From Shewanella putrefaciens (lineage in GTDB: Bacteria; Pseudomonadota; Gammaproteobacteria; Enterobacterales; Shewanellaceae), in NCBI RefSeq assembly GCF_016406325.1, contig NZ_CP066370.1, positions 930,001 to 994,000 on the forward strand: 64,000 bases of DNA. Reading direction: 5' to 3'. A program made the position numbers and the translations under genes. The notes beneath the pieces were generated by a model. That model did not search any database. It was not told the DNA's origin and was given only the letters and a program-made list of their open reading frames with translations. Positions 1 through 64,000 of the stretch are shown here, piece by piece; position 1 is the stretch's first letter, and each line of letters opens with the position of its first letter.

Positions 1-1580
1 AATACATAGGCTTCGGCGCGAACGGAAATCAGTTCTTCTTTGGTGCCAATCCACAAGAGTAATAAGGCTTCGAGCAGTAAGACTAATCCGAGGAAATCGT
101 GGCTGAGTAAATACAGTGCGGCAAATCCCGCAAAACTCCCTGCAAAGACTAACAATAAGCCGCTGCGGGCTTTTTCTAGGTTGCCTGTGCGCTTCCAAGT
201 TAGTTTCCAATAGAGGGCTGCGCAAATCAGAGCGTTGATTGCAAAAATTTCCCCTGCGAACTCAGTAAATTGCGTTAACTCTAATAACACAAAGGCGAGC
301 AATACTATCGGTAGGGCGAGTATGCGATGGCTCAGTGCATTATGTTTTTCATCATGATGGGTAAACGGCTTGGTAAATAGTAGGCTGGTGATGCCGTAGA
401 GATAAAAGGTTGCATTAATACTGATAAGCGCCAGCAGACTGATGCCGCCAAAACCCCTGAGTGGCAATTCAATGAAGTAGCTAAAGGCTTCGATGCAGCC
501 TATGTGCAACAGGGCGGTGATTTCCAGTAATAGCGGCCACTTAAGTTTGCGACTCTGGGCAAGGGCGCCGGCACCAATAAGCAGTAAATAAGGCAGATAC
601 AAAAGCGGCGCATAGCTTTGGGATAACAGCATCATAGGTGCAGTCGAACCACCGACTAAGGCGATCACGGCGATCACTTTGGCATCTAAGCGCATCGACA
701 GGCCATAACCTGCCAAAGTGATCAATAACAGTAAGATAAAACTCGCGCTATTAGGTATTAACTCAAAATACGGCCCAATAAAGTACGCGCAGAGATAATT
801 AAGTATGAGTCCGAGTCCGACAATACCTGAGCCAAAATCAGCCATACCCGCGCGTTTTTGGCGAATAAAAATCCCGCCCACTATGATAGCGTTCGCGCTG
901 GCAAACCCGAGTAGCGCTTTGCCAAGTTCTGAAAACCAATGGTTGATTGAATATTGCAGTAAATACCCAAAGCCTAAGGTCAGGGTGATAATGCCTGCGA
1001 CAGTCATCAAAAAGACAGGTCCTAATCCCTTGGCCTGATAATGATGGTAGAAAGATTTGACTTGCTCGTTGACTGCCGCAAAGGGGGCCATGACGGCCGC
1101 GAGTCCTTGGGATAACAACTCATCAAATTGACTCGCCACTTGCACGCTTGCCTGCAATTTGACTTCATCACTCAGTTGTTGATCTTGCGCTTGGTGTTCG
1201 GTTTTAGCGGTTTGTTCTGTCGAGGTATTTTTCGTTTTTATTTGCCAAGGGTCTTCTTGCCAAGCGTTTTGCTGCCATGGGTTGGGTTCTGCGGGAGCTG
1301 GCGCTACGGAAGCTGGCTCAAGGGTTGGTGTTTGTGCCGCATAGGTTAATGTAGGCGCGTTATCGGCGGCGGTGAGCACAGATGCAATCGATGAAGCACT
1401 CGCTGCCATATTCAGAGTGGTTTCAGTGGCGTCTTCAGTCGCAATTTGCTGACTTAAGGTCTCGAGCTTAGTGGAGAATTCTGCTAATTGACGACTGAGC
1501 GAAGATTGCTGCGATAAATGCAGCGATTGTAGCTGTGCCAGCTCAGCTTTTAATTGGGCAACGTCATCCTTTAACGGCAT
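1..1580 (-). CDS. DUF2339 family membrane protein (3' end cut by window edge)
   Basis: The reading frame opens at an ATG at 1580-1578 on the minus strand and stays open to base 1, so the C-terminal part is outside the window. The N-terminus (MPLKDDVAQLKAELAQLQ) is a heptad-like helix, probably a coiled coil, followed by a low-complexity linker rich in Ala, Pro, Trp and Gln with NPWQQNAWQ and DPWQ motifs. From about residue 185 the protein is a run of hydrophobic segments separated by short loops. This layout, coiled coil then linker then many membrane helices, is that of the DUF2339 family, whose role is unknown. It probably sits in the inner membrane. The family call is made by eye. Confidence 0.75.
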   Translation of the reverse strand, partial: MPLKDDVAQLKAELAQLQSLHLSQQSSLSRQLAEFSTKLETLSQQIATEDATETTLNMAASASSIASVLTAADNAPTLTYAAQTPTLEPASVAPAPAEPNPWQQNAWQEDPWQIKTKNTSTEQTAKTEHQAQDQQLSDEVKLQASVQVASQFDELLSQGLAAVMAPFAAVNEQVKSFYHHYQAKGLGPVFLMTVAGIITLTLGFGYLLQYSINHWFSELGKALLGFASANAIIVGGIFIRQKRAGMADFGSGIVGLGLILNYLCAYFIGPYFELIPNSASFILLLLITLAGYGLSMRLDAKVIAVIALVGGSTAPMMLLSQSYAPLLYLPYLLLIGAGALAQSRKLKWPLLLEITALLHIGCIEAFSYFIELPLRGFGGISLLALISINATFYLYGITSLLFTKPFTHHDEKHNALSHRILALPIVLLAFVLLELTQFTEFAGEIFAINALICAALYWKLTWKRTGNLEKARSGLLLVFAGSFAGFAALYLLSHDFLGLVLLLEALLLLWIGTKEELISVRAEAYV

Positions 1581-1731
1581 ATCTCATTCCTAAGTGTTTA
1601 ACTCATAAACCTTTGTCGGCAAGAATTGTACTTGTATGTGTATTTTTCGGCTAGTTTTTGTTGATTTTTAGGAAATCTCCGACTGCGACTTTTCCAACAT
1701 GTCATTGCTCAGCATAAAAAGAGCCCTGTAT

Positions 1732-1758
1732 AAAAAAGAGCCAGATATTGCTGGCTCT
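1732..1758 (-). terminator. Rho-independent terminator of rlmG
   Basis: On the minus strand an 8-bp stem (AGAGCCAG/CTGGCTCT, loop of six bases) is followed by a run of six T. It starts 27 bases after the rlmG stop codon. Confidence 0.8.
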
Positions 1759-1784
1759 CATTTAACGTGTCAATTTCGATGAGT

Positions 1785-2921
1785 TTATTTTTTCTGTGCC
1801 TGTAGGATCACAAATTTACCGTTGGAGGCGACTGTGGTGCAGTTCTTAAATAAGCGCTGTAATTTTACATGGTAAGCCAGATGACGGTTGCCGACGATAT
1901 GTAAGATCCCCCCCTCTTTTAAGCGGCGGCGGGCATCTAAAAACATCTGCCAGGCAATATGATCGGTAATGGCTTCACCTTGATGGAACGGCGGATTACA
2001 CAGTACCAGATCCGGTTGAACTTCTTCTGGCAGATGCGTCATGCAATCGTCCCAATAAAAGTGGCCTTTGTCTGCGGGCAATTGGTTGCGTGCCCAGTTT
2101 GCCTTGGCTGATGCGACTGCCATTTCAGAATCGTCGATAAAGTGGATGTCAGCCTCTGGGAATAACTGGGCGGTGCGTAACCCCAGCACGCCATTGCCAC
2201 AGCCGAGATCAACAATCGACTTAAAATTCCCTTTGGGCAGATTCTCTAGCATGATGCGTGCGCCAATATCGAGTTTGTTGGCGGCAAACACATTACTTAA
2301 ATTGCTGATCTCAAGTTGATATTCGGGTACGGCCCAAGTCACTTCTTTGGCTAATGGTCTTGGTTTGCCATCGCTGACACAGGTGATCACTCGCGTGTTT
2401 TTCCACGCTAAACTGGCGCTTGCGGGGCCTAAATGTTTAGCAAAGATGTCGAGTAAGGCGCTATTGATCGATTTGGCTTTGGCGGCCACTAATACACGAG
2501 TGCCTGCAGGTAACACTTGCGACAAGCGCGTTAGCTGGTGGGCAAAGTAGCTTAAGTTCTTAGGCAACTTCATCAATACTAAGGCTAAGTTTTCCGGCAA
2601 GGTATCGCGGCTGGTAAACCACTGCAGATTATCCATCGGCAACTGATTGCGGCCATGATTTTGCTCTGTGCCTAAAAAGCTGGTTCTAGCATCGGTTTCA
2701 ACAAATAGTGGCCAACTTGGATGCAATTTAGATAAACCGCAGCTTAAGGCGCCGAAACTGTCGTTGACAATAGCGGTTGGCACGGCGGCTTGCTCTGACT
2801 CAATAAGGCTTTTGAGTAAGTGTTCATCGGCGGCATCCCAAGCTTGAAGATTGGATTCCTGCTGAGCTGGATACCGTAAGAGTTCGAGTTCAACACCCGC
2901 TACTGAAAATTGTGTTGTCAT
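1785..2921 (-). CDS. rlmG: 23S rRNA (guanine-1835-N2)-methyltransferase RlmG
   Basis: RlmG uses S-adenosylmethionine to methylate the exocyclic amine of a guanine in 23S rRNA. The 378-residue protein has the two-lobed RsmC/RlmG layout: a degenerate N-terminal methyltransferase-like half, then a catalytic Rossmann half with the SAM-binding motif [11 protein letters not shown] and the N2-guanine signature LCNPPFHQG. The start is taken at 2921 ([14 protein letters not shown]), because the 28 residues upstream are unlike the family N-terminus. It is divergent from the AlkB-like gene at 3005, with a shared 83-bp promoter region. RsmC is the main alternative, but the N-terminus fits RlmG better. 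Confidence 0.9.
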
Positions 2922-3004
2922 GTGCCACACTGCGCCAATAAATTTAAGGCGCAGATTATCGCAGATTTCATGGTTGAGTGCGACGGCTCGCATGGAGGAC
3001 GTCA

Positions 3005-3619
3005 ATGCAACAAGGTAAGTTAGGGTTTGATACAGAGGGTGAGGCTCAAATTAAACCGCCCATCACCTTAGTGCGGGGTTATCTTAATACTGAGCAGCAA
3101 GCGGCGCTAATGAAAGAAGCGCAGACCTATCCCTTAAGTCGCCCCGAAATCCAAGTCTTCGGTCAGTTTCACGCGATCCCTCGCCAGCAAGTGTGGTTTG
3201 GCGATCTGGGCTGCGACTATTTATATTCAGGACTGTTTATCCGCGCCCTACCTTGGCCTAAATATGCTCACAAGTTGAGGGATAAGTTAGCGCGGGATTA
3301 TGGCTTGGAGAGCAACGGGGTATTAGTGAATCGCTACGCCGATGGTAAAGATTGTATGGGCGCCCACAGTGATGATGAACCTGAAATTGCTCAGGGGAGT
3401 CATATTGCTTCTATTACCTTAGGCGCCACGCGGGATTTTGTGCTTAAGCATAAGCACAGCCAAACCAAGTACAGCATCAGTTTGAACAGTGGCGATCTAC
3501 TGATCATGCATTGGCCCATGCAAAGTGATTGGCTGCATAGCCTCCCTAAACGGTTGAAAGTAAAAGAGCCACGTTGGAACTACACCTTTAGGCAATTAGT
3601 TGTAAATTATCATGGCTAA
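3005..3619 (+). CDS. AlkB-like 2-oxoglutarate/Fe(II)-dependent dioxygenase
   Basis: Members of this group use Fe(II) and 2-oxoglutarate to remove alkyl groups oxidatively, classically from damaged nucleic acid bases. In this 204-residue protein the iron ligands are visible as H121 and D123 (in GAHSDDEP) and H178 (in DWLHSLPK); R190 and R196 ([10 protein letters not shown]) match the arginines that bind 2-oxoglutarate and substrate. The length fits the shorter AlkB homologues. The ATG at 3005 is preceded by GGAGGA seven bases upstream, so it is preferred over the longer frame from 2978. The substrate (DNA, RNA or protein) cannot be read from sequence. Confidence 0.88.
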
Positions 3620-3744
3620 GATCTGTAATCGAAATGTGGCAATGGTAATAAAATAAAGTAAGCAATCTTGATGAGTGAATTTGATCTTTTGCACTTGAAG
3701 CAGTACTCTGCGCCCACTGGATTTTCCCATTCTGAGACTCGAAT

Positions 3745-4065
3745 ATGTCCAATACCCAAGAGCCAGTCACAGTGGCTAATATTATCACCCATAAGTTAAC
3801 AGAAAACTTCTCACCGACCCACTTAGAAGTCCTTAACGAAAGCTATCGCCACCATGTGCCACCCAATTCCGAAACCCACTTTAAAGTGGTGTTGGTCAGT
3901 GAACTGTTTGATGGGTTACGCTTATTGGCTCGCCATCGTTTAGTCAATAGCTGCTTAGCCCATGAATTGGCAACGGGAGTGCATGCTTTATCTATACATA
4001 CGTTCACCCAGAGCGAATGGGATGCTAACGTCGAAGTGCCAAAGACGCCTAATTGTCGTGGTTAA
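3745..4065 (+). CDS. bolA: BolA family protein
   Basis: A 106-residue protein with the BolA fold signature: a THLEVLNES strand, the conserved FKVVLVSELFDGLRLLARHR segment with the helix-turn-helix-like LLARHRLVN, and the ALSIHTFTQSEW C-terminus. BolA proteins bind [2Fe-2S] clusters together with monothiol glutaredoxins and influence cell shape and stress responses. No glutaredoxin gene is adjacent. The gene stands alone, 125 bp after the AlkB-like gene and followed by a strong terminator. Confidence 0.88.
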   Translation: MSNTQEPVTVANIITHKLTENFSPTHLEVLNESYRHHVPPNSETHFKVVLVSELFDGLRLLARHRLVNSCLAHELATGVHALSIHTFTQSEWDANVEVPKTPNCRG

Positions 4066-4089
4066 GCTATTAACCTGCTGCGCATCTTG

Positions 4090-4116
4090 AGCCACTCCAT
4101 GGGAGTGGCTTTTTGT
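4090..4116 (+). terminator. Rho-independent terminator after bolA
   Basis: A 9-bp perfect stem (AGCCACTCC/GGAGTGGCT) with a three-base loop is followed by TTTTGTTTT, 24 bases after the bolA stop codon. Confidence 0.85.
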
Positions 4117-4263
4117 TTTAGGTCAAATGAAGGGCATTCTTTAGTTTCCCTGTCGAATTTTCTGTGTTAACAATATGTTTTATTTTTAAAGGCGTTAAGC
4201 ACTTTGCGATCGCGTAAATGTGAGTATTTGATAAGACTCGATGCGCAGTGTGGGAGAAACTCG

Positions 4264-5373
4264 ATGCATAAGTTTGGTAGCCTGCTTTTAGCGGTATTAC
4301 TTTTAGGATTAGGTGGTTGTAAGCCACCATCCAGCAATACAGAAAAGGCAACACCAGACATTGCACTTAGAGCCGATGCGCAGATTATTGAATGGAAACT
4401 CGCGACCTCTTGGCCTAAAAACTTTCCTGGCTTAGGTATGGCTCCCGAACGATTTGCACGTTTAGTTGATGAGATGTCCAATGGCCGTTTAAAAATCACT
4501 GTCTATGGTGCGGGTGAGCTTATGCCCGCTTTTGCTGTTTTTGATGGCGTGAGTCAGGGCAAAATTCAAATGGCCCACGCGACTTCCTTCTACTGGAAAG
4601 GTAAATCTCCTGCGGCGCAGTTTTTTTCATCGATTCCCTTTGGTATGACTGCACAAGAAATGAATGGTTGGCTTCACTATGGTGGCGGTATGGCACTGTG
4701 GGAAGAGGTCTATCGACCCTTTGGGGTTATTCCGCTGGCGGGGGGCAATACGGGGATGCAAATGGGCGGTTGGTTTAATAAGCCCATTAATACCATTGCC
4801 GATTTTAAAGGATTGAGGGTCCGTATGCCGGGATTGGGTGGGGAAGTCTTAAAACGTGTTGGCGCTGTACCTGTTAATATGGCGGGGCGTGAGATCTATA
4901 CAGCGTTGCAAACAGGTTCAATCGATGCGGCAGAATGGGTTGGACCCGTCAATGATCTTGCTTTTGGCTTGCATAAAGTGGCTAAGTTTTACTATTACCC
5001 CGGCTGGCATGAACCTGGTTCAAATATGGAATTTTTGATTAATAAAGCGGCATTTGAGAATTTGCCCGCCGATCTTAAGGCTATAGTCAAGGTTGCTGCC
5101 CGAGCCATTAATCAAGATATGCTCGATGAATATACTTCCCGCAATGTGTTAGCACTTGATACATTGGTCAAAGATAAAGGGGTGGTATTGAAAGAATTTC
5201 CCCCTGCGGTGTTGTCCGAGCTTGAGAAAATTTCAAGTCAAGTTATTGGGGACCAAGCAAATCAAGATCCTTTGATGAAGATTGTCCATGATGCCTACCG
5301 AACCTATGAGAGAGGTGTGCGCCAATATCACAAAATATCAGAAGATGCCTATAGTCAGTATCGTCAGCATTAG
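4264..5373 (+). CDS. TRAP transporter solute-binding lipoprotein, DctP family (orphan)
   Basis: This 369-residue protein resembles the periplasmic binding component of tripartite (TRAP) transporters, which capture organic acids for sodium-driven uptake. The start at 4264 has GGGAGA upstream and opens a lipoprotein signal ending in the lipobox LGGC, so Cys19 should be lipidated. The DctP fold follows, with WKLATSWPKNFPGLG, the region GLRVRMPG with the ligand-binding arginine typical of the family, and NPIDAAEWVGP-like SIDAAEWVGPVND. It is closest in type to the mannitol/chloroaromatic TRAP binding proteins. No DctQ or DctM gene lies nearby, so its membrane partner is elsewhere or absent. Confidence 0.85.
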   Translation: MHKFGSLLLAVLLLGLGGCKPPSSNTEKATPDIALRADAQIIEWKLATSWPKNFPGLGMAPERFARLVDEMSNGRLKITVYGAGELMPAFAVFDGVSQGKIQMAHATSFYWKGKSPAAQFFSSIPFGMTAQEMNGWLHYGGGMALWEEVYRPFGVIPLAGGNTGMQMGGWFNKPINTIADFKGLRVRMPGLGGEVLKRVGAVPVNMAGREIYTALQTGSIDAAEWVGPVNDLAFGLHKVAKFYYYPGWHEPGSNMEFLINKAAFENLPADLKAIVKVAARAINQDMLDEYTSRNVLALDTLVKDKGVVLKEFPPAVLSELEKISSQVIGDQANQDPLMKIVHDAYRTYERGVRQYHKISEDAYSQYRQH

Positions 5374-5504
5374 TATTTGATTTGTGATTTTATCTTTAAT
5401 TAACTTATTATCGGCCTAATTTATTTAGTGTTATGCTTGCCGTCTATAATATAAATAGATTGTTGCAGTGGCGTTGATGTCGCCCTGAGAATTTGGAGAT
5501 CCCC

Positions 5505-6014
5505 ATGCCATTACTTGATAGCTTTACCGTTGACCATACTCGAATGAATGCTCCTGCGGTACGTGTTGCGAAACATATGAGTACACCAAAGGGTGATGCC
5601 ATTACCGTATTTGACCTACGTTTTTGTACGCCGAATAAAGAAATCCTGAGCGAGCGTGGCATTCATACGCTGGAACATTTATTTGCAGGCTTTATGCGTG
5701 ATCACTTAAACAGCAGCAATGTTGAAATTATTGATATTTCTCCAATGGGATGCCGTACAGGCTTTTATATGAGCTTAATTGGAGAGCCAACCGAGCATCA
5801 AGTTGCTGTGGCATGGTTAGCGGCGATGGAAGATGTATTAAAAGTCGTTGAGCAATCCGAAATTCCAGAGCTCAATGAGTACCAGTGCGGAACCTATGAG
5901 ATGCATTCATTAGAGCAGGCGCAAGAGATCGCCCGTAATATCATCGCAGCAGGTGTGAGTGTGAATCGTAATGATGATTTAAAATTAAGTGATGAGATAT
6001 TAGGTAAGCTATAA
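5505..6014 (+). CDS. luxS: S-ribosylhomocysteine lyase LuxS
   Basis: LuxS cleaves S-ribosylhomocysteine to homocysteine and 4,5-dihydroxy-2,3-pentanedione, the precursor of autoinducer-2, as part of the activated methyl cycle. The 169-residue protein has the metal-binding HTLEH motif (H54, H58, with E57 as the general base) and the third metal ligand C128 in EYQCGTYE; C83 in MGCRTGFY is the second catalytic residue. The ATG at 5505 ([10 protein letters not shown]) matches the family N-terminus and has GGAGAT upstream. It is a single-gene unit closed by a terminator. Confidence 0.97.
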
Positions 6015-6082
6015 GCCATCATTCGTAGGGGAAAGCCATCCTTAACGGGCTTAACGACTCACAATGTCCTAGTGATATGAAG

Positions 6083-6108
6083 AAAGCGACCGTAGTCGCT
6101 TTTTTTTT
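6083..6108 (+). terminator. Rho-independent terminator after luxS
   Basis: The stem AAAGCGAC/GTCGCTTT with loop CGTA is followed by a T run. It lies about 70 bases after the luxS stop codon. Confidence 0.85.
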
Positions 6109-6179
6109 CAAATAAATTCAGTTATTTTACAACTTAATAACAAATCGTGCGCTAACCAACATTATTTTGGGAGCTTGGC

Positions 6180-8231
6180 ATGTCTAGTCGTTACTTTATC
6201 CTATCGTTTTGTGCCGTTGCGGTTTCTGTTCACTATTCAAGTCATCTTTTTGCGAATCCTCTCGACTCTCAAACCATCAATCTTTATGAAGTGAATGATA
6301 TTTACCACAGTAGCGATGATGTGATAGCGCTGAGTCGCTTGAAAACCTTGACAATATTACCAGCCGATCACAGTGGCAATCCTGCAAATATCAGTATGCG
6401 CTCAGTTAGCCAAGGTGTGGCCGTGTTGCAGGACCGCGTTTACTTCTCACCGGCACCTTATTCAGCACCACAATTACAGTTATTGCCTAATCTACTGCAA
6501 CAGCAAAGTGTGACAGTTACGCCATTATCGGAGATGACTGTTGGTGGGCAGGGGGCATTTGGGGTGATCAGCTATCAGAGCCTTGCGATGCTAGATCAAG
6601 CACAAGAGAGCAAAATCACAGTTGAAGGTTCGACTGACTCCGATATGAGTGCTGAAATGAATTGGGGGGTTAAGCAGAAAGAATATGGCACGATATTGGC
6701 GGTTAACTATGAAAAGAATAAAGGTGAGGGTGATTTTTTCACTGGCCGCGATACGGATAGAACAAGCACTGACATTCTTTTTAAGATTAATGCATCGAGT
6801 CTATTAGGGGCTAGAAACCCTCAGATGACCGAGTTTACCTATCAGTTTTTCGATGTTGATAGTTATCGCTCACTCTTGGGGGTGACTGGCGCCGACTGGT
6901 TGAAAAATCCCATGATGCAGTATTCCGCTAGCGCGGAAGACCAAGCCATAGGTCGATACCATAAATATCAACTTTCCCATCAGGTTAACCTCGGTAATAG
7001 CCAATTTATCACGGACTTTTATTATCACTCCTATGCCCAACAGTTAAGCCAAGTGAACCAATTCAATGGGCTCGTGATAGATAGGCAAAGTCTTGCCGAG
7101 ATCGCCGCATTTGATCGCCAGCCTTGGAATAGTGGTGCTGAACTTGCCGCCCTTGAGCAGGATAATGATTACAGCGCTTTTGGCGCGCAGACCCAATCTG
7201 TAAATCAGTATGGTGAACATCAAATTATTTACAGTGCTCGTTATCATACGGATAAAGCTGAAATGCGATTTGCAGAGCAGCAATCAATGTGGCTGCCAGA
7301 TAGAAGTATTGTCAAGGCTGCATCATCTTCGATATTGGCCTATACAGATGATGCAACGGCATTGACTTCATCAGTTGATTCATTACTTAAATGGGAAGGA
7401 TTACAGTTTAAGCTGGGCGTTACCTATGAGCATGTTGATGTTAATCGTGAGGTGCATTCAGCCTATGCCGGACTCGATGCTGTTGATTTTTCTGACAGTG
7501 ATTGGATGCCGCAGTTGGGGGTTTTCTACGATGCGGGGAATTGGCGTTTTAGTACGGATATTCGACGGGCTTGGACGGCCGCGAGTGCGGGAAATCTTGA
7601 ACAGGAAGCACAGGTCTCACTCCATTACCAAGTGAGTATGCAATATGCCCTTGAGGGGTTTAATGCCAATCTTAAAGCCTACATGCAGGAGTTTGATAAT
7701 CTGCATGTGGATTGCAACGCTTATTCTTTATGTGCTGATGCGCGTTTATTCACCCAAGAGAATATTCCTGATGTGCAGACCTATGGCATTGAAGTGAGTC
7801 TGGGCTATTTGTGGAATGTTGAACATCTGACGTTTCCCCTCTCACTGAATTACCAATATATCAATTCAGAATACCAAACCAATACTTGTACCGAGATCCA
7901 AGGTTGTGTGTTCGCGGGTGATAAAATGGCGTGGCTACCCGAACAGCAACTGCAATTTAGCGCAGGAATGAAATACGAAGCGTATGAAGTTAATGTCAAT
8001 GCGTTTTACCAATCGGAAAGGGAGTTGAGTCAGTTTGGTGCTGAATTAACCCCCATTGCTGGGCAGCTAAGGGTAGATTTAGCCGCAAGTTATCAATTTG
8101 ATCGCCATCATCGATTTTATTTTAGAGTCGAAAATCTGTTGGATGAGTCTTTGGTAACAACAGCATCAAATAGCGGAATTCGAGTTGAAAATGGACGTAT
8201 CAGCTATTTGGGGTATCAATGGCGTTTCTAA
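6180..8231 (+). CDS. TonB-dependent receptor-like outer-membrane protein with a reduced plug
   Basis: A 683-residue protein with a signal peptide (about residues 1-26, ending SSHLFANP) and a C-terminal half rich in alternating aromatic beta strands, ending in YLGYQWRF with the terminal Phe typical of outer-membrane barrels. The last segment (FYFRVENLLDESLVTT) is the usual TonB-dependent receptor C-box. The plug is unusual: ISMRSVSQGVAVLQDRVYF and GGQGAFGVISYQS align with the plug core, but I see neither a TonB box nor the EVLRGP motif, where SVTVTPLSEM stands instead. The gene lies between luxS and nqrA with its own RBS and terminator. Its substrate is unknown. Confidence 0.7.
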   Translation: MSSRYFILSFCAVAVSVHYSSHLFANPLDSQTINLYEVNDIYHSSDDVIALSRLKTLTILPADHSGNPANISMRSVSQGVAVLQDRVYFSPAPYSAPQLQLLPNLLQQQSVTVTPLSEMTVGGQGAFGVISYQSLAMLDQAQESKITVEGSTDSDMSAEMNWGVKQKEYGTILAVNYEKNKGEGDFFTGRDTDRTSTDILFKINASSLLGARNPQMTEFTYQFFDVDSYRSLLGVTGADWLKNPMMQYSASAEDQAIGRYHKYQLSHQVNLGNSQFITDFYYHSYAQQLSQVNQFNGLVIDRQSLAEIAAFDRQPWNSGAELAALEQDNDYSAFGAQTQSVNQYGEHQIIYSARYHTDKAEMRFAEQQSMWLPDRSIVKAASSSILAYTDDATALTSSVDSLLKWEGLQFKLGVTYEHVDVNREVHSAYAGLDAVDFSDSDWMPQLGVFYDAGNWRFSTDIRRAWTAASAGNLEQEAQVSLHYQVSMQYALEGFNANLKAYMQEFDNLHVDCNAYSLCADARLFTQENIPDVQTYGIEVSLGYLWNVEHLTFPLSLNYQYINSEYQTNTCTEIQGCVFAGDKMAWLPEQQLQFSAGMKYEAYEVNVNAFYQSERELSQFGAELTPIAGQLRVDLAASYQFDRHHRFYFRVENLLDESLVTTASNSGIRVENGRISYLGYQWRF

Positions 8232-8274
8232 GCTACAGGATATCTTGTCTGGGATAATGCAGCGTGATCACGAT

Positions 8275-8297
8275 AACACTCCTTAGTGGGTGTTTTT
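8275..8297 (+). terminator. Probable terminator of the TonB-receptor-like gene
   Basis: A 7-bp stem AACACTC/GGGTGTT (one G-U pair) with a six-base loop is followed by TTTTT, 43 bases after the stop codon. Confidence 0.6.
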
Positions 8298-8632
8298 GAC
8301 TAACATCGACCTTTCGCTAAATTAACTCTTTAAAAATTAATGTTATAGTACCTCCCGACCGGAATATTGTCTCTTTCTGGCCATTCACTCGGCCGGAAGG
8401 TGAACGCCGTAGCGCATGATTCTTTTAAATCCGTATTTTAGGTTTGAAAACACCTATAATTTTCGTGGCGATGCCAAGTCAATTGGGGTAAAATGCGCGC
8501 GACCAGCGTGATTGCGATCGCATTTCCGTGATAAATCTGCGCTAGCTCAATGCAGTGGGTTTTGTTTAAAACCTCAGTATTTAGCAGGAACGCGGCGCAT
8601 TGTCTTTCCTTCAAAACGTAGTGCTTGTGGAT
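8298..8632 (+). promoter_or_regulatory. Promoter and long leader of the nqr operon
   Basis: This 335-bp stretch contains no gene. A sigma-70-like promoter is visible as TTAACT at 8322-8327 and TATAGT at 8344-8349 with 16-bp spacing, which would give a leader of roughly 275 nt. A second -10-like TATAAT lies at 8455-8460 but has a poor -35. The leader includes inverted segments around 8378-8397 (GGCC...GGCCGGAAGG). No known riboswitch is recognised. Confidence 0.45.
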
Positions 8633-9967
8633 ATGATTACAATTAAGAAAGGATTGGAACTGCCTATAGCAGGCGGACCAGAGCAAGTTATCCATAATGG
8701 CCCAGCCATTAAACATGTAGCTACTTTGGGTGAAGAGTATATTGGCTTACGTCCTACAATGAAGATTAAAGTGGGCGATAAAGTACAAAAAGGCCAGGTT
8801 CTTTTTGAAGATAAGAAGAATTTAGGCGTTAAATATACGGCTTTAGCCAGTGGTACTATATTAGACATTAACCGGGGCGCCCAGCGTGTGTTGCAGTCTG
8901 TTGTTATTCAAGTGGAAGGAAACGACAGCGTTTCCTTTGCTAAGTATGACGCCACTGCTCTCGATACGCTCGACTCGCAACTGGTCCGTGATAATCTGAT
9001 TGAATCAGGTTTATGGACTGCTTTGCGTACACGTCCTTTCAGCAAAGTTCCTGCTGTAGATTCATCTGCCGCTGGTATTTTTGTAACCGCAATTGATACT
9101 CAACCTCTTGCCGCTGATCCTGTTGTAGTGATCCGTGAGCATAAAGAAGATTTTGCTAATGGTCTTAAGATCTTAGCACGACTCACCGAAGGTAAAGTTT
9201 ACCTTTGTAAAGCACCAGGCGCCGATATTCCTGCCGCAAACGCCCAAGTTGAAGAATTTGCTGGCGTTCATCCTGCGGGTTTAGTGGGTACTCATATCCA
9301 TTTCTTATTACCTGCATCTGCAAAACGTACCGTTTGGCATATTGGTTACCAAGATGTAATAGCAATTGGTCAGCTATTTACGACGGGTGAACTCAATACT
9401 GAACGTGTGGTTGCTATAGCGGGTCCTAAAGCGGCTAAACCAAGATTGGTACGTACAGTTTTGGGTGCGAGCATGGCGGAATTAACTGCAGGTGAAACCT
9501 TAGCGGGTAATGTGCGTCTGATTTCAGGCTCTGTACTGAACGGTCGTACTGCTGTGGGTCCTCAAGGATACTTAGGCCGCTACCATGTTCAAGTGAGTTT
9601 GCTAGAAGAAGGTACTGAGAAAGAGTTTTTAGGTTGGGTATTACCAGGCTCAAACAAATTCTCTATTACTCGTGCATTCCTTGGGCATCTGACACCTTCT
9701 CGTTTGTTCAGTATGACAACGAGCACGGGCGGTTCAGATCGCGCTATGGTGCCAATTGGTAACTACGAGCGTGTGATGCCATTGGATATTCTTCCTACTA
9801 TGTTGCTGCGTGACTTAGTTTCAGGTGATTTTGACGGCGCTGCTACGTTAGGCGCGTTAGAGTTGGATGAAGAAGATCTCGCACTGTGTACGTTCGTATG
9901 TCCAGGCAAATATGACTACGGTTCATATCTGCGTGACTGTCTAGATACGATCGAGAGGGAAGGCTAA
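8633..9967 (+). CDS. nqrA: Na+-translocating NADH:quinone reductase subunit A
   Basis: NqrA is the peripheral, cofactor-poor subunit of the sodium pump and binds on the cytoplasmic side of the complex; quinone and inhibitor binding has been assigned at or near it. The 444-residue protein starts [18 protein letters not shown], the family N-terminus, and shows the biotinyl-lipoyl-like [15 protein letters not shown] segment and C-terminal [13 protein letters not shown]. The start at 8633 is chosen by homology; the 11 codons upstream in frame are not conserved and there is no strong Shine-Dalgarno. Its stop codon overlaps the nqrB start by one base. Confidence 0.95.
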
Positions 9968-11166
9968 TGAGCTTGAAAGATTTTTTCGAACGTATTGAAC
10001 CCGACTTTGAAAAAGGCGGTAAATACGAAAAGTTTTATGCCCTATTCGAAGCGGCATACACGATTTTTTATACGCCAGGTAAAGTGAACAAAGGTAAAAC
10101 CCATGTTCGCGATAACCTTGACCTAAAACGTATGATGATTACGGTTTGGGCCTGTGCATTCCCCGCGATGTTTGTGGGTATGTACAACGTAGGTTTACAA
10201 GCACAATTAGCGTTAATCGCTGGTTTTGCGACCCCAGATGTATGGCAAGTGAGTTTGTTTGGCATGTTCGGTACTGAACTGACGGCAAATTCTGGCTGGC
10301 CAGCATTAATGTGGTATGGCGCCTGTTTCTTCCTGCCTATCTATGCGGTGACATTCGCCATCGGTGGTATTTGGGAAGTGTTGTTTGCGGCTATCCGTGG
10401 CCATGAAGTCAACGAAGGTTTCTTCGTAACCTCTATCCTGTTTGCCTTAACGCTACCAGCGACGATTCCATTATGGATGGTGGCACTAGGTATCACCTTT
10501 GGTGTGGTCGTGGCTAAGGAAGTGTTCGGTGGTACTGGTCGTAACTTCTTAAACCCTGCCCTTGCTGGTCGTGCTTTTCTGTTCTTTGCTTATCCGCTGA
10601 ACATGTCAGGTGACACTACATGGGTTGTGGCAGATGGTTATTCAGGTGCGACAGCGCTGAGCCAAGCAGCTGCGGGCAGTTTAGATTATGCCTTCAACCA
10701 AAACTGGTGGGATGCCTTCTTCGGTTTCATCCCAGGTTCTGTCGGTGAAGTGTCTACATTAGCGATTCTATTAGGTGGTTTGGTCATCATCTATACCCGT
10801 ATTGCTTCATGGCGCATCGTTGGCGGTGTGATGGTCGGTATGATTGCCATTTCAACCTTGCTGAACCTGATTGGTAGCGATACTAATCAAATGTTTGCAA
10901 TGCCTTGGTACTGGCACTTAGTGTTAGGTGGCTTTGCATTTGGCATGATGTTTATGGCGACAGACCCAGTGTCAGCGTCATTTACTAACCAAGCTAAATG
11001 GGCATACGGTATCTTGATTGGTGCAATGGCTGTGTTTATCCGCGTGATTAACCCTGCATTCCCAGAAGGCATGATGTTGGCAATTTTGTTTGCTAACTTG
11101 TTCGCGCCATTGTTCGACCACTTTGTGGTTCAGGCAAATATCAAGCGGAGGATTGCCCGTGGCTAG
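9967..11166 (+). CDS. nqrB: Na+-translocating NADH:quinone reductase subunit B
   Basis: NqrB is a membrane subunit that carries a covalent FMN and riboflavin and forms part of the sodium path. In this 399-residue protein the flavin attachment motif SGAT is at residues 226-229 ([10 protein letters not shown]), so FMN should be phosphoester-linked to Thr229 by ApbE. Ten or so hydrophobic helices follow a soluble N-terminus ([20 protein letters not shown]). The RBS lies within the end of nqrA (GAGGGAAGG). The downstream nqrC start lies inside the last codons of this gene, which indicates translational coupling. Confidence 0.95.
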
Positions 11167-11947
11167 TAATAAAGATTCGTTCGGCAGAACGTTATTTATC
11201 GTCGTCGGCTTATGTCTAATTTGTGCGATATTTGTGTCTACTGCAGCAGTGTTACTGCGCCCGACTCAAGCAGAAAATAAACTACTTGATAAGCAAAAGT
11301 ACATTCTGGAAGCCGCTGGTCTTATCGATACTAAAGCGGGCAAAGTGACCAAAGCGCAAATTTTGGAAACTTATAGCAAACATATCGAAGCTAAACTCGT
11401 TAACTTGAAAACCGGTGATTGGGTTGATGGTGTTGACGCTGATAAATTTGATCAACGCAAAGCGTCTCGGGATGTGAAAACTTCATTTGTACCTGAGCAC
11501 GATATTGCTTCTATCAAACGTGTTGCTGAGAATGCTGTGGTTTATCTGGTGCGTGATGATCAAGGTAAATTAACGAGCGTGATCCTGCCCGTTCATGGTT
11601 ATGGCCTATGGTCGACTATGTATGCCTTCCTTGCGATGGATGCAGACTTAAATACAGTGCAAAGCTTAGTCTACTACGAGCACGGTGAAACACCGGGCTT
11701 AGGTGGCGAAGTGCAAAACGCACAGTGGAAAGCTAAGTGGCAGGGTAAGAAGTTATTTGATGAGCAAGGTAAACTCGCTATCAGCATAACCAAAAATCCC
11801 GCAGTGGCCAGCACTGAGTTTGGTGTAGACGCATTGTCTGGCGCGACATTAACCAGTAACGGTGTGCAACATTCACTGACATTCTGGTTGGGTAAAGAAG
11901 GTTTTGCGAGTTTCATTGAAAAAGCACGCAATGGAGGTCTCAGCTAA
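11159..11947 (+). CDS. nqrC: Na+-translocating NADH:quinone reductase subunit C
   Basis: NqrC has one N-terminal membrane helix (about residues 10-32) and a periplasmic domain with covalent FMN. The attachment motif SGAT (in [13 protein letters not shown]) places FMN on Thr230 of the 262-residue product. The start is the GTG at 11159, preceded by GCGGAGGATTGCCC; it overlaps the end of nqrB by eight bases. The ATG 69 bases upstream lies inside nqrB without an RBS and is rejected. The stop codon overlaps the nqrD start by one base. Confidence 0.95.
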
Positions 11948-12579
11948 TGTCTGACGCTAAAGAACTGAAACAGGTTCTGACTGGACCTATAGTCAACAAC
12001 AACCCAATTGCACTCCAAATTCTTGGTGTATGTAGTGCGCTAGCAGTAACGAGTAAGCTCGAGACTGCACTGGTAATGGCGTTGGCATTAACTGCGGTAA
12101 CTGCGTTTTCGAACCTGTTTATCTCGTTAATTCGTAATCACATTCCAAGCAGTGTGCGTATTATCGTACAGATGACCATTATTGCCTCTTTGGTTATCGT
12201 GGTTGACCAATTGCTGCAAGCTTATGCTTACCAGATCTCTAAGCAATTGTCGGTATTTGTTGGTTTAATTATTACCAACTGTATCGTAATGGGCCGCGCT
12301 GAAGCCTATGCGATGAAAACACCGCCAATGATGAGCTTTATGGATGGTATCGGCAACGGTTTAGGTTACGGTGTGATTCTATTAGCCGTTGGCTTCGTAC
12401 GTGAACTGTTTGGTAACGGTTCGCTATTCGGTGTCCAAATCCTGCACAAGATCTCTGAGGGTGGCTGGTATCAACCTAACGGTATGTTATTACTGCCTCC
12501 GAGTGCGTTCTTCCTAATTGGTATTCTAATTTGGATTATTCGTACCTATAAGCCAGAGCAAGTTGAAGCAAAAGGGTAA
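11947..12579 (+). CDS. nqrD: Na+-translocating NADH:quinone reductase subunit D
   Basis: A 210-residue integral membrane protein of about six helices, of the NqrD/RnfE family. With NqrE it forms a pseudo-symmetric pair that carries an iron centre in the membrane. Recognisable segments are [26 protein letters not shown] N-terminus, [15 protein letters not shown] with the conserved cysteine region, and [21 protein letters not shown] lies 11 bases upstream within nqrC. The gene is five bases from nqrE. Confidence 0.95.
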
Positions 12580-12584
12580 GTGCG

Positions 12585-13193
12585 ATGGAACATTATATTA
12601 GCCTGTTAATTCGCTCTGTTTTCATTGAAAACATGGCACTGGCCTTCTTCCTTGGTATGTGTACTTTCTTGGCCGTTTCTAAGAAAGTGACTACTGCCAT
12701 GGGCCTAGGGATTGCGGTAGTTGTAGTGTTAACTATCTCTGTTCCTGCGAACCAAGTTATCTATCAAGGGCTGTTAGCTCCTGGTGCACTTGCTTGGGCT
12801 GGCGCACCTGAAGCTGACTTAAGCTTCTTGAAATTCATTACCTTTATCGGTGTGATTGCTGCTTTAGTTCAAATACTAGAAATGGCACTGGATAAATATT
12901 TTCCACCTTTGTACAACGCGTTAGGTATTTTCTTACCTTTGATCACTGTGAACTGTGCGATTTTCGGTGCGGTATCATTCATGGTTGAGCGTGACTACAA
13001 ACTGGGCGAAAGTGTGGTATTTGGTTTCGGCTCTGGAATAGGTTGGGCATTAGCTATCGTATTGATGGCCGGTATCCGTGAGAAGCTGAAGTATGCCGAT
13101 GTGCCTAATGGCCTGCGTGGTTTAGGGATTACCTTTATTACCGCTGGTTTAATGGCCTTAGGTTTCATGTCGTTTTCAGGTGTGTCCCTGTAA
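12585..13193 (+). CDS. nqrE: Na+-translocating NADH:quinone reductase subunit E
   Basis: A 202-residue, six-helix membrane protein of the NqrE/RnfA family. The paired cysteine segments [13 protein letters not shown] and [14 protein letters not shown] contribute the iron site shared with NqrD. It starts [20 protein letters not shown], the usual N-terminus. It ends 46 bp before nqrF, the largest gap inside the nqr genes, where AAGGATAAG supplies the next RBS. Confidence 0.95.
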
Positions 13194-13239
13194 AAGACAC
13201 TCAACGGCTTCTTGAATTGGACCTTCTAAGGATAAGTTA

Positions 13240-14496
13240 ATGGATATTCTTGGTATTTTTAAATCTACTCCACTTGAGGTTTACCTCGGTGTGAGTATGT
13301 TTACTGCTATCGTCCTGATCTTGGTATTAGTGATTTTATTCGCTAAATCTAAGTTAGTGGCGAGCGGTGACATCACGATCGGTATTAATGACGATCCTGA
13401 AAAAGCGATAAAAACCGGTGCGGGCGGCAAGTTATTAGGCGCTCTTGCCAATAACGGTATTTTCGTATCGAGTGCATGTGGTGGTGGTGGTTCTTGCGGC
13501 CAATGCCGTGTGGTGATTAAGTCTGGCGGCGGTGATATTCTGCCGACTGAACTTGACCACATCAGCAAAGGTGATGCCCGTAAAGGTTGTCGTCTTTCTT
13601 GTCAGGTTAACGTCAAAAACGATATGGAAATCGAGCTTGACGAAGAAATCTTCGGTATCAAAAAATGGGAATGTACTGTTATCTCTAATGATAATAAAGC
13701 CACTTTCATTAAAGAACTGAAGCTACAAATTCCTGATGGCGAGTCTGTACCATTCCGTGCGGGTGGCTATATCCAAATCGAAGCGCCAGCTCATCACATT
13801 AAATATGCAGATTTCGACGTACCTGCACAATACCGTGGTGACTGGGAGCACTTTGGTTTCTTCAATCTTGAATCTAAGGTTGATGAAGAAACGATTCGTG
13901 CATACTCAATGGCTAACTACCCAGAAGAGTTCGGTATTATCATGCTGAACGTGCGTATTGCTACGCCTCCACCACGTAACTTGACACTGCCTTGCGGTAA
14001 GATGTCATCTTACATATGGAGCTTAAAAGCGGGTGATAAAGTGACGATTTCTGGTCCATTTGGTGAGTTCTTCGCGAAAGATACCGATGCAGAAATGGTG
14101 TTTATCGGTGGTGGCGCGGGTATGGCACCAATGCGTTCGCACATTTTCGACCAACTTAAGCGTCTTAAATCTAAGCGTAAGATGAGCTTCTGGTACGGTG
14201 CGCGTTCTAAGCGTGAAATGTTCTATGTTGAAGATTTCGATGGTCTCGCGGCTGAGAATGATAACTTCGTATGGCATGTGGCGCTGTCCGATCCTCAACC
14301 TGAGGATAACTGGGATGGTTATACTGGTTTCATCCATAACGTACTGTATGAAAACTATCTGAAAGACCACGAAGCGCCTGAAGATTGTGAGTTCTACATG
14401 TGTGGACCTCCAATGATGAACGCTGCCGTCATTGGTATGTTGAAAAATCTTGGTGTCGAAGACGAAAACATCCTGTTGGATGACTTCGGCGGCTAA
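13240..14496 (+). CDS. nqrF: Na+-translocating NADH:quinone reductase subunit F
   Basis: NqrF is the electron entry subunit: NADH reduces its FAD and electrons pass to a [2Fe-2S] centre. The 418-residue protein has one N-terminal membrane helix (about 15-35), a plant-type ferredoxin domain with [14 protein letters not shown] and the fourth cysteine in GCRLSCQV, then a ferredoxin-reductase domain with the FAD motif RAYSMANYP and the NADH-binding [12 protein letters not shown]. It ends with the family C-terminus [11 protein letters not shown] hairpin terminator lies between this gene and apbE. Confidence 0.96.
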
Positions 14497-14517
14497 TGTT
14501 CATTAGCCTAGGATGAG

Positions 14518-14562
14518 AAAAGTTGCAGATGTTGAGGTTAATCTTTCATCTGCAACTTTTGC
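14518..14562 (+). terminator. Terminator or attenuator between nqrF and apbE
   Basis: A 14-bp perfect inverted repeat (14518-14531 and 14547-14560) with a 15-base loop has its 3' arm ending in CTTTT, 22 bases after nqrF. Because apbE and nqrM serve NQR, partial read-through that lowers their expression relative to the structural genes is plausible. Confidence 0.65.
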
Positions 14563-14595
14563 ATTTAAGGGCACAAATAAGAGTAGTAGGTCACT

Positions 14596-15639
14596 ATGTT
14601 TCAGACCTTAAAGATCAATACCTCAGCATTAAAGTATTCAGTGAACTGGCTAGTCCTCGTAGGGCTGGCCTTTTTTGTTTCAGCCTGTTCAAAGCAAAAT
14701 GAAGTCATTTCGTTAGCTGGCAGTACTATGGGCACGACTTATCATATTAAAGTCGTCCCGAATGAGCAGATGCCAACGGCGCAGTTACTTCAAGCGGAAA
14801 TTGATTTAGCCCTTGAGCTAGTCAATGACCAGATGTCGACGTATCGACCTCATTCAGAATTATCCCGTTTCAACCAATTGCCATTAGAACAAAGCGTTGA
14901 AGTCTCACCAGATACCATTAAAGTGGTGCAAGAGGGAATACGTTTATATCAAGTGACGGATAAGGCACTTGATATTACCTTAGGTCCTTTGGTTAATCTG
15001 TGGGGATTTGGGCCAGACAAGCGCCCCACTAAAGTCCCCACTCAAGCTGATATTGATGCAGCGAAAGCGAAAACGGGAATTAGTGAACTCTCTGTTGAAG
15101 GTAACCGTTTAAGAAAGCACAATGCCCATTTATATGTTGATCTTTCATCGATAGCTAAAGGCTTTGGTGTTGATAAAGTGGCTTCTATTTTAGATAAATA
15201 TCATGCTAGCGGTTATCTAGTGGAAATTGGCGGCGAGCTGAGTATTAAAGGAACCAAGGGAGATGGTAGCTCTTGGCGCGTGGCTATAGAGCAGCCAACC
15301 GATGAGGGTGTGGCAGTACAACAGGTGATTGAGCCAGGCACTATGGCAATGGCGACCTCTGGTGATTATCGTAATTACTACGAGGAAGATGGCCAACGTT
15401 TTACCCATATTATTGATCCCCGCACTGGTTTACCTGTTAATCATAAGCTAGCCTCTGTGACCGTTTTGCATAAAGATTGTATGACCGCGGACGGTTTTGC
15501 GACGGCAATGATTGTTTTGGGTACAGAAGCATCATTGGAGCTTGCCAAGAAAGAACACTTGGCGATAATGCTAATAGAAAAGCAAGGCGAAGGATTTAAA
15601 GTTTACTACAGTGACGCCTTCAAGCCTTTCCTTAAGTAG
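14596..15639 (+). CDS. apbE: FAD:protein FMN transferase ApbE
   Basis: ApbE uses FAD to attach FMN through a phosphoester to Thr or Ser in SGAT-type motifs, here those of NqrB (Thr229) and NqrC (Thr230). The 347-residue protein has a lipoprotein signal with lipobox VSAC, so it should be anchored on the periplasmic face of the inner membrane, although NqrC's FMN domain is also periplasmic. Family motifs seen are GSTMGTTYHI, LVNLWGFGPD, VDLSSIAKGFGVD, the nucleotide-binding EIGGEL, and FTHIIDPRTGLP with the magnesium-binding region. Its position between nqrF and nqrM agrees with the role. Confidence 0.94.
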   Translation: MFQTLKINTSALKYSVNWLVLVGLAFFVSACSKQNEVISLAGSTMGTTYHIKVVPNEQMPTAQLLQAEIDLALELVNDQMSTYRPHSELSRFNQLPLEQSVEVSPDTIKVVQEGIRLYQVTDKALDITLGPLVNLWGFGPDKRPTKVPTQADIDAAKAKTGISELSVEGNRLRKHNAHLYVDLSSIAKGFGVDKVASILDKYHASGYLVEIGGELSIKGTKGDGSSWRVAIEQPTDEGVAVQQVIEPGTMAMATSGDYRNYYEEDGQRFTHIIDPRTGLPVNHKLASVTVLHKDCMTADGFATAMIVLGTEASLELAKKEHLAIMLIEKQGEGFKVYYSDAFKPFLK

Positions 15640-15650
15640 TTGGAGTTAAC

Positions 15651-15875
15651 ATGAGCACTTTTATCGCGGCATTTGTGATTTTATTACTGTTCTTTTTGCT
15701 GATGTCGATAGGTTATCTTATCAAGCGCAAAGCCGTTGAGGGAAGTTGTGGCGGTTTAGGTGTATTAGGGATTGAAAAAGCCTGTGATTGTGATGATCCC
15801 TGTGACAAACGTAAGCGTCGAATGGCGGCTGAAGAAGCTCGCCGTGAGAAGTTAACGAAAGACCGGATTATTTAG
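15651..15875 (+). CDS. nqrM: Na+-NQR maturation protein NqrM
   Basis: A 74-residue protein with one N-terminal membrane helix (about 3-24) and a short cytoplasmic tail containing conserved cysteines, SCGG and ACDCDDPCD. NqrM is required for maturation of Na+-NQR and is proposed to deliver the iron bound between NqrD and NqrE; the cysteines are the expected metal-handling residues. It starts 11 bases after apbE (RBS TTGGAGT) and closes the operon ahead of a terminator. Confidence 0.93.
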   Translation: MSTFIAAFVILLLFFLLMSIGYLIKRKAVEGSCGGLGVLGIEKACDCDDPCDKRKRRMAAEEARREKLTKDRII

Positions 15876-15892
15876 AACATCTCGAATCGACA

Positions 15893-15923
15893 ATAGCCTC
15901 CCTACATCGGAGGCTATTTTTTT
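15893..15923 (+). terminator. Rho-independent terminator of the nqr-apbE-nqrM operon
   Basis: A 9-bp stem ATAGCCTCC/GGAGGCTAT with a seven-base loop is followed by a T run, 18 bases after nqrM. Confidence 0.88.
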
Positions 15924-16075
15924 GCTTATATTTTATTACTCATTTGAGATTTATCCTTGGTATTTGAGTGGGATAGGACGTTAATCTAAGCGGAAATGAG
16001 AATGGTTTTTATAATTAAATAGATGAAATATAAAGATAATTTGAGTTTGCAGCTAAACTGTACTAGGCTAGAAGC

Positions 16076-16089
16076 TTGATTTAGATCAA
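16076..16089 (+). promoter_or_regulatory. FNR/EtrA-type box upstream of the bacterioferritin pair
   Basis: TTGATTTAGATCAA fits the FNR consensus TTGAT-N4-ATCAA exactly. It ends 30 bases before the first bacterioferritin start codon. TTGCAG at 16047-16052 and TAGAAG at 16069-16074 could be the -35 and -10, which would put the box over the transcription start, a position usual for repression. Confidence 0.6.
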
Positions 16090-16119
16090 TCTTTTCACGT
16101 TTACCAAGGATCGTAACTT

Positions 16120-16593
16120 ATGAAAGGTCATCCAAAAGTGGTGGGACAACTGAATCGGGTGCTTACCTGTGAGTTGACGGCCATCAACCAATATTTTCTC
16201 CATGCCAGAATGTTTAAGCATTGGGGTTTTGAGAAGCTAAACCACGTCGAATATAAAAAATCTATTCAGGATATGAAGCACGCCGATAAGCTTATTGAAC
16301 GCGTGTTGTTTCTGGAAGGATTGCCCAATCTGCAGCAACTTGAAAAATTGCGCATCGGTGAGCACAGCCAAGAAATGCTCGATTGTGATTATGCGATGGT
16401 GCAAGAGCAGTTAACGCTGCTACGTGATGCCATTACCCTGTGTGAAGCTGAGCAAGACTATGTGAGCCGAGATTTATTAGAAGATATTCTTGAAGATGAA
16501 GAAGAGCATTTAGATTGGCTCGAGTCTCAGCAGGAGTTGATCTCGTTAACGGGTATCCAAAATTATCTGCAATCACAAATCAGTGAATCATAG
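16120..16593 (+). CDS. bfr: Bacterioferritin, haem-binding-type subunit with an incomplete ferroxidase centre
   Basis: Bacterioferritins form 24-subunit iron-storage shells with haem between subunits and a di-iron ferroxidase site inside each four-helix bundle. In this 157-residue protein Met52, the axial haem ligand, is present (QDMKHADK). Of the ferroxidase residues, E18, H54, E127 and H130 are present, but position 51 is Asp in place of Glu and position 94 is Val (MVQEQ), so the centre is probably inactive. The next gene shows the opposite pattern, which suggests a two-subunit shell. Start at 16120 has AAGGATCG upstream. Numbering follows E. coli Bfr. Confidence 0.9.
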   Translation: MKGHPKVVGQLNRVLTCELTAINQYFLHARMFKHWGFEKLNHVEYKKSIQDMKHADKLIERVLFLEGLPNLQQLEKLRIGEHSQEMLDCDYAMVQEQLTLLRDAITLCEAEQDYVSRDLLEDILEDEEEHLDWLESQQELISLTGIQNYLQSQISES

Positions 16594-16602
16594 GAGCGAA
16601 AT

Positions 16603-17070
16603 ATGAAAGGCGATAAAGATGTCATCGATGCGTTAAATCGACTCCTAACGGGAGAACTCTCGGCAATGGATCAGTATTTTGTCCATGCCCATATGTACGA
16701 AGATTGGGGCTTGAATGAACTCTATGAACGTATCGCCCATGAGTCAGATGATGAGAAAGCCCATGCAGCAAAACTCGTGCAGCGTATTTTATTCCTCGAA
16801 GGTACGCCTAATGTTGCTGCCCGTGAGGCATTGAATATAGGTAAAGATGTAGAAGAAATGCTACGTAATGATCTCGCCTACGAATACAAGGTCGCGGATG
16901 ATTTACGTAAAGTGATTGCCCTATGTGAGCAGAAGCAAGATTACCAGACTCGAGAAATACTTGAAGTGTTGCTTGACGATACTGAGTCTGATCATATGTA
17001 TTGGCTCGAAAAACAACTTGGACTTATTGACCGTGTTGGACTGCAAAACTATCTGCAAACTAAGATGTAA
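16603..17070 (+). CDS. bfr: Bacterioferritin, ferroxidase-type subunit lacking the haem ligand
   Basis: A 155-residue bacterioferritin subunit nine bases downstream of its partner, with RBS TAGGAGCG. The ferroxidase ligands E18, E51, H54 and E94 (LAYEYK) are all present, and the C-terminal pair occurs as TESDH, shifted by one residue relative to E. coli. Position 52 is Lys in place of the haem-binding Met. With the preceding subunit this gives one haem-type and one ferroxidase-type chain, as described for several two-gene bacterioferritin systems. The pair should be co-transcribed and co-assembled. Confidence 0.9.
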   Translation: MKGDKDVIDALNRLLTGELSAMDQYFVHAHMYEDWGLNELYERIAHESDDEKAHAAKLVQRILFLEGTPNVAAREALNIGKDVEEMLRNDLAYEYKVADDLRKVIALCEQKQDYQTREILEVLLDDTESDHMYWLEKQLGLIDRVGLQNYLQTKM

Positions 17071-17080
17071 CGTCTACATG

Positions 17081-17115
17081 AAGATCAGCGGGTTTGCCTC
17101 GCTGATCTTATTTCT
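17081..17115 (+). terminator. Terminator after the bacterioferritin genes
   Basis: A 10-bp perfect stem (AAGATCAGCG/CGCTGATCTT) with a nine-base loop is followed by ATTTCT, ten bases after the stop codon. The T tract is weak. From here to 17365 I see only AT-rich sequence and no gene. Confidence 0.6.
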
Positions 17116-17365
17116 ACTTTTGTACATATACTTAATCTTTTATACAGTCTATCTAACTATAAAAATCCGCCCTCACAAATTCATCCTCTGCCATCTTTAT
17201 TAAATTCAGCTAATTCTGTTATATGTGTAATGTCCTTTCTTTACAAATAGTTGTTTACGTTTTTTATATGAATTTCATCTGTTGTTGCCCCGTAAAAATT
17301 GTTAACGTGTAAAACTGTTTTTACGCCTTATATTGTTAAATGTTGTCAGTCTGACGGGGATATAG

Positions 17366-19369
17366 ATGGGATATATAAAACGTTCTCTAAGTTTGCAGTT
17401 GGTTGTGACGATTGTCAGCGCCTTAGCAGTACTCCTTACCTTAGTTGCCGTTTTGTTGGTAACGAAAGAAAGTAATAATACTCGTAAGCAAGTCGATGAG
17501 GATATTTCGGCACTTGTTGCATTAAAAGCCAATGAAATCAGTGGATATTTTATTGCTAAGGGTCAGGTCATCCACTCCATATTTGCTGAACCGGGTTTGG
17601 TGAGTTGGTTTAGCCAGTATCATGCCCGTGGCAGCAATCTTGCCGCTGATAGCCAATATCAAAATATTATTCGTTATTTCAAATCCTTTTCTGAGCGCGA
17701 TCCCGATATAAAATCCGTATTTTTTGGTTCGGCTAATACGTTTGAATATTTTGATCTCAATGGTCGTTTCGATGGCGACCCCAATTACTACACTAATAAA
17801 CGACCTTGGTGGCAGGAGGCTATCGACCAACGTGGACTCTTTGTGGGCGATCCTGCCGTGGATGCTAACGATGGCTCTATCTCTGCGACGGTTAAAACTC
17901 CTGTCTATGGGGCAAATGGTGAATTGATTGGTATCGGTGGTATGGATATTTTGATCGATACCATTGGTAAATCCCTGTTAGCACCGATCAAATATCGCAA
18001 TTTTGGTCAAGCTTTCCTGATGACCGATGACGGCAAGCTGGTTTATTTCCCTGGATTTTCTGAGCGTTTTCCACCGGGTTCTTTAGCTAGTCAAGTCGAC
18101 AGTCAGTTTGAAAATACGTCTGGATTCGCCTTACTAAGACAACAGATGCAACGGGAAGCGCAAGGCTTTGCTGAAGTGACGTTTAATGGCGTGCCACAGA
18201 GAGTCACTTTTGTATCTGTCGGAGGGGATTATCCTAAGCAAAAATGGCACCTAGCCTTTATGTTACCCCATGAGGTAATAGAAGCGCCTGTGACAGCGGC
18301 CTTTTGGAATGCGTGTTTAGTTGCTATCGGCATTATGCTGTTAGTCGGAATAACGGTTTGGTTAATGTTGCTGCCCTTTAGACGTCAGTTATCTAAGCTA
18401 TTGGATGCGATGGAGGATATTGCTGAAGGTGATAGCGATCTTTCTCAACGTATTCTAATGGATCGAGAAGATGAATTAGGCAAACTGGGTGATGCCTTTA
18501 ACCGCTTTGCTGAAAAAGTTCAGCATATGTTATTGCATACCCGCACGCTAACGCAGGAAGTCGGTACAGGGGTGGAAGATGCTCGGCAAGTGTGTGAATT
18601 AGCCGTATCTTCAGTGTCATCTCAGAAACAGCAAATCGATTCTGTGGCAACCGCAGCGACACAAATGGCACAGACGAGCCAAGAGATGGCGGTGAGTGCC
18701 CAAAGAGCAAATGATTTTGCACAGAAAGCACAAACACAAGCCCACGATGGTACTCAGATTGTTTCACGTGCGACAGAAGGGATGAAAGCGCTATCTCTGC
18801 AAGTTATTGAGGCTGCAAAAGTGATTAAACACTTACGTAATAGCTCAGAACAAATCGGTGAGGTATTGAGTGTTATTCGTCATATTGCCGAGCAAACTAA
18901 TCTACTGGCGCTCAATGCGGCTATCGAAGCGGCCCGTGCGGGTGAACAAGGCCGTGGCTTTGCTGTGGTGGCAGATGAAGTGCGTACGTTGGCATCGCGA
19001 ACCCAAGATTCTACCGCTAATATTCAGGGCATTATTCAGACATTACAACAAAGTGCATTACAGGCAGAACAAGTGATGGAGTCTGGCGTTGAGCAGGCAA
19101 AAGCAGGTCAGGATCTGACGACTCAAGTGGAGCAAGCATTAAATGATATCGCAAATGCCATTGTGTCTATTCAGCAACAAACCGTAGAAATTACCGTGGC
19201 AATTGGTCAACAGGCGGTAGTCGCCGAGGAAGTGGCGCAAAACGTTGAGAATGTTCGTGGTTTATCGGATCAATCTTTGTTATCCAGCCAAGATCTATCG
19301 CAAAGTCTACAGGGCTTTGAACATGTAACCCGTAAACTCACCTTAAATATTGGGCAATTCAAAATCTGA
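17366..19369 (+). CDS. Methyl-accepting chemotaxis protein with a periplasmic double-cache domain
   Basis: A 667-residue class I chemoreceptor. An N-terminal membrane helix (about 10-32) is followed by a periplasmic region of about 270 residues with dCache features ([25 protein letters not shown], the cache signature [14 protein letters not shown]). A second membrane helix (about 313-338), a HAMP domain ([21 protein letters not shown]) and the signalling domain with the hairpin tip [20 protein letters not shown] follow. The protein ends NIGQFKI without the NWETF-like pentapeptide that tethers CheR/CheB. The RYKRPWW-type segment is seen in receptors for amines and amino acids, but the ligand is not predictable. 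Confidence 0.92.
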
Positions 19370-19392
19370 TCTCAGGTAGACGCGTCATCAAT

Positions 19393-19417
19393 AAAAGGAG
19401 CTTCGGCTCCTTTTGTT
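19393..19417 (+). terminator. Rho-independent terminator after the dCache chemoreceptor gene
   Basis: Stem AAAAGGAGC/GCTCCTTTT with a stable TTCG tetraloop, followed by GTTTT, 24 bases after the stop codon. Confidence 0.88.
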
Positions 19418-19459
19418 TTATCTGTGGGTAAGAGAATAAGTGTGTATAGAGCACTTGAT

Positions 19460-19479
19460 TACTGGTTTTATATACAGTA
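19460..19479 (+). promoter_or_regulatory. LexA (SOS) box of dinB
   Basis: The site runs TACTG at 19460-19464, ten mostly A/T bases, then CAGTA at 19475-19479. It keeps the CTG-N10-CAG core and the flanking TA dinucleotides of the E. coli-type SOS box. It ends 23 bases before the dinB start codon, so dinB should be induced by DNA damage. Confidence 0.85.
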
Positions 19480-19502
19480 TTTTGACGTTGGAGGAATTCA
19501 AC

Positions 19503-20579
19503 GTGCGAAAAATTATTCACATCGATATGGACTGCTATTTTGCAGCAGTAGAAATGCGTGACTTTCCCGAGTACCGTGGCAAGCCTTTAGCCGTGGGTGG
19601 CAGTCGTGAACGTCGCGGTGTGATCAGCACTTGTAGTTACGAGGCGCGTAAATTTGGGGTACGTTCGGCGATGGCGACTTCCTATGCCTTTAAGCTGTGT
19701 CCCAATCTTATTTTGGTTCCCGGTCGGATGCAGGTTTACAAAGAAGTATCGCTACACATTCGTGAAATCTTCTCCCGCTACACGCCATTGATTGAACCGC
19801 TTTCCTTAGATGAAGCCTATTTAGATGTGAGTGAGTGCCAACAATATAAGGGTTCTGCAACCTTAATTGCTGAGGCTATTCGCCGTGATATCTTAGCCGA
19901 AACGGGTTTAACGGCTTCGGCGGGGATAGCACCAGTGAAGTTTTTGGCAAAGGTTGCCTCGGATCTGAATAAGCCTAACGGGCAATATGTGATCACACCA
20001 GAGATGCTTCCTGAGTTTGTTAAGACCTTATCGCTACGTAAAATTCCCGGAGTGGGTAAAGTCACCGCTGAAAAGTTAACATCCCTTGGGTTAAACACTT
20101 GTGGTGATGTGCAGGTTTATTCAAAACAAGAGTTGCTCTCCCGTTTTGGTAAATTGGGTGCAGTGCTAATTGAGCGCGCCCATGGCATTGACGGACGGGG
20201 AATTTCCATCGATCGTGAGCGTAAGTCCGTTGGCGTTGAGACCACTCTCGCCAAGGATATTTATACCTTAGAACAGTGCCAGCAAGTGATGCCGGGATTA
20301 ATCCAAGAGTTGGCGTTGCGTTTAAGCCGCAGCGCTAAGGATCGAAAGATCCATAAGCAAGTCGTTAAACTTAAATTTAGCGATTTTAAACAAACCACCA
20401 TAGAGCATCGCACTGAGGAGGTTTCTGTGAACCTGTTTTATGATCTTCTTACTCAGGCATTAGCTAGGCAGGATGCTCGGGGGATCCGGCTTGTGGGTAT
20501 TTCTGTAGGATTAGCCGATTCAACACTTTATGTCGCATCAACATTAAACACCCAGACTCAGCTTGATTTAGCGCTCTAG
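19503..20579 (+). CDS. dinB: DNA polymerase IV (Y family)
   Basis: DinB is an error-prone translesion polymerase. The 358-residue protein has catalytic D8 in [12 protein letters not shown] and the acidic pair in [20 protein letters not shown] and [18 protein letters not shown] are finger-domain signatures, and [13 protein letters not shown] is a helix-hairpin-helix. The GTG at 19503 with GGAGGAATTC upstream is chosen; the longer frame would run through the LexA box. The C-terminal end [14 protein letters not shown] is close to the QLxLxL/F clamp-binding motif of Pol IV. SOS control is expected from the upstream box. Confidence 0.95.
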
Positions 20580-20621
20580 GCATTTATTGAGTCGATCAAT
20601 TTCATCACCAACTCGAATCGC

Positions 20622-21521
20622 TTAATAAGCTGAGGGTGGGTTTTCCAGCATAAAATCAATCAAGAGCCTAACCCGTAGAGGAAGATTATCGCGATCGCGA
20701 TACATCAAGTAAGCGGTACGCGGAGCACCTTTCCACTCGGGCAGTATTTGAATAAGCTTGCCGCTTTGTATTCGTTCACTCGCCATGCTAATTGGTAATA
20801 GTCCAATACCGAGCCCTGCCATCACAGCTTGACTGGCGATAGCCATATCATCGACGGCTAGTTTGATATTACTCCTTGGCTCAAATTCGAAATCTTGCCT
20901 AGTGATATTATGCTGTAAGCGCCATGTTTTAGCTGGTTTTGCGATAATAACCGGATGTTGTTCGAGCTCCTCTATAGATTGCAGAGAATGCCATTGCGTT
21001 GCCGAACTACTGGCGCAAAGGACAAAGCTAATGGTAGTGAGTGGCCTTGCAATCCAATCAGGATCTTTAGGTTCGCCAACCCGAAAGGCGATATCAATCG
21101 CGTTTTCACTCACATCGATATTCATATTCGACAGGCTTAAATCGATATCGATATTAGGATAGCGTAATTGAAAGGCGTTGAGTGATTCCCCCAACCAAAG
21201 GTAGGTGGTGTTGATGGGCGCCGAGATCCGCAGTTTTCCAACCGCTTGATGTTTATCCGCATGCAGCTCACCCGATACTTGGTTTAACTCGATAAACAGT
21301 GGGCCGCAACGTTCGAGATAACGCTGACCTGTGGCGGTAAGATTTACCCTATGGGCGTCTCGGTGCAGTAAGCGCAACCCTAAAGACTGTTCTAATAGAT
21401 TGATTCGACGACTTAAGGTAGACGGTGGAATACCTAAATGCTCAGCCGCGAGCTTAAAACTGCCCTGCTGTGCCACAACCCAAAATAAACGCATATCGTC
21501 TAGGGAATAATTAAGTTTCAT
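20622..21521 (-). CDS. LysR-family transcriptional regulator
   Basis: A 299-residue LysR-type regulator. The N-terminal winged helix-turn-helix is clear (MRLFWVVAQQGSFKLAAEHLGIPPSTLSRRINLLEQSLG), followed by a substrate-binding-like domain (GKLRISAPINTTYLWLGESL, AIDIAFRVGEPKD, GLGIGLLPISMA). LysR proteins usually regulate the divergent neighbour, here the EamA-family exporter 92 bp away, in response to a small ligand. It is convergent with dinB; no clear terminator separates them. The ligand is not predictable. Confidence 0.92.
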   Translation of the reverse strand: MKLNYSLDDMRLFWVVAQQGSFKLAAEHLGIPPSTLSRRINLLEQSLGLRLLHRDAHRVNLTATGQRYLERCGPLFIELNQVSGELHADKHQAVGKLRISAPINTTYLWLGESLNAFQLRYPNIDIDLSLSNMNIDVSENAIDIAFRVGEPKDPDWIARPLTTISFVLCASSSATQWHSLQSIEELEQHPVIIAKPAKTWRLQHNITRQDFEFEPRSNIKLAVDDMAIASQAVMAGLGIGLLPISMASERIQSGKLIQILPEWKGAPRTAYLMYRDRDNLPLRVRLLIDFMLENPPSAY

Positions 21522-21613
21522 ATTTGGAATTTAAGCTCTCAATCTTGCTGGTTTTAATAATATATGAAACTTATAAACTAAGCTCAATCCCAATTCCCTC
21601 CCAAGAGGCAGAT
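21522..21613 (+). promoter_or_regulatory. Divergent promoter region of the lysR and eamA genes
   Basis: This 92-bp region must carry both promoters and the LysR operator. It is AT-rich, with dyad-like AT sequences (ATATATGAAAC, ACTTATAAAC) around 21560-21580, but no single T-N11-A site stands out. AGAGG at 21604-21608 is the RBS that sets the eamA start. Confidence 0.4.
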
Positions 21614-22546
21614 ATGAAATCCCATACCCCTTACCTGACATTCGTTTGTCTACTGATTTGTGTTTTTAGCTGGGGCAGTGTGTTTCCCATTGCTAAGCGA
21701 GTGCTGGAGGAGATGTCGGGAGAATCCCTCGTTTTCTGGCGGTTTACTATCGCCGCAGTCACGCTGGCGTTATATATCGCTTTTACGCGTCAAGCTTGGC
21801 CCAAATTGAGCTTGGGGCAATACACAGTCATCGCGTTGGTGGGCGTGATTGGTGTTGGTGGTTTAAACCTCGCCTTATTTAATGGTCTACAACACACCTC
21901 TGCGGCCAATGGCGCCTTGATTATGGCACTCAGCCCGCTGGTGACTTCAATCGTCAACGCACTATTGCAACGTGAATGGCTCAGCAGGCAACAAGTGTTT
22001 AGCTTAGTGGGTGGTTTGGCTGGCGTGCTACTGGTTATCACTAACGGCAGTTTGCAGCAATTGCTCAATTTTAGTGTTAACCAAGGTGACTTGATGGTTG
22101 CTGCGGGGATGTTCGCTTGGAGTGGTTATACTATCTGTTCGCAACGGGTTGGGCATTGGTTACCAGTGCTGCCATTTACCTTGCTGAGTATGATTGCGGC
22201 AAGTGTATCTATGTCCGTGGTTGGGCTTGGTCGTGGTGAGTTTCACCCTTGGCAGGAGTTGATGGGACTGTCGACGACGGCTTTGTCTAGCGTGCTCTAC
22301 ATAGGTTTGTTCGCCACTGTGCTCGGTTATCTGTTTTGGATTAACGGCGTTAAAGCGCTTGGCCCCGCTAAGGCATCGGTCTTTTTCAATCTAGTGCCTG
22401 TCTTTGCTGCATTAACCGCTTTAGCTATGGGGCAGGCGGTGACGGAAATTCAATTGGTGGGTATGGCGATAGTGATCCTCGCGTTGATGTTACCTATGCT
22501 GGTTAATCTACGTGCAACAAGGGGCTTAGTGGTTAAGCGTTGTTAA
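21614..22546 (+). CDS. EamA/DMT-family transporter
   Basis: A 310-residue inner-membrane protein with ten hydrophobic segments in two EamA repeats, the fold of the drug/metabolite transporter superfamily. Visible signatures are FSWGSVFPIAKRVL in the first helix, LQHTSAANGALIMALSPL near the end of repeat one, and ALGPAKASVFFNLVPVFAAL in repeat two. The ATG at 21614 follows AGAGG and gives the usual N-terminus, whereas the frame upstream adds 30 residues and overlaps the divergent promoter. It probably exports a metabolite or amino acid under control of the adjacent LysR protein. Confidence 0.9.
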   Translation: MKSHTPYLTFVCLLICVFSWGSVFPIAKRVLEEMSGESLVFWRFTIAAVTLALYIAFTRQAWPKLSLGQYTVIALVGVIGVGGLNLALFNGLQHTSAANGALIMALSPLVTSIVNALLQREWLSRQQVFSLVGGLAGVLLVITNGSLQQLLNFSVNQGDLMVAAGMFAWSGYTICSQRVGHWLPVLPFTLLSMIAASVSMSVVGLGRGEFHPWQELMGLSTTALSSVLYIGLFATVLGYLFWINGVKALGPAKASVFFNLVPVFAALTALAMGQAVTEIQLVGMAIVILALMLPMLVNLRATRGLVVKRC

Positions 22547-22649
22547 TCGATTAAAATAAGGGCACATAATTTGTGACAGGGTGGCCCCTCTTATTCGTTA
22601 GATAAAAATTTCAACATATCAATTAGTTGCAGTTTTTATTTTCAATAAC

Positions 22650-24296
22650 TTACAGTTTAAAACGACTGACCAGAGCCGTAAGGTTACTCGCCATTGATGA
22701 GAGTTGTACGCTTGCAGCATAGATTTCATCTGTGGTTCGTAAACTGTCTTCTGATTGTTCGGCAATATGTTGAATATTTTGATGGCTTTCATTCGCCATC
22801 GTGGTTTGTGCTTTGGCTGCGAGGGCAATTTGATTATTCATGTCACTAATTTGACTGACCATTTCGGCAATATGAGCGAGGGCTTCGCCAGCATTACTGG
22901 CCGCTTCTACACTCGAAATGGCTTTTTCATTACCGATATTAATTGCGGCTACAGCGCTTTGCGTGCCATTTTGCACATTGGCGATCATCAATTTTATTTC
23001 TTCGGTAGATTGGTGGGTCTTGGAGGCAAGGGAGCGAACTTCATCGGCAACCACTGCAAAACCACGGCCTTGCTCGCCAGCTCGCGCAGCTTCAATTGCT
23101 GCATTAAGAGCTAAAAGATTAGTTTGTTCGGCAATGGCTTGGATTACCTCGAGTACGCGGCCGATATGTTGGCCCTCCTGTTCGAGTTTATTGATCTGTA
23201 TTTCTGCAGAACTTACATCTTCTGCGAGTTCACGGATAACATCGATAGTTTTTTTGACCCTCTCTTGACCATCGGCGGTAAACACATCTGCTTGCTTTGC
23301 TGCATCAGCCGCATGACCAGCGCTAACCGACACTTCTTGTACTGAGGCTGCAATATGATCGCTGGCATCGGCAACTCTGTGTGTGGATGCCTGCTGATCC
23401 ATTAAGGTGTGTTTTGCTCTTGCGCTGGTTTTAGCCAATCCTTCTGCGGCGATATTAAGCGCTGATGTAGATTGTTTAAATTGCGCGATAATGCCGTGTA
23501 AGTTATCGAGGAAATGATTGAATGCCTTGGCGAGTTCACCCAGTTCGTCCTTAGAGGCTAAGTGAATTCGTTCAGTTAAATCGCCATCGCCATCAGTAAT
23601 GTCGTGAATTTTTGCCAGCAGTACAGCGAGCGGTTTACTGATGAGTTTGGGCAGCGTAACGATAAAGAGAATGCAGATCAGGATACTAATAGTTAAGGCA
23701 ATTAACTGCATCTGCTGCCCATAGTTGGCATCATCATTCACTTGGGTTACTGCTGCGGTAGTATTGCTATTTAAGTCATCAATTAATTGATTGATAGTTT
23801 GACGCAGTTGCTCGAATTGAGTAGCGGCTTGGCCGAAGCTCAGATCTATGGCGGTGGTTCGGCCATTACGACCATTTTGGGTGCGCTGAGTGCTTATTTC
23901 TGTGGTGGTGTTTCGCCAAAGTTCAAAACGGCGGTGTAATTCATTGAGTGTCTCTTTCGCGAGGGAACTTGTGGTCACATCGGCAAATTTATTAAGGTGC
24001 TCTTTTACGAGAGAGATACTGTTAGTGTGCTGTTTCAACAAATTATTGTATGAGTCTGAACCCACCTCAACGAACATCAAGCTACGTTCGGCTACTTGAG
24101 CTTGGTACAGCTCTTTGTCTGCCTGTAGCAGTTCAAATTGGCTAGGTAGGAATTCCAGTGCCAGTGTGTTTGCGCTGTTATTTAATGCTTTAAGCCCTAA
24201 GATGCCTGTTGCGGAGGCGAAGATGACTACGCCAGCGAGTAGTAAACTTGGGTAAGTCAATTTCTGATTAACGGAAAGATCTTTATACCATTCCAT
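22650..24296 (-). CDS. Methyl-accepting chemotaxis protein with a four-helix-bundle sensor, partner of the cache-type protein
   Basis: A 548-residue chemoreceptor. After a short cytoplasmic start a membrane helix (about 12-34) leads into an all-helical periplasmic domain of about 160 residues ([20 protein letters not shown]), the 4HB_MCP type. A second membrane helix (about 190-212), a HAMP domain ([20 protein letters not shown]) and the signalling domain with [20 protein letters not shown] follow. The start at ATG 24296 has GGAAG upstream; a GTG two codons earlier is the alternative. The gene lies 95 bp downstream of a free periplasmic sensor-like protein in what looks like a two-gene operon, so the two may act together. 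Confidence 0.9.
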
Positions 24297-24331
24297 TGTC
24301 ACACTTCCTTGATTGAGACATTGAAATACGA

Positions 24332-24370
24332 GGGCCGCGATAACCTTTAAAAGGTGAGTATATACGGCCC
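24332..24370 (-). promoter_or_regulatory. Hairpin between the cache-type and chemoreceptor genes
   Basis: In the 95-bp gap an outer repeat GGGCCG/CGGCCC (24332-24337 and 24365-24370) encloses an inner palindrome ACCTTTTAAAGGT. There is no T run after it, so it looks more like an RNA stability or processing element than a terminator. Confidence 0.4.
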
Positions 24371-24391
24371 ATCATTAGCGCACTTTGGTGA

Positions 24392-24946
24392 TTAGAGTCC
24401 AAATTGATCTAAGTTAATCCCAATTGTGATGGCACCTATTGCAGTATCTCCATCCATAACGGGAACCGAAATTTGCACCAGATAGGCTTGGGAGCTAGTG
24501 TCAAATTTGACTGGACCTATGTGTTTATCCCCTTTGCCATCTGCGAAGGATTTTTGCCATTTATCCTCATCACCCTGCCAGTAGTCTGATGTTTTACTGG
24601 TCATAGCGACGTTAGCACCTTGGTTGTCCATCAGGAAAATTTCTTGGTAGTAAGGTTTACTTGCTTCGTAAGTGGTGAGAAATTTTGCCGCTTCGTTGTT
24701 CATTAATGATGACATAAAGTCATCAATACCTTCGGTGGCAATCCATTTTTCATCTAATGTTTTGATTGACTCTAAACTTTTATCTTGGGCATTTTGTGCT
24801 TTAACGGCATTCACCAATACCACTTCTCTGCCCAATGGCATCAGTGAATCGGCTAGGTCAATAACGGCTTGGGGGACTTCTTCGGCAAAACTGAAATTAC
24901 TGCTGAGCACTAGTGCGGCGGCTGACAATATTTTAGCAAGTTTCAT
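24392..24946 (-). CDS. Free-standing periplasmic cache-type sensor protein
   Basis: A 184-residue protein with a cleavable signal peptide (MKLAKILSAAALVLSSNFSFA, cleavage about after residue 21) and no membrane anchor. The rest resembles one cache/PDC sensor module: a long N-terminal helix, YYQEIFLMDNQGANVAMTSK, the DYWQGDEDKWQKSFA segment typical of cache ligand pockets, and the C-terminal strand AIGAITIGINLD. No signalling output domain is present. It is the first gene of a unit with the chemoreceptor at 22650-24296 and has a sigma-28-type promoter upstream. I infer that it binds a ligand and presents it to the receptor, by analogy with periplasmic binding proteins of Tar/Tsr-type chemotaxis. 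Confidence 0.85.
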   Translation of the reverse strand: MKLAKILSAAALVLSSNFSFAEEVPQAVIDLADSLMPLGREVVLVNAVKAQNAQDKSLESIKTLDEKWIATEGIDDFMSSLMNNEAAKFLTTYEASKPYYQEIFLMDNQGANVAMTSKTSDYWQGDEDKWQKSFADGKGDKHIGPVKFDTSSQAYLVQISVPVMDGDTAIGAITIGINLDQFGL

Positions 24947-25058
24947 GATCTCTATTCCTTAAGCTCATTGTATGTAAGGGGGAAGTCGTTATCTCTTAAA
25001 GGGGAAAAGCAAGAAATGATTCGGGTCAGATAGAACAACTATAGTAGAAAATTCAAGT

Positions 25059-25085
25059 TACTCGGCTTATTTGCAGAAAATTTTA
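25059..25085 (-). promoter_or_regulatory. Sigma-28 (FliA)-type promoter of the cache/chemoreceptor unit
   Basis: On the minus strand TAAA (25085-25082), a 15-base spacer and GCCGAGTA (25066-25059) match the motility sigma factor consensus TAAA-N15-GCCGATAA closely. Transcription would start near 25050, about 100 bases ahead of the cache-type gene. Confidence 0.65.
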
Positions 25086-25114
25086 TCTGCGGTAATTGGA
25101 TAAATTAAATCAGT

Positions 25115-25154
25115 GATAAAAATAAGGCCATATCTGAGTTTTGCAGATATGGCC
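25115..25154 (-). terminator. Rho-independent terminator after pepD
   Basis: An 11-bp stem (GGCCATATCTG/CAGATATGGCC, loop of seven) lies 34 bases after the pepD stop codon. On the minus strand it is followed by TTATTTTTATC. Confidence 0.75.
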
Positions 25155-25187
25155 CTTCGATTGGGGTGAATCGATTAATGATAATCG

Positions 25188-26648
25188 CTAAGCTTTAACT
25201 GGGATTCGCTCTAACACTGCCAGTAGCAATGTCCAATATTGGCCGACAGTGGTGATATTTACCATTTCGTCTGGGCCGTGTGGATAGCGAATGGTGGGGC
25301 CAATCGAGACCATGTCCATTTCTGGATAGGGTTTCTTGAATAGACCGCACTCGAGGCCCGCATGGATCACCATAATCACAGGCTCTTTGTGGTAAATGTC
25401 TTGATAGGTTTCACGTACTATCGCCATTACAGGTGAACTGTTATCTGGTTTCCAACCTGGGTAAGCGCCGCTTAAATCAATATCGGCTCCGGCTAAGTTA
25501 GTTAACGCAGTTAACATACCTTCGACCTGAGTGCGACCAGAATCGATCAGTGAGCGGATAAGGCACAGGATAGTGACTTGTTCATCGTCTGTACTGATAA
25601 CACCTACGTTGAGTGAAGTTTCAACCACACCTTCAACTTCATCACTCATGCGGATCACGCCATTTGGGCACACATGCAGCAAATCGATCAGGGTATTTTG
25701 GCTGTTTTCGCTCATGACGCGTTTGGGCGTTGGGATAGTGTTTAACACTAAACGCATATCTGGGTCGGCAATGGCTAATTCGGTACGGATAAGCGCTTCA
25801 AACTCTGCGACTTTTTCGTTTAAGGCGCTGACGTTTTCTTCTGGCAACATAAAGCTGATATTGGCTTCCCGTGGAATAGCATTACGCAGTGAACCGCCGC
25901 TAAATTGGGTGAGTTCTAACGCTAACTCATCGGCATTTTCAAACAGAAAACGGGCCAATAGTTTGTTGGCATTGCCACGACCTAAGTGAATGTTCACCCC
26001 AGAGTGACCCCCTTTTAAGCCTGATAAGTGTAGGCTAAAGGCCGAGTAACTTTGCTCAGACGCTTGCCACACCATAGGCAGGGTGATTTGAGCATCGACG
26101 CCACCGGCGCAGCCCATATAGATTTCACCTTCTTGCTCTGAATCGGTATTGATGAGGATCTCCGCATCTAACATACCCGCTTGTAAACCAAAAGCACCTG
26201 TCATGCCTGCTTCTTCATCTATCGTCAGCAGCACTTCTAATGGGCCGTGTTTGATATCATCTGAGCCTAAAATGGCTAAAGCCGATGCCATACCAATACC
26301 GTTGTCGGCACCTAAGGTGGTGCCTTTGGCTTTAACCCAGTCGCCATCCACATAGGCTTCGATAGGATCTTTAGTAAAGTCATGCACTTTATCGGCATTC
26401 TTCTGTGGCACCATATCGATATGGGCTTGAATTACCACGGTCTTACGATTTTCCATACCGGGCGTCGCAGGTTTACGGATGATTAAGTTGCCAACGGCAT
26501 CTTCGACTACGGCGAGTTGCTTATCTTTAGCCCACGCTTGGATGTGCTGGCTTAAGGCTTGCTCGTGTTTAGAAGGGTGGGGAATCGCGCAGATCTGTTC
26601 AAACCATTGCCATAATGGTTGTGGGTATAACTGACTTAAGGCTGTCAC
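25188..26648 (-). CDS. pepD: Aminoacyl-histidine dipeptidase (peptidase D, M20 family)
   Basis: PepD is a cytosolic zinc dipeptidase acting on Xaa-His and other dipeptides. The 486-residue protein shows the M20 metal and catalytic motifs QAHIDMVPQ, LGADNGIGMA, TIDEEAGMTGA, NTDSEQEGE and the C-terminal HAGLECGLF. The GTG at 26648 is chosen as start: it has GAGGGA upstream, and the resulting N-terminus (xTALSQLYPQPLW) aligns residue for residue with E. coli PepD (MSELSQLSPQPLW). The ATG 15 bases upstream lacks a good RBS. It is divergent from the M17 peptidase gene. Confidence 0.93.
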   Translation of the reverse strand: MTALSQLYPQPLWQWFEQICAIPHPSKHEQALSQHIQAWAKDKQLAVVEDAVGNLIIRKPATPGMENRKTVVIQAHIDMVPQKNADKVHDFTKDPIEAYVDGDWVKAKGTTLGADNGIGMASALAILGSDDIKHGPLEVLLTIDEEAGMTGAFGLQAGMLDAEILINTDSEQEGEIYMGCAGGVDAQITLPMVWQASEQSYSAFSLHLSGLKGGHSGVNIHLGRGNANKLLARFLFENADELALELTQFSGGSLRNAIPREANISFMLPEENVSALNEKVAEFEALIRTELAIADPDMRLVLNTIPTPKRVMSENSQNTLIDLLHVCPNGVIRMSDEVEGVVETSLNVGVISTDDEQVTILCLIRSLIDSGRTQVEGMLTALTNLAGADIDLSGAYPGWKPDNSSPVMAIVRETYQDIYHKEPVIMVIHAGLECGLFKKPYPEMDMVSIGPTIRYPHGPDEMVNITTVGQYWTLLLAVLERIPVKA

Positions 26649-26867
26649 TTGAGTGTCCCTCATAAGGTCTTGTGGGTATAGGGCAAATTTGCGGCCATTC
26701 TAGCACATTCTGTGCAGCCAAATAATCACAGCGTCACAGGCTTTTGCTGAGCTGGCAGCCAAAGTTGCCAGTTCGGCTTTTTCTGGGAGTGTCGATACCA
26801 TTTTTAGATTGGTAATTAGGCGATAGAGCGGGAATAATGCAGGCACAATAATGAAAAAGGATGGGTC

Positions 26868-28406
26868 ATGTTTCAAGTTAACTTCGTTGATGTAAAAGCA
26901 GAAAGTGCCATTTTTGATGGTGAAGGCTGGGATGCAGTTGTGGTGGTGACGCCCGATCTGGATTCTATCGGTTTTGATGAGATAGGCTTATTGGCTCAGC
27001 ACGGTGCCCATGTGGATAAACGTGTCGGTAAGAGCCCGACATTACTGTTTGCCCCAGGGCTGGCGGGAGGTCGCTTAATTATCGCGCCTATTACCCAAGT
27101 GAGCGATGAGTATGTTGATGTGCGAGTGTACGCCGATGCTGCAAGAGCGGCGATTGCCATTGCAAAAGAGGCAGGCGCACAACGTCCGCTGCTCTATGTG
27201 GTGCCATCGAAGGACGCGCGTTTTGGTTTTGCCTCTGAAGTCGCGGCGTTAGCTTGCGGTCAAGAATTATGGCAAACCTTAGAACTGCGTGAGGCGACGG
27301 GCTTAATGCCGGCATTTGAGGCCATAGGCCTATTATCTTCAGCAACCCATAACAGCAATTTACTCAATGCCTTAGAAGCAGGGCGGGTATTAGCGCGGGA
27401 TTTATGTGGTACTGAGCCAGAGCGTATGTCGGCTAAAGCCTTTGCCGATTATTGCCTGCAATCCTTTAAAGGCAGCGTGATCAAAACTTCGGTAGTGGAA
27501 GATAGAGATATTTTAGAGCGTGATTATCCGCTGCTCAGTGCTGTGGCACGTTCTTCTTTTGCCGTTAGTCGTCATCAACCTCGCGTGGTTAAATTAGAAT
27601 ATCAGCCAGAAGGGAAGGTGACTCGCACTTTCTTGTTTGCGGGTAAGGGTGTGATTTACGATACGGGCGGTGCCGATCTGAAAGTCGGTGGTGCTATGGC
27701 GGGCATGAGTCGCGATAAAGGCGGCGCTTCTGCCGTGGCGGGGCTATTTAAAACCCTATCAATGCTTAAACCTAAAGGTATTCGAGTGATTGCCGAGTTG
27801 GGCTTAGTGCGTAACAGCATAGGCAGCGAAGCCTTTGTGACCGATGAAATTATTACGAGCCATGCAGGCGTACGGGTACGCATTGGTAATACGGATGCCG
27901 AAGGGCGTTTAGTGCTGGCGGATTTACTGAGCCATTTACGGATTAAAGCCGTGTCGGCGGTGCAGCCTGAACTATTTTCGGTTGCAACACTCACAGGCCA
28001 TGTTGTGCGTTGTTATGGCGGTTATCCCGCGGCGGTAGAAAACTCAGTAGCAAGTTTGCAGCAATGTGCCATGACTTTACAACAGCAGGCGAGTCAGTGG
28101 GGCGAACCCTTCGAAGTGTCGACCTTACGCCGTGAAGATTTTGCCAAAATCCGCGATGTCTCTGGCGCTGCTGACATCTTATCTTCCAATAATGCGCCGT
28201 CATCGGTGACAGCCCGTGGACATCAATATCCTGCAGCGTTTTTATTGAAGGCGTCGGGGCTATTTGATCACGGGATAAATGCACCTATTCCCTTAGCTTA
28301 TACTCACTTAGATATTGCCGGCAGTGCGACCGAAGGGGATCCGCTGTATGGTAAACCGACGGCCAGTCCACTCGTGGCGCTGTATCAATATGTGATCAAT
28401 CGATAA
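26868..28406 (+). CDS. M17-family leucyl aminopeptidase-like protein (NPEPL1-like)
   Basis: A 512-residue metallo-aminopeptidase of family M17. The metal-binding and catalytic segments are GKGVIYDTGGADLKVGG, MSRDKGGASAV and the hallmark NTDAEGRLVLADLL. These are nearer to the eukaryotic-type NPEPL1 branch (YDTGG, GMxRDxGGA) than to PepA, which usually has FDSGG and YDMxGAAxV. It should act in the cytosol on N-terminal amino acids of peptides. It is divergent from pepD, so the two peptidases share a promoter region of about 220 bp. RBS AAGGATG precedes the ATG. No terminator is seen. Confidence 0.85.
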   Translation: MFQVNFVDVKAESAIFDGEGWDAVVVVTPDLDSIGFDEIGLLAQHGAHVDKRVGKSPTLLFAPGLAGGRLIIAPITQVSDEYVDVRVYADAARAAIAIAKEAGAQRPLLYVVPSKDARFGFASEVAALACGQELWQTLELREATGLMPAFEAIGLLSSATHNSNLLNALEAGRVLARDLCGTEPERMSAKAFADYCLQSFKGSVIKTSVVEDRDILERDYPLLSAVARSSFAVSRHQPRVVKLEYQPEGKVTRTFLFAGKGVIYDTGGADLKVGGAMAGMSRDKGGASAVAGLFKTLSMLKPKGIRVIAELGLVRNSIGSEAFVTDEIITSHAGVRVRIGNTDAEGRLVLADLLSHLRIKAVSAVQPELFSVATLTGHVVRCYGGYPAAVENSVASLQQCAMTLQQQASQWGEPFEVSTLRREDFAKIRDVSGAADILSSNNAPSSVTARGHQYPAAFLLKASGLFDHGINAPIPLAYTHLDIAGSATEGDPLYGKPTASPLVALYQYVINR

Positions 28407-28565
28407 CGGGTCGCAACAAATAGAAATAATTCTGTAATATTTTACTTATTAGGTGGTTACAGGATTATTTCTGTTTTTATGTGAAGCAGATCGCCATTAA
28501 CCCCAGTATAATTGTGTAATTTAATTACATTAAAAAGCCTTAATGAAAAAAAATACAAATAAAGG

Positions 28566-28593
28566 TTGTAATAAAACTACAAAACCATATAAT
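28566..28593 (+). promoter_or_regulatory. Sigma-70 promoter of the leader and 32-residue ORF
   Basis: TTGTAA at 28566-28571 and TATAAT at 28588-28593 are separated by 16 bp. The -10 is a perfect consensus match. Transcription should begin near 28600. The stretch 28407-28565 before it holds no gene; it is AT-rich. Confidence 0.7.
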
Positions 28594-28599
28594 TGCTTC

Positions 28600-28767
28600 C
28601 GTGGATTAGGCACTACGTCTTTCCTCTCTAGTCTATCCAGGATGGATATTTTTCTCCAAGGACCCGAGTGACAAGTCGTCTCAACGGATTTGAGAATCTC
28701 TAGTTCCAAGGAACCGAGCCAAGCTTCACTAGAGTACTTAATCACAACTAATTTAGGAGCATTGACT
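28600..28767 (+). promoter_or_regulatory. Structured leader with GGA-loop hairpins, candidate CsrA target
   Basis: The predicted 5' leader of about 168 nt carries hairpins that present GGA. One is TATCC-AGGAT-GGATA at 28634-28648, whose loop lies in CAGGATG, the repeat motif of CsrB. Another is CTCAA-CGGAT-TTGAG at 28680-28694. CTC-CAAGGACCC-GAG (28653-28667) and GTTCCAAGGAAC (28703-28714) add two more GGA sites, and CTCTAGT (28698-28704) can pair with ACTAGAG (28728-28734). TTTAGGAGC just before the start codon is the RBS and itself holds a GGA. CsrA/RsmA binds such loops; control of the small ORF by CsrA is an inference. Confidence 0.5.
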
Positions 28768-28866
28768 ATGTCTTATACAGGCAACAACCATTTTTATTGG
28801 CAAAACACTTGGTTTAACACTGATGTTTTGCGTGGCGGTTTATTCGCCATGAGCTTTAAGGCCTAA
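28768..28866 (+). CDS. Small ORF of 32 residues, function unknown
   Basis: An ATG at 28768 with a good RBS (TTTAGGAGC, eight-base spacing) opens 32 codons: MSYTGNNHFYWQNTWFNTD, then VLRGGLFAMSFKA and TAA. It is rich in aromatic residues and Asn in its first half, with no signal peptide and no convincing membrane helix. I do not recognise a family. It has its own promoter, a long structured leader and a terminator 165 bases downstream, which argues that it is a real gene or a leader peptide. No ORF follows within the transcript, so it is unlikely to be an attenuator peptide for a downstream gene. Confidence 0.55.
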   Translation: MSYTGNNHFYWQNTWFNTDVLRGGLFAMSFKA

Positions 28867-29030
28867 CCCTCCTTAAAGTGTAAGTTTCCATCATCCATCA
28901 ACCTTTGTATCGCCTTTTTTGGCGTGTTTAGACTCAAGTAGCATATCGGTGTTTTTGCATGGGTATGCCAGGTTTTTCCCGCTAGCGCGGTAATGTACTT
29001 CCCCGAAAGGGACGCTTGAAATATGTCTTT
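28867..29030 (+). other. Untranslated 3' region of the small-ORF transcript
   Basis: This 164-bp stretch contains several small hairpin candidates: CGCC-TTTTTT-GGCG, GCAT-GGGT-ATGC and CCGC-TAGC-GCGG. It ends in a strong terminator. It could be a structured 3' UTR or a separate small RNA; no promoter inside it is obvious. Confidence 0.35.
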
Positions 29031-29057
29031 GCCTGCTCATTGAGCAGGCTTTTTTTT
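29031..29057 (+). terminator. Strong Rho-independent terminator
   Basis: GCCTGCTC/GAGCAGGC with loop ATT is followed by a run of T. It ends the transcript carrying the 32-residue ORF. The gap from here to 29270 has no gene; it includes GGCTCGA/TCGAGCC arms around a GGCATCCATGCC hairpin, which may belong to the adjacent transposase unit. Confidence 0.85.
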
Positions 29058-29270
29058 GCCTGTCGTTTGTTGTGCTGGATTAATTGTTACTATTTACTAG
29101 TGATCCATCGTCCTTTCATTTTAAAAAACTATCCCTATAGGCTCGACGGCGGCATCCATGCCACCAACGGTCACAAGCTAAAATCGGGTAAAATCGAGCC
29201 ACCCATGGTAAATCGCATGATTTAGGATCCTCTACTAGACTCAGTAAAAGTGTTGATGGGAGGATTTGCT

Positions 29271-30248
29271 ATGCCGCGCCCAAGAAGAACTCAGATCAGT
29301 GTTGAGGACACGCCTTTCTACCATTGTTGCAGTCGTGTCGTTCGACGTGCTTTTTTATGTGGCGATGATGATTACTCAGGTAAAAACTATGACCATCGCC
29401 GAGCTTGGGTTGAGTCGTTATTGTTTAAACTTGAAGCGATTTTTGCGATAGATGTGGTTGCCTTTGCGGTGATGTCCAATCATCTACATGTGGTTTTACG
29501 CATTGATGTAGAGACAGCAAACCGCTGGAGCGATAGGGAGGTGCTTGAGCAATGGCATAAGTTATTTAAAGGCAATGAATTAACGCAAAAATTCGCTAAA
29601 GGTGAGTTGGTCGAGGCCCATGAGGTCAACAGATTAAAACATAGCATCGCGACGTATCGAAGCCGTTTATGTGACATCAGTTGGTTCATGCGTTGCTTAA
29701 ATGAGCCGATAGCAAGGCAAGCAAATCAAGAAGATAACTGTACAGGTCGTTTCTGGGAAGGCCGTTTTAAATCGCAGGCCTTACTCGATGAGACCGCAGT
29801 TTTAGCCTGTATGGCGTATGTTGATTTGAATCCTATCAGAGCTAAAATGGCCAATACACTGGAGCAATCAGATCACACCAGTATTCAACTGCGTATTCGG
29901 GCAGCATTGAAAGGTGAGCAGCCCAAAAATCTACTGCCTTTTATTGGTAATGAACGCGAAAACCAGCCCAATGGCATTGCGTTTTCATTAGTAGATTATC
30001 TTCAATTGGTGGAGGATACAGGTCGAATTATTCGAAATGACAGATGTGGTGCTATCAGTGACAATAGCGCTAAGCTACTGACGAGTTTGAATATCCAACA
30101 AGACAACTGGCTCAAGCTCACCACAGAGTTTGGCAAGTTGTTTCATGGCCCTGTGGGAACATTGCAAGAACTTACCGATTACTGTGAGCATTTAGAGAAG
30201 CGACGACGGCACTTTGCGTCTTGCTGCCAGCACCTCAAAGCTGGCTGA
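29271..30248 (+). mobile_element. REP-associated tyrosine transposase (RAYT, IS200/IS605-like), intact
   Basis: A 325-residue single-strand transposase of the Y1 HUH type. The histidine pair is seen in AVMSNHLHVVLRI and the family segments [16 protein letters not shown] and CMAYVDLNPIRAKMA are present; these are characteristic of the RAYT group, which moves or maintains REP palindromes. The start at 29271 (MPRPRRTQIS) has GGGAGGATTTGCT upstream. The gene is followed by a CCAACC/GGTTGG hairpin and a 3' tail whose end (30435-30451) recurs after the decayed second copy. No IS200-like passenger gene is present. It appears intact and may still be active. Confidence 0.85.
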
Positions 30249-30434
30249 CTTCGAGCCTATTCATCGGCTTTACCTTTTAAAACGGCCAACCAGACAATGG
30301 GTTGGGTGACTCTTGCTAAAAATCACTATTTTTCCATCAAATTGCCCGATTTAGTCGATCATCATCCATTTGAAGCATACCTTGTCAGTCTTTTTGCGAC
30401 TAAGTGACTTTCCGTTGCTTGAAGCCAAGCCCAG

Positions 30435-30451
30435 AGTGCATTATGTTGTTG
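30435..30451 (+). repeat. Tail repeat, copy 1 of 2
   Basis: AGTGCATTATGTTGTTG is identical to 31495-31511. Each copy lies about 190 bases after a RAYT gene and is followed by a similar GG(G/A)TGGCC segment. They mark the 3' ends of two related units arranged head to tail. Between the RAYT stop and this repeat I see no gene. Confidence 0.7.
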
Positions 30452-30477
30452 TTTTAACTTGGGTGGCCTAATTCATG

Positions 30478-31315
30478 TTTGCTATTGATGTGGCCGCCTT
30501 TGCACTCTTGTAAATGAACGGGAGGGTCGAATCATCTCCATGTGGTGCTGCGGGTCGATATCGACAGCGCGAATCGTTGGACTGACCACGAAGTACTTGA
30601 GCAGTGGCATAAGTAGTTTAAAGGCGATGAATTAACACAAAAATTCGCTAAAGGTGAGTTGGTTGAGGCCATGAGGTCAACAGGTTAAGGCATGCAATTG
30701 CCATTTATCGCAGTCGATTATGTGATATCAGTTGGTTTATGCGCTGCCTCAACGAACCCATCGCAAGACAAACGAATCAAGAAGATAACTGTACAGGTCG
30801 TTTCTGGGAAGGGCGATTTACCTATTTCTTTTATAGAGAATCAAGCTCTACTCGATGAAGCCGCAATGTTAACCTGCATGGCCTACGTTGATTTGAATCC
30901 CATTAGAGCCCAACTGGCTGATACACCAGAACAATCCGACCATACCAGTATTCAACTGCGTATTCGGGCCGCATTGAAAGGTGAGCAGCCTAAAAATCTA
31001 CTGCCTTTTATCGTTAATGAGCGCGACAACCAGCCCAATGGCATTGCGTTTTTATTATCGGACTACCTTGAATTGGTCGATGATACAGGCCGAATTATTC
31101 GAAGCGACAAACGTGGGGCAATCAGTGAGAATAGTGCTAAGTTACTGGCAAGATTAAATATCTCACATGACAATTGGCTCAAGCTCACTACTGAGTTTGG
31201 CAAGCTATTTCGCGGTCCGGTGGGTACGCTGCAAGAACTCACTGATTACTGCGAACATCTAGAAAAGCGACGACGGCACTTTGCCGCAAGCTGTCAGCAC
31301 TTTCACAGCAACTAA
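30478..31315 (+). pseudogene. Decayed second copy of the RAYT transposase gene
   Basis: From 30478 the sequence matches the upstream transposase from about its residue 67 (FAIDVVAFA), but an in-frame stop follows within a dozen codons, a short insertion replaces the NHLHVV segment so the catalytic histidines are lost, and further stops and frameshifts occur near 30615 and 30680. A rearranged patch near 30820-30850 (CTATTTCTTTTATAG) shifts the frame. From 30851 the C-terminal part, beginning [24 protein letters not shown], is collinear with the intact gene to the end. The N-terminal 66 codons are missing. Nucleotide identity looks near 85-90% by eye. Confidence 0.8.
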
Positions 31316-31494
31316 CTGTAATCCTGCTTAACCAAACCCATCACTACCCATTTGTTTTATTGGGTGGATTAGCATGTCTTAAATACACCATTTTTAATGA
31401 GTTAGCTCATTTTCATGCCTTAGCTTTAGCTCTTCAACTTTTGATGACTCTCATTTACTCCATTTTAGTTAGTACAAGTTGTAGACAAACCGAA

Positions 31495-31511
31495 AGTGCA
31501 TTATGTTGTTG
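31495..31511 (+). repeat. Tail repeat, copy 2 of 2
   Basis: Identical to 30435-30451 and followed by GATCTAAAATGGATGGCC. It ends the decayed unit. An ACCCA...TGGGT hairpin after the pseudogene is the counterpart of the CCAACC/GGTTGG hairpin after copy 1. Confidence 0.7.
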
Positions 31512-31530
31512 ATCTAAAATGGATGGCCAG

Positions 31531-31583
31531 ATTTTTAGATTTTTTAGATTTTTTAGATTTTTTAGATTTTTTAGATTTTTTAG
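31531..31583 (+). repeat. Tandem repeat of a 9-bp unit
   Basis: One 8-base ATTTTTAG is followed by five perfect ATTTTTTAG units. The array lies between the tail repeat and the attC-like site. Such arrays change length by slippage; no gene overlaps it. Confidence 0.9.
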
Positions 31584-31600
31584 ATGGTCAGATTTTTTAC

Positions 31601-31660
31601 CTCTGACAATTCATTCAAGCAGACGCCGCTTCGCGTCGCGGCTTAATTCTGTCGTTGTGT
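31601..31660 (+). other. attC-like integron recombination site (59-base element), degenerate
   Basis: The 60-bp segment has the size and layout of an attC site. Left end CTCTGAC (consensus RYYYAAC) is followed by AATTCATTCAAGC, GACGC-CGCTTC-GCGTC at the centre and GCGGCTTAATT, closing at GTTGTGT (consensus GTTRRRY with one mismatch). The interior strongly resembles the attC of aadA-type cassettes. Both simple core sites are imperfect, so it may no longer recombine. The next start codon is 33 bases beyond it, the spacing expected of a cassette gene. No integrase gene is in the window. Confidence 0.55.
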
Positions 31661-31693
31661 GCTTAACGCTGTGTGCTTAAAGGAGTTTTATTG

Positions 31694-32203
31694 GTGAAAT
31701 GGAGTAAGTTGAAATCGCTGGTAGAAGACAAGTTTTCTCAATCCCTTAGTGGGAGAGTTGCTATTTTCAGCACAAGATATGGTAATTGTACTTGTGGTCA
31801 CGCTTGGCTGACACTTGATAAGGAAGTTATCGCTAATTTCTGTACAAGAGCATTCTGGAATCGCGCTGCTGGCGATTACCATTTTAAGGATGGACGGTGG
31901 GTTACAGACTCACCAGTTCCTGAGCATATATCTGCACACCAGAAAAAGTTTTACGGCGAAATGGAGTACGGTGAACTATCAAGGCAAGATGTTTATGAGG
32001 CTTGCTGGAGTTTCGTGCACGATCTTACCATTGATGAGTCTATATCTTCTGAAGATCCTTTAATTCAGTCACTTGCTATGCTTGATAAACGCTTGGGGAA
32101 ACGCAGATTAAAATCTATAGATCAAGCTAAGTTGCACTCTTTAGCAAAAAAGCTACTAACTGTGCGTCTAGAATCCGAAGGTGTTCGAGTGGTAAGCACA
32201 TAA
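31694..32203 (+). CDS. SF0329-like hypothetical protein, possible integron cassette gene
   Basis: A 169-residue soluble protein of unknown function, resembling what I recall as the SF0329 family from its N-terminus (KWSKLKSLVEDKFSQSL, SGRVAIFSTRY, HAWLTLDKEVIANFCT). The GTG at 31694 is preceded by AAAGGAG with eight-base spacing; upstream in-frame starts have no RBS. A cysteine pair CTCGHAW could be metal-binding but is not certain. There is no signal peptide or membrane helix. It stands alone behind an attC-like site, and no second attC is recognisable after it. Cassette origin is an inference. Confidence 0.6.
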   Translation: MKWSKLKSLVEDKFSQSLSGRVAIFSTRYGNCTCGHAWLTLDKEVIANFCTRAFWNRAAGDYHFKDGRWVTDSPVPEHISAHQKKFYGEMEYGELSRQDVYEACWSFVHDLTIDESISSEDPLIQSLAMLDKRLGKRRLKSIDQAKLHSLAKKLLTVRLESEGVRVVST

Positions 32204-32400
32204 CAACCACTCTTGCTCGAACAAACATGCAGGCTTCCTTCACTTTGCTATTATTTTAGTGTGCTCCCATTTGGGGTGTTAACCCATAGAAATTTTTATC
32301 CGAAATTTATGTGTTAGAGCTTAGAACCTAGCTCACTTTTGTCCAAAAACAAGTCGCATATCTACTTTAAAACAAACAGGCTACACCGATGTTAAACAGG

Positions 32401-32503
32401 TGAGCCATGGTGATTGGCGAGACGACCGTCCGCCCCATGGACGGGGCGGTCGAGCATCCACGGATGGACTCGCTGCGTGTCGGTGAGCGAATGCCATGGC
32501 TCA
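32401..32503. repeat. 103-bp branched palindrome (REP/ERIC-like element)
   Basis: The ends are a perfect 10-bp inverted repeat, TGAGCCATGG at 32401-32410 and CCATGGCTCA at 32494-32503. Inside are two further hairpins: CCGCCCC-ATGGA-CGGGGCGG (about 32430-32449) and a GAG...ATCC-AC-GGAT...CTC arm (about 32452-32471). The result would be a cloverleaf-like fold. It lies in a 462-bp gene-free gap and is GC-rich compared with its surroundings. It may be a multicopy intergenic element of this genome. Confidence 0.6.
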
Positions 32504-32665
32504 TCATAAGCCAGCACTTAAAGAATTAAATGACCAAGTTTGATCCTCAGCAGTGCTATCCAGAAATTCTTAAAGTACTTCTGTCCCAAAGTGAGTTTAT
32601 GTTTAATCGAATGACTTAGCTTAAATCTAATCAGTCTAAGATAATGAGGCTTAATTAACTCGTCA

Positions 32666-33010
32666 TTAAGCCCTGAAAAAATACGCGGCAAACCCTGCCC
32701 AACTTAATAGTAAGAGTGTTATGGCAACCCAAGTGGCGGTGGTGAATTGACGTTGAGATACAAATAATTCCTCTGAGTCCTCTTGTTCATCCATGTTATT
32801 CACTGCGCGAGATTTTGCTCTCAACTCTTGTTTACGTGCTTTATCCCGTTCACGAGCTTTGGCTTTTTGAAGCTTTTTATACTCGGCGATGCCTTTTTCA
32901 ATCCCTTGGGCGATGAGTTTTGTTTGCTCTTTGGTTTGTCCCGGTTTTTGGGTGGCTTTTGCTGCAATCATTGCTTCTTGCTGGGTTTCTGTCGAGATAG
33001 TGGGTTTCAT
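32666..33010 (-). CDS. DUF2956 family protein
   Basis: A 114-residue protein with a basic, lysine-rich N-terminal region (TQQEAMIAAKATQKPGQTK, then repeated KARERDKARKQ) that probably forms a long helix, and one C-terminal membrane helix (about residues 91-111, ATWVAITLLLLSWAGFAAYFF). This is the DUF2956 layout, a tail-anchored protein of unknown function common in Shewanella and Vibrio. It is an independent gene downstream of the haem transporter operon on the same strand, 115 bp away; I see no terminator between them. Confidence 0.82.
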   Translation of the reverse strand: MKPTISTETQQEAMIAAKATQKPGQTKEQTKLIAQGIEKGIAEYKKLQKAKARERDKARKQELRAKSRAVNNMDEQEDSEELFVSQRQFTTATWVAITLLLLSWAGFAAYFFRA

Positions 33011-33125
33011 CTGGATTCTGCCTAAGTTAACGCGGCGGTGGCTAAAACATTATCGCTAAAAGTGTAAACGTAGCGATTATACCCACATTGGACTGCAAAA
33101 ACGTAAGTTGATTATCCTGATTTCA

Positions 33126-33950
33126 TTAAAAAATCAGTGGATGTCCCCCCTGTGGGGCGGGGACATATATAGGCTCGTAGTCCCATACTTCTCGAATGAT
33201 ATCTACCGATAGCGCTTCAGTTGGTGTACCTTGGCTTACTATTTCTCCTTGTTTTAATACGATTAATTGGTCGCTATAGCGAGCCGCTTGGTTTAGGTCA
33301 TGCAGTACTACTATCACAGTGTAGGCTTGTTGGTGAGCTAAGTTTTGCGCTAACTCAAGCACTCTATGCTGCTGGGCGAGATCTAATGCCGATGTCGGTT
33401 CATCTAATAACAGTATGGGAGGAAAGGGCGATTGACTGAGCTGAGTTAACACGCGGGCGAGTTGGACTCGCTGTTTTTCACCACCCGAAAGGGTTGGATA
33501 GCTGCGCTTAGCCAGATGAGTTAAACCGACTTCAGCTAGTTTTTGCTCAACAAGAATATCCCCTTCTTTTTTACTGAGAGTTAAGGGGTATAACCCCATA
33601 GCAACGACTTCAGTCACACTAAAGGGAAACGTTAAACTCGCGTGTTGTGGCAGTACCGCTAAGGATTTTGCCAGATCGCTCCTTGGCCAATCCACTAGTT
33701 GGCTATGACCGAGTTGTATGCATTGCCTAGGCGTGCTGATTTCTTGGCAAAGTGCTTTAAGCAAGGTTGATTTTCCTGCACCATTAGGGCCGAGTAATGC
33801 CGTAACTGCGCCTGATTGAAATTGCACATTTATGTCCCGTAATACGGCTTTTTGTCCAATGGATACATTTAGCTGGCAAATATTCAACTGAGTACGCGTT
33901 GCATCTACTGTGCTGGAATAACGCGTTTCTGAAAGATGGCTAGTCAACAT
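33126..33950 (-). CDS. hmuV: Haem ABC transporter ATP-binding protein
   Basis: HmuV hydrolyses ATP to drive haem import through HmuU. The 274-residue protein has Walker [12 protein letters not shown], the Q-loop region LPQHASL, signature [15 protein letters not shown], Walker [13 protein letters not shown] and the switch histidine in [12 protein letters not shown]. It is the last gene of the exbB-exbD-hmuT-hmuU-hmuV series, 12 bases after hmuU. The N-terminal 18 residues are not conserved in what I recall of the family, so an internal start is possible. Confidence 0.92.
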
Positions 33951-33962
33951 AAAAGGGCTCGT

Positions 33963-34994
33963 TTAGGTTAACTTACTGCGTTGTTGCAGTAATAAAAAGA
34001 TAAAGAAAGGCGCGCCAAGCAATGCTGTGACCAGCCCTACGGGTAATTCTGCTGGTGGTAAAAACGCTCTGGCACCAATATCGGCAAGTGCCAGTAAGGT
34101 GGCGCCTAAAAGTGCGCTGAGCGGGAGGAGTTGTCTATGATCTGGGCCGAGTATCATGCGTACCAAGTGAGGTACCACTAAACCGATAAAGCCAATAATG
34201 CCTGTTGCTGCGACGCTAACTCCCACACCGAGTGCGCAGAGTAAAATCAACCTAAGTTTGAGCCTATCAACATCGATCCCAAGATGACGAGCCTCAGCCT
34301 CCCCCAGTAGCAAGGCATTTAGCGCCCTCGCATCTTGATAAAATCGCCAACTGATAAAAACTAAGGTCGCCACACACAGGCTGACATATATCCATTGTGC
34401 TCCTGCAATCGAGCCCATTTGCCAGAGGGTGAGATCCCTCAATGCCATATCATTTGCAAGGTAGGTGAGCACACCAATCCCCGCTCCAGCCAGTGCGGCT
34501 ATTGCAACACCTGAAAGCAATAGGAGCACGACTGAGGTTCCCGTTGGGCTACTGGCAAGGCGATAGACAACAAGCGTTGTTATTAAGCCAGCAACAAAGG
34601 CACTTATTGGGATCATTAAGGGATGGGTGTTGGGTAATAGCACAATACAAATGGCGGCACCAAGCGCTGCGCCAGGCGATACGCCGATAATGCCGGGATC
34701 CGCCAAGGGGTTACGGAATAACCCCTGCATCACAGCTCCACATTGGGCAAGTATTGCTCCCACGGCTAATGCCAGTAATGTCCGTGGCAGGCGCACATTA
34801 TTGATGACAAGTTGTTCATGTGGCGCAATATTGCCAATATTCTGCTGGGTCGCCCAATTGACCACTGCACGCAGGGCATCGATTAAACTGATACTGACAG
34901 GGCCTGTGCTCACTGAGAGTAAGCAGCTTAAGCCTAACAGTATGGTTAGGCCAAGCCAGAGCCAATGGGTTACTTGCCAGCGATTAAGCTGCAT
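33963..34994 (-). CDS. hmuU: Haem ABC transporter permease
   Basis: A 343-residue FecCD/BtuC-type permease with about ten membrane helices, forming the inner-membrane channel for haem delivered by HmuT. Family motifs seen are NVRLPRTLLALAVGAILA, GLFRNPLADPGIIGVSPGAALG, LLLGEAEARHLGIDVDRLK (the EAA-like coupling loop) and GFIGLVVPHLVRM. It sits 11 bases from hmuT and 12 from hmuV, so the three should be translated from one message. Expression should follow the Fur-type site in front of exbB. Confidence 0.93.
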   Translation of the reverse strand: MQLNRWQVTHWLWLGLTILLGLSCLLSVSTGPVSISLIDALRAVVNWATQQNIGNIAPHEQLVINNVRLPRTLLALAVGAILAQCGAVMQGLFRNPLADPGIIGVSPGAALGAAICIVLLPNTHPLMIPISAFVAGLITTLVVYRLASSPTGTSVVLLLLSGVAIAALAGAGIGVLTYLANDMALRDLTLWQMGSIAGAQWIYVSLCVATLVFISWRFYQDARALNALLLGEAEARHLGIDVDRLKLRLILLCALGVGVSVAATGIIGFIGLVVPHLVRMILGPDHRQLLPLSALLGATLLALADIGARAFLPPAELPVGLVTALLGAPFFIFLLLQQRSKLT

Positions 34995-35005
34995 CGCGAC
35001 TATTC

Positions 35006-36052
35006 CTATTTTGAAGGTGTTATTAACGATAGGGACTGTTGACTATTATTGATGAGTGTCGTAGCAAGTGTATCTGCTGCATTTATTGCACTTAATCCGA
35101 GCCCTCCGAGCAGTGCTTGTGCGGCAAGATTTTGAATGTGTCCGTTTTTACCTGCAGGTGTATGAGCGATTAGGGGCATTTCTTGCAGCAACTCTTGGGT
35201 AATTTGCTCATTGGTTTTTTCATCGGGGGTATCGCTTCGTTTTGACAATAGGATAATGTCGGGTTGTAAAGATAAAATTCCCTCTTGAGACAGGGTCTTA
35301 TAACCCTCAAAGTCGGCGATATTCGTCGCGCCGGATAACTCAATAATGATATCTGCCGCGGTACCTTTTCCGCCAACCCGTGCACCGCGCCCTTCTTGCA
35401 ATAACATAAACAGAATTTTAGGTGGGGTAGTAGCATGGTGAATTTGCTGTTTTTTAGCGTGTAAGTTTTGAAGCTGTATATGTAAATCCTGTTTTAATTT
35501 AGTTGCATTATCTTGGCGATCAAGTAACAGACCTAATCTATCCACATTGTCCATTAACTGTGATTCATCGGTTGTTGCGGGTAATTGCACCACTTTAATA
35601 TTGGCCTGTTTGAGTACCTTAAGCGTAGTGTCAGGCCCCATCACATCTGAGCCGATAACCAGTGTGGGGGAAAGCGCGATAATCCCCTCAGCGGAGAGCA
35701 TTCTGTGGTAGCCCAATTTAGCAACATGGCTCAATTGTTCAGGGAGATAGCTGGTGGAGTCGATGGCAACTAATTTATCACCAGCATCAAGTGCAAGTAC
35801 CAGTTCAGTGACACCCGCCCCCGCACTCACTAACCTGATATCTTGCTCGGCGCTCACGGCATTAGGTGGGAAACCTATAGCGGAAAAAACCAGTGTCGAT
35901 GAAAAAAATGCCGTGGTTACAAAACGTGATAGTGATTTATGTGCATGACGTTGTAGCCGATTATTGAGGTGATTTAATCCATTGTTATATCTCAATTGAG
36001 TGATGCATTTTAACGTGATAGTGCTGATAACACTCGCGGTTTGGTACAACAT
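35006..36052 (-). CDS. hmuT: Periplasmic haem-binding protein of the ABC transporter
   Basis: HmuT carries haem across the periplasm to HmuUV. The mature part shows the class III binding-protein fold: IRLVSAGAGVTELVLALDAGDKLVAID, GYHRMLSAEGIIALSPTLVIGSD with the conserved haem-coordinating Tyr region, and GGKGTAADIIIELSGA. The N-terminus is long: the signal-like helix (FVTTAFFSSTLVFSAIGF, cleavage near VSA-EQ) starts about 45 residues in. Two starts compete, ATG 36070 (GGAG, five bases) and ATG 36052 (TAAGGAG, six bases); I choose the latter for its stronger RBS. Confidence 0.88.
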   Translation of the reverse strand: MLYQTASVISTITLKCITQLRYNNGLNHLNNRLQRHAHKSLSRFVTTAFFSSTLVFSAIGFPPNAVSAEQDIRLVSAGAGVTELVLALDAGDKLVAIDSTSYLPEQLSHVAKLGYHRMLSAEGIIALSPTLVIGSDVMGPDTTLKVLKQANIKVVQLPATTDESQLMDNVDRLGLLLDRQDNATKLKQDLHIQLQNLHAKKQQIHHATTPPKILFMLLQEGRGARVGGKGTAADIIIELSGATNIADFEGYKTLSQEGILSLQPDIILLSKRSDTPDEKTNEQITQELLQEMPLIAHTPAGKNGHIQNLAAQALLGGLGLSAINAADTLATTLINNSQQSLSLITPSK

Positions 36053-36137
36053 AATAAACTCCTTATTCATTTATTCTCCGCCGATTGCGATGCGCGGTTT
36101 GCTACTTGTTAACGTGCACTATTGCTCGTTCTCGGGA

Positions 36138-36575
36138 TTATTGTTCCATCAAGATTTGAGTCTGGCTGATGGATTGTGCTTGCAGAAGCGCCAGTAGTTG
36201 CATTAAAGGTTCTACGGGCGCGGCTTTGTCGGCCGCAATAATCACGGTTGCTTCAGGCATCGTCTGAAAACGCGCGGTAAAGGCGGTGCTAAAAGTCGTT
36301 AAGTCAGTAAATGGTTCACCATCAATAGCCCAATAAGGGGCGATTGCCATGATATTGATGGCAATCGTAGGTTTGTTTTCTACCACGCTAATGGCAGAAC
36401 TTGGGCTCTGAGGCACGTCTACTGGCAAGCTGAGTAGTTGACTATTTGCCGTGAGTAGCAGAAACACCAACACGATAAAAATAATGTCGATGAGTGCCGT
36501 TAAATCGATATTTGGTAGCTGATCGGGTGTGGATATCCCATTGGGAGTGATGGATTTATCAGGGGTGATCATCAT
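36138..36575 (-). CDS. exbD: Biopolymer transport protein ExbD
   Basis: ExbD is the small partner of ExbB in the proton-driven motor that energises TonB. The 145-residue protein has one N-terminal membrane helix (LTALIDIIFIVLVFLLLTANS) with the essential aspartate at its start (ALIDIIF), then a periplasmic domain (VDVPQSPSS, KPTIAINIMA). The start codon overlaps the exbB stop as ATGA. It belongs to the haem uptake cluster and presumably serves HugA through the TonB encoded next to it. Confidence 0.92.
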   Translation of the reverse strand: MMITPDKSITPNGISTPDQLPNIDLTALIDIIFIVLVFLLLTANSQLLSLPVDVPQSPSSAISVVENKPTIAINIMAIAPYWAIDGEPFTDLTTFSTAFTARFQTMPEATVIIAADKAAPVEPLMQLLALLQAQSISQTQILMEQ

Positions 36576-37306
36576 TGAGGCTCTGCGTGGGTATTGAGCG
36601 GCTTAATAGGGTTATTAGCTCGCTCAAACGCTTGATATGCATTGGCATTGATAGAGATATCTTCGATACCTGCTAACCAAAGATTAAGTTGATTCAATAT
36701 ATGGCTAGTGCGTAGGCATTGCCCTTGTGCCCAAATTCCAAAAAGATGGGCCGCGGTAATGGCGGGTACGGCAATAATGAGTCCGGCTGCCGTGGTGTTC
36801 ATCGCAAGTCCTAAACCGGCGCTGAGTTGCGCTGGCGTCACTGGGCCTTGGGATTGACCGAGTTCTGCAAACATATCAATCAATCCTAAAACTGTGCCAA
36901 GTAATCCAAGTAAAGGGTTAATAATGCCAATCACTTGTAGTACCTTTAGCCCTGCCTGTAGGTCACGCTGCTGCTTATTGAGCCACAGACTCAGTAATTC
37001 TTCCCTGAGTGTTTTAGGTTGGTGAACTTGCTTGAGCAGTAAGGTGGCACCGCGGGCAAGTAAATCGTTTTGCACACTTGTTTGTGCGAGCAAAGTATTA
37101 ATGTTTTCTGTTGTTGCCGTTGAGGTTGAACGACGAAGATTTTTTATCCATGCCTGTTTTTGCGGCAGGATAGATAACAAGGTTTGATGTAAAAATAAGG
37201 CACTACGTTCAAGACAGATCATTAACGCGAGAAAAGCGCATAACAACAATGGCCAAGTCAGTACGCCAAGCTGTGTCTGTAAAGTTGAAAAGTCGGTCAT
37301 GGGCAT
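36572..37306 (-). CDS. exbB: Biopolymer transport protein ExbB (MotA/TolQ/ExbB family)
   Basis: A 244-residue membrane protein with three hydrophobic segments. The family core is clear: LQVIGIINPLLGLLGTVLGLIDMFAELG followed by TPAQLSAGLGLAMNTTAAGLIIAVPAITAAHLFG, which forms the proton-conducting ring around ExbD. It starts at 37306, 12 bases inside a palindromic Fur-type site on its upstream side, and ends in an ATGA overlap with exbD. The position suggests a separate iron-regulated promoter for exbB-exbD-hmuTUV, apart from tonB. Confidence 0.92.
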   Translation of the reverse strand: MPMTDFSTLQTQLGVLTWPLLLCAFLALMICLERSALFLHQTLLSILPQKQAWIKNLRRSTSTATTENINTLLAQTSVQNDLLARGATLLLKQVHQPKTLREELLSLWLNKQQRDLQAGLKVLQVIGIINPLLGLLGTVLGLIDMFAELGQSQGPVTPAQLSAGLGLAMNTTAAGLIIAVPAITAAHLFGIWAQGQCLRTSHILNQLNLWLAGIEDISINANAYQAFERANNPIKPLNTHAEPQ

Positions 37307-37317
37307 TAAGTCTCTAT

Positions 37318-37336
37318 AATCATGATAATTATCATT
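37318..37336 (-). promoter_or_regulatory. Fur box upstream of exbB
   Basis: The 19-mer AATCATGATAATTATCATT contains a perfect 14-bp palindrome ATGATAATTATCAT and matches 14 of 19 positions of the E. coli Fur consensus. It lies in the 62-bp gap between tonB and exbB, 12 bases before the exbB start. Confidence 0.8.
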
Positions 37337-37368
37337 TGAGCGGTTTGTTTAACGGTCGCCATAAATGG

Positions 37369-38190
37369 TTAATTGAGTGCAAAACGGATTGGGACTCTGA
37401 CCTTATAATGACTTGCCAGTTTTTGGGGTGGCGCTTCAAATTGCCAAGTCTCAACGGCTTCAAGTGCGGCCTTGTCTAACAAGCTAAATCCTGAACTTTT
37501 CACTAGGGTAAGTGCTAATTGCTCACCCCATTCGTTAAACATGACTTCTACCATTGCTGTGCCTTCTAACCCTTTTTTACGTGCAATGCGTGGATAATTG
37601 GGTCGAGGTGGTGGCGTAGTAAAAAGCGGTTTTTCTAATTCCACTATATTGGTTTTAATGCTGGTGGTTTGGTGAGTTGATTGAGTTAACTCAGCCGCCA
37701 TTTCAGTCTTTGCTTGTTTTTTTTCTATATGATTTGCTGTTGTTATTTCAGAAAGCTGAGATAAGGTGGCATCGGCTAACCTCGGTTCAGCCTCTGTGGG
37801 TGGATTAACGGTTTTAGCTTGGCTTGCCGTTTTAGCTGAAGAAGGTTTGAGCATAGGCGTATCAACTGATGTTGATTTAATGCTGTGGTTTTCAACTTTT
37901 GCGGTGATGGTTTGTTCTGTATTTGATTCCGTGCTTTTGGGTGGCGTGATAATAGGTTCAGTAGCCTTAGTTTTTGCCACGTCAGTTTTCGCCACGTCAG
38001 GGTTAGCAAGGTTTTTCACCGGTATCGCTAAACTTAGGCTCACATGATTTGCACCACGGTTTAGTGTGGAGGCAGATGTCATCGATATTGCATTCAATTG
38101 CTGTGGGACGATAGACGGCTGTGAGGCAATAACCCCAGATTGGATAGCGATAGTTAACGCGCCAAAGGCCAAATATCGTTTTGGTGTCAC
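37369..38190 (-). CDS. tonB: TonB energy-transducing protein of the haem cluster
   Basis: TonB links the ExbBD motor to outer-membrane receptors. The protein of 273 residues has an N-terminal membrane anchor, a long linker rich in Thr, Lys, Pro and Ala, and the TonB C-terminal domain (PRPNYPRIARKKGLEGTAMV, then VKSSGFSLLDKAALEAVETW). The GTG at 38190 is chosen because TAGGAGGTGA, a near-perfect Shine-Dalgarno, lies just before it; the ATG at 38220 lies upstream of that RBS. It is divergent from hugA with a Fur box between them. The linker has fewer Pro-Lys repeats than E. coli TonB. Confidence 0.9.
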   Translation of the reverse strand: MTPKRYLAFGALTIAIQSGVIASQPSIVPQQLNAISMTSASTLNRGANHVSLSLAIPVKNLANPDVAKTDVAKTKATEPIITPPKSTESNTEQTITAKVENHSIKSTSVDTPMLKPSSAKTASQAKTVNPPTEAEPRLADATLSQLSEITTANHIEKKQAKTEMAAELTQSTHQTTSIKTNIVELEKPLFTTPPPRPNYPRIARKKGLEGTAMVEVMFNEWGEQLALTLVKSSGFSLLDKAALEAVETWQFEAPPQKLASHYKVRVPIRFALN

Positions 38191-38272
38191 AGTAATCTCA
38201 CCTCCTAAAAAGAAATACATCCCAGCGTTTAAGCATTTTCGCTAATTAAGATACTGCAATATAAATAAGATC

Positions 38273-38291
38273 GCAAATGATAATGATTACC
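38273..38291. promoter_or_regulatory. Fur box between tonB and hugA
   Basis: GCAAATGATAATGATTACC matches about 15 of 19 positions of the Fur consensus and lies 82 bases before the tonB GTG and 162 bases before the hugA ATG. A single bound Fur dimer pair could repress both directions. The stretch 38295-38452 before hugA holds no other gene. Confidence 0.78.
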
Positions 38292-38452
38292 ATTTGATCT
38301 ATTTTATTATCTCAGGTAGAGTGCCAGCAATTGCTTGAATAGGTGCTCAAAAAAGCAGCTATCTCGCCAATGATACCCATTTACACTTTTTATTGAGTGT
38401 TGAGTCAGGGGAATTGAATGGATATAACGAGATATCACTTGAGGATAAAGAG

Positions 38453-40543
38453 ATGAAAAAAAAGCCATTAGTCATCGCGATGGCGGTAGCGCTGAGTAGT
38501 TCGACGCTGAGTTTTACATTAGCTGCCGAAGACGTTACTAAGGCAGAGATTCAAGAGAGTGCCGATAAAAAACTGATTACTACTGAGTTTGATGAAGTCC
38601 TTGTGAGTGCGACACGCATCAGTGAAAAAGCCTCCGAAACTAGCCGTAGCGTGGCCGTTGTGGGTGAAGAACAGCTTGCGATTGCGCAAGCTTCTTCTGT
38701 GGCAAATGCGCTTAAACATGAGGCCAATATTTCGCTGACTAATGGCCCAAGAGCTTCATCGCAAGGGGTTGAAATCCGTGGTTTAAGTGGCGATAGAATT
38801 CTGCAAACGATCGATGGTGCAAGGCAAAATACCAGTTCAGGTCATAGGGGAACATATTTTATGGATCCTGAACTACTCAAATCGATTGAGGTATTGCGTG
38901 GACCCGCGAGTAGTTTGTGGGGGAGCGGTGCCTTAGGTGGTGTAGTCGCCCAGAATACTAAGTCCGCAAAAGACTTTTTAGCCCCAAATGAGAAATTTGG
39001 TGGTTATCTTCAGCAGGGATATGAAACCAATGGCGATCGCGTTAAAACCAGTGGTGCCGTTTATGGACAAGAAGGCACGATTGATTGGTTACTCAATGGT
39101 TCCTATTTCGATTCAAATAATATTAAAACTGGTAACGATGAAACCCTGATCAATAGTGCATCCGATGGTGGCAGTGGTTTGGCTAAACTAGGTTGGCAAG
39201 CTGACGAGGCATCACGGTTAGAATTATCAGCAAGGGTTAATAAAACCAACGAATTAGTACCAAGTAATCCCTCTACTGTGGTCAGCAGTTCAGTTCCCTT
39301 AGTTCGTCGCCAAACGGATGATCAAAATATCACGTTAAATTATAGCCTTAACCCTACTAATAACCCTTATTTGGACACTAAAGTACAAGTGTATTGGAAT
39401 AGTACGGACTACGACGAAGACCGCGTGACTAAGGGTCAAAAGGATAGCACTGAGTTTAGAACCGTAGGCGTAAATCTGAATAACAGTTCGCGCTTAGGCA
39501 ATACCAAGTTGACCTATGGCGTTGATGGTTACCGCGATACCATCGAAACCGTTCGTGACGATAGCGGACAAGTCGGGCAGCGCCCCGGAAACATTGATGG
39601 TGAAAGCACTGTTTGGGGAGCTTTTACCCGTGCAGATATTGAGTTGATTAAGACCCTCAACTTAGATGCCGCCCTGCGCTATGACAACTTTAAAAATGAC
39701 AGTAATAACCTCAACATGTCATCGGATGATAATGAATTATCACCTTCTCTTGGTTTGAGCTGGCAGACTCAACCTTGGTTAACATTAAGTGCCCGCTATG
39801 ACCAAGCGTTCCGCGCGCCTACGGTGGAGGAAATGTATTCCAGCGGGACGCATTATTGTATTCCGCCTATCCCAGGATTCTTACCCCAAGGTCTGTGTAA
39901 CACCTTTGCGACCAATCCGAATTTAAAGCCTGAAACCGCTCGTAATAAAGAAATTAAAGCGGACTTACGTTTTAGTGACTTGGCGGGTGATGATGAACTG
40001 GCGGTGACCTTAAACGTCTTCCGTAACGATGTTGACGACTTTATTGTGCAGCAGGTTTCTAACCCTTGGCGTGGTATTCCAGGATTTGAGCAAACCACGT
40101 CATGGAATAACGTCGAAGATGCTCGTTTAACGGGTTTTGAAATTAGTGGCCGTTATCGCATTGGTCAAACTCGTTTAGCCATGAATTATGGTCAAACCCA
40201 TGGCGAAGATCGTAAGACAGGGGAATATATTGAAGGAATACCTGCCAATAAATTCAATGTCGACTTATCTCAAGGCATTATGGATGGCGATATGAAACTG
40301 GGCACCCGAGTCACCTATGTCGCCAGTCAGTCAAATACACCTGATGGATACAGTGTGGCGAAATACGATGATTACAAACTGTGGGATATCTACGTTGCAT
40401 GGGAGCCTACTATGGGGGTGATGTCGGGTGTGAGAGTGGATTTTGCCGTTGAAAATATCGGTGATGAACAGTATCAACAGGCATGGCAAACCTTGTATCA
40501 GCCAGGGCGAAATATGAAGTTATCGGCGCGTTACATGTTCTAA
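38453..40543 (+). CDS. hugA: TonB-dependent haem/haemoglobin receptor HugA
   Basis: HugA transports haem across the outer membrane with energy from TonB. The 696-residue protein has a signal peptide (KKKPLVIAMAVALSSSTLSF), a TonB box region (TTEFDEVLVSATR), a full plug (SQGVEIRGLSGDRILQTIDG, SIEVLRGPASSLWGSGALGG) and a 22-strand-type barrel ending AWQTLYQPGRNMKLSARYMF. The haem-receptor signature FRAP is present (AFRAPTVEEMYSSGTHYC) with NPNLKPE after it, and a His lies between them. The ATG at 38453 follows GAGGATAAAG. It heads hugA-hugX-hugZ. Confidence 0.93.
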   Translation: MKKKPLVIAMAVALSSSTLSFTLAAEDVTKAEIQESADKKLITTEFDEVLVSATRISEKASETSRSVAVVGEEQLAIAQASSVANALKHEANISLTNGPRASSQGVEIRGLSGDRILQTIDGARQNTSSGHRGTYFMDPELLKSIEVLRGPASSLWGSGALGGVVAQNTKSAKDFLAPNEKFGGYLQQGYETNGDRVKTSGAVYGQEGTIDWLLNGSYFDSNNIKTGNDETLINSASDGGSGLAKLGWQADEASRLELSARVNKTNELVPSNPSTVVSSSVPLVRRQTDDQNITLNYSLNPTNNPYLDTKVQVYWNSTDYDEDRVTKGQKDSTEFRTVGVNLNNSSRLGNTKLTYGVDGYRDTIETVRDDSGQVGQRPGNIDGESTVWGAFTRADIELIKTLNLDAALRYDNFKNDSNNLNMSSDDNELSPSLGLSWQTQPWLTLSARYDQAFRAPTVEEMYSSGTHYCIPPIPGFLPQGLCNTFATNPNLKPETARNKEIKADLRFSDLAGDDELAVTLNVFRNDVDDFIVQQVSNPWRGIPGFEQTTSWNNVEDARLTGFEISGRYRIGQTRLAMNYGQTHGEDRKTGEYIEGIPANKFNVDLSQGIMDGDMKLGTRVTYVASQSNTPDGYSVAKYDDYKLWDIYVAWEPTMGVMSGVRVDFAVENIGDEQYQQAWQTLYQPGRNMKLSARYMF

Positions 40544-40569
40544 ATGCCGGTTTGAGGAGCAAGATAAAG

Positions 40570-41142
40570 ATGACCCTTGATACCCATATCATGGCAAGTA
40601 TCGAACCCGATACAGAACAGGTCGCGCGGCATAGCATGCTTAGACAGCGATTTGAACAGCAAGCCGATTTAATGCCAGCGCAACTTGCGAGTGAATTAGG
40701 CATTGCAGAAATGGAAGTGGTAGCTGCATTACCGCCAGAACAAGTGGTTTTTGTGCCACTAACGCAGCTCGATACTTTGCTACAAATGCTGCCAGAGTGG
40801 GGAAACTTAACCACGATTGTGATGCTTTCTGGCAGTGTATTTGAATTTAAAGGTGACTTTCCTCAGGGTAAATATGCCCACGGTTACTACAACCTCTACA
40901 GTAAGGGAGATGGGCTACATGGGCACCTCAAGTTAGATACCATGCGTGGTATTGCACTTATTAGCCGTCCTTTTAGGGGGAGTGAGAGCCATTCGATCAA
41001 CTTCTTCGGTAGCGAGGGGGAGGTTGTGTTTAAGGTGTATCTCGGCCGTGATAAACAAAGGGCGCTATTTCCTGAGCAAGTGCGACAATTTAAAGCATTA
41101 GCGGCCCGTTTTGTATTGTCAGATTTAAGCTCGAATGTGTAA
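40570..41142 (+). CDS. hugX: Haem utilisation cytosolic carrier HugX (HutX family)
   Basis: HutX-type proteins bind haem in the cytoplasm and pass it to the HutZ-type enzyme. The 190-residue protein matches the family in its QQADLMPAQLASELGIAEMEVVAALP start, LMLPEWGNLTTIVMLSGSVFEFKGDFPQG-like centre (here QMLPEWGNLTTIV and GSVFEFKGDFP) and FFGSEGEVVFKVYLGRDK. The ATG at 40570 has GAGGAGC 14-20 bases upstream and AAGA nearer; the longer frame overlaps the hugA end. It is 27 bp from hugA and 35 bp from hugZ. Confidence 0.9.
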   Translation: MTLDTHIMASIEPDTEQVARHSMLRQRFEQQADLMPAQLASELGIAEMEVVAALPPEQVVFVPLTQLDTLLQMLPEWGNLTTIVMLSGSVFEFKGDFPQGKYAHGYYNLYSKGDGLHGHLKLDTMRGIALISRPFRGSESHSINFFGSEGEVVFKVYLGRDKQRALFPEQVRQFKALAARFVLSDLSSNV

Positions 41143-41177
41143 AAATTAACCAAATTTGAATAAAAGGAGCAAGGTCA

Positions 41178-41735
41178 ATGAAAACTGAAATGACTGAGCA
41201 AGAACAGCGTTTAAGGGACAAATTATTACCCGAAATTGAAGCCTTTAAGCAGCAAAAGGAAACCCTGCAATTAGCAACCGTTGATATTCATGGTCAGCCC
41301 AATGCTAGTTATGCTCCCTTTGCACTGGCCGATGATGGATTTTATATTTTGGTCAGTGATCTCGCCAGACATGGCCATAATCTAAAACATTCAACCAAAG
41401 TGTCAGTTATGTTGGTTGAAGATGAAGCTGCCGCAAAATCTGTCTTTGCCCGTAAGCGTTTAACCTTTGATGCAATTGCCGAGGCCGTGCCCCGTGATAC
41501 CCCTGCTTTTAGCAAAGGTGTTGCCGTGTTATCCGCTCGTTTTGGCGAAATGTCGGATAATCTTGCGGCCTTGACGGATTTTAATTTATATAAACTTGCG
41601 CCCCATCAAGGGTTATATGTGAAGGGTTTTGGTCAGGCATTTACTTTAAGTGGTGCAGAACTCTTAGATGTGGATTGGAAGCGCGATGGTCACCATGGCA
41701 CTCCCAAAACGCCAGAAAGTATGCAAGTCGCTTAG
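41178..41735 (+). CDS. hugZ: Haem utilisation/degradation protein HugZ (HutZ family)
   Basis: HugZ belongs to a split-barrel family related to pyridoxamine phosphate oxidases; characterised members bind haem and degrade it to release iron. The 185-residue protein shows TLQLATVDIHGQPNASYAPF, ILVSDLARHGHNLK and the C-terminal FGQAFTLSGAELLDVDW followed by RDGHHG, where the histidines are candidates for the haem ligand of this family. RBS AAAAGGAGC precedes the ATG. It is the last gene of the hugAXZ unit, with a terminator downstream. Confidence 0.92.
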   Translation: MKTEMTEQEQRLRDKLLPEIEAFKQQKETLQLATVDIHGQPNASYAPFALADDGFYILVSDLARHGHNLKHSTKVSVMLVEDEAAAKSVFARKRLTFDAIAEAVPRDTPAFSKGVAVLSARFGEMSDNLAALTDFNLYKLAPHQGLYVKGFGQAFTLSGAELLDVDWKRDGHHGTPKTPESMQVA

Positions 41736-41780
41736 GCTTTTGTCTGGTTATTTGCCAACCTAATGTAAGCCCATTCAACA

Positions 41781-41825
41781 ATGCCAAATTCGTCATTCCT
41801 GCGAATTTGGCATTTGCGTTTTTAA
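41781..41825 (+). terminator. Terminator of hugAXZ
   Basis: A 12-bp perfect stem ATGCCAAATTCG/CGAATTTGGCAT with a nine-base loop is followed by TTTGCGTTTTT, 45 bases after the hugZ stop. Confidence 0.75.
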
Positions 41826-41917
41826 GTTAATATCGCAATAGTACAGATTCCCCCTTGAATTCTTCTCGAATAGGCAGCATTTCTATTATGCCTGAATGAC
41901 AGTTCCCTACCCGAAGG

Positions 41918-43768
41918 ATGCCTCGCGTGCATGAGCCTATTGCTAAATCATCTGAATCCATTAAAACTGACATAGCTAAAAATCCAACCTCAAAGATACG
42001 GCAACGATCGGTATTACCTTGGATTGCGGGTTTCCTTAAGCCATATCAGTTTAAAGTGGTCGCCGCGATTATCTTTTTGATGATAGGTTCACTCGCTTGG
42101 TTGTCACTCGGCCAAGGAGTGCGCTTGATGGTGGACGAGGGCTTTGTGCGTGATAATGCACAGCGATTAAATGAAATCATACTGTTAGTGCTTGGGATTA
42201 CCGCCATCAGTGGCACGGCGGTGTTTTGCCGTTTTTATTTAATGACTTGGCTTGGTGAACGCGTTAGCGCCGATATTCGCCTTACCGTTTATAATCAACT
42301 CCTTAAACTCTCTCCGGCGTTTTACGCTAAGGTGCGAACTGGTGAGGTGATCTCCCGTTTTACCGCCGATTCTACCTTGCTTCAAACTGTCGTAGGTTCA
42401 AGCCTTTCGATGGCACTGCGCTCTGGCGTGACTGTCCTTGGTGGTTTAGTGATGATGGGTATCACTAGCGTAAAGATGACCTTGCTGGTGCTATTGGCTG
42501 TGCCTTTAGTGCTAGGGCCAGTGATCTTTTTTGGTCGAAAAGTGCGAGTCTTAGCGCGGGAAAGCCAAGACAGGGTTGCCGATCTTGGCGCTTATGTGGA
42601 TGAAACACTCCATGAAATCCACACAGTGCAAGCCTATGGACATGAGGATAAAGATCGCAGTTTATTTCATACCCGCGTTGAAGATGTGATGTCGGCGGCC
42701 AGCGGTAGAATTCGATATCGTGCACTGCTTATTTCATCCGTGATGTTTTTAAGTATCGCAGCGATTGCTATGGTGACTTGGGTAGGCGCCCATGATGTGA
42801 TGGCCGGTAGGATGACAGGAGGTGAGTTGTCGGCCTTTATGTTTTACGCAGTGATGGTGGCGGGCGCCGTGGCAACGATCAGTGAAGTGATAGGTGAGAT
42901 TCAACGGGCATCTGGTGCCGCCGAACGATTAATTGAACTGGCTGAAACGCAAGTAGATATTCCCGTTGCAACTCATCCAGTGAGTTTACCTGCCGATGTT
43001 AGTGGTGAGCTAGTTATTGAGGGACTCAGTTTTGCTTATCCTGAGCAGGACACCTTAGTGCTTAAAGACGTTAATATGACGATTACCGCCGGTGAGCGGG
43101 TAGCCTTAGTGGGGCCGAGTGGCGCGGGTAAAAGCACCTTATTCCAGTTATTACAGCGCTTTTATGTGCCTAGCGAAGGCAGTATTCGGCTCGAAGGGAT
43201 TGATATTGCGAATCTTTTACCACAGGATTTGCGTGCACAGTTTGCCTTAGTGCCGCAGGACTCTGTGATCTTTGCCACTAGCGTGCTTGAAAACGTACGT
43301 TATGGAAGAGTCGATGCCACCGAACAAGAAGTGATAGATGCTTGTATTGCAGCCCGTGCCCATGAGTTTATTAGTGAATTTACTGAGGGTTATCAAACCT
43401 ATTTAGGCGAGCGTGGAGTGCGACTTTCAGGTGGGCAAAAGCAGCGGATCGCTATTGCGCGGGCGATTCTAGCTGACAGACCAATATTGTTACTCGATGA
43501 GGCGACCAGCGCCTTAGATGCCGTCAGTGAGCAGAAAGTAAAGCAAGCGCTGGATGTATTGATGGCGAATAAAACCACCTTGATTATTGCCCATCGCCTA
43601 TCGACGGTCATCAATGCGGATAGGATTTTTGTGTTCGATAAGGGCGAGATTGTCGCCAGCGGCCGCCATCAAGCCTTGATGCAATCTAATGCGCTATATC
43701 GTGAATTTGCCAGTTTGCAATTGTTAACCGAAGATGCCAATGCCTGCGCAATCAATGAGACCACTTAG
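41918..43768 (+). CDS. ABC exporter, fused permease/ATPase (ABCB/MsbA-like)
   Basis: A 616-residue half-transporter that should work as a homodimer. An N-terminal soluble stretch of about 35 residues precedes six membrane helices (AAIIFLMIGSLAWLSLGQG onward) and coupling loops such as KLSPAFYAKVRTGEVISRF. The nucleotide-binding domain has Walker A LVGPSGAGKSTL, signature LSGGQKQRIAIARA, Walker B PILLLDEATSALD and the switch His in LIIAHRLSTV. It resembles the subfamily annotated as multidrug or lipid exporters; the substrate is unknown. The start is uncertain: the ATG at 41918 is very close to AAGG, and a GTG nine bases later is better spaced. Confidence 0.88.
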   Translation: MPRVHEPIAKSSESIKTDIAKNPTSKIRQRSVLPWIAGFLKPYQFKVVAAIIFLMIGSLAWLSLGQGVRLMVDEGFVRDNAQRLNEIILLVLGITAISGTAVFCRFYLMTWLGERVSADIRLTVYNQLLKLSPAFYAKVRTGEVISRFTADSTLLQTVVGSSLSMALRSGVTVLGGLVMMGITSVKMTLLVLLAVPLVLGPVIFFGRKVRVLARESQDRVADLGAYVDETLHEIHTVQAYGHEDKDRSLFHTRVEDVMSAASGRIRYRALLISSVMFLSIAAIAMVTWVGAHDVMAGRMTGGELSAFMFYAVMVAGAVATISEVIGEIQRASGAAERLIELAETQVDIPVATHPVSLPADVSGELVIEGLSFAYPEQDTLVLKDVNMTITAGERVALVGPSGAGKSTLFQLLQRFYVPSEGSIRLEGIDIANLLPQDLRAQFALVPQDSVIFATSVLENVRYGRVDATEQEVIDACIAARAHEFISEFTEGYQTYLGERGVRLSGGQKQRIAIARAILADRPILLLDEATSALDAVSEQKVKQALDVLMANKTTLIIAHRLSTVINADRIFVFDKGEIVASGRHQALMQSNALYREFASLQLLTEDANACAINETT

Positions 43769-43868
43769 GGAAATAAAACCCAGTCGCTAGTTAATCTAGC
43801 TTACTGGGCATGTTATGGTGCGTTGGTTTTTAAGTTTTGTTTGTAAAAGCGGTTTTTATGTCCTGACT

Positions 43869-45470
43869 TTAAGCCTTATTTTTAAGTTCGCGGCGCAGAA
43901 TTTTACCGACGGTGCTTTTAGGTAATTGCGTCATAAACTCAATGATTTTAGGTAATTTATAACCCGTTAATTGCTCGCGGCAATACTGCAAAATTGTACT
44001 TTTAGCCTGTTCATGATTGAGGTTATTGTCCTTGAGGACGATAAAGGCTTTGACCGCTTCCCCCGAGTGTTCATCTTGTACACCAACAACCGCGCACTCA
44101 ATGATATCGGGATGACTGGCAAGCACATTTTCAACTTCATTAGGGTAGACGTTAAAGCCTGACACGATGATCATATCTTTTTTGCGATCAACAATTTGAT
44201 GGAAACCTTCCGCCGTTGCTATGGCAATATCGCCTGTTTTAAAGAAGCCCTCTGGTGTCATCACATTGGCGGTTTCTTGTGGGTTATTCCAATATCCTCG
44301 CATCACCTGCGGGCCGCGCGCCGCTAATTCTCCTGCAGTCCCTAAAGGTACTTCAATGTTATTTTCATCTAATAGTTTGACCTCAGTACCAATCACAGGT
44401 TTACCAATAGTGCCGAGCTTTTGATAACCGGGCGCATTGAGTGAAATGACAGGGGAGGTTTCAGATAATCCATAACCTTCGCTGATCATATTACCCGTGG
44501 TTTGCTGCCAAATATTGGCCGCCGCGGCGGTGAGTGCTGTACCGCCAGAGATAGTAATTTTTAAGTGACTAAAGTCGAGTGCTTTAAATTCGGGTTGATG
44601 GCACAGGGCGACAAATAGCGTGTTCAGTCCGGCAAAGCCAGTAAAAGGGTATTTAGCTAAGGTTTTTATCAAGCCGCTGATATCCCGCGGATTAGGGATC
44701 AGAACAGAGCAACCTCCGCACTCAAAATACAGCACTAGGTTCACCATAAAAGCATAAATATGGTAAATCGGTAATGGCGCAACGAAGATATCTTCGCCTT
44801 CAGATATCACGCTACCAATGCGGGATTTTACCTGCGCGGCATTGGCGAGCATATTGCCGTGGGTCAACATGGCTCCTTTAGATAATCCCGTTGTACCGCC
44901 TGTATATTGCAATGCACAGAGATCATTGAGTGTGGGCGCTAGGCGGGTAAAGGTCAGTTCTGCGCCTTGCTTTAAAATATCGCAGAACGCGATATTTTTC
45001 AGGCCCGTTTTAGGCTGAATTTGAGGCTCTATTAAATCCAGAGCATGGGTTGAGATAACTAATTCAATCTCGGTAGTGGCGACCACTTTTGCTAAGGTTG
45101 GCAGCAAATCCGATAGTACAACTAAGGCTTTGGCTCCTGAATCATTAAACTGATGGATAAGTTCGCGCTCTGTATAGAGAGGGTTGGTGTTGACTAGAAT
45201 GAGCCCAGCCCTAATAGCACCATAGGCTGCAATAACAAATTGCGTGATATTGGGTAATTGAATTGCAATACGATCGCCAGGTTTGAGTTGGGTCTTGTTT
45301 TGCAAATAGGCGGCAAAGTAACGGGAGTCTCGCTCTATCTCGTTAAAACTGCTGGTTTTACCCAAGCAAGCATAGGCGGGTTTATCACCATAACGTAAGC
45401 TGGTTTTCTCAATAAGATCGACCAATGATGAGTAGCCTAGTTTGAGTTGGGAGTCTTGATCGTATGCCAT
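43869..45470 (-). CDS. Acyl-CoA ligase, FadD-type (long-chain fatty acid-CoA ligase)
   Basis: This 533-residue ANL-superfamily enzyme activates a carboxylic acid with ATP and joins it to coenzyme A. The AMP-binding motif is YTGGTTGLSKGAMLTHGN; further signatures are SEGYGLSETSP, GYWNNPQET, FFKTGDIA and the hinge DRKKDMIIVSGFNVYPNEVEN, with the catalytic Lys in LPKSTVGKILRREL. It is closest in type to FadD. It is a single gene, not in a beta-oxidation operon. Downstream of it lies the ABC exporter in the opposite orientation. Confidence 0.88.
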   Translation of the reverse strand: MAYDQDSQLKLGYSSLVDLIEKTSLRYGDKPAYACLGKTSSFNEIERDSRYFAAYLQNKTQLKPGDRIAIQLPNITQFVIAAYGAIRAGLILVNTNPLYTERELIHQFNDSGAKALVVLSDLLPTLAKVVATTEIELVISTHALDLIEPQIQPKTGLKNIAFCDILKQGAELTFTRLAPTLNDLCALQYTGGTTGLSKGAMLTHGNMLANAAQVKSRIGSVISEGEDIFVAPLPIYHIYAFMVNLVLYFECGGCSVLIPNPRDISGLIKTLAKYPFTGFAGLNTLFVALCHQPEFKALDFSHLKITISGGTALTAAAANIWQQTTGNMISEGYGLSETSPVISLNAPGYQKLGTIGKPVIGTEVKLLDENNIEVPLGTAGELAARGPQVMRGYWNNPQETANVMTPEGFFKTGDIAIATAEGFHQIVDRKKDMIIVSGFNVYPNEVENVLASHPDIIECAVVGVQDEHSGEAVKAFIVLKDNNLNHEQAKSTILQYCREQLTGYKLPKIIEFMTQLPKSTVGKILRRELKNKA

Positions 45471-45961
45471 GCTGAACTACCTCAAAGATGATGTTTATTC
45501 GTTGTTATTATTTTGAAATCAAACATATGTTTAGATTAGAGGGTGTGAGCACTAGAGGTCAATGCTTATCGTGAAAAACATCACAACGTCAATAAGGGTA
45601 TCTTTATGTAACAAAAGTCTTTTTACTGTAAACCATAGGACTTAACTATAGCTTAACTACCCTATCATTTATAAAGCGGAATAAACGTAAATTAGAAAGT
45701 GATTTAGATTTTGTTAGTGTTATGTATTTATTATGTGGTTGACTGCTCTTTGTTTACTGAGTGCCAGTGTACTTAGTATCAGTGCATTTCGATGATGAAT
45801 TTTCTTGCCGCGATTTTAGGAACTGAGTTCGGCGGATGAATAGATAAAGCTGTTGCAAGGAGTGTCAGTTATTTTGTTGATGAATGTAAGACTTAAATTG
45901 ACGCGTGGTGTTATGTTTCAAGCGTCAATTAAGTCTTAAATATAGAAGTTAAATTATCACT
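45471..45961. other. Gene-free region between the acyl-CoA ligase and ccoG
   Basis: This 491-bp region has no ORF with an RBS. It must hold the promoter of the acyl-CoA ligase gene (minus strand). The only strong structure is a long inverted repeat near its right end: arms at 45887-45904 and 45922-45938 (TAAGACTTAAATTGACGC and GCGTCAATTAAGTCTTA, one bulged base), loop 17 bases. There is no T run on either strand, so it is either an unusual end-of-transcript hairpin for ccoG or a binding site. Confidence 0.55.
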
Positions 45962-47425
45962 CTAAGGGCTAAAGAATCCTGTTTCTTGGCTTACTTGCTG
46001 CCTTGGTTCTTTAATATCTGTGACTGAAAATCGGATCAATTTTCGCCCTGAAGGGACATTATCTTTATCGGCAAGAACCGTTACGGGATAGTCAATTTGT
46101 TCGCCCGCGGCTAAGGTGATAATGGGAGCCGCAATCAAGCTAAAAGGCATTTCACTGTCAACGGCAAGTTGATATTGCTTAGTGTCTTGTGTCTTGTTGC
46201 GGATCTTCAGTTGATAGGTATTTTCAACTTTATTATCCGAGGTTTCACGGTACAGGCTTTGGCGATCGCGTATCACGTTAAGCTGAATTTCGCTGCGGTT
46301 ATTTAGATCTAAGCCTATGACGATGAACATAATAATGACCGCTGCACCGTAGCCTAAGAAACGGGGAGATCGCCAATAGGAATGGGATATTCCTTTGAGA
46401 TCATTTTCACTCATATAGCCGATAAGATTTTGTTTGTAATCGAATTTCAACATAGTTTCGTTACAAGCATCAACACAGGCACCGCAGTTGATGCACTCAT
46501 ATTGTAAGCCGTTACGAATATCGATCCCCGTTGGGCACACTTCGACACATAAATGGCAATCAACACAGTCGCCCAAAGTAGGGTCAGCTAGATTCGTTGC
46601 TTGCTTACGTTTACGTGGACCGCGGGATTCACCACGCTGTGCATCGTAGGTTACTGTTTTAGTATTGGCATCGAACATTACCGCTTGGAAACGGGAATAA
46701 GGGCAGCAATGCAGACACATTTGCTCGCGCATCCAACCCGCATTGAGATAGGTACAAATGGCGAAGAACCAGACCCAACAAGTCACCCAGAAGCTAGCAT
46801 TACCTGTGAATATATCTAAATAGAGTTCGCGTGCGGGGATAAAATAGCCAATAAAACCGCAACCAGTAAGTAAGGCTGCGAGTCCCCATAGGCTATGTTT
46901 TACGGTTCTTTTGCCGATTTTATTTGCTGTCCAAGGGGCTTTGTCGAGTAATTTACGTTTGTTGCTATTACCTTCGATACGGTTTTCTATCCATACATAG
47001 ATAAAGGTCCATGCAGTTTGCGGACAAAGATAGCCACACCAAACGCGTCCCCAGAATACGGTGACAAAAAACAAACCAAAAGCCGCTGCGATAAAAATCC
47101 ATGCTAATAGCGTAAAATCCTGCGGCCAGAGCGTTAACCCAAAAAAGAAAAATTGCTGCTGACTGACATCCAACAATATTGCTTGGCGGCCATTAACAGA
47201 TATAAACGGCAGGGCGAAAAATAGCACAATTAACAGGCTATTCATCATGGTTCTTAAGCGTTGGAAATACCCCTTTTGTTCACGAAAATGAATTTTGCTT
47301 GAGGCAGTGGCATTTTCGAGCGAGGAGTTTGCTTTCGGGGCGGTTGAAATATTTTTAATGGGGATAAATTGCTCTGCTAAGGCAGGTTTTGCGTTTGTAA
47401 TTGGGGTTATGTCGCTCTTTGGCAT
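45962..47425 (-). CDS. ccoG: Cytochrome c oxidase accessory protein CcoG (RdxA/FixG family)
   Basis: CcoG proteins are membrane-bound iron-sulfur proteins that help assemble cbb3-type oxidase, probably by reducing Cu(II) for the CuB site. The 487-residue protein has about five membrane helices, the FWGRVWCGYLCPQTAW segment, a ferredoxin-like pair of cluster motifs CVDCHLCVEVCP and CINCGACVDACN, and a C-terminal immunoglobulin-like periplasmic domain. The N-terminal 50 residues are low in complexity. No ccoNOPQ or ccoHIS genes are adjacent; in place of these a sigma-54 activator gene lies upstream, with its probable operator and a sigma-54 promoter in the gap. Confidence 0.92.
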   Translation of the reverse strand: MPKSDITPITNAKPALAEQFIPIKNISTAPKANSSLENATASSKIHFREQKGYFQRLRTMMNSLLIVLFFALPFISVNGRQAILLDVSQQQFFFFGLTLWPQDFTLLAWIFIAAAFGLFFVTVFWGRVWCGYLCPQTAWTFIYVWIENRIEGNSNKRKLLDKAPWTANKIGKRTVKHSLWGLAALLTGCGFIGYFIPARELYLDIFTGNASFWVTCWVWFFAICTYLNAGWMREQMCLHCCPYSRFQAVMFDANTKTVTYDAQRGESRGPRKRKQATNLADPTLGDCVDCHLCVEVCPTGIDIRNGLQYECINCGACVDACNETMLKFDYKQNLIGYMSENDLKGISHSYWRSPRFLGYGAAVIIMFIVIGLDLNNRSEIQLNVIRDRQSLYRETSDNKVENTYQLKIRNKTQDTKQYQLAVDSEMPFSLIAAPIITLAAGEQIDYPVTVLADKDNVPSGRKLIRFSVTDIKEPRQQVSQETGFFSP

Positions 47426-47464
47426 AAGAGAGTCCTAACGGCTTTAATAAGATTTATCCCCTAT

Positions 47465-47482
47465 TAGCAAGCGTTAGGCCAA
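47465..47482 (-). promoter_or_regulatory. Sigma-54 promoter of ccoG
   Basis: On the minus strand TTGGCCTAACGCTTGCTA gives GG and GC separated by exactly ten bases, with the flanking TTGGC and TTGC of the -24/-12 consensus. Transcription would start near 47455, about 30 bases before the ccoG ATG. Confidence 0.8.
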
Positions 47483-47544
47483 TATGTTGTGAGTTTAATG
47501 TACTGATATTTATGGTTAAAATTAATGAACTGATTATGCATTCT

Positions 47545-47576
47545 CACGATATATCGCGAATTGGCGATATATCGTG
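47545..47576. promoter_or_regulatory. Paired operator (upstream activating sequence) in front of ccoG
   Basis: Two inverted copies of GCGATATATCGTG (47545-47557 and 47564-47576) are separated by GAATTG. Each has the internal palindrome CGATATATCG. The pair is centred about 105 bp upstream of the predicted sigma-54 start, the usual distance for an enhancer-binding activator. A third copy lies in front of the activator gene. Confidence 0.75.
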
Positions 47577-47595
47577 TAATTTAGATAGTAGGGCG

Positions 47596-49062
47596 CTAAT
47601 TCGTTTCATTCATTTGACGTTGGATCCCCAATTTTTTCATCCGCGATCTGAGCGTGCTCGGCGGTACCCCTAAGATATTAGCTGCGCCAGAAGGCCCTGA
47701 TATACGCCAATTTAAGCGTTTAAGTGTTTGTTCTATATGCCATGCTTCTGCTTCAGCTAGGGTTTGATGCTGCAGTGATAAATGTGGCGCATTTAGGTTA
47801 TCGGTTGGCATTGCATGGATGTGTAAAATATCTCCTTGGGTAAGAATTGCTTCACGCTCAAGGATATTTTGTAGCTCACGTACATTGCCGGGCCAAGTGT
47901 AGGCCATCAGTTTTTGTAGGCCTTTTTGACTGACCCCGCGGATTTTTTTACCCAGTTTTCGATTCAAGTTATGGAGTATATGGCTGACTAGTTCGGGGAT
48001 ATCATCCAGCCTCGATCGGAGTGGCGGAACTTTAATTGGGAATACATTCAAACGGTAATAGAGATCCATACGAAATAATCCCAGCTCGACTCGTTTGAGT
48101 AAATCATGGTGGCTGGCTGCGACTAAGCGAATATCCACTTGGATGGTTTCACTACCGCCGAGACGTTCAAAGGATTGCTCTTGAATAACTCGTAGTAATT
48201 TTGATTGGGCTTCCAAACTGAGTTCTGCGACTTCATCGAGGAACAGCGTTCCCTGATGTGCAAGTTCAAATCGACCTTTTCGGCGGCTGGTGGCACCGGT
48301 AAATGCTCCTTTTTCGTGACCAAAGAGTTCACTTTCCAGTAAAGAGGCTGAGAAGGCGGCACAGTTAACGCTGATCATAGGTTTATCTTTGCGGTGACTG
48401 AGTTTGTGTAAGTTGCGGGCAACTAATTCTTTTCCTGTGCCATTTTCACCACAAATCAACACTGTACTGTCGGTGTTGGCAACCATGTGTAGTTGCTGGA
48501 TCATGTGGCGGATAACACTGCTATTACCAGAAATATCCACATCACCTGTTTTATCTGCTAATTCGGCTTGCAGGTAGTGATTTTCTGATGCAAGACGTTC
48601 GGATAGTGCTTGCACTTGGATTAAGGCTTGGCGTAATGAGTGCTCAGTTTGTTTTTGAATACTAATGTCACGAAATATCGCGACTACGCCAATAAGTTGA
48701 TTGTCTCGATAAACAGGAGTAGAGCTGTAATGCACTGGGAAGCTGCTACCATCTTTACGCCAAAACACATCGTGGGTGATCTCGCGGGTGATACCATCCT
48801 TTAAGGTATTGTAAATTGGACAATCTTCTTGGGGATAATGGCTGCCATCCGCATGGCTATGATGGTGGCAATTATGGATATTTTTGCCCAGTAACTCTGC
48901 ATTTTTCCAGCCTGTCATCCGTTCAGCTGCTGGATTGATAAAAACGGCATTTCCATTTAAATCAAAACCATAAATACCTTCACCCACGGCATTGAGTAGC
49001 AACTGATTTTCCGGCAGAAAATGTTTGTCTAATGGTTCTTTAGGGGAGGGGGTCTTAGTCAT
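47596..49062 (-). CDS. Sigma-54-dependent transcriptional activator with PAS sensor (PAS-AAA+-Fis)
   Basis: A 488-residue enhancer-binding protein. A PAS domain (about 15-140) contains [19 protein letters not shown], then a short coiled coil ([16 protein letters not shown]). The AAA+ domain (about 175-410) has Walker A GENGTGKE, the sigma-54 contact loop GAFTGA, and Walker [12 protein letters not shown]. The C-terminus is a Fis-type helix-turn-helix ([21 protein letters not shown]). There is no receiver domain, so the signal should enter through PAS. Operator copies occur both upstream of ccoG and upstream of its own start, pointing to activation of ccoG and autoregulation. A His/Cys-rich PAS suggests metal, haem or redox sensing, which is inference only. 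Confidence 0.9.
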
Positions 49063-49096
49063 ACACAGATTACCGAGGTAGCAAGCAGATAGCTTG

Positions 49097-49129
49097 ATTA
49101 TACACTTTATATCTTGGCGATATATCGTG
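49097..49129 (-). promoter_or_regulatory. Promoter with overlapping operator for the sigma-54 activator gene
   Basis: On the minus strand TATAAT lies at 49102-49097. The third operator copy, sharing TTGGCGATATATCGTG with the ccoG site, occupies 49114-49129 and covers the -35 position. This arrangement fits negative autoregulation. The rest of the gap to 49276 shows no gene. Confidence 0.55.
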
Positions 49130-49276
49130 ACTTTGATGTTTGGCTTACAGCATGATTCGGTATCTTACATTCAATGCTCTTTCTTAGCGTGAGATGCAGT
49201 TTGTTAGATATTTTGTTGTAGTCATCGATGTGATACGTATGAATTAAAACGCCTTTAAAGATGCTTTGATTAGAAT

Positions 49277-49837
49277 TCAGTATGAGTATGCTGGACGACC
49301 TTGGGCCGCTGCAAGGCCATTAAGCACATCATTGATACTCAATTTTGCTGGTAACACAATGCCTTTAGGTAAACTTGGCCCATAGATTTTATTGTAAGGC
49401 GTGCCTGGTACTCCCTCATGGCGCATATATGATTCAATTGTGCTGTTGGCTTCACTCCAATTGCCTTGCATTAAAATAATATTTTCTGCCATTAGGGCAT
49501 TTACAATTTGTTCTCTGTGGGTCACATCGGCTTTATTCGTTTGGCAAATCGTGCACCAATCTGAAGTGATATCGACAAAAACCGTATAACCCTGTGCGAC
49601 CAGAGGAGCAATTTCGGCGGGTGCTAAGGTATGCCATTGGAGTTTTTGGTAAGCCTGATAATCTTCTCCTTTGTGTACAAATCCGATAATACTGCCTAAA
49701 CCTAATGCAAAAAATCCTAAGGTAAAAATCACTGATAATGGGATGTTTTTACCTTTTCTCTTTTGCCATAACAAAAGCAGAATGACACCGATTAGTAAAC
49801 TAAGAAGAATAAAACTGATGAGGGTGATTGTGCCCAT
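49277..49837 (-). CDS. Membrane-anchored thioredoxin-like protein (DsbD C-terminal-like)
   Basis: A 186-residue protein with two N-terminal membrane helices (about 4-24 and 33-53) and a thioredoxin-fold domain with the redox pair C95/C98 in SDWCTICQTNK. The surrounding VFVDITSDWCTICQTNKADV resembles the C-terminal domain of DsbD/ScsB-type electron carriers. The topology places the domain in the periplasm if the N-terminus is cytoplasmic, though either orientation is possible. The DsbD transmembrane and N-terminal domains are absent. It lies upstream of the sigma-54 activator and CcoG on the same strand, so thiol or copper redox chemistry is a common theme. Confidence 0.82.
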   Translation of the reverse strand: MGTITLISFILLSLLIGVILLLLWQKRKGKNIPLSVIFTLGFFALGLGSIIGFVHKGEDYQAYQKLQWHTLAPAEIAPLVAQGYTVFVDITSDWCTICQTNKADVTHREQIVNALMAENIILMQGNWSEANSTIESYMRHEGVPGTPYNKIYGPSLPKGIVLPAKLSINDVLNGLAAAQGRPAYSY

Positions 49838-50058
49838 AAACGCTTCCGCTTGAGAATATCTAAAACAAGTTGGTATTTATCTTAGTCGCTAACAGCTTAA
49901 AACTACGTGAATTTAGGATATTTATCCCACTTGTATCATGTTAGTTGCTGCTCCATGCTCTAAAGCCGAGTATTAACATTAACGCCTTACTCTGCCGATG
50001 TTAGAATGTCGCTATGCGAAAACCCGTTGAGTTTATTTATCCCTTTTAGGACATATAC

Positions 50059-50673
50059 ATGAGTTTGAGTACTTGGTTTGGTTTATTGGCAATTTGTTGT
50101 TTGGGAGCTATGTCTCCGGGGCTAAGTTTAGCCATGGTGGTACGTCATACGTTAGGGGGTGGACGTAGTAAAGGGATTGTTTGTGCATGGGCGCATTCTA
50201 TCGGGATCGGTTTTTATGCCTTGATCACGTTATTGGGTCTAGCCGTAGCCCTAAAAAAAGCCCCTTTACTATTTAATGGAATTGCAATTATGGGGGCTTT
50301 ATATCTAGCCTGGATTGGTATTCAGTCGCTGCGCTCAAATGGTGGTGTGCAAGCAAAACTTGCCGCCGGAGAAGCAACTGATACATTCACTGCGGCGAGG
50401 GATGGATTAGCTATCTCTCTTTTTAACCCCAAAATCCTACTGTTTTTTTTGGCGCTGTTTAGCCAGTTTGTCATGGTGGCAGATAGCATGACAGGGCAGG
50501 CCTTGATTGTTTTGACCCCTTTAATCGTGGACGGTCTCTGGTATAGCTTAGTTGCGTTAATGTTGTCTCATTCGCGGGTGTTACCTAAACTTCGAGAAAA
50601 GGCGGGTTTGATTGATAAATTAACTGGTATCGTCTTAATACTGTTAGCTATTCGAGTGATTTATACGCTTTAA
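50059..50673 (+). CDS. LysE-family translocator (amino acid exporter)
   Basis: A 204-residue membrane protein with six helices of the LysE/RhtB family, which export amino acids and related metabolites. The N-terminal signature is GAMSPGLSLAMVVRHTLGGGRSKG, and FNPKILLFFLALFSQFV is the second conserved segment. The start at 50059 has TTTTAGGAC upstream. It is a single gene closed by a terminator that also serves the convergent DUF3144 gene. Substrate unknown. Confidence 0.9.
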   Translation: MSLSTWFGLLAICCLGAMSPGLSLAMVVRHTLGGGRSKGIVCAWAHSIGIGFYALITLLGLAVALKKAPLLFNGIAIMGALYLAWIGIQSLRSNGGVQAKLAAGEATDTFTAARDGLAISLFNPKILLFFLALFSQFVMVADSMTGQALIVLTPLIVDGLWYSLVALMLSHSRVLPKLREKAGLIDKLTGIVLILLAIRVIYTL

Positions 50674-50680
50674 ACCGCAT

Positions 50681-50716
50681 GAATAATAACGCCATCAGTT
50701 GATGGCGTTATTATTC
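50681..50716. terminator. Bidirectional terminator between the LysE-family and DUF3144 genes
   Basis: A 17-bp perfect inverted repeat (50681-50697 and 50700-50716) lies between two convergent genes. AT-rich ends give T-rich 3' flanks on either strand. Confidence 0.78.
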
Positions 50717-50738
50717 GGATTTTAGGATCGCGGTTTAA

Positions 50739-51062
50739 TTAGCTTTTAAATATTTGCACGGAGTCATCCGCTTCTGCTGGCGCTGATTCTTCCTGAATAA
50801 CCGGGGGATTAGCGATATGATCTTCTAAATTATCATTCAGCATTTCACGATATTCAGAACTAAACCATTCTAGGGCGCTATCTTTTTCTGCGCCTAAATC
50901 AGCAGATTTTATGGCTGCTTCAAAGGCATTAAAACGTGCTGCTGCAAAACGCAGGGCTGTACCGACTTTACCGACATCGCCTTCTTGCTGGCTTAGCTGA
51001 TTGGCTAAAGCAATAAATTGATCGGCAAGTTCAAAAATGGTGGTGTTGCTCGTTTCGGTCAT
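50739..51062 (-). CDS. DUF3144 family protein
   Basis: A 107-residue soluble, acidic and helical protein of the DUF3144 family (FELADQFIALANQLSQQE, GTALRFAAARFNAFEA, FSSEYREMLNDNLEDHI). The function is unknown. The ATG at 51062 gives the family N-terminus (MTETSNTT); the frame from 51086 adds eight unconserved residues. It is a single gene downstream of the pilin gene and convergent with the LysE-family gene. Confidence 0.82.
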   Translation of the reverse strand: MTETSNTTIFELADQFIALANQLSQQEGDVGKVGTALRFAAARFNAFEAAIKSADLGAEKDSALEWFSSEYREMLNDNLEDHIANPPVIQEESAPAEADDSVQIFKS

Positions 51063-51135
51063 GGTGCTCACTCTGGAAAATAACAAATCAATGGCCGATT
51101 CTATCCTAATTAGCTTAAGAAGGAATCGTTAAACA

Positions 51136-51678
51136 TCAACTATTGGGATCTAAGTCGGTCGTAACGGTTCCATCGCGGGAGTCATAGTAAACGGCCAATT
51201 TGTCATTAGCTCGATAGGAATATTTACACTGACTAGGGGAGATGTAACTGGCTTTATAATCGGTGTCATCGGCATCAATATTTAAACGCGAAACGCTAGG
51301 TAGTGCATTCTGAAACAGCACTTGCCATACAGAAACGCAGTCTTCTACGTTATCCAATACGGGTGAGGCTTCATTGCCGTAAATATAGTGCTGGGCAGGC
51401 CAGCCAAAAGCGTTGAAATCAACTTGTTCAGACTGTGCTGTACCAAATACTGGTAAATCTTCGCTTGGACCTGAACCTACTTTTACTGCCCATACAGAAC
51501 GAGCCAAATTGAGCCCCGTTTTAAAACCTCCGGCACTCGCTTTTACGCTGGCTATTTGTGCGTCCTGTTGTATGTTAACGAATTTGGGTAACGCCACGAC
51601 AGCGAGAATGCCAAGCAATAGGATTACGACCACGAGTTCTATTAAGGTAAAACCTGCTTGTGGGTATTTTGATCTCAT
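51136..51678 (-). CDS. Type IV pilin-like protein (prepilin with MSHA-type features)
   Basis: A 180-residue protein with a classic type III prepilin leader: MRSKYPQAG then FTLIELVVVILLLGILAVVALP. Prepilin peptidase should cut after Gly9, leaving N-methylated Phe and the assembly-essential Glu5. The C-terminal domain has a cysteine pair (EDCVSVW, SQCKYSY) that could form the pilin D-loop disulfide. FVNIQQDAQIASVKASAGGFK resembles MshA-type pilins. No pilus assembly genes are near, so it is an orphan pilin or minor pilin. It is divergent from ung. Confidence 0.85.
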   Translation of the reverse strand: MRSKYPQAGFTLIELVVVILLLGILAVVALPKFVNIQQDAQIASVKASAGGFKTGLNLARSVWAVKVGSGPSEDLPVFGTAQSEQVDFNAFGWPAQHYIYGNEASPVLDNVEDCVSVWQVLFQNALPSVSRLNIDADDTDYKASYISPSQCKYSYRANDKLAVYYDSRDGTVTTDLDPNS

Positions 51679-51861
51679 TATGGTGAATATGAAGCGACGA
51701 GGTGAGTTTAAAATGTGTAGGCACTATAACATTTAAAATCGGCCTAATTAACTTAAAATGGTTTTATTGTGGGCCGAGTGAGCACATTAATCTCACACTT
51801 GGCTTGTGAATGTTAGCCATGACTTTTAAGCTAGCCACATTGTAATTTGAGGATAATTATT

Positions 51862-52527
51862 GTGACTTTTTCAACTTGGCAGGATTTTATTGATAACCAG
51901 CGTGCACAAACTTACTACCAAGAGTTAATCGCATTTGTGAACAAAGAACGACAATTGGGCAAAGTCATTTATCCTCCTAAAGAGGATGTTTTTAACGCTT
52001 TCAAGATGACTCCCCTTGAAAATGTTCGAGTCGTACTCATTGGACAAGATCCTTACCATGGCCCAAATCAGGCGCATGGATTATGCTTCTCCGTTAGGCG
52101 TGGTATTAAGCCACCACCATCATTGGCTAATATGTATAAAGAACTGGTTAATGATATTCCTGGTTTCCATATTCCTGACCATGGTGATTTAAGCTACTGG
52201 GCCGAACAAGGGATCTTAATGCTCAATACGGTATTAACAGTTGAGCAAGGCCAAGCTCACTCACATGCCAATGCTGGCTGGGAGATATTTACTACCGCAG
52301 TATTAAAATTGTTAAACGAGCAATCTAGGCCGATTATTTTTGTGCTGTGGGGTAGCCATGCAATAAAGAAAGGTGCAGTCATTACTGCGCCGCAGCATCA
52401 AGTGTTGTGTGGGCCGCATCCATCCCCTTTATCCGCCTATCGTGGATTTTTTGGTTGTGGGCATTTTTCAAAGGTGAACCAATTGCTGACAGCGCGGGGT
52501 GAAATCCCTATACAGTGGCAAGTTTAA
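51862..52527 (+). CDS. ung: Uracil-DNA glycosylase
   Basis: Ung removes uracil from DNA to begin base excision repair. The 221-residue protein has the catalytic water-activating Asp63 in [14 protein letters not shown] and the uracil/DNA-binding loop [14 protein letters not shown]. Further family segments are [35 protein letters not shown] and FVLWGSHA. The GTG at 51862 with GAGGAT upstream gives the length and N-terminus expected; the in-frame TTG five codons earlier is rejected. Confidence 0.96.
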
Positions 52528-52533
52528 TGACTC

Positions 52534-52570
52534 AATAAAAAAGGTCTTACATAGTAAGACCTTTTTTATT
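52534..52570. terminator. Bidirectional terminator between ung and ispB
   Basis: A 17-bp perfect inverted repeat, with arms at 52534-52550 and 52554-52570 and a three-base loop, has A/T-rich ends that make a T tract on both strands. It separates convergent ung and ispB. Confidence 0.9.
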
Positions 52571-52589
52571 CTAAGTTGAGTGCAAACAA

Positions 52590-53561
52590 TTAATGATTGC
52601 GATCAACTGATATTTTAGCCAGTGACACTAAAGCCTCTTTAAATTCGCTATCTGGCAATACATCCAGTGCTGCAATGGCTTTTTCCGATTCTTCAATCGC
52701 TTTTTGCTGAGTGTAGGTTAATGCACCACAGTGATGTAATGCGGCCACAATTTTATCAATTGCCTGCGTACCATCACCTTGCTCAATGGCTTGGCGAATA
52801 AGTTGCCTTTCCTCATTGGTGCCGTGGGCGATGGCGTAGATTAAAGGTAGCGTCGGTTTGCCCTCGGCGAGATCATCACCAATATTCTTTCCTAACTCTT
52901 CAGTATCAGCGGTGTAATCGAGCAAATCATCAGTTAATTGAAAAGCGGTTCCGAGATATTTCCCATAATTACCAAGAGCGGTTTCCTGCTCAGTGCTTGC
53001 TCCCGCTAATACTGCTGCAAGCAAGGTCGCCGCTTCAAATAACTTAGCTGTTTTACAGTAAATGACACGCATATAGCTTTCTTCAGTGGTGTCAGGATCG
53101 TTGCAATTCATTAATTGCAATACTTCACCCTCAGCCAGTACGTTGGTCGTATCCGCTAAGACCCGCAGCACTCTCATATTATCGAGTTCTGTCATCATCT
53201 GAAATGAGCGCGTGTAAAGGAAATCACCCACAAGCACACTTGCACTGTTTCCAAATAGGGCGTTCGCGGTTTCGCGCCCACGGCGAAGTGTCGATTCATC
53301 AACAACATCATCATGGAGTAATGAGGCGGTATGGATAAACTCAATGATAGCCGCGAGCTTGAGGTGTGCATCACCTTCGTAGCTTACCGTACGTGCAGCA
53401 AGCACTGACAGTAAAGGACGAAGACGCTTACCGCCACCATTGATAATGTAGAAACCTAGCTGGTTGATCAGGGCGACATCTGACTCAAGCTGTTTATATA
53501 TCAGCTGATTGACTGCTTGCATATCAGTGTCAGCCAGTTGACGAATAGCGTTTAAATCCAT
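52590..53561 (-). CDS. ispB: Octaprenyl diphosphate synthase
   Basis: IspB extends farnesyl diphosphate with isopentenyl diphosphate to make the octaprenyl side chain of ubiquinone and menaquinone. In the 323-residue protein the two Asp-rich motifs are LLHDDVVDE and DDLLD, with GGGKRLRPLL and FGNSASVLVGDFLYTRSFQMM between. It aligns along its whole length with E. coli IspB; the start at 53561 (MDLNAIRQLADTDM) is chosen on that basis, the eight codons upstream being unconserved. It is divergent from rplU, as in E. coli. Confidence 0.95.
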   Translation of the reverse strand: MDLNAIRQLADTDMQAVNQLIYKQLESDVALINQLGFYIINGGGKRLRPLLSVLAARTVSYEGDAHLKLAAIIEFIHTASLLHDDVVDESTLRRGRETANALFGNSASVLVGDFLYTRSFQMMTELDNMRVLRVLADTTNVLAEGEVLQLMNCNDPDTTEESYMRVIYCKTAKLFEAATLLAAVLAGASTEQETALGNYGKYLGTAFQLTDDLLDYTADTEELGKNIGDDLAEGKPTLPLIYAIAHGTNEERQLIRQAIEQGDGTQAIDKIVAALHHCGALTYTQQKAIEESEKAIAALDVLPDSEFKEALVSLAKISVDRNH

Positions 53562-53719
53562 AATAGACTCTGGTTGTGGGGCCATTACGTACCCGGCCTC
53601 TATTTTAGGCTCACGTGTTATATAGAATGAATTTTACCTAAAATTCTGACATATGACAGCACTCGGACAACTAATGTGCGAGTTATTCCGGCCTTTTTTT
53701 ATTCTTTCCTAATTAGGGC

Positions 53720-53748
53720 TTGTCAGAAATGGATTCTTCGCGTAAACT
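53720..53748 (+). promoter_or_regulatory. Promoter of rplU-rpmA
   Basis: TTGTCA at 53720-53725 and TAAACT at 53743-53748 with the ideal 17-bp spacing precede a leader of about 80 nt. It is the best sigma-70 match in the ispB/rplU divergent region. Confidence 0.7.
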
Positions 53749-53836
53749 CCGCGCCCATTGTCAATAAAGTTTTTGTAGCACCCTGCCTCCCCAAAAGTGC
53801 GAGCCAGCGTGTTAGGAATATCGGAGTAAAATAGCT

Positions 53837-54148
53837 ATGTACGCTGTTTTTCAAAGTGGTGGTAAACAACACCGTGTAGCTGAAGGCCACACAGTTCGTT
53901 TAGAAAAATTAGAAGTTGCTACTGGTTCAACTGTTGAGTTCGATCAAGTTTTACTGATCGCTGATGGTGAAACAGTGCACGTTGGTGCTCCTTTAGTAGC
54001 TGGCGGTAAAGTCGTTGCTGAAGTAGTGAGTCATGGTCGTGGCGAGAAAGTAACTATCGTTAAGTTCCGTCGTCGTAAGCACCACGACAAGAAAATGGGC
54101 CACCGTCAGTGGTTCACTGAAGTTAAAATTACTGCTATCAACGCATAA
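53837..54148 (+). CDS. rplU: 50S ribosomal protein L21
   Basis: A 103-residue ribosomal protein that binds 23S rRNA in the large subunit. The sequence is typical from [17 protein letters not shown] through [23 protein letters not shown]. Gene order rplU-rpmA-obgE, with 14 bp to rpmA, is the standard one. RBS TCGGAGTAAA precedes the ATG. Codon use is of the highly expressed type. Confidence 0.98.
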
Positions 54149-54159
54149 TAGGAGTCTAA

Positions 54160-54417
<258 letters not shown>

Positions 54418-54441
54418 TTTTCGAATCTAGCTTATACTGTT

Positions 54442-54476
54442 AAAGCCCCGCCTTTGGTGGGGCTTTCTGTTTTTTA
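54442..54476 (+). terminator. Rho-independent terminator after rpmA
   Basis: AAAGCCCC/GGGGCTTT with an inner CC/GG pair and loop TTT is followed by CTGTTTTTT, 24 bases after rpmA. The gap to obgE is otherwise gene-free. Confidence 0.88.
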
Positions 54477-54602
54477 TGCTTCTATTTACGCTGTATCAAT
54501 GATGAGTTTGGTAAATTTTTACCAAATTGAGGGCGTTGGCAGGTAAGATTGGGAGCAAAGTATCTCGAGTTTTTTGGCGACCGATGAAGTTAGACGGTAT
54601 AA

Positions 54603-55799
<1,197 letters not shown>

Positions 55800-55826
55800 T
55801 ATTAATGTCTGAGTTTTGAGAGTCCC

Positions 55827-56588
55827 GTGTACGCTGATACTCAAAATGATATTACTCGGCAGGTTGTGCGTGTTGCACAACTGCTACTGGCCTATGGCGC
55901 TGAATCTGATCTCGTTGAAGAAATCAGTCAGCGTTTAGGCCAGGCTTTAGGCCTTGCTAGCGTAGAGCTTTCTATTTCCTCAAATTCCCTCGTCTTGACC
56001 AGTTTGGTTCATGGCCGCTGTATTACCACTACCCGTCGAATTCGTGAACATGGCATCAATATGACCATAGTGTGTGAATTGCAGCGGATCTGCTTATTAG
56101 CTGAAAAAGGGCTTTATGGACCTAATGAAGTTCGTAAACGTCTCGCTCGTATTGAGCCTAAAACCTATCCACCTGCTTTAGTTGTGTTAATGATAGGGCT
56201 GTCCTGTGCCAGTTTTTGCCATCTCTTTAATGGCGATTTAGCCGCGTGTGTGATCACTTTTTTTGCTTCTGCGGTAGGCATGTCCGTTCGTTTAGCGATT
56301 GCCAAACGCCATTTTAATTTATTGGTGAATTTTGCTACGACTGCATTTGTGATTAGTATGATTGCGCAAACAGGTTACGTATTTTCACTCAGTGAAACAC
56401 CACAGTCGGCAATGGCGGCGAGTGTGCTCATGTTGGTGCCCGGTTTCCCTATGATTAATGCGATTTCCGATATGGTGAAAGGCCATATGAACGTGGGGAT
56501 TTCACGCTGGGGACATGCAACACTGTTGACTGTATCGTCTGTGATTGGCATAACCATTGCCATGCAGCTCGGTGGTATCTTTCTATGA
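55827..56588 (+). CDS. yjjP: YjjP-type subunit of the split ThrE threonine/serine exporter family
   Basis: A 253-residue protein with a soluble N-terminal half (RVAQLLLAYGAESDLVEEISQRLG, the ThrE/DUF1212 signature) and five membrane helices. In E. coli YjjP acts with YjjB, where the pair has been linked to succinate export; related ThrE proteins export threonine and serine. The start is the GTG at 55827, with GAGAG upstream. It ends in an ATGA overlap with yjjB, so the two should be made together. Confidence 0.88.
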   Translation: MYADTQNDITRQVVRVAQLLLAYGAESDLVEEISQRLGQALGLASVELSISSNSLVLTSLVHGRCITTTRRIREHGINMTIVCELQRICLLAEKGLYGPNEVRKRLARIEPKTYPPALVVLMIGLSCASFCHLFNGDLAACVITFFASAVGMSVRLAIAKRHFNLLVNFATTAFVISMIAQTGYVFSLSETPQSAMAASVLMLVPGFPMINAISDMVKGHMNVGISRWGHATLLTVSSVIGITIAMQLGGIFL

Positions 56589-57058
56589 TAGAACTACTGA
56601 ATATGCTTTTACATGATGCATTTTTTTCAGCAATTCCTGCCGTTGGTTTTGCCATGGTGTTTAATGTGCCCAAGCGTTTTTTACCTTACTGCGCTTTAGC
56701 TGGCGCGATAGGGCATAGCTCGCGTACCTTGATGCTTCACTTTGGCCTTCCTATCGAATGGGCGACATTTGCTGCTGCAGCTTTAGTGGGGATGATAACA
56801 ATAGGGTTTGCGAAGCGCCATTTAGCGCCACCTTTAATGTATGCTGTGGCCGCTATTATTCCGATGATACCCGGTACTTACGCATTTAATACTGTGATTG
56901 CTTTAGTGCAGTTAACTGCTCAGTCTCAGGTGAGCCAAGAGTTAACCGGCCAAGTGATCAGCAATGGTTTAAAAACCGTCTTTATTCTTGGAGCATTAGC
57001 GGTTGGGCTTGCATTGCCGAGTCTATTGTATTTTAGAACCCGCCCCGTTATTCGGTAA
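56585..57058 (+). CDS. yjjB: YjjB-type subunit of the split ThrE exporter family
   Basis: A 157-residue membrane protein of five helices, matching the DUF3815/ThrE_2 half of ThrE exporters (FAMVFNVPKRFLPYCALAGAIGHSSRTL, PPLMYAVAAIIPMIPGTYAFNT). It overlaps yjjP by four bases and is 29 bp from folA. The YjjP-YjjB pair corresponds to a single fused protein in actinobacteria. Confidence 0.88.
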   Translation: MIELLNMLLHDAFFSAIPAVGFAMVFNVPKRFLPYCALAGAIGHSSRTLMLHFGLPIEWATFAAAALVGMITIGFAKRHLAPPLMYAVAAIIPMIPGTYAFNTVIALVQLTAQSQVSQELTGQVISNGLKTVFILGALAVGLALPSLLYFRTRPVIR

Positions 57059-57087
57059 TTCTTTATATCTACAACACTGGAGTGAGC

Positions 57088-57570
57088 ATGCGCATTGCTA
57101 TGATAGCCGCGATGGCAAATAATCGAGTCATCGGAAAAGATAATAAAATGCCGTGGCATCTTCCTGAGGATCTTAAACACTTTAAGGCGATGACTTTAGG
57201 CAAGCCAGTCGTGATGGGACGTAAGACCTTTGAGTCAATCGGTCGCCCTCTCCCTGGTCGTCATAACATTGTGATATCCCGCCAAGCTGATCTTGTGATT
57301 GAAGGTGTGACCAGTGTGACCTCATTTGATGCAGCCAAACAAGCTGCTGGTGAGTGTGAAGAGTTAGTGATTATGGGTGGTGGTCAGCTTTATCGGGAAC
57401 TATTACCTCAGGCCGATATCCTCTATTTAACCCAAATTAACCTTGATGTTGAAGGTGATACCTATTTTCCTGAATGGGACGCTCGTGATTGGCAAGAAAC
57501 CGAATCACTATCCTGTATAAATGCCGATGGACTGGAATATCGCTTTATCAATTTGACAAAAAAATGTTAA
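57088..57570 (+). CDS. folA: Dihydrofolate reductase
   Basis: FolA reduces dihydrofolate to tetrahydrofolate with NADPH and is the trimethoprim target. The 160-residue protein has MIAAMANNRVIGKDNKMPWHLPEDLKHFK with the active-site acidic residue in the LPEDL helix (the D27 position of E. coli is the Asp here), VMGRKTFESIGRPLPGRHNIV, and VIMGGGQLYRELLPQAD. The ATG at 57088 has CTGGAGTGAGC upstream; a GTG two codons earlier is rejected. Confidence 0.96.
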   Translation: MRIAMIAAMANNRVIGKDNKMPWHLPEDLKHFKAMTLGKPVVMGRKTFESIGRPLPGRHNIVISRQADLVIEGVTSVTSFDAAKQAAGECEELVIMGGGQLYRELLPQADILYLTQINLDVEGDTYFPEWDARDWQETESLSCINADGLEYRFINLTKKC

Positions 57571-57785
57571 ATTAGGTTGTTCAGTTGTGTATCCTGTGCG
57601 TATGGATTGTCAATATGTCTAAAGTATTGATCATTTTGGCGACTTAGTGGTGATGTGAGCTAACCCAGATGGCGTTGCAAAATCTAGCCGAAAACTAAGG
57701 CCATAGTGGCTAGTATCCTTTAGATATTGCTGCATCCCATACAAAATTGATAATAAAACTATAAGAAAGTATTAAGGAGTATCGG

Positions 57786-58202
57786 ATGCGTCTTATGCCT
57801 GTGGCTTTGGCTGCGTTAATCGGTTTTAGTTATGTTTCTGTTCCAACACAAGCTGCTGCGGCTGATGCAGATCCACTTGTAGCAAGTATTTGTGATTATG
57901 TGAAAGCGAATGATAAAAACCGCTTACGTAAGAAATTGAAAGAGAGTCGCGTTAAATTACGTCAGATCTACAGCGGTATTAATTGTGATGGTCAAAGTCT
58001 GTTACGAACGGCTTATAGCGCCAATGCAAGCGATGCAGGAGAATTTGTCGCTAAGCGTTTGTCTGTGACTGAGTTAAGTGTGCCAGAATCAGACGGTATG
58101 ACTATTCATGCTTGGGCAGAGGCTAATGGGCATAGTGCAAGCCCTATCACTGCTGCAGTAAAAGATCGTCTTGGTGGTTCAGCGGGTGGTGAAGAGGATT
58201 AA
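57786..58202 (+). CDS. DUF3718 family secreted protein
   Basis: A 138-residue protein with a signal peptide (MRLMPVALAALIGFSYVSVP, cleavage near AQA-AAAD). The mature region begins SICDYVKANDKNRLRKKLKE, with two cysteines (ICDYV, INCDGQS) that could form a disulfide, and ends in a Gly/Glu-rich tail. This is the DUF3718 family of unknown function. RBS AAGGAGTATCGG precedes the ATG. The 215-bp gap upstream of it has no gene. Confidence 0.8.
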   Translation: MRLMPVALAALIGFSYVSVPTQAAAADADPLVASICDYVKANDKNRLRKKLKESRVKLRQIYSGINCDGQSLLRTAYSANASDAGEFVAKRLSVTELSVPESDGMTIHAWAEANGHSASPITAAVKDRLGGSAGGEED

Positions 58203-58249
58203 TTCTCTTAACTAGCTGAATTTGAATTCTGATTGACGAGTGTTAAAGC

Positions 58250-58280
58250 AAAAATGCCGAACTACAATTCGGCATTTTTG
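58250..58280 (+). terminator. Rho-independent terminator after the DUF3718 gene
   Basis: A 12-bp stem AAAAATGCCGAA/TTCGGCATTTTT with a six-base loop, 47 bases after the stop codon. Confidence 0.88.
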
Positions 58281-58339
58281 TTACTTAAACATGTAGCGGA
58301 TTAACCGTTATAGTGTATTTTTGAGGCTTTATGTTGGCT

Positions 58340-58366
58340 GCAATATTAAAGGTCGCTTGTGCGACC
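58340..58366 (-). terminator. Probable terminator of the chemoreceptor gene at 58386
   Basis: On the minus strand GGTCGC/GCGACC with loop ACAA is followed by TTTAATATT. It begins 20 bases past the stop codon. Confidence 0.6.
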
Positions 58367-58385
58367 CTTATTAAGGCTGACTTAG

Positions 58386-60407
58386 TTACACTCTAAACTC
58401 ACCCACTGAAGCTTGAAGCTCCTCAGCTAATTTTGCGACTTGGTGGCTAGATTGAGCCGTTTGATCTGCCCCGATAGCGGTTTCTTCAGATATTGCAGCA
58501 ATATGTTCTAGTTTTTCTGATACTTGTTGGCTGACTAAATTTTGCTCCTGTGCGGCATGCGCGATATGGGTGCCAGAGTCATAGGCTTTATGAACAGACT
58601 GACTTATCGTTTCTAATGCCAAATTTGCTTGTTCGGTTTTTTCAACACAAGCATTAGCTTGGGCACGACCCATATCCATGGCTGCTACAGCCTGCTCCGC
58701 GCCCTGTTGTAACACTTCTATCATTTGTTGAATTTCACGGGTAGAGACTTGAGTTCGAGAGGCTAGGTTACGCACTTCGTCGGCAACAACCGCAAACCCG
58801 CGCCCTTGTTCACCAGCCCTTGCCGCTTCAATAGCCGCATTTAACGCTAATAGGTTGGTTTGCTCTGCGATGCCACGGATCACATCAAGAATGGAGCCAA
58901 TAGAGGCGCTATCCGATTGCACTTTATTGATGACTAATCCCGCTTTAGATACCTCATCAGCTAAGGCTAAGATAGTTAATTTATTCTCTTGCGCAATAGC
59001 GCGCATATGTTGGGTTTCTAGATCTGCCTGTTTGATTTGCTCAAGTGCTTCATCGGCACTTTGTGATACTTGTTGGGCACTAGAACTAAGTTCAGTAGTT
59101 GCGGTAGCAACTTGATCAACCTGACTTTTTTGTTCTTGTATGCCCGAAGTTGTTTGCGCTGTGATGGCTGATGTTTGCTCCGCTGCTGCTGCAAGTTGGT
59201 TCGAACGGTCCAAAATACCAATGATCAAACTACGTAGGCTGTCGACAAGTCTATTACAGTTTTTAGCCAGCTCTGCAAATTCATCGTGGCCGGAATCGTC
59301 CAATTTATGGGTTAAATTGCCAGAGGCTAAGACATTAAGTGCATGATTAACTTGCTGAAGTGAGCGTTTCAATGGATTGACTACAGCGAAGCTAATAATA
59401 ATTGCTGCCACTATAGCGATTAACACAACGATAACAATACGCAGGCTGGCAGCATCAATTTCTGCCATCGTTGCTTGACTCGTATTGGTAGCGATAAGTT
59501 CGATATTATTGCTAACGTCTTCCATATTGGCATCAATGATCTTTCCATCTTTTTCAATAATCGCGAGTTTATTAATTGACTCTTGAGTATGAATTAACTG
59601 GCTAGATTTAAGATCCACCATTGAATCTTTGCCTTCGACTAATGCTAAGACTTTGCCAATATCATTATTTATGGATTGTAATGTATCGGCTTCGACTATG
59701 CCTTGAGCGTGACGATTAACATATTCAAGTTTATTTTTTGTTTCACTGATAATGTAATCGAGTTCTTTAGCTATAAGCTCATGCTTACTTGTTTCTTCAT
59801 TCGTGACTAAATCTGCGATGGTGGTAATAATATTGCCTAGGCTAGTGTCTATGGCGCTGGCAGAGGCTGCAATACTTTGCATATCTGGATTTTGGCTGCT
59901 CTCAAGGTCAATCACATCGAGTAGCGTCGATGAAGCGTCATCTGCCGCATTTTCGAGTTTTTTCTTTAGGTTGATAAGCAACTCTTGTTTACTCAGAGCT
60001 GACTCTCGCTCAGAAAACATCGCTAAACTGTTATGTTCGAAGGTTGAGAAGCTACTACTCAGTTGAGTTATCAGTGATGATAGATTGGTTTGCCTTTGAA
60101 CTAATTGAGTGAGATTGCTAATTTCACTTTTAAATTGGGTACTATGACCATCAAAGATTTTATGAATATTGGGGATGTTCGTTGATTTTTGAGTATGAAA
60201 AGCGATTAACACTTGGCGTTGTTGCTCACTTAAACTTTCTGTTAAACGATTGGTTGCTTTGAGTGCTGGTAAGCTTAACTCTTGCATCAACGCTGAACTA
60301 TCTTTAAGGCTGGTATTCGTTAAGTAGGAGGTAAATCCTAGCAATAAAAGTAAAAGTGTAACAATGCTAAATCCGCCAATAACTCTGGTGGCTACATTAA
60401 CTTTCAT
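58386..60407 (-). CDS. Methyl-accepting chemotaxis protein with a large helical periplasmic domain
   Basis: A 673-residue chemoreceptor. Membrane helix one (about 9-29) is followed by about 290 periplasmic residues that are almost wholly helical ([39 protein letters not shown]), resembling a long helical-bundle sensor of the HBM or related kind. Membrane helix two (about 325-347), HAMP ([20 protein letters not shown]) and the signalling domain with [20 protein letters not shown] complete it. No CheR-tethering pentapeptide is present at the C-terminus (SVGEFRV). The ATG at 60407 has TTGGAG upstream. A sigma-28-type promoter lies 70 bp upstream, inside the end of apaH. Confidence 0.9.
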
Positions 60408-60478
60408 AGGATACTCCAATTATTATTATATTTTTTCCAAATGAAAAGGGGATTAAATTCAGGGCTGTGCACAATCGT

Positions 60479-60505
60479 TTATCGACCATAGGCCGTTTTA
60501 GTTTA
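60479..60505 (-). promoter_or_regulatory. Sigma-28 (FliA)-type promoter of the chemoreceptor gene
   Basis: On the minus strand TAAA (60505-60502), a 15-base spacer and GTCGATAA (60486-60479) match TAAA-N15-GCCGATAA at all but one position. It overlaps the last codon of apaH. Transcription would start near 60471. Confidence 0.72.
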
Positions 60506-61327
60506 ACTCTTTTTTAACCTTTTTTGGGTAATTTTTTGGTCTTTTTCAAGATGCCATAGGGTTAAGTGTTCGCCCCAGCAACACCCTGTATCTAAAGCCT
60601 TTAATTTTTTATCGTTGACATTTCCCATCAGTGCAGCCCAATGGCCGAAGACTAGAGTGTGGCTTTGACGTAATGGAGAAGTGTATTCATACCATGGGCG
60701 TAACTGTGGATCAGTACAATCCTGTGGTGGTTGTTTACAATCAAAATTGAGGTGGCCATCGACATAGAGATAACGCATTCGAGTCAGAGCATTAATGCAA
60801 AAACGTAATCGAGCTATGCCTAATGCCGTTGGTTCCCAACGCTCTGCGCTATCTGTGTACATTTGGCTTATTAAAGCCTCTAGATAGTCATCTTGCTTGA
60901 GTGCATGACTAACGAGTGCTGATTCTTGTCTCAGTGTTTCTAATGACCACTGCGGAGGCACACCAGCATGGGTCATAATCAGTTGTTGCTCAGGTAATTC
61001 ACGCATGAGCGGCTGTTGCCTGAGCCAATCAATTAACTCATTAATATCATCAGCTTTTAGAAGGGCTTTCAGATTGTCACTTGGTTTATCACGTTTAAGC
61101 TTACCGTGAATTGCCATCAAATGCAGATCATGATTACCCAATACGGTCTTAGCCGAATCACCAAGTGATTTGAAGAATCTTAATGTGGCTAAAGAATCGG
61201 GGCCTCGAGCAACAAGATCTCCCACCGCCCAGAGTTCATCTTGGGATGGATTAAAATCAACTTTTTCAAGTACCTTTTGTAATTCGGTAAAACAGCCTTG
61301 AACATCACCAACAAAATAATGAGCCAC
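60503..61327 (-). CDS. apaH: Bis(5'-nucleosyl)-tetraphosphatase, symmetrical (ApaH)
   Basis: ApaH hydrolyses diadenosine tetraphosphate to two ADP and can also remove Np4 caps from RNA. The 274-residue protein has the metallophosphatase motifs VGDVQGCF, WAVGDLVARGPDS, TVLGNHDLHL and VFGHWAAL, and ITHAGVPPQW. It aligns along its length with E. coli ApaH. It is the last gene of the surA-pdxA-rsmA-apaG-apaH order, 21 bp after apaG, and its end carries a promoter for the next gene. Confidence 0.96.
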   Translation of the reverse strand: MAHYFVGDVQGCFTELQKVLEKVDFNPSQDELWAVGDLVARGPDSLATLRFFKSLGDSAKTVLGNHDLHLMAIHGKLKRDKPSDNLKALLKADDINELIDWLRQQPLMRELPEQQLIMTHAGVPPQWSLETLRQESALVSHALKQDDYLEALISQMYTDSAERWEPTALGIARLRFCINALTRMRYLYVDGHLNFDCKQPPQDCTDPQLRPWYEYTSPLRQSHTLVFGHWAALMGNVNDKKLKALDTGCCWGEHLTLWHLEKDQKITQKRLKKS

Positions 61328-61348
61328 AATATCCTTTCTACAGTTAAA

Positions 61349-61729
61349 TCAATGTAATAAACCTGGAGTCGCTAAGCGGAAGGGTTTTATTATCGCTTCA
61401 AAGCGTTCCCCTGACTCGCTGACCATACCATAAGTACCGTGCATGATGCCAAGAGGAGTATCAAGTAGGGTACCACTGGTATATTGATAAGCCGTATTGG
61501 GAGGAATGGTGGGCGTTTCGCCAACGACACCTGCACCTTGAACCTCGCTGGTATTGCCATTTGCATCTGTAATTATCCAGTGACGAGTCTCGAGTTTTGC
61601 CGCTTGCTCGCCCAAATTGATAATCGTGATAGTGTAGCTAAATAAGTATTTTTCATCCTCGGGGGAGGATTGCTGCTCAATATATTCAGTTTTAACTTCA
61701 ACTCGAATTGAGGCGTCCAATGCGCTCAT
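61349..61729 (-). CDS. apaG: ApaG (CorD) family protein
   Basis: A 126-residue protein with an immunoglobulin-like beta-sandwich fold, also known as the FBA/ApaG domain; its role is unclear, with a link to cobalt and magnesium tolerance. VKTEYIEQQSSPEDEKYLFSY, ETRHWIITDANG, VQGAGVVGETP and the Gly-rich MHGTYGM are the conserved parts. The ATG at 61729 (MSALDASIRV) with TAGGAATAAG upstream fits the E. coli length; the frame from 61771 adds 14 unconserved residues. Confidence 0.95.
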   Translation of the reverse strand: MSALDASIRVEVKTEYIEQQSSPEDEKYLFSYTITIINLGEQAAKLETRHWIITDANGNTSEVQGAGVVGETPTIPPNTAYQYTSGTLLDTPLGIMHGTYGMVSESGERFEAIIKPFRLATPGLLH

Positions 61730-61780
61730 TCTTATTCCTACAATGATATTGGGCACAGGGTGTGCCCACACATAACACTA

Positions 61781-62587
61781 CTAAGCCTTTCTATCGCAGA
61801 TCATATTTGCCATTGCAACATATTGCTCGACACTGATTTGTTCAGGACGTTGGCTTTGATCAATCCCTAACTGTTCGAACTCGGCATCGCTCAGCATATG
61901 CTTGAGATTGTTACGCAGCGTTTTACGGCGCATGTTAAAGGCGGTGGTACAGAGTTGGCGTAGTACATTAACATCTTTACAGGGGAATGGCTTTTCCGCA
62001 TAGGGTAAAAGACGCACAACCGCAGAGTCAACTTTAGGGGCTGGCGTAAAGCTATGGGGGGGAACCTCGAGTACAGGGACAACTTGGCAAAAATATTGCG
62101 CCATAACGGTTAAACGGCCATAGGCTTTGCAACCCGGACTTGCCGATAGACGCAGGACGACTTCTTTTTGTAGCATAAAGTGCATCGTTTCAATCTGTTC
62201 GGCAAACTCGAACAGATGGAACATTAATGGCGTCGAAATGTTATAGGGCAAATTACCGAATACTTTGAGCTTTTTACCCGGAACAACGAGCTGACTAAAA
62301 TCAAATTGCAGGGCATCACCCTGATGAATGGTCAGTTTGTCTTTGAGGACGGGGTGTTTATGTAAGCGTTCAACCAGATCACGATCCAGTTCTACTACGG
62401 TGAGATTATCGACCGCCATTGCAACGGGCTCGGTTAAGGCGCCTAAACCGGGACCAATTTCCACCATGACATGGTTATTATCAGGTGCAATTGCGCCGAC
62501 AATACGATTAATCACATTGCCGTCGGTTAAAAAGTTTTGTCCAAAACGCTTTCTGGCCGTGTGGCCTAAATGTACTTTGTTGCTCAT
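61781..62587 (-). CDS. rsmA: 16S rRNA (adenine-1518/1519-N6)-dimethyltransferase RsmA (KsgA)
   Basis: RsmA dimethylates two adjacent adenines near the 3' end of 16S rRNA during small-subunit assembly. The 268-residue protein shows [11 protein letters not shown], the SAM motif [13 protein letters not shown] and the catalytic [15 protein letters not shown]. The gene lies 15 bp after pdxA and 51 bp before apaG, the usual gammaproteobacterial order. Confidence 0.97.
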
Positions 62588-62602
62588 TAATAATGTAATC
62601 GT

Positions 62603-63589
62603 TTAGTTTTTTGAGGATAACTCAATGGCTTTATTCAGAGCGCAGACAAAACTGCCGATATCGGCCTTGCCTGTGCCCGCGAGATCGAGCGCTGTACCAT
62701 GGTCAACCGAGGTACGGATATAGGGTAAACCTAACGTAATGTTTACCGATTTGCCAAATCCTTGTGACTTGAGAACGGGAAGTCCTTGGTCATGGTACAT
62801 GGCCAAGACGACATCTGCGTCCTGTAAATATTTGGGTTGGAACAGTGTGTCCGCTGGTAATGGACCGACAATATTCATCTGATATTCTTCGCGCAACTCG
62901 TTAAGTGCAGGAATGATCACATCAATTTCTTCCCGTCCTAAATGTCCATCTTCACCTGCATGTGGGTTTAAACCGCACACATAAATTTTCGGTGAAACAA
63001 TACCAAATTTACTGATAAGGTCAGCATGTAAAATCTTGATAATATGCTGTAACCGTTGGCGAGTAATGGCTTTTGCTACATAGGCAAGTGGGATGTGGGT
63101 GGTGACTAGCGCCACTTGTAACCCGGGTGTTGCTAGCATCATCACGACATCTGGGCAGTTGGCTTGATGGGCAAAAAATTCCGTATGTCCGCTAAAAGAA
63201 ATACCCGCTTGGTTGATAATCCCTTTGTGTACAGGGCCTGTGACTACGGCATCGAATTCACCGCTCATGTTTCTTTCGCCCGCATAGCGCAAGGTTTCGA
63301 CTACATAAGGACTATTCTGTTCATCAAGTTTGCCACATACCGCAGCACTCACCAATTTGAATGGGGCTATGGTTAACGTGCCTGCTTCTTGAGGTTGGGG
63401 AGCCTGATCTGGTAGATACGGTCGAAAAGAGACCGTTAGACCGAGCTGCTTTGCACGGCTAGCGAGTAATTCTGGGTCGGCACAAACGACTAACTCAACA
63501 GGCCAAGCCTGTTGAGCGAGTTGTACGACTAAATCGGGGCCGATACCTGCAGGTTCTCCTGGGGTAACGGCAATGCGTTTAGTGGTCAA
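62603..63589 (-). CDS. pdxA: 4-hydroxythreonine-4-phosphate dehydrogenase
   Basis: PdxA oxidises 4-phosphohydroxy-threonine with NAD in pyridoxal 5'-phosphate synthesis. The 328-residue protein has [39 protein letters not shown] and the metal-binding histidines in [20 protein letters not shown] and [13 protein letters not shown]. It starts [11 protein letters not shown], six bases after surA. Translation is probably coupled to surA. Confidence 0.96.
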
Positions 63590-63595
63590 TTTTAC

Positions 63596-64000
63596 TTAAC
63601 CTCGGTTAGTCTCAGGCTGAAAGACTTCAATGTATGCGTCTGAACGCATTTCGTCTAGCCAGTTTTGCAGTTCTTCATTAAATTTGCGACGGAAGATCAA
63701 CTGGTGCGCGCGGTTGCTATTGAACTGATCCGTTGCATCGGTTTTTCTTCTTTCTTCTAATTGAGTGATATGCCAACCGTGGGTTGTGCGGAAAGGTTCA
63801 CTGATTTGATCTATGGCTAAACTGCTAAGCGTTTGAGCAAATTCTGGCACATAGATATTGGGATCCGCCCAACCTAATTCGCCTCCTTTAGCCGCAGAGC
63901 CCGGATCCTCTGAATACTGGCGGGCGAGATCTTCAAATTTAGCTTCTCCAGCACGAATTTGTTTTAGGAATTGTTCAAGCATCGCTTTTGCACGGTCATC
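63596..64000 (-). CDS. surA: Periplasmic chaperone/peptidyl-prolyl isomerase SurA (N-terminal part outside window)
   Basis: Only the C-terminal 134 codons are present; the frame is open through base 64000 (DDRAKAMLEQFLKQIRAGEA). The second parvulin domain is seen in FEDLARQYSEDPGSAAKGGELGW and PFRTTHGWHITQLEERR, followed by the C-terminal helix FNEELQNWLDEMRSDAYIEV. SurA folds outer-membrane proteins in the periplasm. It is the first gene in the window of surA-pdxA-rsmA-apaG-apaH; lptD would be expected upstream. Confidence 0.95.
   Translation of the reverse strand, partial: DDRAKAMLEQFLKQIRAGEAKFEDLARQYSEDPGSAAKGGELGWADPNIYVPEFAQTLSSLAIDQISEPFRTTHGWHITQLEERRKTDATDQFNSNRAHQLIFRRKFNEELQNWLDEMRSDAYIEVFQPETNRG

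Follow-up and report, generated by a model that had tools for sequence, protein, structure and literature searches.

The locus lies at positions 45962..49837 of a 64,000-nucleotide stretch of the Shewanella putrefaciens genome (GCF_016406325.1, NZ_CP066370.1), the whole of which is referred to here as the window. Its features are as follows.

45962..47425, minus strand: ccoG2, encoding a membrane iron-sulphur protein of the CcoG/RdxA/FixG family (TIGR02745 519 bits, Fer4_18, FixG_C)
47466..47481, minus strand: sigma-54 -24/-12 promoter TGGCCTAACGCTTGCT (GG-N10-GC, 11/12 consensus positions matched)
47496..47508, minus strand: IHF-like site TATCAGTACATTA, in the spacer separating the operators from the promoter (8/9 consensus positions)
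47544..47577, no strand assigned: predicted pair of activating operators in tandem upstream of ccoG2, with cores CGATATATCG at 47547-47556 and 47565-47574 (spacing 18 bp)
47596..49062, minus strand: regulator, an activator with PAS, AAA+ sigma-54 interaction (GAFTGA) and Fis-type HTH domains (Pfam/NCBIfam, fold matches)
48668..48683, minus strand: predicted intragenic operator TCGCGATATTTCGTGA, at about codons 127-132 of the regulator gene (synonymous constraint)
49097..49102, minus strand: TATAAT, presumably the -10 element of a sigma-70 promoter of the regulator (sequence reading)
about 49114-49130, no strand assigned: predicted operator overlapping the -35 region of the promoter presumed for the regulator itself (sequence reading)
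49277..49837, minus strand: thioredoxin-like protein with WCTIC and an N-terminal hydrophobic stretch, ortholog of SO_3659 (Thioredoxin_7; accessory, variable)

CcoG2 scored 519.3 bits against TIGR02745 (cut-off 316.7). Both [4Fe-4S] motifs (Cys287, 290, 293, 297 and Cys311, 314, 317, 321) were present in 96/96 aligned genes, and the protein also has membrane CxxxCP motifs and an Ig-like C-terminal domain. It shares all these features with the CcoG/RdxA/FixG family but differs in being a second paralog, distant from the cbb3 genes and tied to a sigma-54 activator. A ccoG usually adjoins the cbb3 oxidase genes; this position is not defining. The other ccoG of the window's genome, ccoG1, is 47% identical to ccoG2 and lies at G000:C1:4350348; ccoG2 is at 0.98 Mb and ccoN at 2153501 (2.15 Mb). 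Therefore, neither ccoG adjoins the cbb3 operon. The preliminary description of an orphan ccoG was thus right as to distance from the cbb3 genes but not as to copy number, since the ccoG1 paralog exists and also stands apart. In a ccoG tree, 23/23 unlinked ccoGs fell on one side of a branch and the regulator-linked ones on the opposite side (support 94/79, slightly under the star threshold of the tool).

The regulator has an AAA+ domain (PF00158, Sigma54_activat, 236 bits) with GAFTGA at residues 252-257 and a Fis-type DNA-binding domain (HTH_8, PF02954, residues 434-478), confirming the GAFTGA motif and Fis-type HTH previously claimed for it. Fold search showed similarity to sigma-54 activators, e.g. 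1ojl, DmpR and NtrC1. The regulator scored below the cut-off of all 25 named NCBIfam activator models listed among the 36 matched. PAS residues His63, His67, His68 and Cys81 were invariant in the regulator alignment; the regulator alignments omit L116 and, for short or interrupted frames, L117-L120. Sigma-54 itself (rpoN) is encoded in the same genome (TIGR02395 527 bits, G000:C1:649463-650902).

The -24/-12 promoter proposed before ccoG was read directly at 47481-47466 on the minus strand, as were the paired operators. The distance of ~105 bp given for these operators counts to the expected transcript start: their centre is ~135 bp upstream of the ccoG2 ATG and ~105 bp upstream of the start predicted from the -12 element. 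The CGATATATCG copies sit inside CACGATATATCGC and GCGATATATCGTG. A 16-base core, TTGGCGATATATCGTG, has one copy at 47561-47576 and another at 49114-49129; the latter lies over the activator's own -35, as had been described. The whole 4.39-Mb genome contains five exact copies of CGATATATCG, three of them at the ccoG2/regulator locus.

Conservation in orthologous gaps, which had been suggested as a check, was found for both elements. GG-N10-GC with a score of 9-11 was present in 98/98 Shewanella regulator-ccoG gaps, and a score of at least 9 was reached in 13/98 of the same gaps when reversed; outside Shewanella, 15/16 gaps had a -24/-12 element. An operator with up to 2 mismatches was present in 98/98 Shewanella and 16/16 non-Shewanella gaps, and two such copies were present in 93/98 of the former. 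In 90 of these 98 gaps the nearer operator was 73-78 bp from the -24; in the other 8 the distance was 65-66 bp. The ccoG starts in this survey were set by script, and wrong starts may account for the longest leaders (up to 719). Five loci have another gene between regulator and ccoG; in these, operator and promoter adjoin ccoG, and the gap separating the regulator from the extra gene has no operator. An IHF site between enhancer and promoter is frequent, though not universal, at sigma-54 promoters, and the IHF consensus is WATCAANNNNTTR. Matches of at least 8/9 to this consensus, at which binding is predicted only, occurred in 83/98 Shewanella gaps vs. about 20 in shuffles, and in 73 of the 98 the best match was 27-28 bp before the -24. 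The window's gap has a second 8-of-9 match further upstream. Judged from these sequences, a sigma-54 promoter-with-enhancer arrangement is strongly conserved in Shewanella and recurs outside the genus, in several marine relatives.

Regulator orthologs were found in 101/129 Shewanella genomes. ccoG was beside the regulator in 98 of these 101, and the remaining three had two ccoG matches; a second ccoG occurred in 0/28 regulator-negative Shewanella genomes. Among fetched loci, ccoG adjoined the regulator in 97/97 Shewanella cases (regulator-positive genomes G091, G093 and G097 were not among these) and in 16 of 20 non-Shewanella cases, the latter fetched from 32 places. Those 16 loci comprised all 15 with 60-63% identity and one of two with 52-53%. 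In a class-wide scan, none of the 8 new loci that were read, whose flanks were short, had a linked ccoG. In 22 Shewanella genomes there is a single ccoG and the regulator is absent; in the 7 of these checked this ccoG was 48-55% identical to ccoG2. By its distribution, the second ccoG goes with the regulator, and the pair appears as one old, co-inherited module. The thioredoxin-like gene was detected (tblastn E 1e-5, ~2.5 kb flank) in 33/98 fetched Shewanella stretches, on the same strand in 33/33, upstream of the regulator in 28 and downstream in 5. It is therefore not a core part of the module; the thioredoxin-like protein described earlier as a member is present at the window locus but variable elsewhere.

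Two elements are new relative to the preliminary description: the IHF-like site and an operator copy inside the regulator gene. Synonymous constraint in the regulator gene was maximal at codons 127-131 (z 7.4; next independent window 1.7), and the constrained bases are those of the 16-bp operator palindrome. In Shewanella, Ile129 was ATA in 94/94 genes and Ala128 was GCG in 91/93; ccoG2 had no window of comparable constraint. Other Ile columns of the regulator genes served as control, because a same-peptide codon control from other PAS genes gave too few cases (6: ATT 3, ATC 2, ATA 1). Outside Shewanella, 3/15 genes had the intragenic operator at 1 mismatch; this survey (Ile-codon counts and the 15 other genes) additionally omits L149 and L158-like relatives. 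An extended motif, composed after the sites had been seen, had two mismatch-free matches in the window's genome, one at the activating site and one intragenic, and matched two off-locus places with one mismatch; at up to 2 mismatches there were 25 matches, and the reversed pattern gave 20. In 70/98 loci an operator upstream of the regulator was present at up to 1 mismatch; in the other 28 none was found at that threshold, and autoregulation there is therefore not universal. Promoter operator and intragenic operator are about 447 bp apart in the window. No helical phasing of this distance was evident (R 0.12 over 25 distinct distances; R 0.32 for the full set of 67 distances measured out of 98, not independent of one another).

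Codons 127-131 might instead be constrained by rare-codon pausing, RNA structure or an internal promoter. ATA is indeed the least used Ile codon (549/3,072 in the regulator alignment), and 64/94 genes have a GG-N10-GC match with a score of at least 9 at nt 300. However, the constrained bases coincide with the palindrome, and the variant CGATATTTCG occurs as upstream operator too in many loci. The nt-300 match derives from an invariant Trp-Arg-Lys-Asp-Gly, and codons 101-106 are absent from the constrained columns listed; a sigma-54 promoter within the gene, close to the intragenic operator, was accordingly rejected. We consider such a non-binding cause unlikely. If the regulator does bind there, the intragenic operator would be a clear example of synonymous codons maintained for protein binding, in the gene of the binder itself.

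The regulator is most probably a sigma-54 activator dedicated to ccoG2 and self-limiting through its own operators. The parts, their conservation, their co-occurrence and the synonymous constraint are read in the sequence; from these we infer regulator binding, a role of IHF, a loop or roadblock, sigma-54 dependence, a signal and the chemistry of CcoG2, as follows. The regulator (SO_3660 ortholog), a one-component enhancer-binding protein, would bind the tandem palindromic operator upstream of ccoG2. IHF would bend the DNA between operators and -24/-12 promoter, and the regulator would then activate RNA polymerase-sigma-54 there, such that CcoG2 is produced only once the PAS domain has sensed its cue. 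The regulator may also bind the operator over its own promoter and the one within its reading frame, and most likely thereby limits its transcription by DNA-loop repression or as a roadblock. CcoG2, with its two [4Fe-4S] motifs, would act at the inner membrane as an electron carrier, with Cu(II) or a different compound as acceptor; S. oneidensis MR-1 would need this step for full cathodic electron uptake, and ccoG1 would not substitute. In its fullest form, which we hold tentatively and at somewhat less than an even chance, the regulator frame is also cis-regulatory DNA, with a palindrome ~380 bp in and genus-wide fixed codons 127-131 forming a loop or roadblock that limits the activator, and CcoG2 is a dedicated electron-uptake carrier, not an oxidase assembly factor.

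The proposed circuit shares with NifA-, NorR- and ZraR-type activators the AAA+ GAFTGA motif, Fis-type HTH, adjacent target, tandem palindromes ~100 bp upstream and an IHF-like site between. It differs in its PAS domain with invariant His63/His67/His68/Cys81, its target ccoG2 and the extra operator inside its own coding sequence. A lac-type auxiliary operator likewise lies inside a coding sequence, several hundred bp from the start of the gene; by contrast, the gene at this locus is the regulator's own, the site is held by genus-wide synonymous selection, the protein is a sigma-54 activator and operator distance shows no clear helical phasing.

The MR-1 orthologs of the regulator and ccoG2 are SO_3660 and SO_3662. 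According to the available part of PMC8357807, deletion of either gene reduced cathodic electron uptake and complementation restored it, whereas electron deposition was unaffected. SO_3662 is described there as an inner-membrane ferredoxin. To this system of orthologs the present analysis adds promoter, operators and paralogy. The main text of PMC8357807, so far as available, does not mention ccoG or sigma; that of PMC3223726, on Shewanella regulons, does not mention SO3660, ccoG, RpoN, cytochrome oxidase or cbb3. In one open-access library we found no published account of sigma-54 control of ccoG. PMC12096838 was set aside as a source; its topic, in the part available, is vesicles. The genes for Shewanella electron uptake from electrodes and minerals are known and a mechanism is lacking. 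Of the five genes confirmed in PMC8357807 (available part), one encodes a sigma-54 activator and a second the CcoG paralog predicted to be its target. The module thus offers a defined promoter, an operator and a candidate redox enzyme, and raises the question of why a relative of a cupric reductase would be used for electron uptake.

CcoG2 could be a spare cupric reductase for cbb3 assembly or copper tolerance, with the regulator as copper sensor. In Rhodobacter capsulatus, CcoG is a cupric reductase with these two roles (PMC7558416, available part); the iron-sulphur motifs of CcoG2 are intact, and the PAS domain has the four invariant His and Cys residues given above. CcoG2 differs from that enzyme in that its published mutant phenotype concerns electron uptake and its activity is predicted. 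MR-1 has ccoG1, yet loss of SO_3662 gives a phenotype, and this was also seen with a dye assay in which fumarate and nitrate, not oxygen, were the coupled acceptors (PMC8357807, available part). The ccoG of the 22 single-ccoG Shewanella genomes that lack the regulator is only 48-55% identical to ccoG2 where checked, and His63, His67 and Cys81 are kept in 5/5 related activators whose fetched stretch contains no ccoG; these residues are therefore not copper-specific evidence. A copper role is possible but doubtful. A wider regulon, with ccoG2 as one target among many, is very unlikely. PMC8357807, in the part available, proposes an electron uptake operon, SO_3656-SO_3665, putatively regulated by SO_3660, and reports that disrupting any one locus of that span gave the dye phenotype; this phenotype is therefore not specific to the SO_3660/SO_3662 pair. 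An hns-like gene (L135) also has an exact operator core upstream, and the two off-locus places with one mismatch could be further targets. However, the MR-1 genes SO_3656-SO_3665, placed by order, are on both strands and therefore do not form one operon. The extended motif occurs without mismatch only at the activating and intragenic sites, and its 25 matches at up to 2 mismatches compare with 20 for the reversed pattern. Off-locus tandem operators had 2-3 mismatches among the matches listed.

As regards the cue of the dedicated activator, the invariant His and Cys residues hint at metal, haem or redox. LOV photosensor PAS domains have a conserved adduct-forming Cys. A LOV photosensor was rejected: Cys65, which aligns with the LOV Cys of 7r5n, is Cys in only 80/94 Shewanella proteins, and position 65 is Tyr, Phe or Leu in 15/15 non-Shewanella proteins. 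PAS fold search gave generic PAS matches, DOS and FixL among them, and indicated no particular ligand. In haem PAS domains (FixL/DOS), the axial haem ligand is on the F helix. In the PAS model, Cys81 directly precedes helix 82-89.

By direct reading of the window, the sequence statements of the preliminary description were correct, with positions exact or off by a base or two; it had placed a -24/-12 (sigma-54) promoter and paired palindromes before ccoG, and a further palindrome copy before the gene of the adjacent sigma-54 activator (the regulator). Mismatch scans revealed another putative operator inside the regulator gene, which had not been noted there. The features, with genes numbered in minus-strand order, are:

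49837-49277, minus strand: thioredoxin-like gene (first)
49062-47596, minus strand: regulator gene (second)
47425-45962, minus strand: ccoG, here termed ccoG2 (third)
47481-47466, minus strand: GG-N10-GC promoter element TGGCCTAACGCTTGCT, within the 170-bp regulator-ccoG gap
47547-47556 and 47565-47574: two CGATATATCG palindromes, 18 bp apart, within the same gap (tandem operator, the putative activating site)
49118-49127: third operator copy, at the presumed regulator promoter, over its -35 region (promoter operator)
48668-48683: intragenic operator TCGCGATATTTCGTGA, regulator codons 127-132

The window genome was assigned to the same genus as S. oneidensis MR-1, and the gap was compared among 98 Shewanella sequences (97 ortholog loci and the window). 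All 98 gaps, which are related and do not represent independent events, contained GG-N10-GC with a score of 9 to 11 of 12 (11 in 79); when the gaps were reversed as a control, 13/98 scored at least 9. Two operator copies, each with at most two mismatches, were present in 93/98. The nearer operator lay 73-78 bp from the -24 element in 90 gaps and 65-66 bp from it, approximately one helical turn less, in the other 8. The distance from -24 to ATG ranged between 41 and 719 bp, with a median of 57; ccoG starts were set by script, and the longest distances may reflect wrong starts. The IHF consensus is WATCAANNNNTTR. Matches at 8 or more of 9 positions were found between operator and promoter in 83/98 gaps (33 perfect), compared with about 20 (1.4 perfect) in shuffled sequences. 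The best match was 27-28 bp upstream of -24 in 73 gaps; the window has an 8/9 site at this place and a second 8/9 match farther upstream. The spacer around these conserved elements was freely variable. At 70/98 loci, the region before the regulator also contained an operator with no more than one mismatch. The MR-1 gap is 441 bases long vs. about 160-170 in near relatives. Its ~280 extra bases relative to most loci (L051:4019-4297, on a fetched MR-1 stretch) lie between the regulator and the operators, are flanked by GGGCGTGTTGAC and an inverted copy, and look like a small mobile repeat. The operator-promoter block is intact despite these extra bases.

Codon usage at the intragenic operator was analyzed in 109 aligned regulator genes (94 from Shewanella, 15 others). 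Position 129 was isoleucine in 98 of these, and its codon was ATA in 97/98, including 94/94 Shewanella genes. ATA made up 549 of the 3,072 isoleucine codons in the alignment, and never exceeded 37% in other isoleucine columns with at least 50 cases. Ala128 was encoded by GCG in 91/93 cases. Synonymous constraint was scanned along 284 columns of 95 genes, with the serine, leucine, and arginine codons each split into their classes. Windows covering the intragenic operator codons ranked first, with a maximum z of 7.4, compared with 1.7 for the next independent window. In ccoG2 the top z was 3.4, with nothing comparable. Relatedness does not account for this contrast, since a single tree underlies all columns. 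A perfect palindrome is excluded by Phe130; the gene retains the best version that the protein permits, a variant that is also common before the regulator gene. In 97/98 genes, one or more intragenic sites matched with no more than one mismatch; among the non-Shewanella genes, only 3/15 had such a site at one mismatch.

Regulator orthologs were found in 101/129 genomes of the genus, with G004, which has only a 49% relative, counted as negative. Besides the G004 relative, 97 ortholog loci were fetched, making 98 in all; those of G091, G093, and G097 were left out. ccoG adjoined the regulator in 97/97 ortholog loci; none was found in the fetched G004 stretch. Regulator copies looked split or interrupted in G036, G074, G105, and G110. 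The window genome has two ccoG genes, 47% identical to each other: ccoG2 (family-model score 519 bits) and ccoG1 (610 bits; G000:C1:4350348), which is near a glmS-like gene named by eye. The cbb3 operon at 2.15 Mb, whose genes other than ccoN were also named by eye, contains no ccoG. Among the 101 regulator-positive genomes, 98 had two ccoG matches, two had one, and one had three (probably gene pieces). Of the 28 regulator-negative genomes, 22 had one ccoG and 6 had none; the latter include G111, which is 52% complete. Identity was checked in 10 genomes. The sole ccoG of seven regulator-negative genomes was 48-55% identical to the window protein, and the single-ccoG regulator-positive genomes G021 and G128 retained ccoG2 (84 and 63%, respectively). 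ccoN was also present in G021 and in G128, a single-contig genome, and ccoG1 was not detected in either. These two genomes would be test cases for whether ccoG2 alone can serve cbb3 assembly.

An order-level search of 394 genomes gave matches in 49 at the threshold used. Twenty of these genomes belong to the genus; of the 32 non-genus places, 20 were fetched. ccoG was directly downstream in all 15 loci at 60-63% identity and in one of two at 52-53%; no ccoG was present in the fetched stretches of loci L158 and L160-L162 (L160-L162 at 49-50%). In the 16 loci with ccoG, an operator (at most two mismatches) was found in 16/16 and GG-N10-GC with a score of at least 9 in 15/16, L144 being the exception. 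Five loci of one family (f16: L143, L149, L151, L153, and L156) have an unnamed gene of 270-271 aa between regulator and ccoG. Their operator and promoter lie between this gene and ccoG; no operator was found between the regulator and this gene, and two 2-mismatch matches lie inside it (L149, L156). The gene is conserved, and the one copy searched had no NCBIfam match at 1e-10. ccoG was also downstream of the regulator in Colwellia sp. 75C3 and Pseudoalteromonas arabiensis (L187 and L189). A strict scan detected operators without TGG-N8-TTGC in the former, and TGG-N8-TTGC without operators in the latter. Seventeen non-Shewanella genomes were searched for ccoG copies: 14 had two and 3 had one, and two of these three are <90% complete. 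A tree built from 58 CcoG proteins contains a branch, with support 94/79 (just below the tool's star), that has every one of the 23 unlinked copies on one side: 10 Shewanella ccoG1 products and 13 others. Regulator-linked CcoGs fell on the opposite side, joined by the second copy of G300 (L165); L159 and L165 are long branches whose placement is unsure. By the non-Shewanella loci and the tree, the regulator-ccoG pair is old and has been inherited together as far as sampled.

By domain and fold comparison, the regulator is a standard activator. Its PAS model had a pLDDT of 86, and many PAS folds (LOV, DOS, FixL, NifL) matched about equally. His63, His67, His68, Gly73, and Cys81 were invariant in 63 aligned proteins, and His66 and His70 nearly so; His63, His67, and Cys81 were retained in 5/5 relatives without ccoG nearby. 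Conservation of these His/Cys residues suggests that the PAS domain holds a metal, haem, or redox-active site. A related group of activators (L160, L161, L162, L116) is ~50% identical, with frames of 616-657 aa and an extra N-terminal part, and no ccoG was found in the fetched stretches. In L160, a nitrate-type ABC transporter and cyanase lie opposite the activator. These activators may represent a sister regulator, linked to cyanate or nitrogen, that has the His/Cys PAS core in common.

Published mutants bear on function in MR-1. In the available text of PMC2262068, a 15-base box is placed 205 bp before so3659, and no ArcA binding was seen there. We found this box exactly 205 bp before the MR-1 thioredoxin-like gene (L164); the agreement in distance identifies that gene as SO_3659. 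Gene order then assigns SO_3660 to the regulator and SO_3662 to ccoG2 (the latter listed as a FixG-related protein in the available part of PMC3271074); a 65-aa ORF between them may be SO_3661. According to the available text of PMC8357807, in-frame deletion of SO_3660 or SO_3662 disrupted cathodic electron uptake and not electron deposition, complementation restored uptake, and both mutants were unable to oxidise reduced AQDS. Neither "ccoG" nor "sigma" occurs in its main text. The common phenotype is that expected of an activator and its target. ccoG2 is not redundant in MR-1, since ccoG1 is also present there. A pure oxidase-assembly role explains the phenotype poorly, because the dye assay was coupled to fumarate and nitrate. 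PMC8357807, in the portion available, also described the dye phenotype for disruption anywhere in SO_3656-SO_3665 and speculated that these form an operon under SO_3660 control. Placed by order, these genes are on both strands in MR-1; a single "electron uptake operon" is therefore ruled out.

Anatomy, conservation, co-occurrence, and codon constraint were established in this analysis, and the SO_3660 and SO_3662 phenotypes are published (PMC8357807, as available); we infer regulator binding, sigma-54 dependence, the IHF role, a loop or roadblock, CcoG2 chemistry, and the cue. In the most likely scheme, the PAS domain would receive a signal, and the activator would then assemble on the tandem operator before ccoG2. 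IHF-assisted contact with sigma-54 polymerase would be followed by ccoG2 transcription. The regulator would repress its own gene by way of both the promoter and the intragenic operators.

Other operator matches were sought across the entire single-contig genome of 4,386,330 bp. It contains five copies of the 10-mer CGATATATCG, three of them at this locus. The extended pattern TCRCGATATWTCGYGA, defined after the sites had been seen, occurred without mismatch at two places, the activating site and the intragenic operator. Its one-mismatch matches were the promoter operator plus two places away from this locus (G000:C1:2062970-2062985 and 2728712-2728727). Of the two off-locus CGATATATCG copies, one lies inside a lactate permease-like ORF (L134) and the other, exact and single, precedes an hns-like gene (L135:4277-4286); both genes were named by eye.
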